A stretch of DNA of 34,958 nucleotides, taken from contig JANWKI010000075.1 in assembly GCA_025451455.1 (NCBI GenBank), positions 1-34,958 of the forward strand. Direction: 5' to 3'. The stretch is from Ignavibacteria bacterium. Lineage in GTDB: Bacteria; Bacteroidota; Ignavibacteria; Tepidaquicellales; OLB5. The notes under the pieces were generated by a model. It saw only the letters and a program-made list of their open reading frames with translations. It was not told the origin of the DNA and searched no databases. Within the stretch, counting starts at the first letter, position 1. Each line of letters starts with the position of its first letter. The translations under genes were made by a program, and so were the position numbers. Below are positions 1 through 34,958 of the stretch, in pieces.

Positions 1-100
1 ATACAAAAATATCAAAAATATGAATTATTAACAATGTAAGATTGATTCATAAAAAAGGAGTTTAGGATTTCGTAACAATAAGGTTTTCAATTAGGAAAAA

Positions 101-130
101 AAGAAGGCAAAATATAAATTTGCCTTCTAC
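101..130 (-). terminator. Rho-independent terminator of the 159-1358 gene
   Basis: A perfect 10-bp inverted repeat (102-111 with 119-128) has a 7-nt loop. Read on the minus strand it is followed by a run of T (the A run at about 96-102). It lies about 30 nt past the stop codon of the secreted protein at 159-1358, as expected for its transcript end. Confidence 0.8.
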
Positions 131-158
131 ATGAAAAATTGCTCTAATAAAGACTTTG

Positions 159-1358
159 TTATTTTATCAAAGTCATCTTTTTGGTTTCAGTGAAATTATC
201 TGTCTTAAGCACATAAAAATACATTCCGCTTGCATAGCCTGATGCATTCCAGTTAACTTCATATTTGCCGGGTCTTAACTGTTTGTCAACAAGCGTTGCG
301 ATTTCATGCCCCAAAACATCATATACTTTTAGCTTTGTACTTGATGCAGGGTTATTAATATCCGCAGGAATACTGAACCTGATCTTAGTTTCCGGGTTGA
401 ATGGGTTAGGATAATTTTGCATTAGTGCATAATCATCCGGAATTTCGGATGTGATGTTATGTACTTCCAGCAGTTCATCGAGTTCCCTTCTGTAAGCTCC
501 CTGTCCTTCTGTTCCTGCAAATACGTAACCATGATCAATATAAAGGGATATTACCGTCCGAGATCCCATACCTCCTTCATTCCTTTGTGCCCATGTCGAA
601 CCAAAATCGCTGGAAACATAAACCCCTGACTCGAATCCTCCTGCGAAAATAAAATCCTGATTTGATGTAACAGAACGTGTTGGTACCATATGTGTAGTAT
701 ATGACCATGTATCTCCATTATCTTCAGATACAAGAAGTCCAAAATTCATCCCAGCAAATATCTTATTTCCCTGTACTGTTAATGTATAGACATTTATGCC
801 GGTCAAACCAGTAGGAGTCCATGTAAAACCTTTATCCTGTGATTTATAGACTCCATTACCGAAAGTAGCAGCAAAGATTGTATTAGTATTTTCCTTCATT
901 TTAATTGCATAAACAACATTACCGCCTAATGTTGAAGTCCAGGTTTCGCCATTATCTCTTGATATGTTAATCCCTCCGTCAAATCCTGCAAAAATCGTAT
1001 TCCCCAAAACCTCTAATGAACGAACGAATCCGCTGATAAATGATGTTTGGGTCCAGTTTATACCTGAGGTTGTAGTTAAATAGATAACACCTGTATTCTG
1101 TGTTCCTGCAAAGAGCCTTTCCTGGTTTGAGCCGAGTGATGAACACCACCTATTAGTTAAATCAGCCCATTGCCATTCAACTCCGTTATTTGTTGTATAA
1201 AATCTTCCGTATTCAATAGTAGTATATATCTTATTATCAAATGTGGTAAAAGCATATGTAAGTCCGTTTGCGAAAATACCGGTTGTCATATGCTCCCAAT
1301 CGGCGCTGGAAGATTTTACAAATATTAAAAAAGCAAAAATTATTAGAATTGTTTTCAT
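159..1358 (-). CDS. Secreted Asp-box/BNR-like protein with T9SS type A sorting domain
   Basis: 399 residues. The N-terminus is a classical signal peptide (residues 1-19, hydrophobic stretch IIFAFLIFV). The body, about residues 25-290, carries repeated Asp-box motifs of the S-x-D-x-G-x-T-W type (DNGETW, DKGFTW, DNGDTW, DFGSTW), typical of BNR/sialidase-like beta propellers. The last 85 residues are a T9SS sorting domain: the YPNPFNP signature, then a beta-sandwich with KLKVYDVLGHEIATLV and a C-terminal basic strand ending KKMTLIK. In known T9SS species such a domain directs export across the outer membrane and is cleaved or anchored at the surface. Substrate or ligand of the propeller is unknown. 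Monocistronic, with its own terminator. Start is ATG with no clear Shine-Dalgarno, common in this phylum. The family call is firm; the function is open. Confidence 0.85.
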   Translation of the reverse strand: MKTILIIFAFLIFVKSSSADWEHMTTGIFANGLTYAFTTFDNKIYTTIEYGRFYTTNNGVEWQWADLTNRWCSSLGSNQERLFAGTQNTGVIYLTTTSGINWTQTSFISGFVRSLEVLGNTIFAGFDGGINISRDNGETWTSTLGGNVVYAIKMKENTNTIFAATFGNGVYKSQDKGFTWTPTGLTGINVYTLTVQGNKIFAGMNFGLLVSEDNGDTWSYTTHMVPTRSVTSNQDFIFAGGFESGVYVSSDFGSTWAQRNEGGMGSRTVISLYIDHGYVFAGTEGQGAYRRELDELLEVHNITSEIPDDYALMQNYPNPFNPETKIRFSIPADINNPASSTKLKVYDVLGHEIATLVDKQLRPGKYEVNWNASGYASGMYFYVLKTDNFTETKKMTLIK

Positions 1359-1640
1359 GTTGTTTTCAATGAGTTTATTTGCTCAAAATTCAAAGTTCTA
1401 TATCAATTTCATCGCAATATAAACATAAATCAACTAATTTATGTAGTATCATTTTATAGAATATCCTAACCAGATTAACTAATAGTAACGGATAGTCACT
1501 CAATGCAATATATGATAAAACAAATGTTTGGAAAGATATTGGAAGGTTATTATTATGTATTCAAATATCGTAAGGCAGAAATACATTCCGTTCTTGAAAG
1601 TTATTATACTAAGCTCTGATATATGATCAATAGGAGATTT

Positions 1641-2852
1641 TCAATTGACAATTGGAATATTCTTAAAATATGTCCTTAGATTATGACCGTACTTCAGCTG
1701 TTCTTCCATTCTGCAGGACCAGACCAGTTTGCCGTTCCACACCGTCATATCCGGGCAGCCATCGCACATGCTTTGTATACCTTCAGTTGTAATATCAACC
1801 GGCTGTATTATCATAACGGACTGGTAATGAAGTTTTTTGAAAATGTTAAGGGGATTCTTGAGGAATTTCCATAATGTCTTTCGCAGTTTCCCGTCAAATA
1901 ATCCAAGCAGCAGCATTGATCTTCCTTTACGTGTTAATTTCGGTGAGGAGTAAGCAAGGTATTTATCGAAAAGAATATGATGAAATGTCTGGATTATTTC
2001 CATCGACTTACTTCCCATATAACCGTATATTTTACCATGCCTGCCAAGCCTTCCGGTCAGAAGCCATTTAAAATCATCCGGCTGTTCTGATCCATTGAGA
2101 TAAGCACAGGGATCAAAATCAGGGTACATTTTTCTTATTACCGAAACAACTTCCTGCGCCTTCATATCAACCCTGGCTTCAGATTCCTCATTATAAACAA
2201 GTTCATTCATATCGATCTTCTGAGAACCCAAATAATAATCAACTAGCGAATTATTAACTGCCCTATAGAGGATAAATACTATTACCTGAACAATATCAAT
2301 ATTATCCTCTGCCCATTTCAGCATTTGAGGTATGAAATGAATCGTATCTTCGTAAACCGTTGAATTAAATGCGCATGAAATGTTACCCGCTTCTTTGAGC
2401 ATTTTTGCGAAATAAAGCCTGAGCTCATTGAGTTCAAGTTCGTTTTTATTTTTCCAGCCTGGCCGGTTCTGTTTGCTGTCTATATGAAATGTGAAACCGT
2501 ATACACCGGCTTTCTTGAGCCGGGTTAACAGTTCCTTTGTTAAGGCGATCCCATTTGTATTAATGATCGGCTTTTGTCCGTCAGCTTTAACCATCTTAAC
2601 GATCTCAATTATATCCGGGTGTAAAAGCGGGTCACCGCCTGCAATTGAGATACCGTCACTTTTTCTCATTTTCTTAAACACAGCCAGTTCACTTTTGATT
2701 TCTTCAAGTGTTTTATGGCTGTCCACTTCGTTTTTACGATAGCACCCGTAACATGAAAGATTACACTTTGCAGTAGGTTCAAGCCACGAAATTGAATTAT
2801 CGGTGAGATTCCAGGGTAAGCGGTAATAATTAAGATGATTCAAATTTTCCAC
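1641..2852 (-). CDS. Radical SAM protein with C-terminal SPASM-like cysteines
   Basis: 403 residues. The cluster motif C30-x3-C34-x2-C37 (CNLSCYGC) binds the SAM-coordinating 4Fe-4S cluster, and AGGDP at 71-75 is the usual GGE-type SAM-binding motif after beta-strand 2. Near the C-terminus C363-x2-C366 and C380 (MCDGCPD, then VWSCR) resemble a reduced SPASM/Twitch auxiliary-cluster site. The central part (about 200-340) is not recognised. The start is GTG at 2852, chosen because GGAGG lies 6-7 nt upstream; no in-frame ATG fits. It stands alone: 235 nt separate it from the acyl-CoA synthetase gene at 3088-5193, and no small precursor peptide or partner enzyme is evident beside it. Members of this superfamily with such C-terminal cysteines often modify peptides or act as oxidoreductases; the substrate here cannot be told. 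Confidence 0.8.
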   Translation of the reverse strand: MENLNHLNYYRLPWNLTDNSISWLEPTAKCNLSCYGCYRKNEVDSHKTLEEIKSELAVFKKMRKSDGISIAGGDPLLHPDIIEIVKMVKADGQKPIINTNGIALTKELLTRLKKAGVYGFTFHIDSKQNRPGWKNKNELELNELRLYFAKMLKEAGNISCAFNSTVYEDTIHFIPQMLKWAEDNIDIVQVIVFILYRAVNNSLVDYYLGSQKIDMNELVYNEESEARVDMKAQEVVSVIRKMYPDFDPCAYLNGSEQPDDFKWLLTGRLGRHGKIYGYMGSKSMEIIQTFHHILFDKYLAYSSPKLTRKGRSMLLLGLFDGKLRKTLWKFLKNPLNIFKKLHYQSVMIIQPVDITTEGIQSMCDGCPDMTVWNGKLVWSCRMEEQLKYGHNLRTYFKNIPIVN

Positions 2853-3087
2853 AGGTCCTCCATTCAGTAGATATTAATTCAATGCTAAATCAGGTTAATA
2901 AAGGTGATTGTACTGCCAGGAAGTTAATAATAATCTGAAATTATGAATAAAGCAAAAATAGTTTTTAACAGGATGAGAAAATATGATTTTTGTCACAAAA
3001 ATAAATGATATTAATCCGGAGGGAGTTTACTTTAAGAAATTTATTATTCTAATAATTACAATGCTGTCATGAAGAGCCAGTACGAAA

Positions 3088-5193
3088 TCAGCTCAATCTT
3101 ATTCTTGCATCAAGTATCCTGCATTTTTCTTCTTCATCAAAAAACACAAAAGGATTGAGGTCAATTTCTTTGAATACCGGGAAATCTTCGGATAATTGTG
3201 AAAGCCGCAGCAGGTTTTCTTTTATAAAATCGATATTCACTGATTGCCTGCCCCGGGCACCAGTCAGCATTTTGTAGCTTTTTATTGATCTAATCATCCT
3301 CGATGCTTCTTCATCGTTGATAGGCACTAATTTGAAATTTACATCCTTAAATACCTCAACGAAGATGCCTCCAAGCCCGAACATTATCATATGCCCGGCT
3401 TTTTCATCCTTTGTTATTCCCAATATGGTCTCAATTCCTCCTGCTATATAGGGCTGTATTATGTATTTCTCAAATTCCTCTGTTAACTTTTTTGTTTTCA
3501 GGTTTTCATTAATTCTGCCAATTGCTTTTTTTAATTCAACCTCTGTATGAATATCTATTTCAACGCCGCCAATATCAGACTTATGGACCAGATTTTTTCC
3601 GGCAGCCTTAATGACAACCGGGTATTTCAACTTTGCAGCTGCCTCAACAACTCCATCTGTGTCATTAGCCGTGTAAGAGATTACCAGAGGCATTCCATAA
3701 GCATGCAGTATCCTGTAAACATCATCATATTCAAGATAAATTCCGGGTTTGCTGTGATATTTTCTCAGAATTTTTCTAACGGTATCTTTTTTTGCATCAA
3801 ATTTTATATACCTTCCTTCCGGATGCTCTTTCCATTTTTTGTATTCAAACATCTTTGCAATAACTCTTGCTGCATCCTCAGGGAAACGGAAAATAGGGGG
3901 ATATACTGTGATAATATCTTTCAGCTTAGGTATGATGTCATCCTGTGACATTAAAACCAGCATTACCGTTTTATCCGAGTCCTTAACAGCATCACAAATG
4001 GAACGCGCTATCTCAAGAGTATCCAGCATTAACGGGGGACCCAGAATTACGATAAGCGAATCAATATTTTTGTCACTTAACATCAATCGTGCTGCCTTTG
4101 CATACATATCTGAGTCAGCCGGAGGAAGAAGGTCAACAGGGTTGAATACCGATGCTTCGGCAGGTGCAAATGAGCGGAGTTTTTCCTGTGTTCCTGAGGT
4201 CAATTCGGGGATAGCCATGTTATTATTTGCGCATTCATCAACTGCTAGAATTGCCGGACCGCCGGCATTTGTTAAGATCCCAACCCGGTTTCCTTTAGGA
4301 AGGCTGGTTTTGTCAAATCCCTTTGCAAGATCAAACATATCGTTGATAGAATTGACTCTGATAACCCCGCTTTGCTCCAAAAATGCATCAACTACAGCAT
4401 CTGAACCGGCAAGAGCCCCGGTATGAGATGAAGCAGCTTTCATTCCGGCAGAGGTCCGTGCAGATTTGATGACTATCACAGGTTTGGTTTTTGTAATTTC
4501 TCTTGTTAATTCCATAAACATTCTCGGATTCCCAAAAGACTCAAGATAAACAGTAATAACCTTGATATCGTCATTGTTTTTCCAGTATTCAAGAACTGTA
4601 TTTCCTGAAACATCTGCCTTATTGCCTATACTGATAAACTGTGCCATACCAATATCGTTCTGCTGAACGGTCTTGAGAACAGCTGCACCAAGGGCACCGC
4701 TTTGTGAAATGAATCCAATCCCTCCATTCAGAGGAGTTCCGGCAACAAAGGTGCAATTGAGCCTGACGTTTGGGTTAGTGTTAATAATACCCATACAATT
4801 TGGCCCGACAAGCCTCATACTGTATTTATTGATCTTTTCGGTAAGTTTTTTCTCGATCTCAGATCCTGCTTTACCGGTTTCCTTAAATCCTGCAGTTATT
4901 ACTACAACTGAAGTGATTTTCTTCATTGCGCAATCATCGATTGTTCTGAGCACCAGTTCTCTGGGAACCATAATTACCGCAAGATCTATTTTATCATCTA
5001 TATCGATTGCAGACTTGTATGATTTTATACTGTGAACAGAATCTGCTTTTGGATTTACTGGGAAAATCTTGCCCTTATAACCATATCTGATAAGATTACT
5101 TATAAGTTCATAACTTAGAGCCCCTTCTCTGGAGGATGCACCTATGACGGCGATTGACTTAGGGTAAAATATGTTGTTCATTGGGATTTGCAT
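3088..5193 (-). CDS. ADP-forming acyl-CoA (acetate-CoA) ligase, fused alpha-beta subunits
   Basis: 701 residues. Order: CoA-binding Rossmann domain (about 5-135, VIGASSREG near residue 17), two succinyl-CoA-ligase-like flavodoxin domains (about 150-455), ATP-grasp domain (about 485-700). SSHTGALAG holds His257, matching the phosphohistidine of archaeal ACD alpha subunits; HKSDIGG at 537-543 fits the second phospho-histidine site of the beta part; Glu218 lies in VYLESF. The enzyme converts acyl-CoA + ADP + Pi to acid + ATP. The length ends with the ATP-grasp part, so there is no C-terminal GNAT domain, which argues against a Pat-type protein acetyltransferase. It follows the HMA gene by 38 nt and may be read through from it. 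With PFOR and the 2-oxoacid oxidoreductase in this window it would make ATP from 2-oxoacids. Acetate versus branched-chain or aryl preference cannot be read from sequence. Confidence 0.9.
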   Translation of the reverse strand: MQIPMNNIFYPKSIAVIGASSREGALSYELISNLIRYGYKGKIFPVNPKADSVHSIKSYKSAIDIDDKIDLAVIMVPRELVLRTIDDCAMKKITSVVVITAGFKETGKAGSEIEKKLTEKINKYSMRLVGPNCMGIINTNPNVRLNCTFVAGTPLNGGIGFISQSGALGAAVLKTVQQNDIGMAQFISIGNKADVSGNTVLEYWKNNDDIKVITVYLESFGNPRMFMELTREITKTKPVIVIKSARTSAGMKAASSHTGALAGSDAVVDAFLEQSGVIRVNSINDMFDLAKGFDKTSLPKGNRVGILTNAGGPAILAVDECANNNMAIPELTSGTQEKLRSFAPAEASVFNPVDLLPPADSDMYAKAARLMLSDKNIDSLIVILGPPLMLDTLEIARSICDAVKDSDKTVMLVLMSQDDIIPKLKDIITVYPPIFRFPEDAARVIAKMFEYKKWKEHPEGRYIKFDAKKDTVRKILRKYHSKPGIYLEYDDVYRILHAYGMPLVISYTANDTDGVVEAAAKLKYPVVIKAAGKNLVHKSDIGGVEIDIHTEVELKKAIGRINENLKTKKLTEEFEKYIIQPYIAGGIETILGITKDEKAGHMIMFGLGGIFVEVFKDVNFKLVPINDEEASRMIRSIKSYKMLTGARGRQSVNIDFIKENLLRLSQLSEDFPVFKEIDLNPFVFFDEEEKCRILDARIRLS

Positions 5194-5231
5194 ACGATTT
5201 CCTGTGAATATTATAATCGGAACTTATGATT

Positions 5232-5531
5232 TTAATCCATCAAAACAGCATCATATCCGGCTTCAATAACTGCATTTAAAATCGACTGAGTGTCAGTCGT
5301 TGAATCATCAAATTCTACTGTTATTATTTTTGATTCAAGATTAATATCCAGTTTTGCGATGCCTTTTAATGTGTTTATCGATTTTGTAATGCTTCTTTTG
5401 CAGCCATCGCAGGTCATTTCAGTGCATTTGATCTTGATGGTTTTTTCAGCATACGAACTTCTGGCTTTGATATTTGGAAACATTCCGTTCATGAGGAAGA
5501 AAAGTATAATTAATATTAATGTAGTTTTCAT
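5232..5531 (-). CDS. Secreted heavy-metal-associated (HMA) domain protein
   Basis: 99 residues. Signal peptide at 1-24 (LILIILFFLMNGMF), then a single HMA fold (about 31-99) with the metal-binding M-T-C41-D-G-C44 loop and the usual ending VIEAGYDAVL. HMA domains bind soft metals such as Cu(I) or Hg(II) through the two cysteines and hand them to a partner. Most bacterial stand-alone HMA chaperones are cytoplasmic (CopZ); the signal peptide places this one in the periplasm, like MerP. It starts 12 nt after the barrel gene at 5544-6509, so the two are surely cotranscribed. Together with the YtkA-like lipoprotein upstream it suggests an envelope metal-handling unit. The metal is not identifiable from sequence. 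Confidence 0.85.
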   Translation of the reverse strand: MKTTLILIILFFLMNGMFPNIKARSSYAEKTIKIKCTEMTCDGCKRSITKSINTLKGIAKLDINLESKIITVEFDDSTTDTQSILNAVIEAGYDAVLMD

Positions 5532-5543
5532 ATTGTTTATTTC

Positions 5544-6509
5544 TTATTTTAAATTCAAATCAGAGAAATAATAAGTAAAGAACAGGTTAAAGGTTGTTGA
5601 ACCAGGTACATTTTTCCCAAAGTTATCATTGGGAATACCCATTTTGACCGAGGTTGTTATCCTAAAAGGAATAGATGGATAATATGTATAAGATAATACG
5701 AAATTTGTCGATTTTTCCTGTGAATTTACACCCGGTACATTATTGATTTCATAAGAACTTTGTGAAAATCCGGAAGCGGTCAGAGTAATGGCATGCCAGC
5801 TGTTGAAAATATAGTTGACGGCCAGTGAATAATTGAACTTATCACCCGGCTGTTTAATGTAATCTGAATTTAACGGGATTCCAAACATCGACTTATAGTT
5901 TTTCTCAAAGCTGTGCTGCCAGCTGAAATCAAAGATAAATTGAAGTCTTGATTTTACAATACTTTTAATTACAGATAAGCCAAGAGAGCTCATGTAAAAC
6001 CCTTTTCCTGTTATATCAACACCATTTAGAGCGGTTTCTTCAGATACTCCTGTTGGTACTGACATGCCAAAAGTCAAAGCAGTATAAGGCAGTTTCGTAT
6101 CCAATGAGAGTTTTTTACCCTTTTTCTTAGGCTGGAACTCATGTGTAAATTCGTACCTCCCCCCAAGTATCAGATCTCCAATCCCCGAGCCGGTTTGTTT
6201 CAATCCCGGAATATTGCTCCTGTTGCTTATGAATGGAAGCGCAATTGCAAACTGCAGATGCCTGCTTATCCTGTAGGCTGAGTTAAGAACAGTCTTAATT
6301 TGAGACTGGGAATAATCATTGCTTCTCCACTTTCCGTTTTGATCCCAAACCCCGTTATATTTGTCAAAAGTGAAACCCAAATTGATCAAAGCTGTTCCGT
6401 CAAGTGATAGAACTGCAAGATCACTTGTGCCGCCTCCGCAACTGTTGCATGTAAATATTTCCGCAGCTTTGAAAAGAAAGATGATCGTAATAATAATTCG
6501 GGTTTTCAA
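5544..6509 (-). CDS. Outer-membrane beta-barrel protein with N-terminal CxxC (transporter-like)
   Basis: 321 residues. A signal peptide (about 1-19) is followed directly by C21-x2-C24-GGG, then alternating amphipathic strands through to a C-terminal TFNLFFTYYFSDL strand, the look of an outer-membrane barrel. Runs such as LGFTFDKYNG, GIGDLILGGRYEF and LTFGMSVPTG recall the MetA-pathway/transporter-like barrel family. The start is TTG at 6509, supported by AGAGG about 10 nt upstream; it overlaps nothing but follows the lipoprotein stop by 1 nt, indicating translational coupling. The two cysteines right after the signal peptide are not part of a good lipobox and could be a metal site at the periplasmic face, in line with the HMA gene downstream. 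Export or import direction is unknown. Confidence 0.7.
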   Translation of the reverse strand: MKTRIIITIIFLFKAAEIFTCNSCGGGTSDLAVLSLDGTALINLGFTFDKYNGVWDQNGKWRSNDYSQSQIKTVLNSAYRISRHLQFAIALPFISNRSNIPGLKQTGSGIGDLILGGRYEFTHEFQPKKKGKKLSLDTKLPYTALTFGMSVPTGVSEETALNGVDITGKGFYMSSLGLSVIKSIVKSRLQFIFDFSWQHSFEKNYKSMFGIPLNSDYIKQPGDKFNYSLAVNYIFNSWHAITLTASGFSQSSYEINNVPGVNSQEKSTNFVLSYTYYPSIPFRITTSVKMGIPNDNFGKNVPGSTTFNLFFTYYFSDLNLK

Positions 6510-6510
6510 A

Positions 6511-7326
6511 TTAATTTACCTCTAATATGAACTTTGGTGGTGGAGTCCCTGTTATGAATGAATTATTTACCTTTATTGAATCATACAAAAACCACTGGCC
6601 CGCCATTGTGAAATTTGCTGTGCCGCTGTACTTGCCGCCTCCATTGCCAGTAGGGTTTATATTATTGCCTGATCCGTGGCCCATTGCCTCCATCCAAGGT
6701 CTGATAAACATCTCAGCAGACTCTATTTCACTATATGTTTGCATATCAGCTGTCTCATGCAGCATCATATCAACTGTATTCAATCCGACTCTTGCTGCCC
6801 GGGGATTAATCAGTGTAAGAACGTATTCTCTTTGTGTAACTGAATTATTCCATATGAACAACTGACTCCGGCTTTCGGGGAATAATTGAATTATTGAAGA
6901 ATCTACTTGAACAAGAGTATTGTAACTGAAATTTGCTGCCCAGAATGCTGCAGTATCGTACATAGTAAAAATTGCATACCCTGTGAACAAGCTGTTTTGT
7001 GTATCATAAAGAAACATATCTTCAACAGGAATGGAATGGCGTTGTCCTCCAATTCCATGGTACATAGTTGGTAAAAACTTCACAAAACCAGAGTTCTGCT
7101 CTGCACCATTGAGGAAAACCTTAAAGCCAATATTATTATATCCATATAAGAAATTCGAAGCTGTAGAACTCCAAACTTCGAACTTATTTCCATTTGACTC
7201 GGCGGTATGAATTTTGACGTAGTTTCCTGTCTGTGGGTCTTCAATTGAGGAGGGTGAATCCGAATTACAGCCGAAAATAAGAGTCAGCACGGCGCAAAAA
7301 ATTGAGAAAACTATGATTTTTTTCAT
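6511..7326 (-). CDS. Lipoprotein with two YtkA-like domains, putative metal binding
   Basis: 271 residues. Lipobox LIFGC with Cys20 as the lipidated residue; the following acceptor residues (Asn-Ser-Asp) suit an envelope lipoprotein. The body looks like two copies of a YtkA/FixH-like beta-sandwich: M88-Y-H90-G followed by a Pro and GYAIFTMYDTAAFWA, and again M215-G-H217-G followed by Pro225, KYSGTANFTMAGQW. The shared M-x-H-G, the Pro, the Gly-Tyr and the Met...Trp strand are what I see; YtkA-like domains are frequent in copper-related loci, so Met/His metal binding is an inference. First gene of a three-gene unit (1 nt to the barrel, 12 nt further to the HMA gene). A TATAATTG -7-like box and a perfect 12-bp palindrome lie upstream. 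Confidence 0.7.
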   Translation of the reverse strand: MKKIIVFSIFCAVLTLIFGCNSDSPSSIEDPQTGNYVKIHTAESNGNKFEVWSSTASNFLYGYNNIGFKVFLNGAEQNSGFVKFLPTMYHGIGGQRHSIPVEDMFLYDTQNSLFTGYAIFTMYDTAAFWAANFSYNTLVQVDSSIIQLFPESRSQLFIWNNSVTQREYVLTLINPRAARVGLNTVDMMLHETADMQTYSEIESAEMFIRPWMEAMGHGSGNNINPTGNGGGKYSGTANFTMAGQWFLYDSIKVNNSFITGTPPPKFILEVN

Positions 7327-7348
7327 TTTAGGTTTACTTATATTTGCA

Positions 7349-7391
7349 CAATTATAGTAAAATCCGCATTCAGGTCACATGACTTAAGTCA
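7349..7391 (-). promoter_or_regulatory. Putative promoter and palindromic operator of the lipoprotein/barrel/HMA operon
   Basis: On the minus strand TATAATTG (7349-7356) matches the phylum's TAnnTTTG -7 element at seven of eight positions, 23 nt before the lipoprotein ATG. Upstream, TGACTTAAGTCA at 7380-7391 is a perfect 12-bp palindrome, and a third TGAC half-site follows 2 bp later on the minus strand. Position about 25-35 bp upstream of the -7 box fits a regulator site. The regulator is unknown. Confidence 0.4.
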
Positions 7392-7500
7392 AATTACCAT
7401 TGCAGAAAATCAAGATAGTTAACTCAACATAAAGCATTTAAAAACAAAAACTGCTGATAATAAGAGAAATAACTGCATGCAACTCCCATGATAACTAACC

Positions 7501-8067
7501 TTAAAATGCCTCACCCAGTGTGATCATTTCATTTTCAATGAGATACGCACCTCTTTCAAGCGCTTGTTTATTTATCGGCAGCAGGTTATGATATCTCTCA
7601 GGCAGAACTTTTTTCAAAGCTTCCAAAACGGATTCGATCTTAACAACCGGTTTTCTTTCGAGGTAAGCGCCCAGCATGATCATATTCAGCGTTTTAGGGT
7701 TTTTCATTTTTACTGCTTCTGTTGCAGCGGGTATGCCTATGATCTCAATATCTGTACGTGTACTTGGTTTCAAAATATTGGCTGATTCGTATATTATCAA
7801 ACCGCCGGGTTTTATTTTCGATTCAAATTTTTCCATCGAAGGCTGGTTCAGAATTATTGCTGAATCAAACATAGAGATTATCGGAGAGCTGATCTTATTA
7901 TCAGAAATTATTGTTATACAGTTGGCAGTTCCGCCTCTCATTTCCGGGCCGTATGAAGGCATCCAGGAAATCTCCTTATTTTCTATCATCCCTGCATATG
8001 CCAGAGTCATCCCCATTGAAAGGACACCCTGTCCTCCGAATCCGGCTGCTATTAATTCTTCTATCAT
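7501..8067 (-). CDS. 2-oxoacid:ferredoxin oxidoreductase, gamma subunit
   Basis: 188 residues, a usual size for a separate gamma subunit. The N-terminus AGFGGQGVLSMG is the family's nucleotide-like Gly-rich motif, followed by SYGPEMRGGTANC, where the conserved EMRGG stretch contributes to the CoA/TPP region of the complex. Last gene of the four-gene oxidoreductase operon; its ATG comes 2 nt after the beta stop codon, so translation is coupled. With alpha, beta and delta it makes acyl-CoA, CO2 and reduced ferredoxin from a 2-oxoacid in the cytoplasm. Substrate (2-oxoisovalerate versus 2-oxoglutarate) is not decided by this subunit. Confidence 0.9.
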   Translation of the reverse strand: MIEELIAAGFGGQGVLSMGMTLAYAGMIENKEISWMPSYGPEMRGGTANCITIISDNKISSPIISMFDSAIILNQPSMEKFESKIKPGGLIIYESANILKPSTRTDIEIIGIPAATEAVKMKNPKTLNMIMLGAYLERKPVVKIESVLEALKKVLPERYHNLLPINKQALERGAYLIENEMITLGEAF

Positions 8068-8069
8068 GA

Positions 8070-8996
8070 CTAATTTTTCTCCTGTAAATTTTTAAGGTCT
8101 TCGCCCTTTGGAACTTTAACATCTCCAAGCGGGAACGCTTTAATCATTGAATCATCAACAAATTTGCTCGCCTCTATTGGGGTCATTTTCCAGTTAGAAG
8201 GACAATTACCTATGATCTCTATGAAACATGTACCCTTGTTCAGTTTTTGGTATCTTAGAGCATTCAAAATTGCTTTCCTTGCTCGTCTTACTGCAGTGGC
8301 ATTATTAACTGCCTGCCGTGTCACATAAAATGCTCCGGGAAGCTGGGAAATTAGTTCTGATACCTTAATAGGGAAGCCATAAAAACTTGTATCCCTGCCA
8401 TTCGGACTGGTTGTTGTTTTCATTCCGGGCAATGTTGTGGGGGCCATCTGACCGCTAGTCATTCCATATACCGCATTGTTTATGAATATTATCATAATAT
8501 TTTCGCCGCGGTTTATTGTGTGAATTGTTTCAGCGGTGCCTATTGCAGCAAGATCCCCGTCACCCTGATATGTAAATACATACTTATCCGGCAGCAGCCT
8601 CTTTATTCCAGTTGCAACAGCAGTTGCTCTTCCATGAGCTGCCTCAGACATATCAATATTCATGTAATCATATGCAAAAACTGCACAACCTACAGGCGCA
8701 ACGCCTATGGTTTCCTCCTGAATTCCCAATTCATCAATTACTTCCATAATAAGCTTGTGCACAAGGGAGTGTGCGCATCCAGGGCAATAATGCATGCTGA
8801 CATCCACCAGTGTTTTTGGTTTTTCATATACAATTTCATATTCGTCATCCATACACCGTGGTTTATCAAATACAAATTTTTCTCCTTCAATTGGTGTTGT
8901 GGCCTGTTTAAGTATCTCGTCTGTTACTTCGGTTTTTCCAGCACCTTTAGTCGAGATTATCTTCTCTTCTACTAGTAAATGTTCTTCAGATTGCAT
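8070..8996 (-). CDS. 2-oxoacid:ferredoxin oxidoreductase, beta (TPP-binding) subunit
   Basis: 308 residues. The catalytic core carries the cluster ligands C71-P-G-C74 and C104 (PVGCAVF), plus a late Cys in IIGNCPSNW, and the thiamine diphosphate motif GDGDLAAIGTAE (145-156) with the downstream NNAVYGMTSGQMAPTT. Typical beta subunits begin some 15 residues before the CPGC; here about 60 precede it. The ATG at 8996 overlaps the alpha stop codon by 11 nt, which favours the long form; an internal ATG at residue 49 (position 8852) would give the usual length. Third gene of the operon. The reaction is the TPP-dependent oxidative decarboxylation of a 2-oxoacid, passing electrons to the delta ferredoxin subunit. 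Confidence 0.9.
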   Translation of the reverse strand: MQSEEHLLVEEKIISTKGAGKTEVTDEILKQATTPIEGEKFVFDKPRCMDDEYEIVYEKPKTLVDVSMHYCPGCAHSLVHKLIMEVIDELGIQEETIGVAPVGCAVFAYDYMNIDMSEAAHGRATAVATGIKRLLPDKYVFTYQGDGDLAAIGTAETIHTINRGENIMIIFINNAVYGMTSGQMAPTTLPGMKTTTSPNGRDTSFYGFPIKVSELISQLPGAFYVTRQAVNNATAVRRARKAILNALRYQKLNKGTCFIEIIGNCPSNWKMTPIEASKFVDDSMIKAFPLGDVKVPKGEDLKNLQEKN

Positions 8997-10050
8997 GACT
9001 TTTTTGAATTAAGTTCTCTAATTTCTCCACTATTTCTTCAGGGTTAGGGATCATACCACCCATTCTGCCGTAAAACTCAACCGGGACTTTTCCATTTACC
9101 GAAAGTTTAACATCTTCGATCATCTGGCCGGCATTCATTTCGACTGTGAGCATGAATTTGGTTTTTTCAGCCAGCTCGGCAAGTCTTTTTGAAGGGTAAG
9201 GGAATAATGTGATTGGTCTTAGTAATCCAACTTTTATGCCTTTTTCTCTTGCTATATTTATGGCCTTATGACATATTCTTGCACACAAGCCATATGCGAC
9301 GATCAGGTATTCAGCATCATCAGTATTCAATTCTTCAAACCTTACTTCATTTTCCTGAATGGTCTTATATTTTGCGACAAGTTTCTGATTGCTCTTTTCA
9401 AGTTTTTCGGGCTGTATGTGAAGTGATGTAATATAATTTCTTTCCCGTGTTTCAGGTTTTCCTATTGTAGCCCAGGGTTTATCAACTTTAACAGGTTTGA
9501 ACTTGCCAAAAGTAACTTTTTCCATCATTTGTCCGATTGCACCGTCAGATAAGATCAAAACGGGATTGCGGTATTTATCCGCGAGATCAAACCCAATGAA
9601 AACAAAATCTGCCATTTCCTGGACTGATGACGGCGCAAGTACTATCAGTTTATAATCTCCATGGCCGCCGCCTTTAACTGACTGGAAGTAATCACCCTGG
9701 CCCGGCTGAATTGTCCCGAGACCAGGTCCGGCACGGTTAACGTTAACTATCAGACACGGAAGCTCTGCGCCTGCAATGTAAGATATTCCTTCCTGCATCA
9801 GGCTAATGCCGGGAGAAGATGAACTTGTCATAGAACGGAATCCTGCTCCTGCTGCACCGTAAATCATATTGATCGATGCAATTTCACTTTCTGCCTGTAA
9901 AACTATCCTGTTATGTTTCGGCATTTCCTTTGCAAGGTATTCCAGTACTTCTGACTGAGGGGTTATCGGGTAGCCAAAGTAAGCATCGCATCCTGCCTGT
10001 ATTGCGGCTTCTGCGAGGGCTTCATTGCCTTTCATTAATTTTGTTTCCAT
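8986..10050 (-). CDS. vorB: 2-oxoacid:ferredoxin oxidoreductase, alpha subunit (VorB/KorA type)
   Basis: 354 residues from the ATG at 10050. The N-terminus MKGNEALAEAAIQAGC, then YFGYPITPQSEVLEYL, with the Thr-Pro that contacts TPP/pyruvate in the family, and RAGPGLGTIQPGQGDY are characteristic of subunits named VorB (3-methyl-2-oxobutanoate dehydrogenase) and of close KorA forms. The reading frame stays open a further 56 codons upstream, but that stretch lies inside the delta gene in another frame and has no family resemblance, so I chose 10050; AAGAAAGAA about 15 nt upstream is a weak ribosome site. It overlaps the beta gene by 11 nt. VOR and KOR cannot be separated by eye; VOR is my preference from the N-terminal motif and the order delta-alpha-beta-gamma. 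Confidence 0.85.
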   Translation of the reverse strand: METKLMKGNEALAEAAIQAGCDAYFGYPITPQSEVLEYLAKEMPKHNRIVLQAESEIASINMIYGAAGAGFRSMTSSSSPGISLMQEGISYIAGAELPCLIVNVNRAGPGLGTIQPGQGDYFQSVKGGGHGDYKLIVLAPSSVQEMADFVFIGFDLADKYRNPVLILSDGAIGQMMEKVTFGKFKPVKVDKPWATIGKPETRERNYITSLHIQPEKLEKSNQKLVAKYKTIQENEVRFEELNTDDAEYLIVAYGLCARICHKAINIAREKGIKVGLLRPITLFPYPSKRLAELAEKTKFMLTVEMNAGQMIEDVKLSVNGKVPVEFYGRMGGMIPNPEEIVEKLENLIQKSHAI

Positions 10051-10073
10051 CGTATTAATAAATTCTTTCTTGT

Positions 10074-10433
10074 TTAAATGTAATCCATTGCTGTCAGATC
10101 GCTGTATACCGGCGAACTGATAATTGACCTGATATCTTCTTTGATAGACTTTGGTGTAATATCGACAGGTTTTTTCTTCGGGCTGGTTCTCCAGACAGTT
10201 ATTACTGCATCCGGGCAAACCAATGCGCAGTTAACACAACCTGAACACAGATCGTTGTTGGCAATAATATACCTGTAGCCTTTTATGTTAATTGTATCAG
10301 AAAGAACCAGAGCATCTTCTTTACATGCTGTTTTGCAGAGCTCACATCCTTTGCATTTCTGGATGTCAATAATGACTTTTCCTTTGACTTTTCTTTCCTT
10401 TGGACTTGCAGATTTTGCTGTATTTTGTTCCAT
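10074..10433 (-). CDS. 2-oxoacid:ferredoxin oxidoreductase, delta subunit (2x4Fe-4S ferredoxin)
   Basis: 119 residues from the ATG at 10433. Two classical 4Fe-4S motifs: C27-x2-C30-x2-C33-x3-C37 (CKGCELCKTACKE) and C63-x2-C66-x2-C69-x3-C73 (CSGCVNCALVCPD). The last cysteine of the second motif is followed by Pro as usual. It relays electrons from the beta-subunit TPP/cluster site to external ferredoxin. First gene of the four-gene operon, 23 nt ahead of alpha. The frame extends upstream to a TTG at 10532, but that part lacks family resemblance and a ribosome site; the chosen ATG also lacks a strong Shine-Dalgarno, so the exact start is moderately sure. Confidence 0.87.
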   Translation of the reverse strand: MEQNTAKSASPKERKVKGKVIIDIQKCKGCELCKTACKEDALVLSDTINIKGYRYIIANNDLCSGCVNCALVCPDAVITVWRTSPKKKPVDITPKSIKEDIRSIISSPVYSDLTAMDYI

Positions 10434-10604
10434 TTTTGCGTAATTAAATGTTATAACTTGATACAAAAATGCTATACCAGCGCTATAAATCCTATTACCT
10501 GCGTCATACGCGGATATGATTTTTATCACCAAACTAAGGCATTCAGGTCAATAAAAAGCATTTTTGGGAATTCGAGCTTTGAAAAAAGGGCAGATTTTAG
10601 TAAA

Positions 10605-10634
10605 AAAGAATGGGGCTCAGACGTGAGCCCCATT
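10605..10634 (-). terminator. Strong Rho-independent terminator (minus strand)
   Basis: Perfect 10-bp stem ATGGGGCTCA/TGAGCCCCAT with a 4-nt loop. On the minus strand the stem is followed by TTCTTTTTT, a good U tract; on the plus strand there is no U tract. It therefore closes a minus-strand transcript coming from higher coordinates, where the nearest gene ends about 390 nt away. Confidence 0.88.
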
Positions 10635-11023
10635 TGTTGAAAGGTTTAATTCAATATCAACAAACCGGATTTCTTCAACCGTAATTTAGTTCGCAATTGA
10701 ACCAAGGCGGTAATTCGGCCAGTCATTTCAACCCATTGTAATGACTAAAATTCTATTTGGAGATTATTATCTTCTTTAGAAACCGATCGCCCCAATTTTG
10801 CTCGTTTAAGAGAGCATTTCTTTGAGAATCCAGTTTACTTTATGCGATACAAAAATCGCTAATTTCTTTTCAGAAAAAAATAACCTGTATCACTTTGATG
10901 TATGATTTTTATCTTTGGAGGTTCAAAAAAAGGGTGGTTTATTTGAGTTTCAAAATACAGCATCAAGCAAGGGTTTTAATAGAGCAAAATGATTTTTAAA
11001 CTTATCTCTAAAGAAAAAAGATT
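10635..11023 (-). other. About 390-nt non-coding stretch, possible small RNA or long 3' UTR
   Basis: No credible protein frame on either strand. It lies between the DUF1761 stop codon (11024) and the strong minus-strand terminator at 10605-10634. It holds small inverted repeats, for example GCGAT/ATCGC at 10844-10859. The motifs I know for SRP RNA, RNase P RNA and tmRNA are not present. A 6S-like or unnamed small RNA, or simply a long 3' UTR, are all possible. Confidence 0.35.
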
Positions 11024-11443
11024 CTACCACATTGCAAGTACACCGCCCATTAGCACAATCGAAATGAGCTGGTAAATAATAAAAATGAAGTATAGCATCT
11101 TTGGGCGGCTTTCATACATATACCCGGCAATAACTGTCGTCGCTACGAATCCTAGCCAGATCCAGAAACCAGCATTTGCTCCCTGGGTGAATGTGTTCAA
11201 GCTTGCGAATTTAATTATGTGGGCAAGGACGTATGCAAACAGGAGTGATGCAATTGTGTTTGTAACATATACCATTCCCATCTTAGCTGAAGAGAAACCC
11301 TGTTTGATTTCCTCTTCTGTTTTGCCCATCGAGCGCATCCAGAGCTTTCCCATAACATAAGGTGAGTACCAAAGCGCTCCAAGCACCATGTTAATAATTC
11401 CGGCAGCAATTACATGTACTAGATTTATTGTTGGATCCGGCAT
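11024..11443 (-). CDS. DUF1761 family integral membrane protein
   Basis: 139 residues with about four hydrophobic helices (about 8-28, 56-76, 88-108, 112-137). The N-terminal NMVLGALWYSPYVMGKLW and the following short amphipathic segment with MGKTEEEI are the hallmarks of the DUF1761 family, and the length is normal for it. The function of this family is not known to me. The gene starts 36 nt downstream of tRNA-Gln on the same strand with no terminator between, so it is probably transcribed from the tRNA promoter. No strong Shine-Dalgarno precedes the ATG. Downstream, 390 nt of non-coding sequence precede the next terminator. Confidence 0.85.
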   Translation of the reverse strand: MPDPTINLVHVIAAGIINMVLGALWYSPYVMGKLWMRSMGKTEEEIKQGFSSAKMGMVYVTNTIASLLFAYVLAHIIKFASLNTFTQGANAGFWIWLGFVATTVIAGYMYESRPKMLYFIFIIYQLISIVLMGGVLAMW

Positions 11444-11479
11444 TTTTTGGATTAAAGATTTAAGATTAAATATTTGAGT

Positions 11480-11550
11480 TGCCCGACTAGGGGTCGAACC
11501 TAGACTTTCCTGATCCAGAATCAGGCGTGTTGCCAGTTACACCATCGGGC
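11480..11550 (-). tRNA. tRNA-Gln (CUG anticodon)
   Basis: On the minus strand: a 7-position acceptor stem (GCCCGA paired with TCGGGC, with a T.G wobble at position 7), a D arm containing TGTAACTGGCAACA, an anticodon stem CCTGA/TCAGG with loop TTCTGGA giving CUG, and a T arm CTAGG-TTCGACC-CCTAG. The D-arm sequence is the one seen in Bacteroidota tRNA-Gln. Discriminator base is A; CCA is not encoded. Confidence 0.95.
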
Positions 11551-11569
11551 AATTTATTGCGTTTAGTTA

Positions 11570-11601
11570 CAAAAATAATAATTTTTTCCGCTTTATACAA
11601 A
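11570..11601 (-). promoter_or_regulatory. Bacteroidota-type promoter of tRNA-Gln
   Basis: Minus-strand TTTG (11598-11601), exactly 20 bp spacer, then TATTTTTG (11570-11577), matching the TTTG-N19/20-TAnnTTTG consensus of Bacteroidota housekeeping sigma factor. The predicted start would lie about 10-15 nt before the tRNA 5' end. This is the cleanest promoter in the window. Confidence 0.75.
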
Positions 11602-11750
11602 CCCCAATTATCCGCCAAAATCTTAAAAAAAGCCCGAATAAAACCCTCCAATTTTGCCGGGTATCAGATCAAATCCGTTCGCTTTATTTATATCTCAAAC
11701 CGGCAGCCGTAATTTACAGCGGCCGGTGTGCAGTGATTATGAAAAATACA

Positions 11751-12908
11751 CTATTTAATTAGTATCAATTTCTTCGTTTGTGAAAAGCTGCCAGCCTGCA
11801 GACTATACAGGTAAATACCACTTGCAAGATTTGAAGCATTCCAGTGAACACTGTAAGTACCTGCTGAAATCTCACCCTTTACAAGCGTGGCGATCTCCTT
11901 GCCCTGTGTGTTATATACTTTTAAAGTTACATTGTTCTTTTCAGCAATGGCAAATTCTATAGTTGTGCTTGGGTTGAATGGGTTAGGATAGTTCTGTGAC
12001 AGATTGTAATTGTCAGGAATCTCAGTGCTGATATTATTTATGCCGGTTGTTCCGCTTACAACGTACCGAATTTCACCGGTGAGCGCGCGTGATGAAAACC
12101 AGCTGCCCGTAGGAGTAAATGGGGCTGAACGCCCTTCACCAGTTATTAAGGTGAGGTTTGTATCAGAATAATTGCTCAACGGCGGCGAACCTGTACCGAA
12201 ATACCGCGGCCCGGCAACATTGAATTTAATGGCAACGCCGACCGTATCACCTGATGTAACAGTAATAGTTGGGAGCGTAAAAACTTCCGAGATCCCGCTG
12301 GAAGTAGATCCCTGAACTACCGGAACAGTTCCTATCGAGGTCCAGCCGGCAGTTGAACTTCCGGGACCTGAACCTACAGGCCCTCCCAATGCAGTTCCGG
12401 TTCGGGTAAATACTTCCACAGAAAAGCTTGAAGATGCAGCAGCTGTGCTCCCGGTTTTCATTTGTGTAACAAAAATATCTCGGGAGCCTGCGATCAGGTC
12501 AAGGAACATTGCCCATCCTGCCGATCCGCCGTTGTTAGATGGGCCGGGGTTTGCAGGAAGAATTATAGTGTCTAAGAGGATGAAGAAGTTTCCTTGGCCA
12601 AATGCAAAAGCTGCAGTAGTGATTTGATTGACAGTAAAGTTATTCTGTAACCCGTCCGTATTCAAAAAAGCTAATGAAGGTGAACCTAATGACGGTTCCA
12701 GAGGTATTGGTGACTGGATAGGTAAAGAAACTTTAACATCCCTGATTAATAGATTTTGAGCTTCAGAAATATCAATATCATGAATAGTAAATTTTGAAAC
12801 CGCAGTCTTATTTGCTTTTTCATAATCAAATGTACCATTGAACGATACAATTGTGGCTACAAAAATGATAGCAAAATAAAACCCGGAATGTTTTAAAAAT
12901 CCAAACAT
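11751..12908 (-). CDS. Secreted protein with T9SS type A sorting domain
   Basis: 385 residues. N-terminal signal/anchor hydrophobic stretch at about 9-25. The middle (about 60-295) is rich in Ser, Thr, Gly and Pro with beta-strand-like periodicity; I do not recognise a catalytic motif. The last 85 residues are a T9SS sorting domain: YPNPFNPSTTIEF, VTLKVYNTQGKEIATLVKG, then GTYSVHWNASNLASGIYLY and a basic C-terminal strand ending KKLILIK. AGGAGG lies 5-6 nt upstream of the ATG, an unusually good ribosome site for this window. Exported to or across the outer membrane by T9SS, whose machinery is not in this window. What the middle domain does is unknown. Confidence 0.82.
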   Translation of the reverse strand: MFGFLKHSGFYFAIIFVATIVSFNGTFDYEKANKTAVSKFTIHDIDISEAQNLLIRDVKVSLPIQSPIPLEPSLGSPSLAFLNTDGLQNNFTVNQITTAAFAFGQGNFFILLDTIILPANPGPSNNGGSAGWAMFLDLIAGSRDIFVTQMKTGSTAAASSSFSVEVFTRTGTALGGPVGSGPGSSTAGWTSIGTVPVVQGSTSSGISEVFTLPTITVTSGDTVGVAIKFNVAGPRYFGTGSPPLSNYSDTNLTLITGEGRSAPFTPTGSWFSSRALTGEIRYVVSGTTGINNISTEIPDNYNLSQNYPNPFNPSTTIEFAIAEKNNVTLKVYNTQGKEIATLVKGEISAGTYSVHWNASNLASGIYLYSLQAGSFSQTKKLILIK

Positions 12909-13249
12909 AAATCCTCCTGATTTAAATTAAATATTGCAAAACATAATGATTTCAAACAATCATTGCAATTGAAATTGGATACACAAAAAAATTTTAATTG
13001 AAAAGTGTTTCTTCCATTTGACCGAAATAAATTTAAGAAAATTGTTAATAGTTGTAACAGTTTTTTTCAAACTGTAAAATTCAGTGAAAAAGAATCCTTT
13101 TTTGTGACACATTTACCATAAATTATTGTAAATAGTAGATTTGCTTTAGTTTGGAACGAAATATTTCTGGACTTGTTTAAATAAACAAGTCAGGGAAGAT
13201 ACTGACTAAAATGATTCTTAAAAATTTCTTCAAAAAGGAGAAAATCAAT
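12909..13249. other. AT-rich divergent intergenic region
   Basis: It separates the T9SS substrate (minus) from the Gly-Tyr-Asp repeat gene (plus). It holds the 20-bp palindrome at 13171-13190 and a possible plus-strand promoter: TAGATTTG at 13136-13143, matching TAnnTTTG, with TTTA at 13112-13115 (20-bp spacer) as an imperfect -33. No coding frame is convincing. Confidence 0.5.
13171..13190. promoter_or_regulatory. Perfect 9-bp inverted repeat in the leader of the Gly-Tyr-Asp repeat gene
   Basis: ACTTGTTTA-AA-TAAACAAGT is a perfect inverted repeat with a 2-bp centre. The centre is too short for a good hairpin and there is no T tract, so a dimeric regulator site is more likely than a terminator. 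It lies about 45 nt upstream of the Shine-Dalgarno at 13235-13240. Confidence 0.45.
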
Positions 13250-13765
13250 ATGATTAAAAAAATTTTATCAATATCAGTATTCTCACTATTCCTCTATTTT
13301 GTTGTTTCAAATACTTCATATTCTCAGGAAGCACCAACGCCAACAATAAAAATTGAAGTACCAATTCCAGAATTTCCAGTTGTAATTGGTGATGCAGGAT
13401 ACGATAAGGAAGGATATGATAAAGAAGGCTACGATAGAGAGGGTTACAATAGAGAAGGATATAACCGTTCAGGTTATGACAGAAATGGTCGTGATGAAAA
13501 GGGGTTCGATAGAAATGGTTTTGACATATACGGTTACGACTATAACGGCTATGACACAAAGGGATATGACAGAAGCGGATATGACAGAAATGGTTACGAT
13601 AGAAATGGAAATTACAGGAACAGCACTGGCCAAAATTATGAAAAAGAGAAAAGTAAAGTAAAACATGATAACGGAAAACATAAAGGATGGTACAAGAATA
13701 AAAATAAAGACAAAGACCATGAAGAAAATGAGGACAGAAGCAAACATGACCGTGACGACGATTAA
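13250..13765 (+). CDS. Secreted Gly-Tyr-Asp pentapeptide-repeat protein with charged tail
   Basis: 171 residues from the ATG at 13250, chosen because AAGGAG sits 9 nt upstream and a signal peptide (residues 1-26, ending TSYSQ) starts there; the frame opens 13 codons earlier without such support. After a Pro-rich linker (27-48), residues 50-119 are fourteen tandem pentads of G-[Y/F/R]-[D/N]-x-x (GYDKE, GYDRE, GYNRS, GFDRN and so on), coded by a 15-bp DNA repeat at 13397-13606. The last 45 residues are almost only Lys, Asp, Glu, His, Asn. This differs from the A(D/N)LxX pentapeptide-repeat fold. The regular Asp/Asn and Gly could bind Ca2+ or form an extended elastic chain; that is inference. 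Flanked by its own leader palindrome and a terminator, so monocistronic. Confidence 0.8.
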   Translation: MIKKILSISVFSLFLYFVVSNTSYSQEAPTPTIKIEVPIPEFPVVIGDAGYDKEGYDKEGYDREGYNREGYNRSGYDRNGRDEKGFDRNGFDIYGYDYNGYDTKGYDRSGYDRNGYDRNGNYRNSTGQNYEKEKSKVKHDNGKHKGWYKNKNKDKDHEENEDRSKHDRDDD

Positions 13766-13784
13766 ATGATTTCATAACTTAAAT

Positions 13785-13807
13785 AGGGAGCTGCTGCTCC
13801 CTTTTTT
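13785..13807 (+). terminator. Rho-independent terminator of the Gly-Tyr-Asp repeat gene
   Basis: Perfect 7-bp stem AGGGAGC/GCTCCCT with loop TGCT, followed directly by TTTTT, 20 nt after the stop codon at 13765. Confidence 0.9.
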
Positions 13808-13940
13808 GTACATATTTTAAGATGTTCCACATTAACTTATCAAAAATAAATAAATTCACGGGGATAAATCATTGTTTTTCCAAAATCAATTTGTTATTTT
13901 GACATTGAGTTTTAAATTTACCCTGGAGATTAAAAATTAG

Positions 13941-14831
13941 ATGTTTAACAAGATCCACATATTAATTTTGTTGACAACTGTAAGCATTTATTCGCAGGAA
14001 TCAGGTTTATTTAAGAACCCGCCTCCCAACCTGACTTTACCTGCGATATTAAGTGAATCTGACGGTACAACGAAAAATACAAGTTTGGGAAGCATTGATG
14101 CAAAATGGGTTCATTCTTCATCTGAAACCGCGGCAAGTCTTCTTCAGTCTTTTAATAACGATAAGGATTTTGGAATAAAGCAGATCATCAGGAATATACT
14201 GTTGAGTGCTAATATTCCCGAAAACATGATCAATCAGCTGAGAATCAACTTTACGAGCGGTACCATTGAGGAATTGAGCATAGATAAAGATGCAGTTTTT
14301 TTTAAAGATGATTTTGTTATAAAATATAAAGAAGACAGGATGTTCCTGCTCACAAAATTATTCAGAACAAAAAATGTAAAAATAGAAATTATACAGGAGA
14401 ATTCACCAGAGCTTGACCCCACAGTTTCAGCAGCTCTTTCAGAAGGGATTAGATTCGGAAATAAGACTGAAAGCACACTAGGCAATACCATGATCATCGA
14501 ACTTCCGATCTTGACCTTTGGTTTTGAAAAGTCTCCTTTTACAGTTAGCAGGATAGAAGATAAAAGAGCATCAATAATACTTGGAGTCCTGACTGATATC
14601 AGCATAAATACAATCAATTCTTTGAAGGCGCTTGAAGGTGCAAAGAATGACATTTTTATGAAAGTTGGCAGTTCTGTCCTGCCGCAAATTGTAGAATTTA
14701 ACGTTTCCATCGAAAGCCCTACAAATACTTTCAGAATTAACGGTAAAGAATTTTATTCATTAAGATTTGTGGAGCTTTTCGGCAACAAGTTTACTCTCTC
14801 ATTGACCGGTTTTATGATAAGCTTTGAGTAA
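13941..14831 (+). CDS. Secreted protein of unknown function
   Basis: 296 residues. Signal peptide about 1-19 (IHILILLTTVSIYSQ), so periplasmic, surface-exposed or secreted. The mature part is a mixed alpha/beta sequence without cysteines or a catalytic motif I recognise; no T9SS sorting domain, no lipobox, no clear transmembrane segment beyond the signal. Segments such as PILSESDGTTKN and long beta-like stretches at the C-terminus (TFRINGKEFYSLRFVELFG) are visible. The only ribosome-site candidate is GGAGA about 12 nt before the ATG. It is 175 nt after the preceding terminator and ends just before the hairpin at 14859-14888, hence monocistronic. I do not recognise the family. Confidence 0.7.
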   Translation: MFNKIHILILLTTVSIYSQESGLFKNPPPNLTLPAILSESDGTTKNTSLGSIDAKWVHSSSETAASLLQSFNNDKDFGIKQIIRNILLSANIPENMINQLRINFTSGTIEELSIDKDAVFFKDDFVIKYKEDRMFLLTKLFRTKNVKIEIIQENSPELDPTVSAALSEGIRFGNKTESTLGNTMIIELPILTFGFEKSPFTVSRIEDKRASIILGVLTDISINTINSLKALEGAKNDIFMKVGSSVLPQIVEFNVSIESPTNTFRINGKEFYSLRFVELFGNKFTLSLTGFMISFE

Positions 14832-14858
14832 GAATTGAATTTATTCTTTCGCTGCAAT

Positions 14859-14888
14859 AAAAAACCCCCCATATATATGGGGGGTTTT
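14859..14888. terminator. Bidirectional Rho-independent terminator
   Basis: AAAACCCCCC-ATATATAT-GGGGGGTTTT forms a strong G/C stem with flanking A and T runs. It closes the plus-strand gene ending at 14831 and, with the longer T run on the minus strand (TTTTTT), a minus-strand transcript from about 14970. Confidence 0.9.
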
Positions 14889-14904
14889 CGTTTAGGATTG
14901 GGTG

Positions 14905-14940
14905 TTAGCTAAACACCCTCCTCAAAATCGCTTTAGTCAT
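14905..14940 (-). CDS. 11-codon mini-ORF with ideal Shine-Dalgarno (putative)
   Basis: On the minus strand ATG at 14940 opens 11 codons reading MTKAILRRVFS and then TAA. Upstream, AAAGGAGGT is a 9-nt perfect complement of the 16S rRNA 3' end, spaced 4 nt from the ATG, far better than any other ribosome site here. A TATAATTG box lies at 14979-14986 (minus). The stop codon is inside a 7-bp hairpin (GGGTGTT/AACACCC), and the terminator at 14859-14888 follows. The arrangement is that of a short dedicated transcript. The peptide is basic and amphipathic; its role is unknown. It could also be a leader or a ribosome-binding small RNA without a functional peptide. Confidence 0.4.
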   Translation of the reverse strand: MTKAILRRVFS

Positions 14941-14978
14941 GCAACCTCCTTTCCATGGGATAAGTAAATTCCCACATA

Positions 14979-14986
14979 CAATTATA
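14979..14986 (-). promoter_or_regulatory. Putative -7 element of the mini-ORF transcript
   Basis: Minus-strand TATAATTG matches TAnnTTTG at seven of eight positions and contains TATAAT; TTAACA lies 20 bp upstream as a possible -33. The predicted start is about 30 nt before the mini-ORF ATG. A small hairpin TGGGA/TCCCA lies in the leader just before the Shine-Dalgarno. Confidence 0.4.
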
Positions 14987-15145
14987 CGGATTTTTTTTGA
15001 TAAATGTGTTAACATGAAAAAAAGATCTGAGGGGATGATTTTTCATATATATTACTTTATAATACTTTTTGAAACTATTATTCGTTAATTTTAATTATTC
15101 AAAGGGAAGGACAGAGTATCTTATCCCGGAGCAACTATAAGTAAT

Positions 15146-17158
15146 ATGAAAAGACACTTAGTAAGGGTTGTAATGTTTCTCACTTTCTTATCAAACCTGA
15201 GTTATGCACAGAAATATAATGAAATCGGGGATATCGGAAAGAATTATTACGGTAATATAACAGCTCCTGATTTTCCATCCGGACTCCAGTGGCTTAATAC
15301 CGATAAACCCTTTTCAATAAAGGACTTCAGGGGAAAACTGGTTCTGATAGATTTCTGGACATATTGCTGCATAAACTGCATTCATATAATGCCCGACCTG
15401 AGAATACTGGAAGAGAAATACAAGAATGAACTTGTCGTTATCGGAGTGCATTCTGCAAAGTTCCTGACCGAACGCGGAACTGATAATATTCAACAGGCCA
15501 TACTTAAATACGGGATATCTCATCCTGTTATCAATGACAAAGATTTTGAAGTATGGGATGAGTATACTGCAAAGGCTTGGCCGACTCTTGTTCTGGTTGA
15601 TCCAAAAGGAAAAGTCATAGGAATGACAACCGGTGAGGGTGTCTTCGATGAATTTGATCCCGTAATATCTGCAGCTATCAGCGAGTATGATAGAGCAGGC
15701 AATATACTTAACAGGACTCCTTTAAAGTTTACTTTGGAAAAAGAAAAAGCTCCCAAATCTTTACTTTCGTATCCCGGAAAAATTACTTCGGATTCAAATT
15801 CAGCAAGATTGTTTATTACCGATTCAAACAACAACAGGATCCTTATACTGAAATTAAATATAAATGGAGATGAAGTCTCAGTCGAAGAAGTTATCGGTTC
15901 AGGAAAGTCCGGCTCAAAAGAAGGTACATTTGCCGAAGCAGAATTTTTCAGGCCTCAGGGGATTACTTTCTATAAAGATAAGCTATATATAGCTGATACT
16001 GAAAATCATTTGATACGGGAAATCGATCTCGCTGCAAAAACAGTCAGAACTATTGCCGGTTTAGGTTATCAATCGCAGGAAACCGGAATTATTTCAGGTA
16101 ATGCAAATGAGACTGCCCTTAACTCACCATGGGACCTGGTTGTAATAAATGATAAATTGTACATCGCAATGGCGGGCCGTCACCAAATCTGGAAGATGGA
16201 TCTGATAACGGGAAAGATCGGCACCTATATTGGAAGCGGAAGAGAAAATATTGCTGATGATTCATTTCTTGAAAGTTCTTTGGCTCAGCCAAGCGGTATC
16301 ACTACAGACGGGCTGAATATATACTTTGCCGATAGTGAAGTCAGTGCTGTCCGCTCGGCCGATATAACCGGCAAAAAGAGCAAAGTCAATACGATTGTTG
16401 GTGTTGGTTTATTTGACTTTGGAGATATCGATGGTATTGGTGATAATGTCCGTTTACAGCATCCACTGGGAATAGTTTACAGCCCTGCAGATGAATTGCT
16501 TTACGTTGCCGATACATATAACAATAAGATAAAAACAGTTAATCCGGCTACTCATGAAGCATATACTTTTGCAGGTACCGGATTTTCAGGGGTTCGTGAT
16601 GGATCTAAGGATGCAGCTCAATTTAATGAACCGAACGGACTTACTATCATGAACGGGAAGATCTTCGTTACTGATACGAATAATAATCTGCTTCGTGTTA
16701 TTGATATGATTTCAAATGAGGTCAAAACAGTAAGGATAAGTAACCCGGATAAATTAATGGTAAGCATGAAGCCGGATAAGAAACTCATGGTGGAAAATGT
16801 AATTAAACTGGATCCTGTTGAATTGAAACAGGGAGCAGTTAAGATTAAATTAAATTTTACTCTTCCTGCCGGATATCATATTAACCCCGAAGCACTGCCT
16901 CAGGTTGCAGTAAATTCTATGGATGGATTAGTTGAAAACTCCGAAATTGAGATCAATACTGAATCTCCTTCGTTTGAACTTCCGATAAAAATTTTAGGAG
17001 GAATTCTCTCAGGAAAAGTGTCAATAGAAGTCCTAATATATTACTGTGATACAGAAAACCAGGGCATTTGCAAATACAGTGATCTTTATTTTGAGGTTCC
17101 TGTAAGTGTTGTCAGTTCAGGAGAAGACATAATAGAGATAAGCCGCGTATTGATGTAA
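15146..17158 (+). CDS. NHLRC2-like protein: thioredoxin fold plus NHL-repeat propeller
   Basis: 670 residues with a signal peptide (1-21, ending SYAQ), so periplasmic or secreted. Residues about 38-185 are a thioredoxin-like domain whose active site is W71-T-Y-C-C75-I-N-C78, the CCINC form typical of NHLRC2 homologues rather than the WCGPC of thioredoxin. Residues about 210-560 hold NHL/beta-propeller blades (FRPQGITFYKDKLYIADT, LQHPLGIVYSPADELLYVAD, FNEPNGLTIMNGKIFVTDT). The C-terminal part (570-660) is a beta-rich domain with a lone Cys pair near YCDTENQGICKY. The family length is about 700. Possible role: envelope thiol-disulfide chemistry coupled to a propeller scaffold; the substrate is not known. 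Monocistronic, convergent with the DHOD-like gene, sharing a terminator. Confidence 0.88.
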   Translation: MKRHLVRVVMFLTFLSNLSYAQKYNEIGDIGKNYYGNITAPDFPSGLQWLNTDKPFSIKDFRGKLVLIDFWTYCCINCIHIMPDLRILEEKYKNELVVIGVHSAKFLTERGTDNIQQAILKYGISHPVINDKDFEVWDEYTAKAWPTLVLVDPKGKVIGMTTGEGVFDEFDPVISAAISEYDRAGNILNRTPLKFTLEKEKAPKSLLSYPGKITSDSNSARLFITDSNNNRILILKLNINGDEVSVEEVIGSGKSGSKEGTFAEAEFFRPQGITFYKDKLYIADTENHLIREIDLAAKTVRTIAGLGYQSQETGIISGNANETALNSPWDLVVINDKLYIAMAGRHQIWKMDLITGKIGTYIGSGRENIADDSFLESSLAQPSGITTDGLNIYFADSEVSAVRSADITGKKSKVNTIVGVGLFDFGDIDGIGDNVRLQHPLGIVYSPADELLYVADTYNNKIKTVNPATHEAYTFAGTGFSGVRDGSKDAAQFNEPNGLTIMNGKIFVTDTNNNLLRVIDMISNEVKTVRISNPDKLMVSMKPDKKLMVENVIKLDPVELKQGAVKIKLNFTLPAGYHINPEALPQVAVNSMDGLVENSEIEINTESPSFELPIKILGGILSGKVSIEVLIYYCDTENQGICKYSDLYFEVPVSVVSSGEDIIEISRVLM

Positions 17159-17190
17159 AAAAAGGGATGAATAAAGTCATCCCTTTAAAA
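17155..17190. terminator. Bidirectional terminator between convergent genes
   Basis: Perfect 9-bp stem AAGGGATGA/TCATCCCTT (17162-17170 with 17177-17185), loop 6 nt. On the minus strand it is followed by a seven-T tract, an excellent terminator for the DHOD-like gene; on the plus strand the tract is short. Confidence 0.85.
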
Positions 17191-17214
17191 TATACCCGAA
17201 TACCGTATTACTAT

Positions 17215-18213
17215 TTACATAAAACTATTAAGCGCTTTCATATAATTTGCTCTTTCAAATGCTGCAGGGTTTGCAACCGATTTGTGGCTCATGCTGCCCC
17301 TCATCATTTTCAACGAATCATACTCATGCTCGATCATCCAGGTTTCAATATCATTCAGGACGGTTCTGATATGCTCAATACCGAATTTATGCAAAGCGGC
17401 AAACATCTGTGTTACGCTTGCGCCTGTCATAGTCAGTTTAATAACATCTTCAGCTGTATTTACTCCGCTTGTTGCTGCAAGACTTGCATTTATCCTGCCA
17501 TAGAGAATTGCTATCCATCTAAGGGGCAAACGCATTGACTGGCTGTTGCTCAGCAGAACATTCGGAACAACTTCAAGATTCTCAAGGTCAATATCAGGCT
17601 GGTAAAACCTGTTGAATAAAACAAGTCCTTCAGCTCCGTTATCGTCAAGCCGTTTAGCAAAATTTGCAAGTGCGCTAATATAAGGGCTTATCTTCATTGC
17701 AACCGGAATTCCTATATTAGCTTTCACGGAGCGCAGAGTTTCAACATAAATATCTTCAATTTCCTGTGAGTTTGTATTTAGATCAGTTGCAAGCATGTAC
17801 ATATTCAATTCAAGGGCATCTGCACCTGCTTCTTCGATCAGTTTTGCATATTTAGTCCAACCTCCATCTGTACATCCGTTAAGACTCCCAATAACAGGAA
17901 TATTAACGCTTTTCTTGATATTATGCAGATGTTCCAGATATTCATCCGGTCCAAGGATATAACCGGCTTGTTCAGGGAAGTAAGTGAGGGCCTCAGCATG
18001 CGTATCTGAATGATACGAAGTGTGGTGATAAAGCTCCATTGCTTCGTGAGTAAGCTGTTCTTCAAACAAAGAATACATAACTACTGCCGATGCACCAGCA
18101 TCTTCCATTCTCTTAACATTTGCAATATCACGCGAAAGGGGAGAAGCAGAAGGAACTATAGGGTTCTTAAGAGTCATCCCTAAATAATGTGTTGTAAGAT
18201 CTACTTTGGACAT
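17215..18213 (-). CDS. Dihydroorotate-dehydrogenase-like flavoprotein paired with PFOR
   Basis: 332 residues, a single TIM-barrel of the PyrD type: N-terminal LGMTLKNPIVPSASPLS (substrate/FMN entry), VIGSLNG at 107-113, ELNMYM at 135-140, MKISPYI, and the phosphate-binding region near TSGVNTAEDVIKLTMTGAS. In class 1A dihydroorotate dehydrogenases the strand at 135-140 reads N-x-S-C-P-N with the catalytic Cys; here it is LNMYM, so that residue is missing. It is therefore unlikely to be the pyrimidine enzyme. It lies 69 nt downstream of nifJ on the same strand, and the pair nifJ/DHOD-like recurs in many anaerobes and cyanobacteria as I recall, which suggests a redox or accessory role around pyruvate metabolism. 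Substrate unknown. Confidence 0.85.
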   Translation of the reverse strand: MSKVDLTTHYLGMTLKNPIVPSASPLSRDIANVKRMEDAGASAVVMYSLFEEQLTHEAMELYHHTSYHSDTHAEALTYFPEQAGYILGPDEYLEHLHNIKKSVNIPVIGSLNGCTDGGWTKYAKLIEEAGADALELNMYMLATDLNTNSQEIEDIYVETLRSVKANIGIPVAMKISPYISALANFAKRLDDNGAEGLVLFNRFYQPDIDLENLEVVPNVLLSNSQSMRLPLRWIAILYGRINASLAATSGVNTAEDVIKLTMTGASVTQMFAALHKFGIEHIRTVLNDIETWMIEHEYDSLKMMRGSMSHKSVANPAAFERANYMKALNSFM

Positions 18214-18282
18214 AGTTTAACTATTGCTTATAATTTCTGATTATTTATTAAAAACTGAGCACCTCAATAATTTCATCCTGCT

Positions 18283-21200
18283 TCATATTTTTACGATTGC
18301 TTTCTGGTAATCTGCAGACAGATCTTCGTATATTTTCCACCTTTTCGTAACATCATCCTGTGCAAGCTTCATCAAAAACTTTGCTTCTTCGGGATGGCTC
18401 TTTGTAAGCATTTTGTATCTTGTTTCCATGTAAGCATATTCCTGGAGGCTTATTTTCGGCGGTTTGGAATCCAGCTTAAACGGAGATTCACCATTATCGA
18501 TCAATTCCGGATTAAACCTGAATAACGGCCAATAACCTGACTCAACAGCTGCCTTTTGATTTGTATTGGCTGTCCGCATATTGATACCGTGAGCAATACA
18601 ATGACTGTATGCAATGATCAGAGAAGGTCCGTCATATTTTTCAGCTTCAATAAAAGCCCTGAGTGTTTGAGTATCGTTTGCTCCAAGAGCAACCCTTGCA
18701 ACATACACATTACCATAACTAACTGCAAGAAGTCCCAGGTCCTTTTTAGCGGTGGTTTTTCCCGCAGCAGAGAATTTTGCAACTGCCGCACGGGGAGTAG
18801 ATTTTGAAGTCTGTCCACCTGTATTAGAATATACTTCAGTATCAAGTACAAGCATGTTGATATTTTTGCCCGAAAGCAAAACGTGATCAACACCCCCGAA
18901 GCCTATATCATAGGCCCATCCGTCACCGCCCATTATCCACACTGATTTCTTTACAAGATAATCGCTAAGCCATATCAGGCTTTTTGCTTCATCAGATTTA
19001 ACGCTTTCCAATTTCTTTTTAAGTTCTGAAACCCTTATTCTCTGTTCATAAATTCCCGATTCATCATCCTGCCGGGCATTCAATATTTCGTCTGCAAGTT
19101 TTTCACCAATAACCGATGCAAGCTTTTTCATCAATGACCTGGCGTATTCGTTATGTTTATCTATTGCAAGCCTGTATCCTAAACCAAACTCCGCATTATC
19201 TTCAAATAATGAATTGCTCCATGCCGGGCCGCGCCCCTCTTTATTTACTGCCCAGGGAGTTGTAGGCATATTGCCGCCGTATATTGATGAACACCCAGTT
19301 GCATTGGCAATAACTGACCTGTCACCAAAAAGCTGGCTGACAAGCTTGACATACGGAGTTTCTCCGCAACCCAGGCATGCTCCTGAGAACTCAAATAATG
19401 GCTGAAGGAATTGCGTGTCCTTAACGGAAGTCATATTGATCTTTGTCCTGTCAACTTCCGGCAGGTTAAGGAAATAATCAAAATTAACACTTTCCTTTTC
19501 CCGAAGCTCTTCCTGCGGCATCATATTTATCGCCTTGAAACGGGTTTCCTGTTTATTTTTTGCAGGGCAAACCTCAACACAAATTCCGCAGCCGGTACAG
19601 TCTTCAACTGCAACCTGCAGTGCATAAAGGGCAGTTTCTCCGAATTCTTTCCCGCGGTATTTTGTATATTTAAATGTTTCCGGTGTTCCGTTCAACTCTG
19701 TTTCATTGAAGACTTTTGGCCTTATAGCTGCGTGGGGGCAAACAATTGCGCATTTATTGCATTGAATACATACTTTCGTATCCCAAACCGGGACTTCAAG
19801 AGCTATATTGCGTTTTTCCCACATTGCTGTAGCTGTTGGGAATGTCCCGTCTGCAGGCATCATGCTTACCGGTATCATGTCTCCTTTGCCTTCTATCATC
19901 ATCGAAGTAACTTTTCTTACAAACTCCGGAGCAATTTCCAAAACTGCCGGTCTTAGCTTTTTGGTACTGGTTGCTGTTTTTGGTATTTCGACCTCAAACA
20001 AGTTCTCAAGAGTTTTATCGACGGAATCATAATTCATCTTGACAACTGCTTCACCTTTTTTGCCATAAGTTTTCTCTATGGATTTTTTGATCTTATCAAT
20101 GGCCTCTTCACGCGGTAAAATATTCGAAATAGCAAAGAAACAAGTCTGCATTATTGAATTGATCCTTAATCCCATTCCTGTTTCCTTGGCCACCTTATAC
20201 GCGTCTATAATATACATCCTGATCTTTTTAGAGATGATATCATTCTGCGCCTTCTTCGGAAGCGCTTCCCATGCTTTTTCCTTGGAGAGATTTGTATTGA
20301 TAAGAAAAGTAGCTCCTTCAACTGCATCTTCGAGCATATCAATTTTTTCCAGAAATGTAGGCTGGTGGCAGGCTATGAAGTTTGCCTTATTTATAAGGTA
20401 TGTTGAGCGGATTGGTTTAGGTCCGAACCTTAAATGTGATGTAGTCATCGAGCCGGATTTCTTAGAATCATAAACAAAAAATCCCTGTGCATAATTATCG
20501 GTTTCTTCACCAATAATTTTAATAGAGTTCTTGTTTGCGCCAACCGTTCCATCTGCACCAAGACCATAAAACTTTCCCCTGAATGTTTCGGGAGCTTCAA
20601 CGCTCAGATCAGGGTCAAACTCAAGGCTTGTAAAAGTCACGTCATCAATAATACCGATGGTGAAATGATTCTTAGGCTGTTCTTTTTTCAGTTCATCATA
20701 AACAGCTTTAACCATTGATGGGGTAAATTCTTTTGATGATAATCCGTAACGGCCGCCAATGATCTTCGGAAAACTTTTCAGCTCCGATGTACCATCTGAA
20801 AATGATTCTGAAATTGCATTTACAATATCAAGATACAATGGTTCTCCGCCTGAGCCGGGTTCTTTGGTCCTGTCAAGAACAGCTATTTTCTTTACTGTCT
20901 GTGGCAAAGCCTTCATAAAATGTCCCTTTGAAAACGGTCTGTATAACCTGACTATGATCATTCCTGTCTTTTCACCTAAGGCATTTGACCAGTCAACCAT
21001 TTCTTTTGCTGCTTCAGCGCCAGATCCCATAATGACAATCACTCTATCAGCTTGAGGATCTCCGTAGTAATCAAATAAATTATAATTTCTTCCTGTTATT
21101 CCTGCCAGTTTATCCATCTGTTTCTGAACAATGCCCGGGCAGGCGTCATAATACTTATTAACTGTTTCTCTTCCCTGGAAATAAACGTCGGGATTCTGGG

Positions 21201-21855
21201 CAGTTCCGCGTATGAACGGATTATCCGGAGAAAGTGCGCGTTTGCGATGCTCGAGTACCAGTTCCTCACTTATCATTTGTTTCATATCTTCTATAGCAAG
21301 CTGTTCGATCTTCATTACTTCGTGTGATGTTCTGAAGCCATCGAAAAAATGCATAAAAGGAATTCGGCTCTCAAGTGTAGCCGCCTGTGATATAAGTGCA
21401 AAATCCATTGCTTCCTGAACTGATCCTGAGCAAATCATACCGAATCCTGTTTGCCTGACTGCCATTACATCTGAGTGGTCCCCAAAAATCGAGAGCGCCT
21501 GTGCAGCAATTGAACGCGCTGTGACATGGAAAACAGTAGAAGTAAGTTCTCCTGCTATTTTATACATGTTTGGTATCATAAGAAGCAGACCCTGTGAAGC
21601 GGTAAAGGTTGTTGTTAGCGCTCCGTTTTGCAATGCACCGTGTACTGCCCCTGAAGCTCCCCCTTCAGACTGCATTTCCTGTACTGTTGGAATAATGCCC
21701 CAGAGATTCAATTTCTTTTCTGATGCCCACTGGTCACAAAGCTCACCCATATTTGATGATGGGGTTATAGGATAAATAGCACAAACTTCATTCAGATTAT
21801 AAGCAACATATGCAGCTGCTTCATTTCCGTCAATTGTTACTTTTTTTCGTTCCAT
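18283..21855 (-). CDS. nifJ: Pyruvate:ferredoxin (flavodoxin) oxidoreductase, single chain
   Basis: 1190 residues, the normal length of homodimeric PFOR. Domain order: alpha-like pyruvate domain with YPITPSS (Thr31) and Arg114 in VTARSIAAQALSIFGDH; domain II; gamma-like domain (about 420-625) with FYGLGADGTVGANKNS; a ferredoxin-like part with C696/C699/C702/C706 and C753/C756/C759/C763; TPP domain with the proximal cluster ligands C827, C830, C855, C1086 and GGDGWAYDIG at 977-986. All key residues match the Desulfovibrio africanus enzyme as I know it. It makes acetyl-CoA, CO2 and reduced ferredoxin from pyruvate, reversibly. The intergenic region upstream, shared with the Sua5 gene, carries a Crp-type palindrome and a TAATTTTG box. 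Followed by the DHOD-like gene. Nothing in it suggests a nitrogen-fixation link. Confidence 0.97.
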   Translation of the reverse strand: MERKKVTIDGNEAAAYVAYNLNEVCAIYPITPSSNMGELCDQWASEKKLNLWGIIPTVQEMQSEGGASGAVHGALQNGALTTTFTASQGLLLMIPNMYKIAGELTSTVFHVTARSIAAQALSIFGDHSDVMAVRQTGFGMICSGSVQEAMDFALISQAATLESRIPFMHFFDGFRTSHEVMKIEQLAIEDMKQMISEELVLEHRKRALSPDNPFIRGTAQNPDVYFQGRETVNKYYDACPGIVQKQMDKLAGITGRNYNLFDYYGDPQADRVIVIMGSGAEAAKEMVDWSNALGEKTGMIIVRLYRPFSKGHFMKALPQTVKKIAVLDRTKEPGSGGEPLYLDIVNAISESFSDGTSELKSFPKIIGGRYGLSSKEFTPSMVKAVYDELKKEQPKNHFTIGIIDDVTFTSLEFDPDLSVEAPETFRGKFYGLGADGTVGANKNSIKIIGEETDNYAQGFFVYDSKKSGSMTTSHLRFGPKPIRSTYLINKANFIACHQPTFLEKIDMLEDAVEGATFLINTNLSKEKAWEALPKKAQNDIISKKIRMYIIDAYKVAKETGMGLRINSIMQTCFFAISNILPREEAIDKIKKSIEKTYGKKGEAVVKMNYDSVDKTLENLFEVEIPKTATSTKKLRPAVLEIAPEFVRKVTSMMIEGKGDMIPVSMMPADGTFPTATAMWEKRNIALEVPVWDTKVCIQCNKCAIVCPHAAIRPKVFNETELNGTPETFKYTKYRGKEFGETALYALQVAVEDCTGCGICVEVCPAKNKQETRFKAINMMPQEELREKESVNFDYFLNLPEVDRTKINMTSVKDTQFLQPLFEFSGACLGCGETPYVKLVSQLFGDRSVIANATGCSSIYGGNMPTTPWAVNKEGRGPAWSNSLFEDNAEFGLGYRLAIDKHNEYARSLMKKLASVIGEKLADEILNARQDDESGIYEQRIRVSELKKKLESVKSDEAKSLIWLSDYLVKKSVWIMGGDGWAYDIGFGGVDHVLLSGKNINMLVLDTEVYSNTGGQTSKSTPRAAVAKFSAAGKTTAKKDLGLLAVSYGNVYVARVALGANDTQTLRAFIEAEKYDGPSLIIAYSHCIAHGINMRTANTNQKAAVESGYWPLFRFNPELIDNGESPFKLDSKPPKISLQEYAYMETRYKMLTKSHPEEAKFLMKLAQDDVTKRWKIYEDLSADYQKAIVKI

Positions 21856-21894
21856 TGTAAAGAATTATTTGTATTAATTGATTTTTTCATTACT

Positions 21895-21940
21895 CAAAAT
21901 TAATCACTTTCGGTCATCATTTAATATGATTTCGGTCATA
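21895..21940 (-). promoter_or_regulatory. nifJ -7 element, Crp/Fnr-like palindrome and 22-bp-spaced direct repeat
   Basis: Minus-strand TAATTTTG (21895-21902) is a perfect TAnnTTTG -7 box about 40 nt from the nifJ ATG. Just upstream, TTTCGGTCAT occurs twice (21908-21917 and 21930-21939), 22 bp apart, two helical turns. The second lies within TATGA-N6-TCATA (21925-21940), the geometry of a Crp/Fnr family site. No clear TTTG -33 box is present, which would suit activator-dependent transcription. Confidence 0.45.
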
Positions 21941-22006
21941 TTTGTAAGTTTTAGGCAATTTTTGCAGGATTATAACTAAAGAATATTAGAGCTATTTTTG
22001 CATAAT

Positions 22007-22939
22007 ATGAAAACGATTGTAACTGATTCAGTAAAGGAAACAGCTAAAATTATCAAAAAGGGAGGGATTGCAGCATTCCCTACGGAGACAGTTTATGGGC
22101 TTGGGGCGAATGTTTACGATGAAAAAGCCATCAGCAAGATATTCAAAGCAAAAGGAAGACCAGGGGATAATCCGCTCATTGTTCACATTGCACATAAAAA
22201 ACATTTGGAAATTCTGGCAAGGGAAATCCCGGAGTATGCCCGTAAGATAATCAGACAATTTTTTCCCGGACCAATTGCACTAATTCTCAAAAAAAACGAG
22301 ATCGTTCCAGATGTAGTTACAGCAGGTCTGGATACAATTGCGATTCGTATGCCATCATCAAAAATTGCGCTGGATCTGATCAAAGAATGCGGATTCCCGG
22401 TAGCAGCACCTTCATCCAATCTTTCAGGCTCTCCATCACCAACAAGTTTCGTGCATGTGCTTCAGGATTTCAAAGGTAAAATTCCATGTATTCTTATCGG
22501 TCCAAAAGCAAAGTTCGGCCTTGAGTCCACAGTTGTTGATTGTACAGGGAGAGATCCTGTTATTTTGAGACCGGGTGTGGTAACTCTTGAGCAATTGAAA
22601 AAAATCAATAAAAATATTAAGTACCAAAGCAGAACCTTAAAAATAATAAGTCCGGGACAAAAGTACAGGCATTACAGTCCGAAAGCGAAGGTAAGGTTCG
22701 TAAAACGTGAAACGTCAAATTTGAAGCGGGGTACAGCGTATATAGGTTTGAATAAAAAATTTGCGAAAGGTTTTGAACATGTTAATATTTGCAGTTCAGT
22801 TGAAGAATATGCAAAGCATTTATTTTCATTTTTCAGGGAGTGTGACCAAATTGGAATTAAAACTATTTACTGCGATAAGGTCAGCGAAAAGGGGGTAGGA
22901 CTGGCAATTATGAATCGTTTAATGAAAGCAATCGGGTAA
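22007..22939 (+). CDS. Threonylcarbamoyl-AMP synthase, Sua5 type
   Basis: 310 residues from the ATG at 22007 (an upstream in-frame TTG at 21998 is less likely). The YrdC domain (about 1-200) shows FPTETVYGLGANVYD, the KAKGRPGDNPLIVH nucleotide-binding loop and PSSNLSGSPSPTS. The linker SPGQKYRHYSPKAKV at about 217-231 and a Rossmann-like C-terminal domain mark Sua5/YwlC rather than short YrdC/TsaC. It makes threonylcarbamoyl-AMP from threonine, bicarbonate and ATP for the universal t6A37 tRNA modification. Transcribed away from nifJ, sharing the upstream region. The ribosome site is not evident. No operon partner: the next gene begins 307 nt later. Confidence 0.95.
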   Translation: MKTIVTDSVKETAKIIKKGGIAAFPTETVYGLGANVYDEKAISKIFKAKGRPGDNPLIVHIAHKKHLEILAREIPEYARKIIRQFFPGPIALILKKNEIVPDVVTAGLDTIAIRMPSSKIALDLIKECGFPVAAPSSNLSGSPSPTSFVHVLQDFKGKIPCILIGPKAKFGLESTVVDCTGRDPVILRPGVVTLEQLKKINKNIKYQSRTLKIISPGQKYRHYSPKAKVRFVKRETSNLKRGTAYIGLNKKFAKGFEHVNICSSVEEYAKHLFSFFRECDQIGIKTIYCDKVSEKGVGLAIMNRLMKAIG

Positions 22940-23246
22940 CCTTTTGCAACTCTTCGGATCCTACCCGCTTATGAATCATTCCCGCCGTGTTAAAATCATT
23001 TAAGGAAGTATCACAACTTTTCCCTTCAAAATATTAATAACTAAATCTATGCCCATTAAATTCCTGAAAAAACAATATGTTCTTCTATCTCAGTTATTAA
23101 AAATTCTTCTATATTATCAGAACCTTGGAACTTCCTGTATTGTTATATCCCTAATTGGGGAAAATATCGTTTATAAAATTCAGGCTAACTGATATTCTCT
23201 AAAAAACAGGTTAAACTATAATTTTTGCTAAATTTTAGAAAAGTTT
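22940..23246 (+). other. Intergenic region with kinase promoter
   Basis: AT-rich. Near the end TATAAT at 23217-23222 lies 25 nt upstream of the kinase ATG and is the best promoter-like box. A 47-residue frame (23049-23192, plus) is open but lacks a ribosome site and I do not count it as a gene. Nothing else seen. Confidence 0.4.
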
Positions 23247-26200
23247 ATGAGAACAAAGTTATTTGATAGCTCACTTTTAAGTACAGCAAAAGGAGCTTTG
23301 GATTTCATTGGTAATATACTTGAATCCTCGACTGAATATTCAATTATTGGTATGGATCTAAACGGAAAGGTGCTGCTTTGGAATGAGGGAGCCAGGCGTT
23401 TGTATGGTTATGAGCCGGAAGAAATAATCGGCAGGAAAAACTCTGAAATACTCTATGTGCCTGAAGATATAGAATCCGGAAGACCTTCCCGGATCTTGAA
23501 AGATGCAATAAAGAACGGGAAGTGGGAAGGCACAATTCAAAGAATGCGCAAGAACAGGGAAGTCTTTACTGCGCGGGTTGTTGTAAATGTACGGAAAGAT
23601 TCCGATGATAACCCGATCGGGTTTTTGCTTATCTCAAAGGATATCTCTGATGATATACGTTTATCGGATGAGATTAAAGCAACTCAAACTTACACAAGGT
23701 CCCTTATAGAATCCAACAGTGATGCCTTAATGCTTACAGATGCTCTTGGAATAATCAGTGATGCAAACAGGCAAATGGAGCTGCTGACAGGATTTACTCG
23801 AAGTGAACTAATAGGCACACCATTTAAAGAATATTTCTCGAATCCAAAACGCGCAGAAGAAGGGATCAAGCTCGTATTAATACAGGGCAGGGTAACAAAT
23901 TATGAACTAACTGCACTTTCAAAAGACGGACGCAAGACCCTTGTATCTTATAACGCTTCAACTTTTGTTGATTCCAATGGTAAACTGAAAGGAGTAATAG
24001 CTGCAGCCCGTGATATTACTGACCAGAAAAAGCTGGAGGAGCAGTTGAGGGAATCACATGCCTATAACAGGGGCCTTATCGAAGCCTCCGTTGACGGACT
24101 CATAACGGTAGATTCGTCAAGCCTAATAAGCGACGTGAATGCCAGGATGTGCCAGATGACCGGATATTCCAGAGAAGAACTTATCGGCACACCATTCTCA
24201 GATTATTTTGAAGATACCGATAGAGCCGAATCAGGCGTTAAGGAAACATTCGTAAAAGGAATAGTTACAGATTATGTATTAACCCTTGCAACACGGGACA
24301 GGAAAAAATTAAAAGTATCATTCAATGCCTCAGTGTTCCGCAACCCTGCAGGTGATATCAAAGGGATTTTCGCAAGCGCGCGTGATATTACAGAGCAATC
24401 CAAGCTGCAGGCTCTCTTATCCGAAGAAAGAGCATATAACCGCGGTCTTATTGAAGCCTCTCTTGACGGACTTATAACTGTCGACGCAATGCTGACAATT
24501 ACAGACGTTAATGAAACTATGTGCCGGATGTCCGGATATACACGGTCAGAGTTAATGGGCACATCATTTGAGAAATACTTTACAAATCCCAAATATGCTG
24601 CTGAAGGTGTCAGACTGACGCTTGATAAAGGAGCTGTAACAAATTATGAGCTTACTCTCAGGACGAAAGCAGGCTTTGAGCGGCTGGTATCGTTTAACGC
24701 TGCTATTTTTAAGGATGAAACCGGAGAAGTAAAAGGGATTTTCGCCAGCGCGCGAGATATCACCGAGCAGGCGCAGCTGCAGAACCAGCTTGCCAATGAA
24801 AGAACTTATAACAGGGGACTTATCGAGGCTTCAGTTGACGGACTGGTTACAGTTGATGAGTCCATGAAAATAACAGATGTAAATGAAACGATGTGCGGGA
24901 TGGTAGGCAGAAGGCGCAACCAGCTGATCGGGTCGCAGTTCCCCCAGTATTTTGTTGAAAGTGAACGCGCGGCTGAAGGTGTGAGGCTGACCTTTAAAGA
25001 AAGCTCTGTGACAAACTATGTATTAACCCTGCTTTCTGCTGACGGCAGGCAAATACCGGTTTCATTCAATGCCGCTATTTTCAAAGATAAAGCAGGAGAT
25101 GTCAGGGGAATCTTCGCTTCTGCACGTGATGTTACTGCTCAAAAAACTCTGGAAGAAAAGCTGCAGGCTTCGCAGATATATACACGTTCGCTTATTGATT
25201 CGAACATCGATGCTTTGATGACAACCGATTCATTGGGAAATATTTCAGATATTAATCAGCAGACTGAATTTCTTACAGGTTATTCACGTGATGAGCTTAT
25301 AGGTACTGCGTTCAAGGATTTTTACACCGATCCTGAGAAAGCTAATAAAGCAATCCAGGAAGTGTTAAGAGAAGGTAAAGTAACAAACTACGAGCTTACA
25401 GTAAGAAGCAAAGACGGAAAAGAAACGGTAGTGTCTTATAATGCGACGACATTCTATGACAGGGAAGGTAAGCTTCAGGGTGTGTTTGCTGCTGCGCGAG
25501 ATGTAACAGAGCAGAAAACCCTTGAGCAGCAGCTTCGTGAACAGCAGTCTTATAACAGGGGCCTTATCGAATCCTCAGTGGATGGCCTGATAACAGTTGA
25601 CCAGAACGGTATTATTACAGATCTGAATGACAGGATGTGCCAGATGACAGGTTACTCAAGGTCTGAACTTATAGGTACACCGTTTGCAGATTATTTCACT
25701 GATTCAGAAAATGCCCGAAAAGGCGTTCAGTTAACCCTCGAAAACGGTTTCGTTACCGAGTACGCCCTGACTTTGATCGCACGAACCAGAAGGCAGCTCC
25801 AGGTTTCTTTTAATGCCTCAATATTTAAAGATCCATCAGGTGAAATCAGAGGAATATTTGCTTCTGCTCGTGATATTACTGACCGCGTGAGACTCGAAGA
25901 GCAGCTAAGGGAACAGCAGACGTATCTTCGCGGTCTTATTGAATCTTCAGTTGATGGTCTGATCACGGTTGATCCCGAAGGTTTTATTACCGATATTAAC
26001 GAACAGATGTGCAGGATGACTGGTTATTTGAGAGAGGACTTAATAGGGTCTCCTTTCAAAAAATATTTCACTGATTCTGACAGCGCAGAGATCGGTGTAA
26101 AAAGTACACTTGCAAAAGGAGTTGTTACAAACTATGAACTCGTTTTAAAGACAAGGACGGGGCGCAAAGCAACGGTATCATTTAATGCCTCAATATTTCG

Positions 26201-27746
26201 CGGGGCAGATGACAGTGTTCAGGGTATCTTTGCTTCTGCCCGTGATATTTCTGAGCAGGCAAGGCTGCAATTCCAGCTGAGTGAGCAGCAGGCATATAAC
26301 CGTTCACTAATTGAAGCCTCTGCGGATGCCCTGTTTGCAGTTGCTCCAGACGGTACTATCACTGACGTAAATGAAGAAGCTACCCGTATTACAGGTTACT
26401 CAAGAAAACATTTAATTAATTCAAAGTTTTCTGAATATTTTACGGAGCCTGAACGCGCAAGGGAGGGTGTCGAAAAAACACTTAAAGAAAGCAGGGTGCT
26501 GGGTTATGAGCTGATCCTAAAAACACGCCAGGGCAGAAGAATAACAGTGAGCTTTAACGCGGGTATCTTTACAGATGCCGCAGGACTGCCTCTTGGTGTG
26601 CTTGCAGGTGCGCGTGATATTACAGAACAGAAAAATCTGGAGCAGCAGCTCAGGTATCAGCAATTCTATACACGGTCGCTTATTGAATCAAATATTGATG
26701 CACTTATGACTACTGATCCGCTTGGAATTATTACTGATATAAACCAGCAGATGGAAAGTCTGACCGGGTACACAAGAGAAGACCTGATTGGAACGCCTTT
26801 TAAAAGCTATTTTACCAATCCGGATCATGCTGAACAGGGCATTAAGCAGGTACTTGAAAACGGAAAGGTTACAAATTATGAATTAATAGCACAGCATAAG
26901 AACGGGAAAAGAACAGTTGTCTCTTATAACGCGACTACCTTTTATGATAAGGAAGATCAGCTACAGGGTGTATTTGCAGCAGCACGTGATGTTACAGAAA
27001 GAAAGCAGTTCGAAGAGAGCCTGCAGGAAGCAAACAGAATGAAAAGCGAATTCCTTGCGAATATGTCGCACGAGCTGCGCACTCCGCTTAACGGGATAAT
27101 CGGATTTTCTGAGTTAATGATCGATGGCAAAGCAGGTGCGCTTGCTCCCAAGCAAAGTGAATATCTGAATGATATTCATAACAGCGGCAGACATTTACTT
27201 CAGCTCATAAATGATGTTTTGGATCTTGCTAAGGTGGAATCAGGCAAAATGGAAATGTACCCGGAAAGATTTTCGGTTAAGAAATCGATTGAAGAAGTTA
27301 CAAATGTAGTTTCGCCACTTGCAAAAAACAAGAATATTTCGATAAATATTGATGTACCCAAAGACCTGAAATATGTGAAGGTTGATAAACAGAAATTCAA
27401 GCAGATACTCTATAATTTAATGTCTAATTCCGTTAAGTTTACAAATGACGGGGGGAATATAAGTATCAGCGGCCAACTTTGTGATGATAATCAGTTCAGT
27501 ATCAGGGTAACTGATACGGGTATCGGGATCAGAAAAGAGGATCTTTCGAAGCTGTTCTATGAATTTCAGCAGATAGATTCAGGTCTTGCAAGAAAATACC
27601 AGGGAACCGGTCTCGGGCTGGCTCTGACAAAGAAGATAATTGAATTCCAGAACGGGAAAGTGGAAGTTGAAAGCGAATACGGTAAAGGAAGCACATTTAC
27701 ATTTTTTCTGCCGACCGAAATGGAGGTCGAAGGGATGGCTGCATAA
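23247..27746 (+). CDS. Soluble multi-PAS sensor histidine kinase (ten PAS domains)
   Basis: 1499 residues without signal peptide or membrane span, so cytoplasmic. PAS1 is about 18-145. Then nine PAS units start at residues 149, 273, 397, 521, 645, 769, 893, 1017 and 1141, each exactly 124 residues, ending at 1264. HisKA follows with phosphoacceptor His1275 in NMSHELRTPLNGIIGFSEL; the HATPase has N1390/N1394 (NLMSNSVKFT), DTGIGI (1423-1428) and GTGLGLAL (1453-1460). Two unit types alternate: A (TRSLI...DALM, VSYNA, AAARD; units at 149, 645, 1141) and B (NRGLIE...DGLITVD, VSFNA, ASARD; the others), giving A-BBB-A-BBB-A. Partner is the receiver gene, whose ATG follows the stop codon directly. 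Ligand or signal unknown. Confidence 0.95.
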   Translation: MRTKLFDSSLLSTAKGALDFIGNILESSTEYSIIGMDLNGKVLLWNEGARRLYGYEPEEIIGRKNSEILYVPEDIESGRPSRILKDAIKNGKWEGTIQRMRKNREVFTARVVVNVRKDSDDNPIGFLLISKDISDDIRLSDEIKATQTYTRSLIESNSDALMLTDALGIISDANRQMELLTGFTRSELIGTPFKEYFSNPKRAEEGIKLVLIQGRVTNYELTALSKDGRKTLVSYNASTFVDSNGKLKGVIAAARDITDQKKLEEQLRESHAYNRGLIEASVDGLITVDSSSLISDVNARMCQMTGYSREELIGTPFSDYFEDTDRAESGVKETFVKGIVTDYVLTLATRDRKKLKVSFNASVFRNPAGDIKGIFASARDITEQSKLQALLSEERAYNRGLIEASLDGLITVDAMLTITDVNETMCRMSGYTRSELMGTSFEKYFTNPKYAAEGVRLTLDKGAVTNYELTLRTKAGFERLVSFNAAIFKDETGEVKGIFASARDITEQAQLQNQLANERTYNRGLIEASVDGLVTVDESMKITDVNETMCGMVGRRRNQLIGSQFPQYFVESERAAEGVRLTFKESSVTNYVLTLLSADGRQIPVSFNAAIFKDKAGDVRGIFASARDVTAQKTLEEKLQASQIYTRSLIDSNIDALMTTDSLGNISDINQQTEFLTGYSRDELIGTAFKDFYTDPEKANKAIQEVLREGKVTNYELTVRSKDGKETVVSYNATTFYDREGKLQGVFAAARDVTEQKTLEQQLREQQSYNRGLIESSVDGLITVDQNGIITDLNDRMCQMTGYSRSELIGTPFADYFTDSENARKGVQLTLENGFVTEYALTLIARTRRQLQVSFNASIFKDPSGEIRGIFASARDITDRVRLEEQLREQQTYLRGLIESSVDGLITVDPEGFITDINEQMCRMTGYLREDLIGSPFKKYFTDSDSAEIGVKSTLAKGVVTNYELVLKTRTGRKATVSFNASIFRGADDSVQGIFASARDISEQARLQFQLSEQQAYNRSLIEASADALFAVAPDGTITDVNEEATRITGYSRKHLINSKFSEYFTEPERAREGVEKTLKESRVLGYELILKTRQGRRITVSFNAGIFTDAAGLPLGVLAGARDITEQKNLEQQLRYQQFYTRSLIESNIDALMTTDPLGIITDINQQMESLTGYTREDLIGTPFKSYFTNPDHAEQGIKQVLENGKVTNYELIAQHKNGKRTVVSYNATTFYDKEDQLQGVFAAARDVTERKQFEESLQEANRMKSEFLANMSHELRTPLNGIIGFSELMIDGKAGALAPKQSEYLNDIHNSGRHLLQLINDVLDLAKVESGKMEMYPERFSVKKSIEEVTNVVSPLAKNKNISINIDVPKDLKYVKVDKQKFKQILYNLMSNSVKFTNDGGNISISGQLCDDNQFSIRVTDTGIGIRKEDLSKLFYEFQQIDSGLARKYQGTGLGLALTKKIIEFQNGKVEVESEYGKGSTFTFFLPTEMEVEGMAA
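23691..27038 (+). repeat. Nine tandem 372-bp coding repeats (PAS array)
   Basis: Nine in-frame units of exactly 372 bp without any indel, inside the kinase gene. A higher-order unit of four (1488 bp) is visible: 23691-25178 and 25179-26666 both read A-B-B-B, and 26667-27038 is a further A unit. The two later A units (starting 25179 and 26667) are closest to each other, sharing stretches such as SNIDALMTTD and VVSYNATTFYD. Confidence 0.9.
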
Positions 27747-28139
27747 ATGAACCGAGTACTTGTTGTGGATGATAATGTAATTAACCTGAAGCTTGCCTGT
27801 GATATTTTGGAGAGAGAGAACTTTGATGTGATAAGGGCTACTTCTGCAAATGAAGCAATTGCGATCCTGGAAGAAGATATTCCTGACCTTGTATTGCTTG
27901 ATATCGGTATGCCCGGAATGGATGGCTATATGCTGACCCAGAAATTAAAAAGCATGGAAAAAACAAGAGATCTTAAGATAGTTGCACTGACTGCTTCTGC
28001 AATGAAAGGTGACGATTCAAAAGCATTTAAAGCAGGGTTTGATGGTTATCTTACTAAACCCATTGATACAAGAAATTTCTGCTCTTCGGTTAGAAACTTT
28101 ATTAACGCTGAAAAAGAAAATAAGAGCAAAAAAAAATAA
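27747..28139 (+). CDS. Single-domain response regulator, partner of the PAS kinase
   Basis: 130 residues, receiver domain only. Acidic pair D8/D9, phosphoacceptor D52 in VLLDIGMPGMDG, T82 and K104 (LTKPID) are all in place. The last ten residues are a Lys-rich tail. Its ATG follows the kinase TAA with no spacing, and its ribosome site (GGAGG, then AAGGG) lies inside the kinase 3' end, so the two are translationally coupled. With no output domain it must act by protein contact or as a phosphorelay intermediate; DivK/CheY-like behaviour is the nearest precedent. The downstream target is not in the window. Confidence 0.93.
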   Translation: MNRVLVVDDNVINLKLACDILERENFDVIRATSANEAIAILEEDIPDLVLLDIGMPGMDGYMLTQKLKSMEKTRDLKIVALTASAMKGDDSKAFKAGFDGYLTKPIDTRNFCSSVRNFINAEKENKSKKK

Positions 28140-28173
28140 AAATAATTGAAACCTCATTTTGATGCAACCGTTA

Positions 28174-28542
28174 TTAAGGAGTTATTGCCTTATTAATAAT
28201 TTTCAAAAGTTCGTCATTATTAAACGGTTTGGTAATGAAAGCATACGCGCCGTTACAGAGAGCTTCTTTCTCGTAAGATCTTTCTGAATATGCGGTCAGC
28301 ACAATTACGGGCAGCTGCGGCTCAAAAGACTTTATTTCCTTTAGCAATGCGATACCATCGTAATCAGGCAGTTTTTTATCCAGAAATACCAGGGATGGTT
28401 TATATGTTTTAATATTGATCAGCGCTGTTCTGCCATCATCAGCTGTTACCGGTTCAAAACCCGATTCCTCTAGGAGTATTGATAAGGAAATCTTTATGTA
28501 TTTATTATCATCAATTATTAAAATTTTTTTCATTTGCACCAT
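28174..28542 (-). CDS. Single-domain response regulator (convergent)
   Basis: 122 residues, receiver domain only: D11/D12, phosphoacceptor D55 in VFLDKKLPDYDG, T83, K105 in ITKPF. The usual start would be at residue 4 (MKKILIIDDN, position 28533); the upstream ATG at 28542 is equally possible, and neither has a Shine-Dalgarno. Convergent with the kinase-linked receiver, 34 nt from its stop. The two receivers differ clearly outside the motifs, so this is not a recent duplicate. It could compete for the PAS kinase or answer to another. A palindrome flanked by 9-bp direct repeats lies just upstream. Confidence 0.9.
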   Translation of the reverse strand: MVQMKKILIIDDNKYIKISLSILLEESGFEPVTADDGRTALINIKTYKPSLVFLDKKLPDYDGIALLKEIKSFEPQLPVIVLTAYSERSYEKEALCNGAYAFITKPFNNDELLKIINKAITP

Positions 28543-28578
28543 TTAATAATTTATTACAGTATTGAACAATTTGCTTTT

Positions 28579-28608
28579 CGGCTTACAGGAACAGTGTTCC
28601 GGCTTACA
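28579..28608. promoter_or_regulatory. Palindrome flanked by direct repeats upstream of the convergent receiver gene
   Basis: GGAACA-G-TGTTCC (28588-28600) is a near-perfect 13-bp palindrome, flanked on both sides by the 9-bp direct repeat CGGCTTACA (28579-28587 and 28600-28608). It lies between the NlpC/P60 stop codon and the receiver start, about 40 nt upstream of the latter. It could be an operator or a weak hairpin terminator; there is no T tract. Confidence 0.35.
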
Positions 28609-28609
28609 T

Positions 28610-29464
28610 TTACTCCGAAAACCATCTTCTGATTACAAACCTGGAACCTTTCGAAGAGTTATAATCATTTACTGGAGTTCTTGTAGACATTACTTCTTTT
28701 AATGTTCCTAACAGGTCTAATTTTATTACACCGCCTTTGGATAAGCTGCTTTGGATAGATGTCTTTTCATCATATACATAAATAACATGACCATTCCATA
28801 CAATCATATCAAGTGGTTTGAGCTTCGCCGTAATTTCGTCTGCACTCATACCTTCAATTTCTACAGTTTCTCCGTAATCTAACAATTTGCTGGTATTGCG
28901 GGGAGTAAATCCTCCCGTTGCTTCATACATCAACCCTGAGCAGTCACACCCTGAAAGTATCCATTCATTTTTCAGTTCACTTGAAATATTTCCCTTTGGT
29001 TGGTATAGATCGATCAGTTTTTTAATGCCCTCGTTATAATTTCCGCCCCAGCAATACCGGTTACCCGTAACTTTATCCAGAAATTTATAAATGTCATCTC
29101 TTTCGGGTACTGTTATAAACCTTTCTTCGGGTCTTTGTTTTTTAAATTCAAGGAACCTGCTATCGGCATACAACTCAGTACCGTACTGATACTCATTGCA
29201 CTCAACCTTGAAAATTTTATATTTGCCATGGTCAAATTCACCCAGCAATTCAAATACTGTACCCGGAAGTGCGATAAATTCCATTTCACGTATCAAGCCT
29301 GAAGCGTCTGTCTTGACTGTCATCCCATCATTGCCTCCAAATACTGCTTCAAAATCAGGGGAGTTCAAAACGGGTGTTGGTTCCTTAGCAACGGCAAAAT
29401 AATAATCCTGTGCAGGTGAATGTAATGTTGTCATTATTAGAAATATTATAATGATAATTCTCAT
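28610..29464 (-). CDS. Secreted NlpC/P60 family cysteine peptidase
   Basis: 284 residues. Signal peptide 1-18 (IIIIIFLIMTTLHSPA). The N-terminal half (20-115) is beta-rich, probably SH3b-like, with Y-x-x-Y repeats. The C-terminal NlpC/P60 domain (about 120-284) has the pre-catalytic YCWGGNY at 137-143, catalytic Cys175 in SGCDCSGL and His226 in WNGHVIYV; the third polar residue is not certain. The family cuts gamma-D-glutamyl-diaminopimelate or similar cell-wall cross-bridges and acts in the periplasm or at the surface. Divergent from the T9SS substrate at 29626-30885, 68 nt upstream of the receiver gene on the same strand. Substrate class assigned by family only; it could be an amidase or a toxin-like effector, but nothing nearby supports that. 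Confidence 0.9.
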   Translation of the reverse strand: MRIIIIIFLIMTTLHSPAQDYYFAVAKEPTPVLNSPDFEAVFGGNDGMTVKTDASGLIREMEFIALPGTVFELLGEFDHGKYKIFKVECNEYQYGTELYADSRFLEFKKQRPEERFITVPERDDIYKFLDKVTGNRYCWGGNYNEGIKKLIDLYQPKGNISSELKNEWILSGCDCSGLMYEATGGFTPRNTSKLLDYGETVEIEGMSADEITAKLKPLDMIVWNGHVIYVYDEKTSIQSSLSKGGVIKLDLLGTLKEVMSTRTPVNDYNSSKGSRFVIRRWFSE

Positions 29465-29625
29465 TTGCGTAAAATATTGATAATTTTAAAGATTTCAAAT
29501 TGAAAAACTCATTTTTTTGAATTTTGTCCTTTATGAATAATTTGAGGAATAAACTTCTAGTTTCTTTTTGATTTTAAAATCCATACTTTGCTTATATATT
29601 TTTGTTTAAAAGAAAGGAGTTCTTT

Positions 29626-30885
29626 ATGTATTTTTCTTTAATCAAATACATTACTTTGATCCTTTGTATAAATTTTTATATTAATTCTCAGTCACCCGGC
29701 TGGTTTCCCTTAAATACAAACACAAATGGTAATTTGTCATTCATGGATTTGCCAAATGATCAAACGGTATACATAAGCACAGATATTCTTATGTTTGTTT
29801 TAAAAACAACAAATGCCGGTTTAAATTTCAGCGTGCTTCATCCACCGGTAAACTTTCCAATAAAAATGTTTAATAACGGATGGGGTTATGTTGGTAATTT
29901 ACCCACAATATTCAGGACTACAAATGGTGGAAGCCTGTGGAATTTTGATTTTCCAACATGGTGGATGGGTCAATTAAGTGTTTTTGTTACTCCTCTTCGC
30001 GGTTACGTTGTAGGAGCAATTACAAATGACATCAGATTCTGGGAAACATATGATGGAGGTACCACTTTTACCCGTATTTCTACAATTAATGATTCCGATT
30101 TCCGTTTGCTTGCATTTTATTTTTTAAATGAATACACGGGATTTATTTTAGGTAAAAATATTTCCAGCCCGCATGGCGGCAAGATATACAGGACAAATGA
30201 TGCCGGCAGAACTTGGGATTTGCCATACACAGATCAGATTGATGCAGATGACACTGCATCAATTACCCATACTAGTGGGAATATTCTATACGCAGCCGGA
30301 TATAGATCCGGAATATTAAAATCCATTGACGGCGGCAGCTCATGGATATTATTGCCGGTTTCCGGTTTTACCCCTCCTTTCACAGTTTTAACTTTTGTAA
30401 GCGGTTTAAATGGATTTATTAAAGAGGGGACAGGAAAAATAATACGTACAAGAGATGGTGGTAACACATGGGCTGTCGAATTTTATGAGTCTGAACAAAT
30501 AAATAATATTAAATTTATTAATGAGCTAACAGGTTATGCTGCGGGGAACAATGGAAAGTTGCTAAAAACTACTGATGGAGGCAATATGGTCGGCATAAAT
30601 TTGATTTCAAATCAACTTCCAATTAAATATGATCTGGGGCAGAATTATCCCAATCCATTTAATCCTGTTACGATTATAAGATTTGACATTCTAAATGCGG
30701 AAAACGTTAATTTATCTGTTTACAATGCAGAAGGCAGGTTTGTTAAACAGCTAGTAAACCAGAGGTTAAGTCCGGGTTCGTATCGGACAGAATTTGATGC
30801 ATCCGCTAATCCATCCGGTGTATATTATTACATATTAAAATCAAATTCTTTTTCAAAATCACTTAAAATGATTTTGGTTAAATGA
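29626..30885 (+). CDS. Secreted Asp-box propeller protein with T9SS type A sorting domain
   Basis: 419 residues from the ATG at 29626, chosen because AGAAAGGAG (29611-29619) is spaced 6 nt from it and a signal peptide starts there (IKYITLILCINFYIN); the frame opens 8 codons earlier at a TTG without support. Residues about 25-325 carry YCF48/BNR-like blades with D-x-G-x-x-W motifs (DGGTTF, DAGRTW, DGGSSW, DGGNTW). The last 85 residues are a T9SS sorting domain: YPNPFNPVTIIRF, LSVYNAEGRFVKQLV, basic end KMILVK. It resembles the protein at 159-1358 in architecture, though the copies are not close. A TATTTTTG -7-like box is at 29597-29604. Exported by T9SS; ligand unknown. Confidence 0.85.
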   Translation: MYFSLIKYITLILCINFYINSQSPGWFPLNTNTNGNLSFMDLPNDQTVYISTDILMFVLKTTNAGLNFSVLHPPVNFPIKMFNNGWGYVGNLPTIFRTTNGGSLWNFDFPTWWMGQLSVFVTPLRGYVVGAITNDIRFWETYDGGTTFTRISTINDSDFRLLAFYFLNEYTGFILGKNISSPHGGKIYRTNDAGRTWDLPYTDQIDADDTASITHTSGNILYAAGYRSGILKSIDGGSSWILLPVSGFTPPFTVLTFVSGLNGFIKEGTGKIIRTRDGGNTWAVEFYESEQINNIKFINELTGYAAGNNGKLLKTTDGGNMVGINLISNQLPIKYDLGQNYPNPFNPVTIIRFDILNAENVNLSVYNAEGRFVKQLVNQRLSPGSYRTEFDASANPSGVYYYILKSNSFSKSLKMILVK

Positions 30886-30908
30886 ATTTTCAGTAAATCA
30901 AACATGAT

Positions 30909-30936
30909 AAAAAAAGGGCTGAATGCCCTTTTTTTA
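30909..30936 (+). terminator. Rho-independent terminator
   Basis: AAAAAGGGC-TGAAT-GCCCTTTTT, perfect 9-bp stem with a run of T, 25 nt after the stop codon at 30885. It separates this gene from acpP. Confidence 0.9.
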
Positions 30937-30985
30937 ACTTTTACACTACACTTTTCAGCCCCTTTAAAATTACCATTTTTATTAC

Positions 30986-30993
30986 TATTTTTG
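30986..30993 (+). promoter_or_regulatory. Probable -7 element of the acpP operon
   Basis: TATTTTTG matches TAnnTTTG. TTTA at 30963-30966, 19 bp upstream, is an imperfect -33. The ATG of acpP lies 40 nt downstream with GGAGGAA before it. Confidence 0.5.
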
Positions 30994-31032
30994 TTATTAT
31001 TCTAAAAAAATCTCTAAACAGGAGGAACACAA

Positions 31033-31272
31033 ATGGCAGCTGACATAGAAGCCCAAATTAAAGATGCAATAGTTGAAAAACTTGGTGTTGAAGAATCAAA
31101 GGTTACATCGAACGCTTCATTTATTAACGATTTAGGCGCTGATTCATTAGATACGGTAGAACTGATCATGGAGCTTGAGAACAGGTTTAATATTCAGATA
31201 CCTGATGAAGACCAGGAAAAGATTCAGACTGTTGGAGATGCAATTACATATGTAAAATCAAAGGTCGCTTAA
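31033..31272 (+). CDS. acpP: Acyl carrier protein
   Basis: 79 residues, the normal length. Ser38 in the [10 protein letters not shown] motif carries the 4'-phosphopantetheine arm that shuttles acyl intermediates in fatty acid synthesis in the cytoplasm. Acidic four-helix protein, with the recognition helix [25 protein letters not shown] precedes the ATG by 5-6 nt. First gene of acpP-fabF-rnc, 7 nt ahead of fabF; this order is common across bacteria. Confidence 0.98.
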
Positions 31273-31279
31273 CAATAAA

Positions 31280-32530
31280 ATGCAAAAAAAGCGTGTTGTA
31301 ATAACCGGACTTGGTGTAGTTTCTCCAATCGGTAATACAGTAGCGGAATTTTGGGATAATCTGATTGCAGGTAAATCCGGCGCCGGACCCATTACATATT
31401 TTGATACAGAACATTTTGATACAAAGTTTGCATGTGAAGTAAAGAATTTCGATCCGCTGAACTATATGGATAGAAAACTATCCAGCCGTGTTGATCCTTT
31501 CACACAGTTTGCAATTGCATCAGCCGATATGGCATTTAAAGATTCGGGGCTTGACATGACAAAGATCAATCCATACCGGGTTGGAGTTGTTTACGGCTCA
31601 GGAATTGGCGGAATGCAGGTTTACCAAAAAGAACAGGAAAAACTTTTCAAGAAAGATGGTAACCCTGACCGTATCAGTCCTTTCTTTATTCCGATGCTAA
31701 TTGCTGATATTGCTGCCGGAAGGATTTCTATGTTATATGGCCTTAAAGGTCCTAATTATGCGACAATATCAGCGTGTACAACATCTGCGCATTCAGTTGC
31801 TGACTCTGTCATGCTTATTCAAAGGGGCAATGCTGATGTGATGGTAACCGGCGGTTCAGAAGCGGTAATCTGTCCAATGGGTGTAGGCGGATTTAATGCA
31901 ATGAAAGCGCTATCTACCCGCAATGATGCCCCGGAAAAGGGATCAAGGCCTTTTGAAAAGGACCGGGATGGATTTGTTATGGGAGAAGGCGGTGCAACTC
32001 TTGTGCTGGAAGATCTTGAATTTGCAAAAGCGCGGGGTGCAAGAATATACGGAGAAATTGCCGGAATTGGTTTGACTGCAGATGCTCATCATATTACTGA
32101 ACCCGCTCCGGAAGGTGAAGGCGTTGCCGAGGCAATGAGAATTGCTATAGCAGATGCCGGATTGACACCAGCCGATATTGATTGTGTTAATGCACATGGC
32201 ACTTCAACTTATTATAATGATAAAAATGAAACTGCTGCGATAAGGAATGTATTAGGTGAGCACGCTTACAAAATACCTGTTCATTCTATTAAATCTATGA
32301 TAGGGCATTTGTTGGGTGCAGCCGGGGCAATTGAATCAATTGCTTCAATTCTTACAATTAACAACGGCATAGTTCCTCCAACAATAAATTATGATACCCC
32401 TGATCCTGAATGTGATTTGAACTATGTACCTAATACTGCAATAAAGAAAGAAATAAATACTGTACTTTGTGATAATTCAGGCTTTGGCGGGCATAACACA
32501 GCTCTGGTTTTCAAAAAGTACGTAGAATAA
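31280..32530 (+). CDS. fabF: 3-oxoacyl-ACP synthase II (KAS II)
   Basis: 416 residues. Thiolase-fold condensing enzyme with the Cys-His-His triad at C166 (ISACTTSAHS), H306 (VNAHGTSTYYND) and H343 (KSMIGHLLGAAGA); GFVMGEGG and SGFGGHN are also conserved. It extends acyl-ACP by two carbons using malonyl-ACP; the His-His pair identifies KAS I/II rather than FabH, and the sequence context with acpP favours FabF. No Shine-Dalgarno is evident before its ATG, so it may be translated by coupling from acpP. Cytoplasmic, essential in most bacteria. Confidence 0.97.
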   Translation: MQKKRVVITGLGVVSPIGNTVAEFWDNLIAGKSGAGPITYFDTEHFDTKFACEVKNFDPLNYMDRKLSSRVDPFTQFAIASADMAFKDSGLDMTKINPYRVGVVYGSGIGGMQVYQKEQEKLFKKDGNPDRISPFFIPMLIADIAAGRISMLYGLKGPNYATISACTTSAHSVADSVMLIQRGNADVMVTGGSEAVICPMGVGGFNAMKALSTRNDAPEKGSRPFEKDRDGFVMGEGGATLVLEDLEFAKARGARIYGEIAGIGLTADAHHITEPAPEGEGVAEAMRIAIADAGLTPADIDCVNAHGTSTYYNDKNETAAIRNVLGEHAYKIPVHSIKSMIGHLLGAAGAIESIASILTINNGIVPPTINYDTPDPECDLNYVPNTAIKKEINTVLCDNSGFGGHNTALVFKKYVE

Positions 32531-32537
32531 GACAATT

Positions 32538-33359
32538 ATGTTTGGCGTAATTAAAACCCTCAGGAAGTTTATCCCGATCTTAAAGCGGCGAAAAGAGGAA
32601 GATGACATATATTCTGCAATTGCCTCCTTCGATTTCAAGGCTTTCCAGGAAAGCATTGACTACCAGATAATCCATAAGAACTTCTTCATTAATTCATTAA
32701 CTCACAGATCGTTCCTCAAAACCAAGGGAACCAATGGTGTAAAATTTGCCTCCAATGAAAGGCTTGAATACCTGGGGGACGCAGTCCTTGATTCTGTTGT
32801 AGCAGAATATTTGTATAAGAATTTTCCTGATTCAGAAGAAGGTGACCTTACCAAGTACCGCTCGGTGCTTGTTAACCAGAGATTTTTGGCAGAGCGGGCA
32901 AAAGTTATTAATCTCCAGGCATACCTGCTGGCTGCCCCCACGGCGCTCAAATCTATCGAAGACGGTTATGATACAATACTCTCTGATGCTTATGAAGCAT
33001 TGGTCGGCGCTATTTTTCTTGATAGGGGATATGATGCCGCAAAAGAATTCCTTAACAACCAGATCTTTAAAAAACTTGATGTAAAGTGGCTAAACCAGTT
33101 TGACGAAAATTATAAAAGTAAATTATTGGAATATACTCAGGCAAATACAGATTATATCCCGGAGTATAAAGTTATTAACCAGGAGGGCCCGGAACACAAT
33201 AAGCTTTTTACTGTTGAGGTTCAGATCAACCAGCGTGCGCTTGGAATCGGTAAAGGACGTACTAAAAAGACTGCCGAACAGGAAGCTGCCAACAATGCTC
33301 TGAAGAACCTTGATGTGATAGATAAAATGGGGCTTAAGAAAAAGAAAAAAGGAACATAA
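32538..33359 (+). CDS. rnc: Ribonuclease III
   Basis: 273 residues. The signature ERLEYLGDAVLD at 74-85 (catalytic Glu/Asp) and SDAYEALVGAIFLDRG form the Mg2+ site; a double-stranded RNA-binding domain occupies about 190-265 with the GIGKGRTKKTAEQEAA motif. An N-terminal extension of about 45 residues precedes the usual start of the fold, and the C-terminus is Lys-rich. It cuts double-stranded RNA, including the rRNA precursor. 7 nt after fabF, last gene of the operon. Confidence 0.97.
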   Translation: MFGVIKTLRKFIPILKRRKEEDDIYSAIASFDFKAFQESIDYQIIHKNFFINSLTHRSFLKTKGTNGVKFASNERLEYLGDAVLDSVVAEYLYKNFPDSEEGDLTKYRSVLVNQRFLAERAKVINLQAYLLAAPTALKSIEDGYDTILSDAYEALVGAIFLDRGYDAAKEFLNNQIFKKLDVKWLNQFDENYKSKLLEYTQANTDYIPEYKVINQEGPEHNKLFTVEVQINQRALGIGKGRTKKTAEQEAANNALKNLDVIDKMGLKKKKKGT

Positions 33360-33376
33360 ATAGATTATTTTAAGGA

Positions 33377-33411
33377 ACTCTGCAATCCGTGCTTAGCAGA
33401 ACATGCAGAGT
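33377..33411. promoter_or_regulatory. Inverted repeat between rnc and gcvP
   Basis: ACTCTGCA/TGCAGAGT, perfect 8-bp arms with a 19-nt interior. No T tract follows, so it is a weak terminator at best; it could be an mRNA stem in the rnc 3' UTR or in the gcvP leader. Confidence 0.35.
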
Positions 33412-33486
33412 GCCGAAAACCATAGATGCAATTATTATTAATTAAACATCAGTATAAATTTCTCCAAACTACCTCTCGAAAATAAA

Positions 33487-34958
33487 ATGCATACATTCGT
33501 AAACAGACATATCGGACCGTCAGAGCATGAAATAAAAGAAATGCTCAGGGTCATTGGGATAGATTCACTTGACAAACTAATTGATGAAACTGTACCCGCT
33601 TCAATTCGTATAAAAGAAAAACTTCATCTTGGTGAAGCCCTTAGCGAGCAGCAATTGCTAAAACACTTTCATGATATTGGAACAAAGAATAAGCTGTTCA
33701 AGTCATATATTGGATGCGGATATTACGGCACTTATACCCCGACAGTGATACTCCGCAACATTATGGAAAATCCGGGCTGGTATACACAATATACACCCTA
33801 CCAGGCAGAAATATCACAGGGAAGACTTGAAGCATTGCTGAACTTCCAGACTATAGTTGTCGATCTTACCGGACTGCCAGTTGCAAACGCTTCACTTCTT
33901 GATGAAGGCACTGCCGCTGCAGAGGCAATGCATGTGCTTTTTGCATCAAGAAAACCCGAAAAGAAAAATGCCAATAAGTTCGTTGTATCTGATGATTGTT
34001 TTCCCCAGACAATTGATGTATTAAGAACCAGAACTGAACCTATTGGGGTGGAACTTGTCATTGGTGATGCAGGCAATCAGGATTTTTTGGATGATGATAA
34101 AATCTTCGGGTTGTTACTCCAATACCCTGCCGTCAGCGGGGAAATAAAAAACTATTCGGAATTAATAGAAAAAGCTCATTCAAAAGGGATCAATTGTATA
34201 ATGGCTGCAGATATCCTTGCCTTAGCGCTGCTTGCTTCTCCGGGTGAATTGGGGGCTGATATTGCAGTTGGCTCTACCCAGAGATTTGGGGTGCCAATGG
34301 GTTATGGAGGCCCTCACGCTGCTTATTTTGCATGCAGGGATGAATTCAAGAGAGTCATGCCCGGGAGGGTTATCGGTGTATCAGTTGATAGAACAGGCAA
34401 CAGAGCTTTGAGAATGGCGCTGCAGACACGTGAACAGCATATCAGGCGGGAAAAGGCTACCAGTAATATTTGCACAGCACAGGTATTGCTTGCAATTATG
34501 GTCGGAATGTTTGGTGTTTACCACGGCCCGGTTGGGATCAAAACTATTGCAGAGAGAACTCATAACCTCACAGCAAAGCTGAATAACGGGTTAAAACAAC
34601 TTGGGTTCCTTCAGGTAAACAAGCTATTTTTTGATACCCTGAAGATTGATGCAGGTTCCAGGCAGAAACTGGATGTGATAAAGAAGAAGTTTGAATCAGT
34701 TGAAATTAACCTGAGGTATTTTGATGATAAATATATCGGCATATCAATAGATGAAACCACTACGGATGATAATATTGAAGAGTTACTTAAAATATTCGGT
34801 GAACTTTCCGGGAAAAAGACAGGTGTAGTTGTCAGCGGCCCGTCCGGCGGAAACGGCGTTGGCTTCCCCGAAGCGTTGAAACGTAAATCTGCATTTATGA
34901 CCCATCCTGTTTTTAATGTGAACCATTCAGAAACAGAAATGCTTCGTTACATGAAAAA
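33487..34958 (+). CDS. gcvP: Glycine dehydrogenase (decarboxylating), P-protein; 3' end outside window
   Basis: About 490 residues of a protein normally near 950. The N-terminus FVNRHIGPSEHEIKEML, YTPYQAEISQGRLEALLNFQ, GSTQRFGVPMGYGGPHAA and RTREQHIRREKATSNICTAQ are P-protein hallmarks. At the window edge THPVFN and HSETEMLRYM are the linker between the two halves, so it is the single-chain form, not split GcvPA/GcvPB. The PLP lysine lies in the missing C-terminal half. It decarboxylates glycine and passes the aminomethyl group to lipoylated H-protein. Start ATG at 33487, 127 nt after rnc. No glycine riboswitch is recognisable upstream, and no other gcv gene is in the window. The frame is open to the last base. 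Confidence 0.95.
   Translation, partial: MHTFVNRHIGPSEHEIKEMLRVIGIDSLDKLIDETVPASIRIKEKLHLGEALSEQQLLKHFHDIGTKNKLFKSYIGCGYYGTYTPTVILRNIMENPGWYTQYTPYQAEISQGRLEALLNFQTIVVDLTGLPVANASLLDEGTAAAEAMHVLFASRKPEKKNANKFVVSDDCFPQTIDVLRTRTEPIGVELVIGDAGNQDFLDDDKIFGLLLQYPAVSGEIKNYSELIEKAHSKGINCIMAADILALALLASPGELGADIAVGSTQRFGVPMGYGGPHAAYFACRDEFKRVMPGRVIGVSVDRTGNRALRMALQTREQHIRREKATSNICTAQVLLAIMVGMFGVYHGPVGIKTIAERTHNLTAKLNNGLKQLGFLQVNKLFFDTLKIDAGSRQKLDVIKKKFESVEINLRYFDDKYIGISIDETTTDDNIEELLKIFGELSGKKTGVVVSGPSGGNGVGFPEALKRKSAFMTHPVFNVNHSETEMLRYMK

Follow-up and report, generated by a model that had tools for sequence, protein, structure and literature searches.

A conserved lipoprotein-barrel-HMA operon of Ignavibacteria that shares its operator with nosZ, a candidate for copper supply to nitrous oxide reductase

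Introduction

Nitrous oxide is a greenhouse gas, and to our knowledge its only known biological sink is the reductase NosZ, which carries the copper centers CuA and CuZ and depends on copper for its activity. Copper is supplied across the outer membrane by OprC/NosA proteins, NosA being linked to NosZ (PMC8610252, PMC7558416), and a review suggests that alternative copper routes exist where NosA is absent (PMC7558416). In Bacillus subtilis, CtaK (YtkA) is a lipoprotein that serves CuA assembly and loses its function upon mutation of His118 (PMC9145763, PMC13344008). Known YtkA proteins help to supply copper when it is scarce (PMC9145763), and the family has been studied in Bacillus alone, with no experimental work on other YtkA domains (PMC12362106). 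It is not settled by which route clade II N2O reducers outside Proteobacteria obtain copper, and the locus described here bears on this question. It lies on contig 75 of a draft Ignavibacteria genome (2.3 Mb, 64% complete), within a stretch of 34,958 nt that was analyzed as a whole and is referred to below as the window.

Results

Organization of the locus

The first-pass annotation of the window had described three tightly packed genes, separated by gaps of 1 and 12 nt, for a lipoprotein of YtkA-like look with two M-x-H-G repeats, an outer-membrane barrel with C-x2-C after its signal peptide, and an HMA domain with a signal peptide. The coordinates, order, and strand of these genes were all as claimed (cf. 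Table 1). The CoA-ligase gene that follows them is a possible fourth cotranscribed gene, whose function is probably unconnected to the trio; it is kept downstream of the trio across the same genus and in G013, and is not found there in G014. No efflux pump or copper-responsive regulator is encoded within the operon, and no mer genes are present in the window. Elsewhere, the window encodes a secreted protein with tandem GYD(R/K)(N/E)GYDR-like repeats (13211-13765) and a sensor-kinase-like protein of very large size (~1500 aa; 23247-27746) in which similar PAS-like repeats occur many times.

Table 1. Positions of the trio, its promoter elements and the adjoining gene in the window
Feature	Position	Strand	Remarks
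Trio (lipoprotein, barrel, HMA)	5232-7326	minus	gaps 1 nt and 12 nt
CRP/FNR-type operator TTGACTTAAGTCA	7380..7392	(-)	12-bp perfect palindrome 7380-7391, centre 7385.5
-10/-7 element TATAAT(TG), hexamer TATAAT	7351..7356	(-)	putative transcription start ~7344
Lipoprotein with YtkA/CtaK-like C-terminal lobe, predicted as two beta-sandwich lobes in tandem	6511..7326	(-)	PF13115, AF2, conservation
~12-stranded outer-membrane barrel, FapF/COG4313 (Phenol_MetA_deg) type, N-terminal CNSC, TTG start	5544..6509	(-)	AF2, fold search, profile
HMA domain with TCDGC site, secreted (signal peptide visible in sequence)	5232..5531	(-)	PF00403, profile, invariant residues
ADP-forming CoA-ligase, 38 nt 3' of HMA gene	3088..5193	(-)	PF13549/PF13607

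Protein families of the trio

An HMM search placed residues 165-247 of the lipoprotein in the YtkA family (PF13115; 39 bits, Pfam cut-off 25.9), which bears out its YtkA-like look, and the same match was obtained for all 17 aligned lipoprotein sequences. The lipobox-type signal LIFGC ends in Cys20, which is present in every one of them. From the strands of the AlphaFold2 model (mean pLDDT 87.9) we read two tandem beta-sandwich lobes, as predicted structure; a fold search of the PDB returned generic Ig-like matches only (TM ~0.2). Both M-x-H-G repeats are there (MYHG 88-91 and MGHG 215-218), and other His and Met positions are better conserved. M88 of lobe 1 is found in 16/17 sequences, and H90 and H97 in 15/17, while H190, M212, and H217 of lobe 2 are invariant (17/17). 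Judging from the sequences, these invariant residues of lobe 2 are presumed copper ligands.

The barrel (321 aa) was modeled with a mean pLDDT of 74.7 and a disordered N-terminus. The best matches of the model in a fold search were FapF and COG4313 (TM ~0.8 of target), and the profile of the barrel family matched FapF at 1.7e-9. No Pfam match was obtained for the window protein itself, and PF13557 (Phenol_MetA_deg) is matched by 10 of the 17 members of its family; no match to a TonB receptor or plug family was found in the barrel. We know of no FapF/COG4313 barrel that acts as a metal channel. Amyloid secretion, the role of FapF, was set aside as a function, since the likeness is a match of fold only; no fapA-F operon genes were recognized beside the barrel in the window, where its neighbors are the trio and metabolic genes. 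The CNSC directly after the signal peptide, as annotated, contains the sole two cysteines of the window protein. The CxxC spacing does not hold throughout, since sister-family barrels have QxCC at this position, so that what stays constant is a pair of cysteines with GG after it. In two distant genomes of the same phylum (L108 and L109), barrels with an N-terminal CxxCGC adjoin di-haem CCP_MauG genes, and that of L108 has MbnP as a further neighbor, a hint that small Cys-tipped barrels have a broader role with copper.

The third protein combines a signal peptide visible in its sequence with an HMA domain, as first described (PF00403; 49.9 bits, cut-off 24.8). Its CxxC is intact in 13/13 aligned sequences, in which Met39 is also invariant, and a profile search related it to the N-domains of copper ATPases and to MerP. 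The protein scores below the cut-offs of both the MerP model TIGR02052 (47.2 bits versus 92.55) and the NCBIfam CopZ models (57 bits at best versus 85-95), and CopZ is a cytosolic protein, whereas the signal peptide would direct the trio protein out of the cytosol. A mercury operon was rejected on the MerP score and the absence of an adjoining merT. In G006 (L034:1512-1778) and G009 (L039:5391-5633), the trio promoter is closely preceded by a second HMA gene, the product of which has no signal peptide.

Conservation and distribution of the trio

Other members of the same genus and family of Ignavibacteria have the lipoprotein, barrel, and HMA genes in this order too, which rules out chance adjacency of the genes; beyond the family, only the lipoprotein and the barrel stay together, in seven genomes of a sister family of the order that have no adjacent HMA gene. 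With the protein families correct and the trio conserved, two of the three grounds on which the first-pass annotation would have given up its own reading fall away. Within the genus, the trio is flanked by 2-oxoacid:ferredoxin oxidoreductase genes and the ADP-forming CoA-ligase gene; G014 has other neighbors there, and G004 differs on one side. Lipoproteins of the family are ~60% identical to that of the window. The barrel family is rare, with 18 loci among 84,980 species, and a scan of 396 genomes of the phylum gave 3 strong and 6 weak cases; its named carriers are Ignavibacteria or assemblies labeled Ignavibacteriae, Chlorobi, or Bacteroidetes.

One genome of the family, G002 (99% complete), keeps nosZ and has lost the lipoprotein and the barrel, which are therefore dispensable there. 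What remains at this locus (L072:6526-6768) is the trio promoter and the HMA core, an 80-aa protein whose signal peptide is lost as well. Exactly at the point of this truncation, the HMA genes of six relatives have an internal ATG (MTLT), so that two translation starts, giving periplasmic and cytosolic forms, are conceivable.

Distant relatives of the lipoprotein (profile comparison 99.9%) head analogous clusters, in which they are preceded by a small Cys-rich protein and followed either by a CDLCGC barrel (then by HMA in two genomes) or by a TonB receptor, for which the best NCBIfam match is TonB-copper, below cut-off. The CDLCGC barrels and those of the trio type form two families that are only weakly alike (89%). 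In view of these clusters, a lipoprotein with an outer-membrane protein, with or without HMA, is a recurring theme in the order. The small protein upstream of the divergent YtkA lipoproteins (L070:6274-6645 and relatives) has an N-terminal hydrophobic stretch, the conserved pattern CEKK...CNA(K/C)CY, and a terminal PP, and matched no Pfam or NCBIfam family apart from one chance-level match.

The trio promoter and the operator shared with nosZ

The promoter, which the first-pass annotation had missed, carries the main new information. A TTGA[CT]-N4-[AG]TCA site was found within 200 bp upstream in 15/15 trio loci of the family (including G002, where the operator now directly precedes the HMA gene), compared with 1/102 control genes of the same loci and 0.6% of shuffles. 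If transcription starts 7 nt downstream of TATAAT, the center of the operator falls at -41.5, which is the class II position of CRP/FNR proteins, and the dyad found there is of the TTGA-N6-TCAA type, with a right half-site that ends in T. The [AT]TTGT of the -10/-7 element keeps a constant offset from the dyad center in 14/15 trio loci and in 12/12 ric-nosZ promoters. A search of G000 with the general pattern TTGACNNNNGTCA gave 11 matches genome-wide versus 26 for the reversed control, i.e., no enrichment, and our argument is built on the specific TTGACTTA(N)GTCA form alone, taken together with its fixed spacing. The operator was absent from the six promoters of sister-family lipoprotein-barrel pairs that were examined.

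The same palindrome, with identical spacing, lies upstream of ric-nosZ in all 12 promoters compared. The nos operon has the order ric-(cytochrome c)-nosZ-nosLDFY, and in all 13 family genomes with full-length nosZ the palindrome precedes ric, ~1.4-1.7 kb upstream of nosZ. G006, in which the contig ends just after ric, was not counted as lacking nosZ. In most family genomes, the ric-nosZ palindrome adjoins a gene for a CRP/FNR protein with the motif ETxSR, which we take to be its recognition helix, and without the FNR-type N-terminal Cys cluster; this protein (L114:7332-8039) may be the regulator. Further sites precede nrfHA and its porins, a narG-like molybdopterin gene in G009, and several other genes, for a methyltransferase and secreted proteins, a set that looks like a nitrogen-oxide or anaerobic regulon. 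In several genomes, the palindrome was also seen beside a UbiE-like methyltransferase or small lipoprotein gene (G012:C9:11259 [L119], L122, L132, L135, and L137).

In the sister family, the lipoprotein is present in 11/13 genomes with nosZ versus 5/16 without it (p = 0.008, or 0.026 with genera collapsed, which removes shared ancestry only partly). The barrel alone does not track nosZ there (p = 0.67), and a family-wide barrel-nosZ link was dropped. The lipoprotein-barrel pair of G023 adjoins norB, nosL, and nos-like genes in a nos/nor cluster, <10 kb from nosZ, and G025, G035, and G036 have the pair and no nosZ.

Discussion

The three protein families, their conservation as a trio, and a CRP/FNR-type operator that is common to ric-nosZ in both sequence and spacing are computed results. 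Through the shared operator, what looked like three metal-related genes gains a specific and testable connection with N2O respiration, and co-regulation with nosZ both supports the copper link and makes it more specific. The first-pass reading of a metal relay between outer membrane and periplasm is thereby borne out in part, the relay as such being a hypothesis. We favor, with a probability of roughly 0.55, the reading that these three genes form an operon for supplying copper to periplasmic copper enzymes of anaerobic respiration, chiefly clade II (Sec-type) NosZ. The CRP/FNR protein encoded beside nosZ would switch the trio on under anaerobic or nitrogen-oxide conditions. Copper would cross the outer membrane through the barrel, the N-terminal Cys pair of which might be the first ligand on the periplasmic side; the membrane-anchored YtkA lipoprotein would take it up on Met/His sites and hand it to CuA-type sites, thus doing the job done elsewhere by PCuAC or CtaK, and the periplasmic HMA protein could act as a soluble Cu(I) shuttle or buffer. 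Here we infer the identity of the metal, the direction of transport through the barrel, and the order of the partners. None of the 44 genomes of the order that were examined has PCuAC. A narrower proposal, that the FapF-like CNSC barrel, the two-lobed YtkA lipoprotein, and the secreted HMA protein form a TonB-independent route for copper from the outer membrane to the periplasm, which is co-induced with clade II nosZ and metallates NosZ in Ignavibacteria devoid of PCuAC, is tentative and, as a whole, somewhat doubtful.

Cu(I) becomes more toxic without oxygen, and the trio could instead be an anaerobic copper defence, switched on together with nitrogen-oxide respiration, in which the HMA protein and the lipoprotein scavenge periplasmic Cu(I) and the barrel lets it out. 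Since nrfHA and narG, which are not copper genes, belong to the regulon as well, co-regulation fits any anaerobic role, and the operator evidence suits such a defence too; the HMA protein resembles binders of the MerP/CopZ type, and G035 encodes a CusB-HMA fusion ~6 kb from its lipoprotein-barrel pair. We nevertheless consider defence unlikely, given an operon with neither an efflux pump nor a copper-responsive regulator, the function of known YtkA proteins at low copper (PMC9145763), and the presence of CopA and CusA systems elsewhere in these genomes. Every one of the 59 genomes searched had CopA-family ATPases, and most of the genus, the window genome among them (C137 and C61), had CusA-type RND pumps, so that the earlier statement that the system does without a P-type ATPase or CusCBA is true of the operon and not of the genome.

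Another recipient of the copper is rather improbable in our view, namely, the cbb3 and aa3 oxidases in place of NosZ, with all these genes co-regulated as one low-oxygen program. CtaK does act on oxidase CuA, COX2 occurs in 50/59 relatives, and in G000 an operator-like TTGACTCAAGTCA stands upstream of a CcoI-type ATPase gene, followed by cbb3 ccoN. However, the ccoI site was seen in only three of the loci examined, being weaker in G008 and G009, whereas the site at nosZ occurs throughout the family; moreover, cbb3 oxidases have no CuA, and G029 and G036 have the pair with no COX2 found. The least probable reading that we weighed makes copper a false lead and assumes that the trio handles another metal (Hg, Ag, or Zn) or that the CNSC barrel serves in redox or thiol chemistry. 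It draws on the about equal, subthreshold scores of the HMA protein with the MerP and CopZ models and on a barrel family with no known metal substrate, and has against it the lack of mer genes in the window, the co-regulation of the trio with a copper enzyme, the copper precedent of YtkA, and the CCP_MauG and MbnP neighbors of the distant CxxCGC barrels.

The first-pass annotation was aware of no described system of this make-up, and we found no description of this gene make-up or of the operator sequence in the literature searched either; as far as that literature shows, the component families are known, and their combination, its restriction to this lineage, and the control shared with nosZ are undescribed. 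The operator shared with nosZ suggests a previously undescribed copper supply to the N2O-destroying enzyme in Ignavibacteria. As for the HMA protein, MerP and CopZ likewise have a single HMA domain with an MTCxxC-type site, but it has no MerT or CopA beside it and stays below both cut-offs. The barrel shares its fold and a weak sequence homology with FapF/COG4313 (Phenol_MetA_deg, PF13557), yet FapF secretes amyloid, whereas the trio barrel has the CNSC N-terminus and no such genes nearby. NosA and OprC are, like the barrel, outer-membrane proteins proposed to feed copper to NosZ and expressed anaerobically (PMC8610252, PMC7558416); they are TonB-dependent receptors with a CxxxM-HxM site, whereas the trio barrel is about half their size, has the FapF/COG4313 fold and an N-terminal Cys pair, and lacks a TonB-type plug. 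Sco and PCuAC in CuA assembly and NosL for CuZ resemble the trio in delivering periplasmic copper to CuA or NosZ; NosL is encoded in the nos operons of this family, and YtkA belongs to a family different from PCuAC, which the order examined lacks. The lipoprotein resembles CtaK and the YtkA domain of YcnJ of B. subtilis, with a membrane-anchored YtkA lipoprotein and conserved His/Met residues (PMC13344008, PMC9145763). In contrast to these, the trio lipoprotein is Gram-negative and two-lobed, is encoded together with an outer-membrane barrel and a secreted HMA protein, stands under CRP/FNR-type control common to nosZ, and owes its link to a CuA enzyme to this co-regulation. The trio would give the YtkA family its first Gram-negative context.
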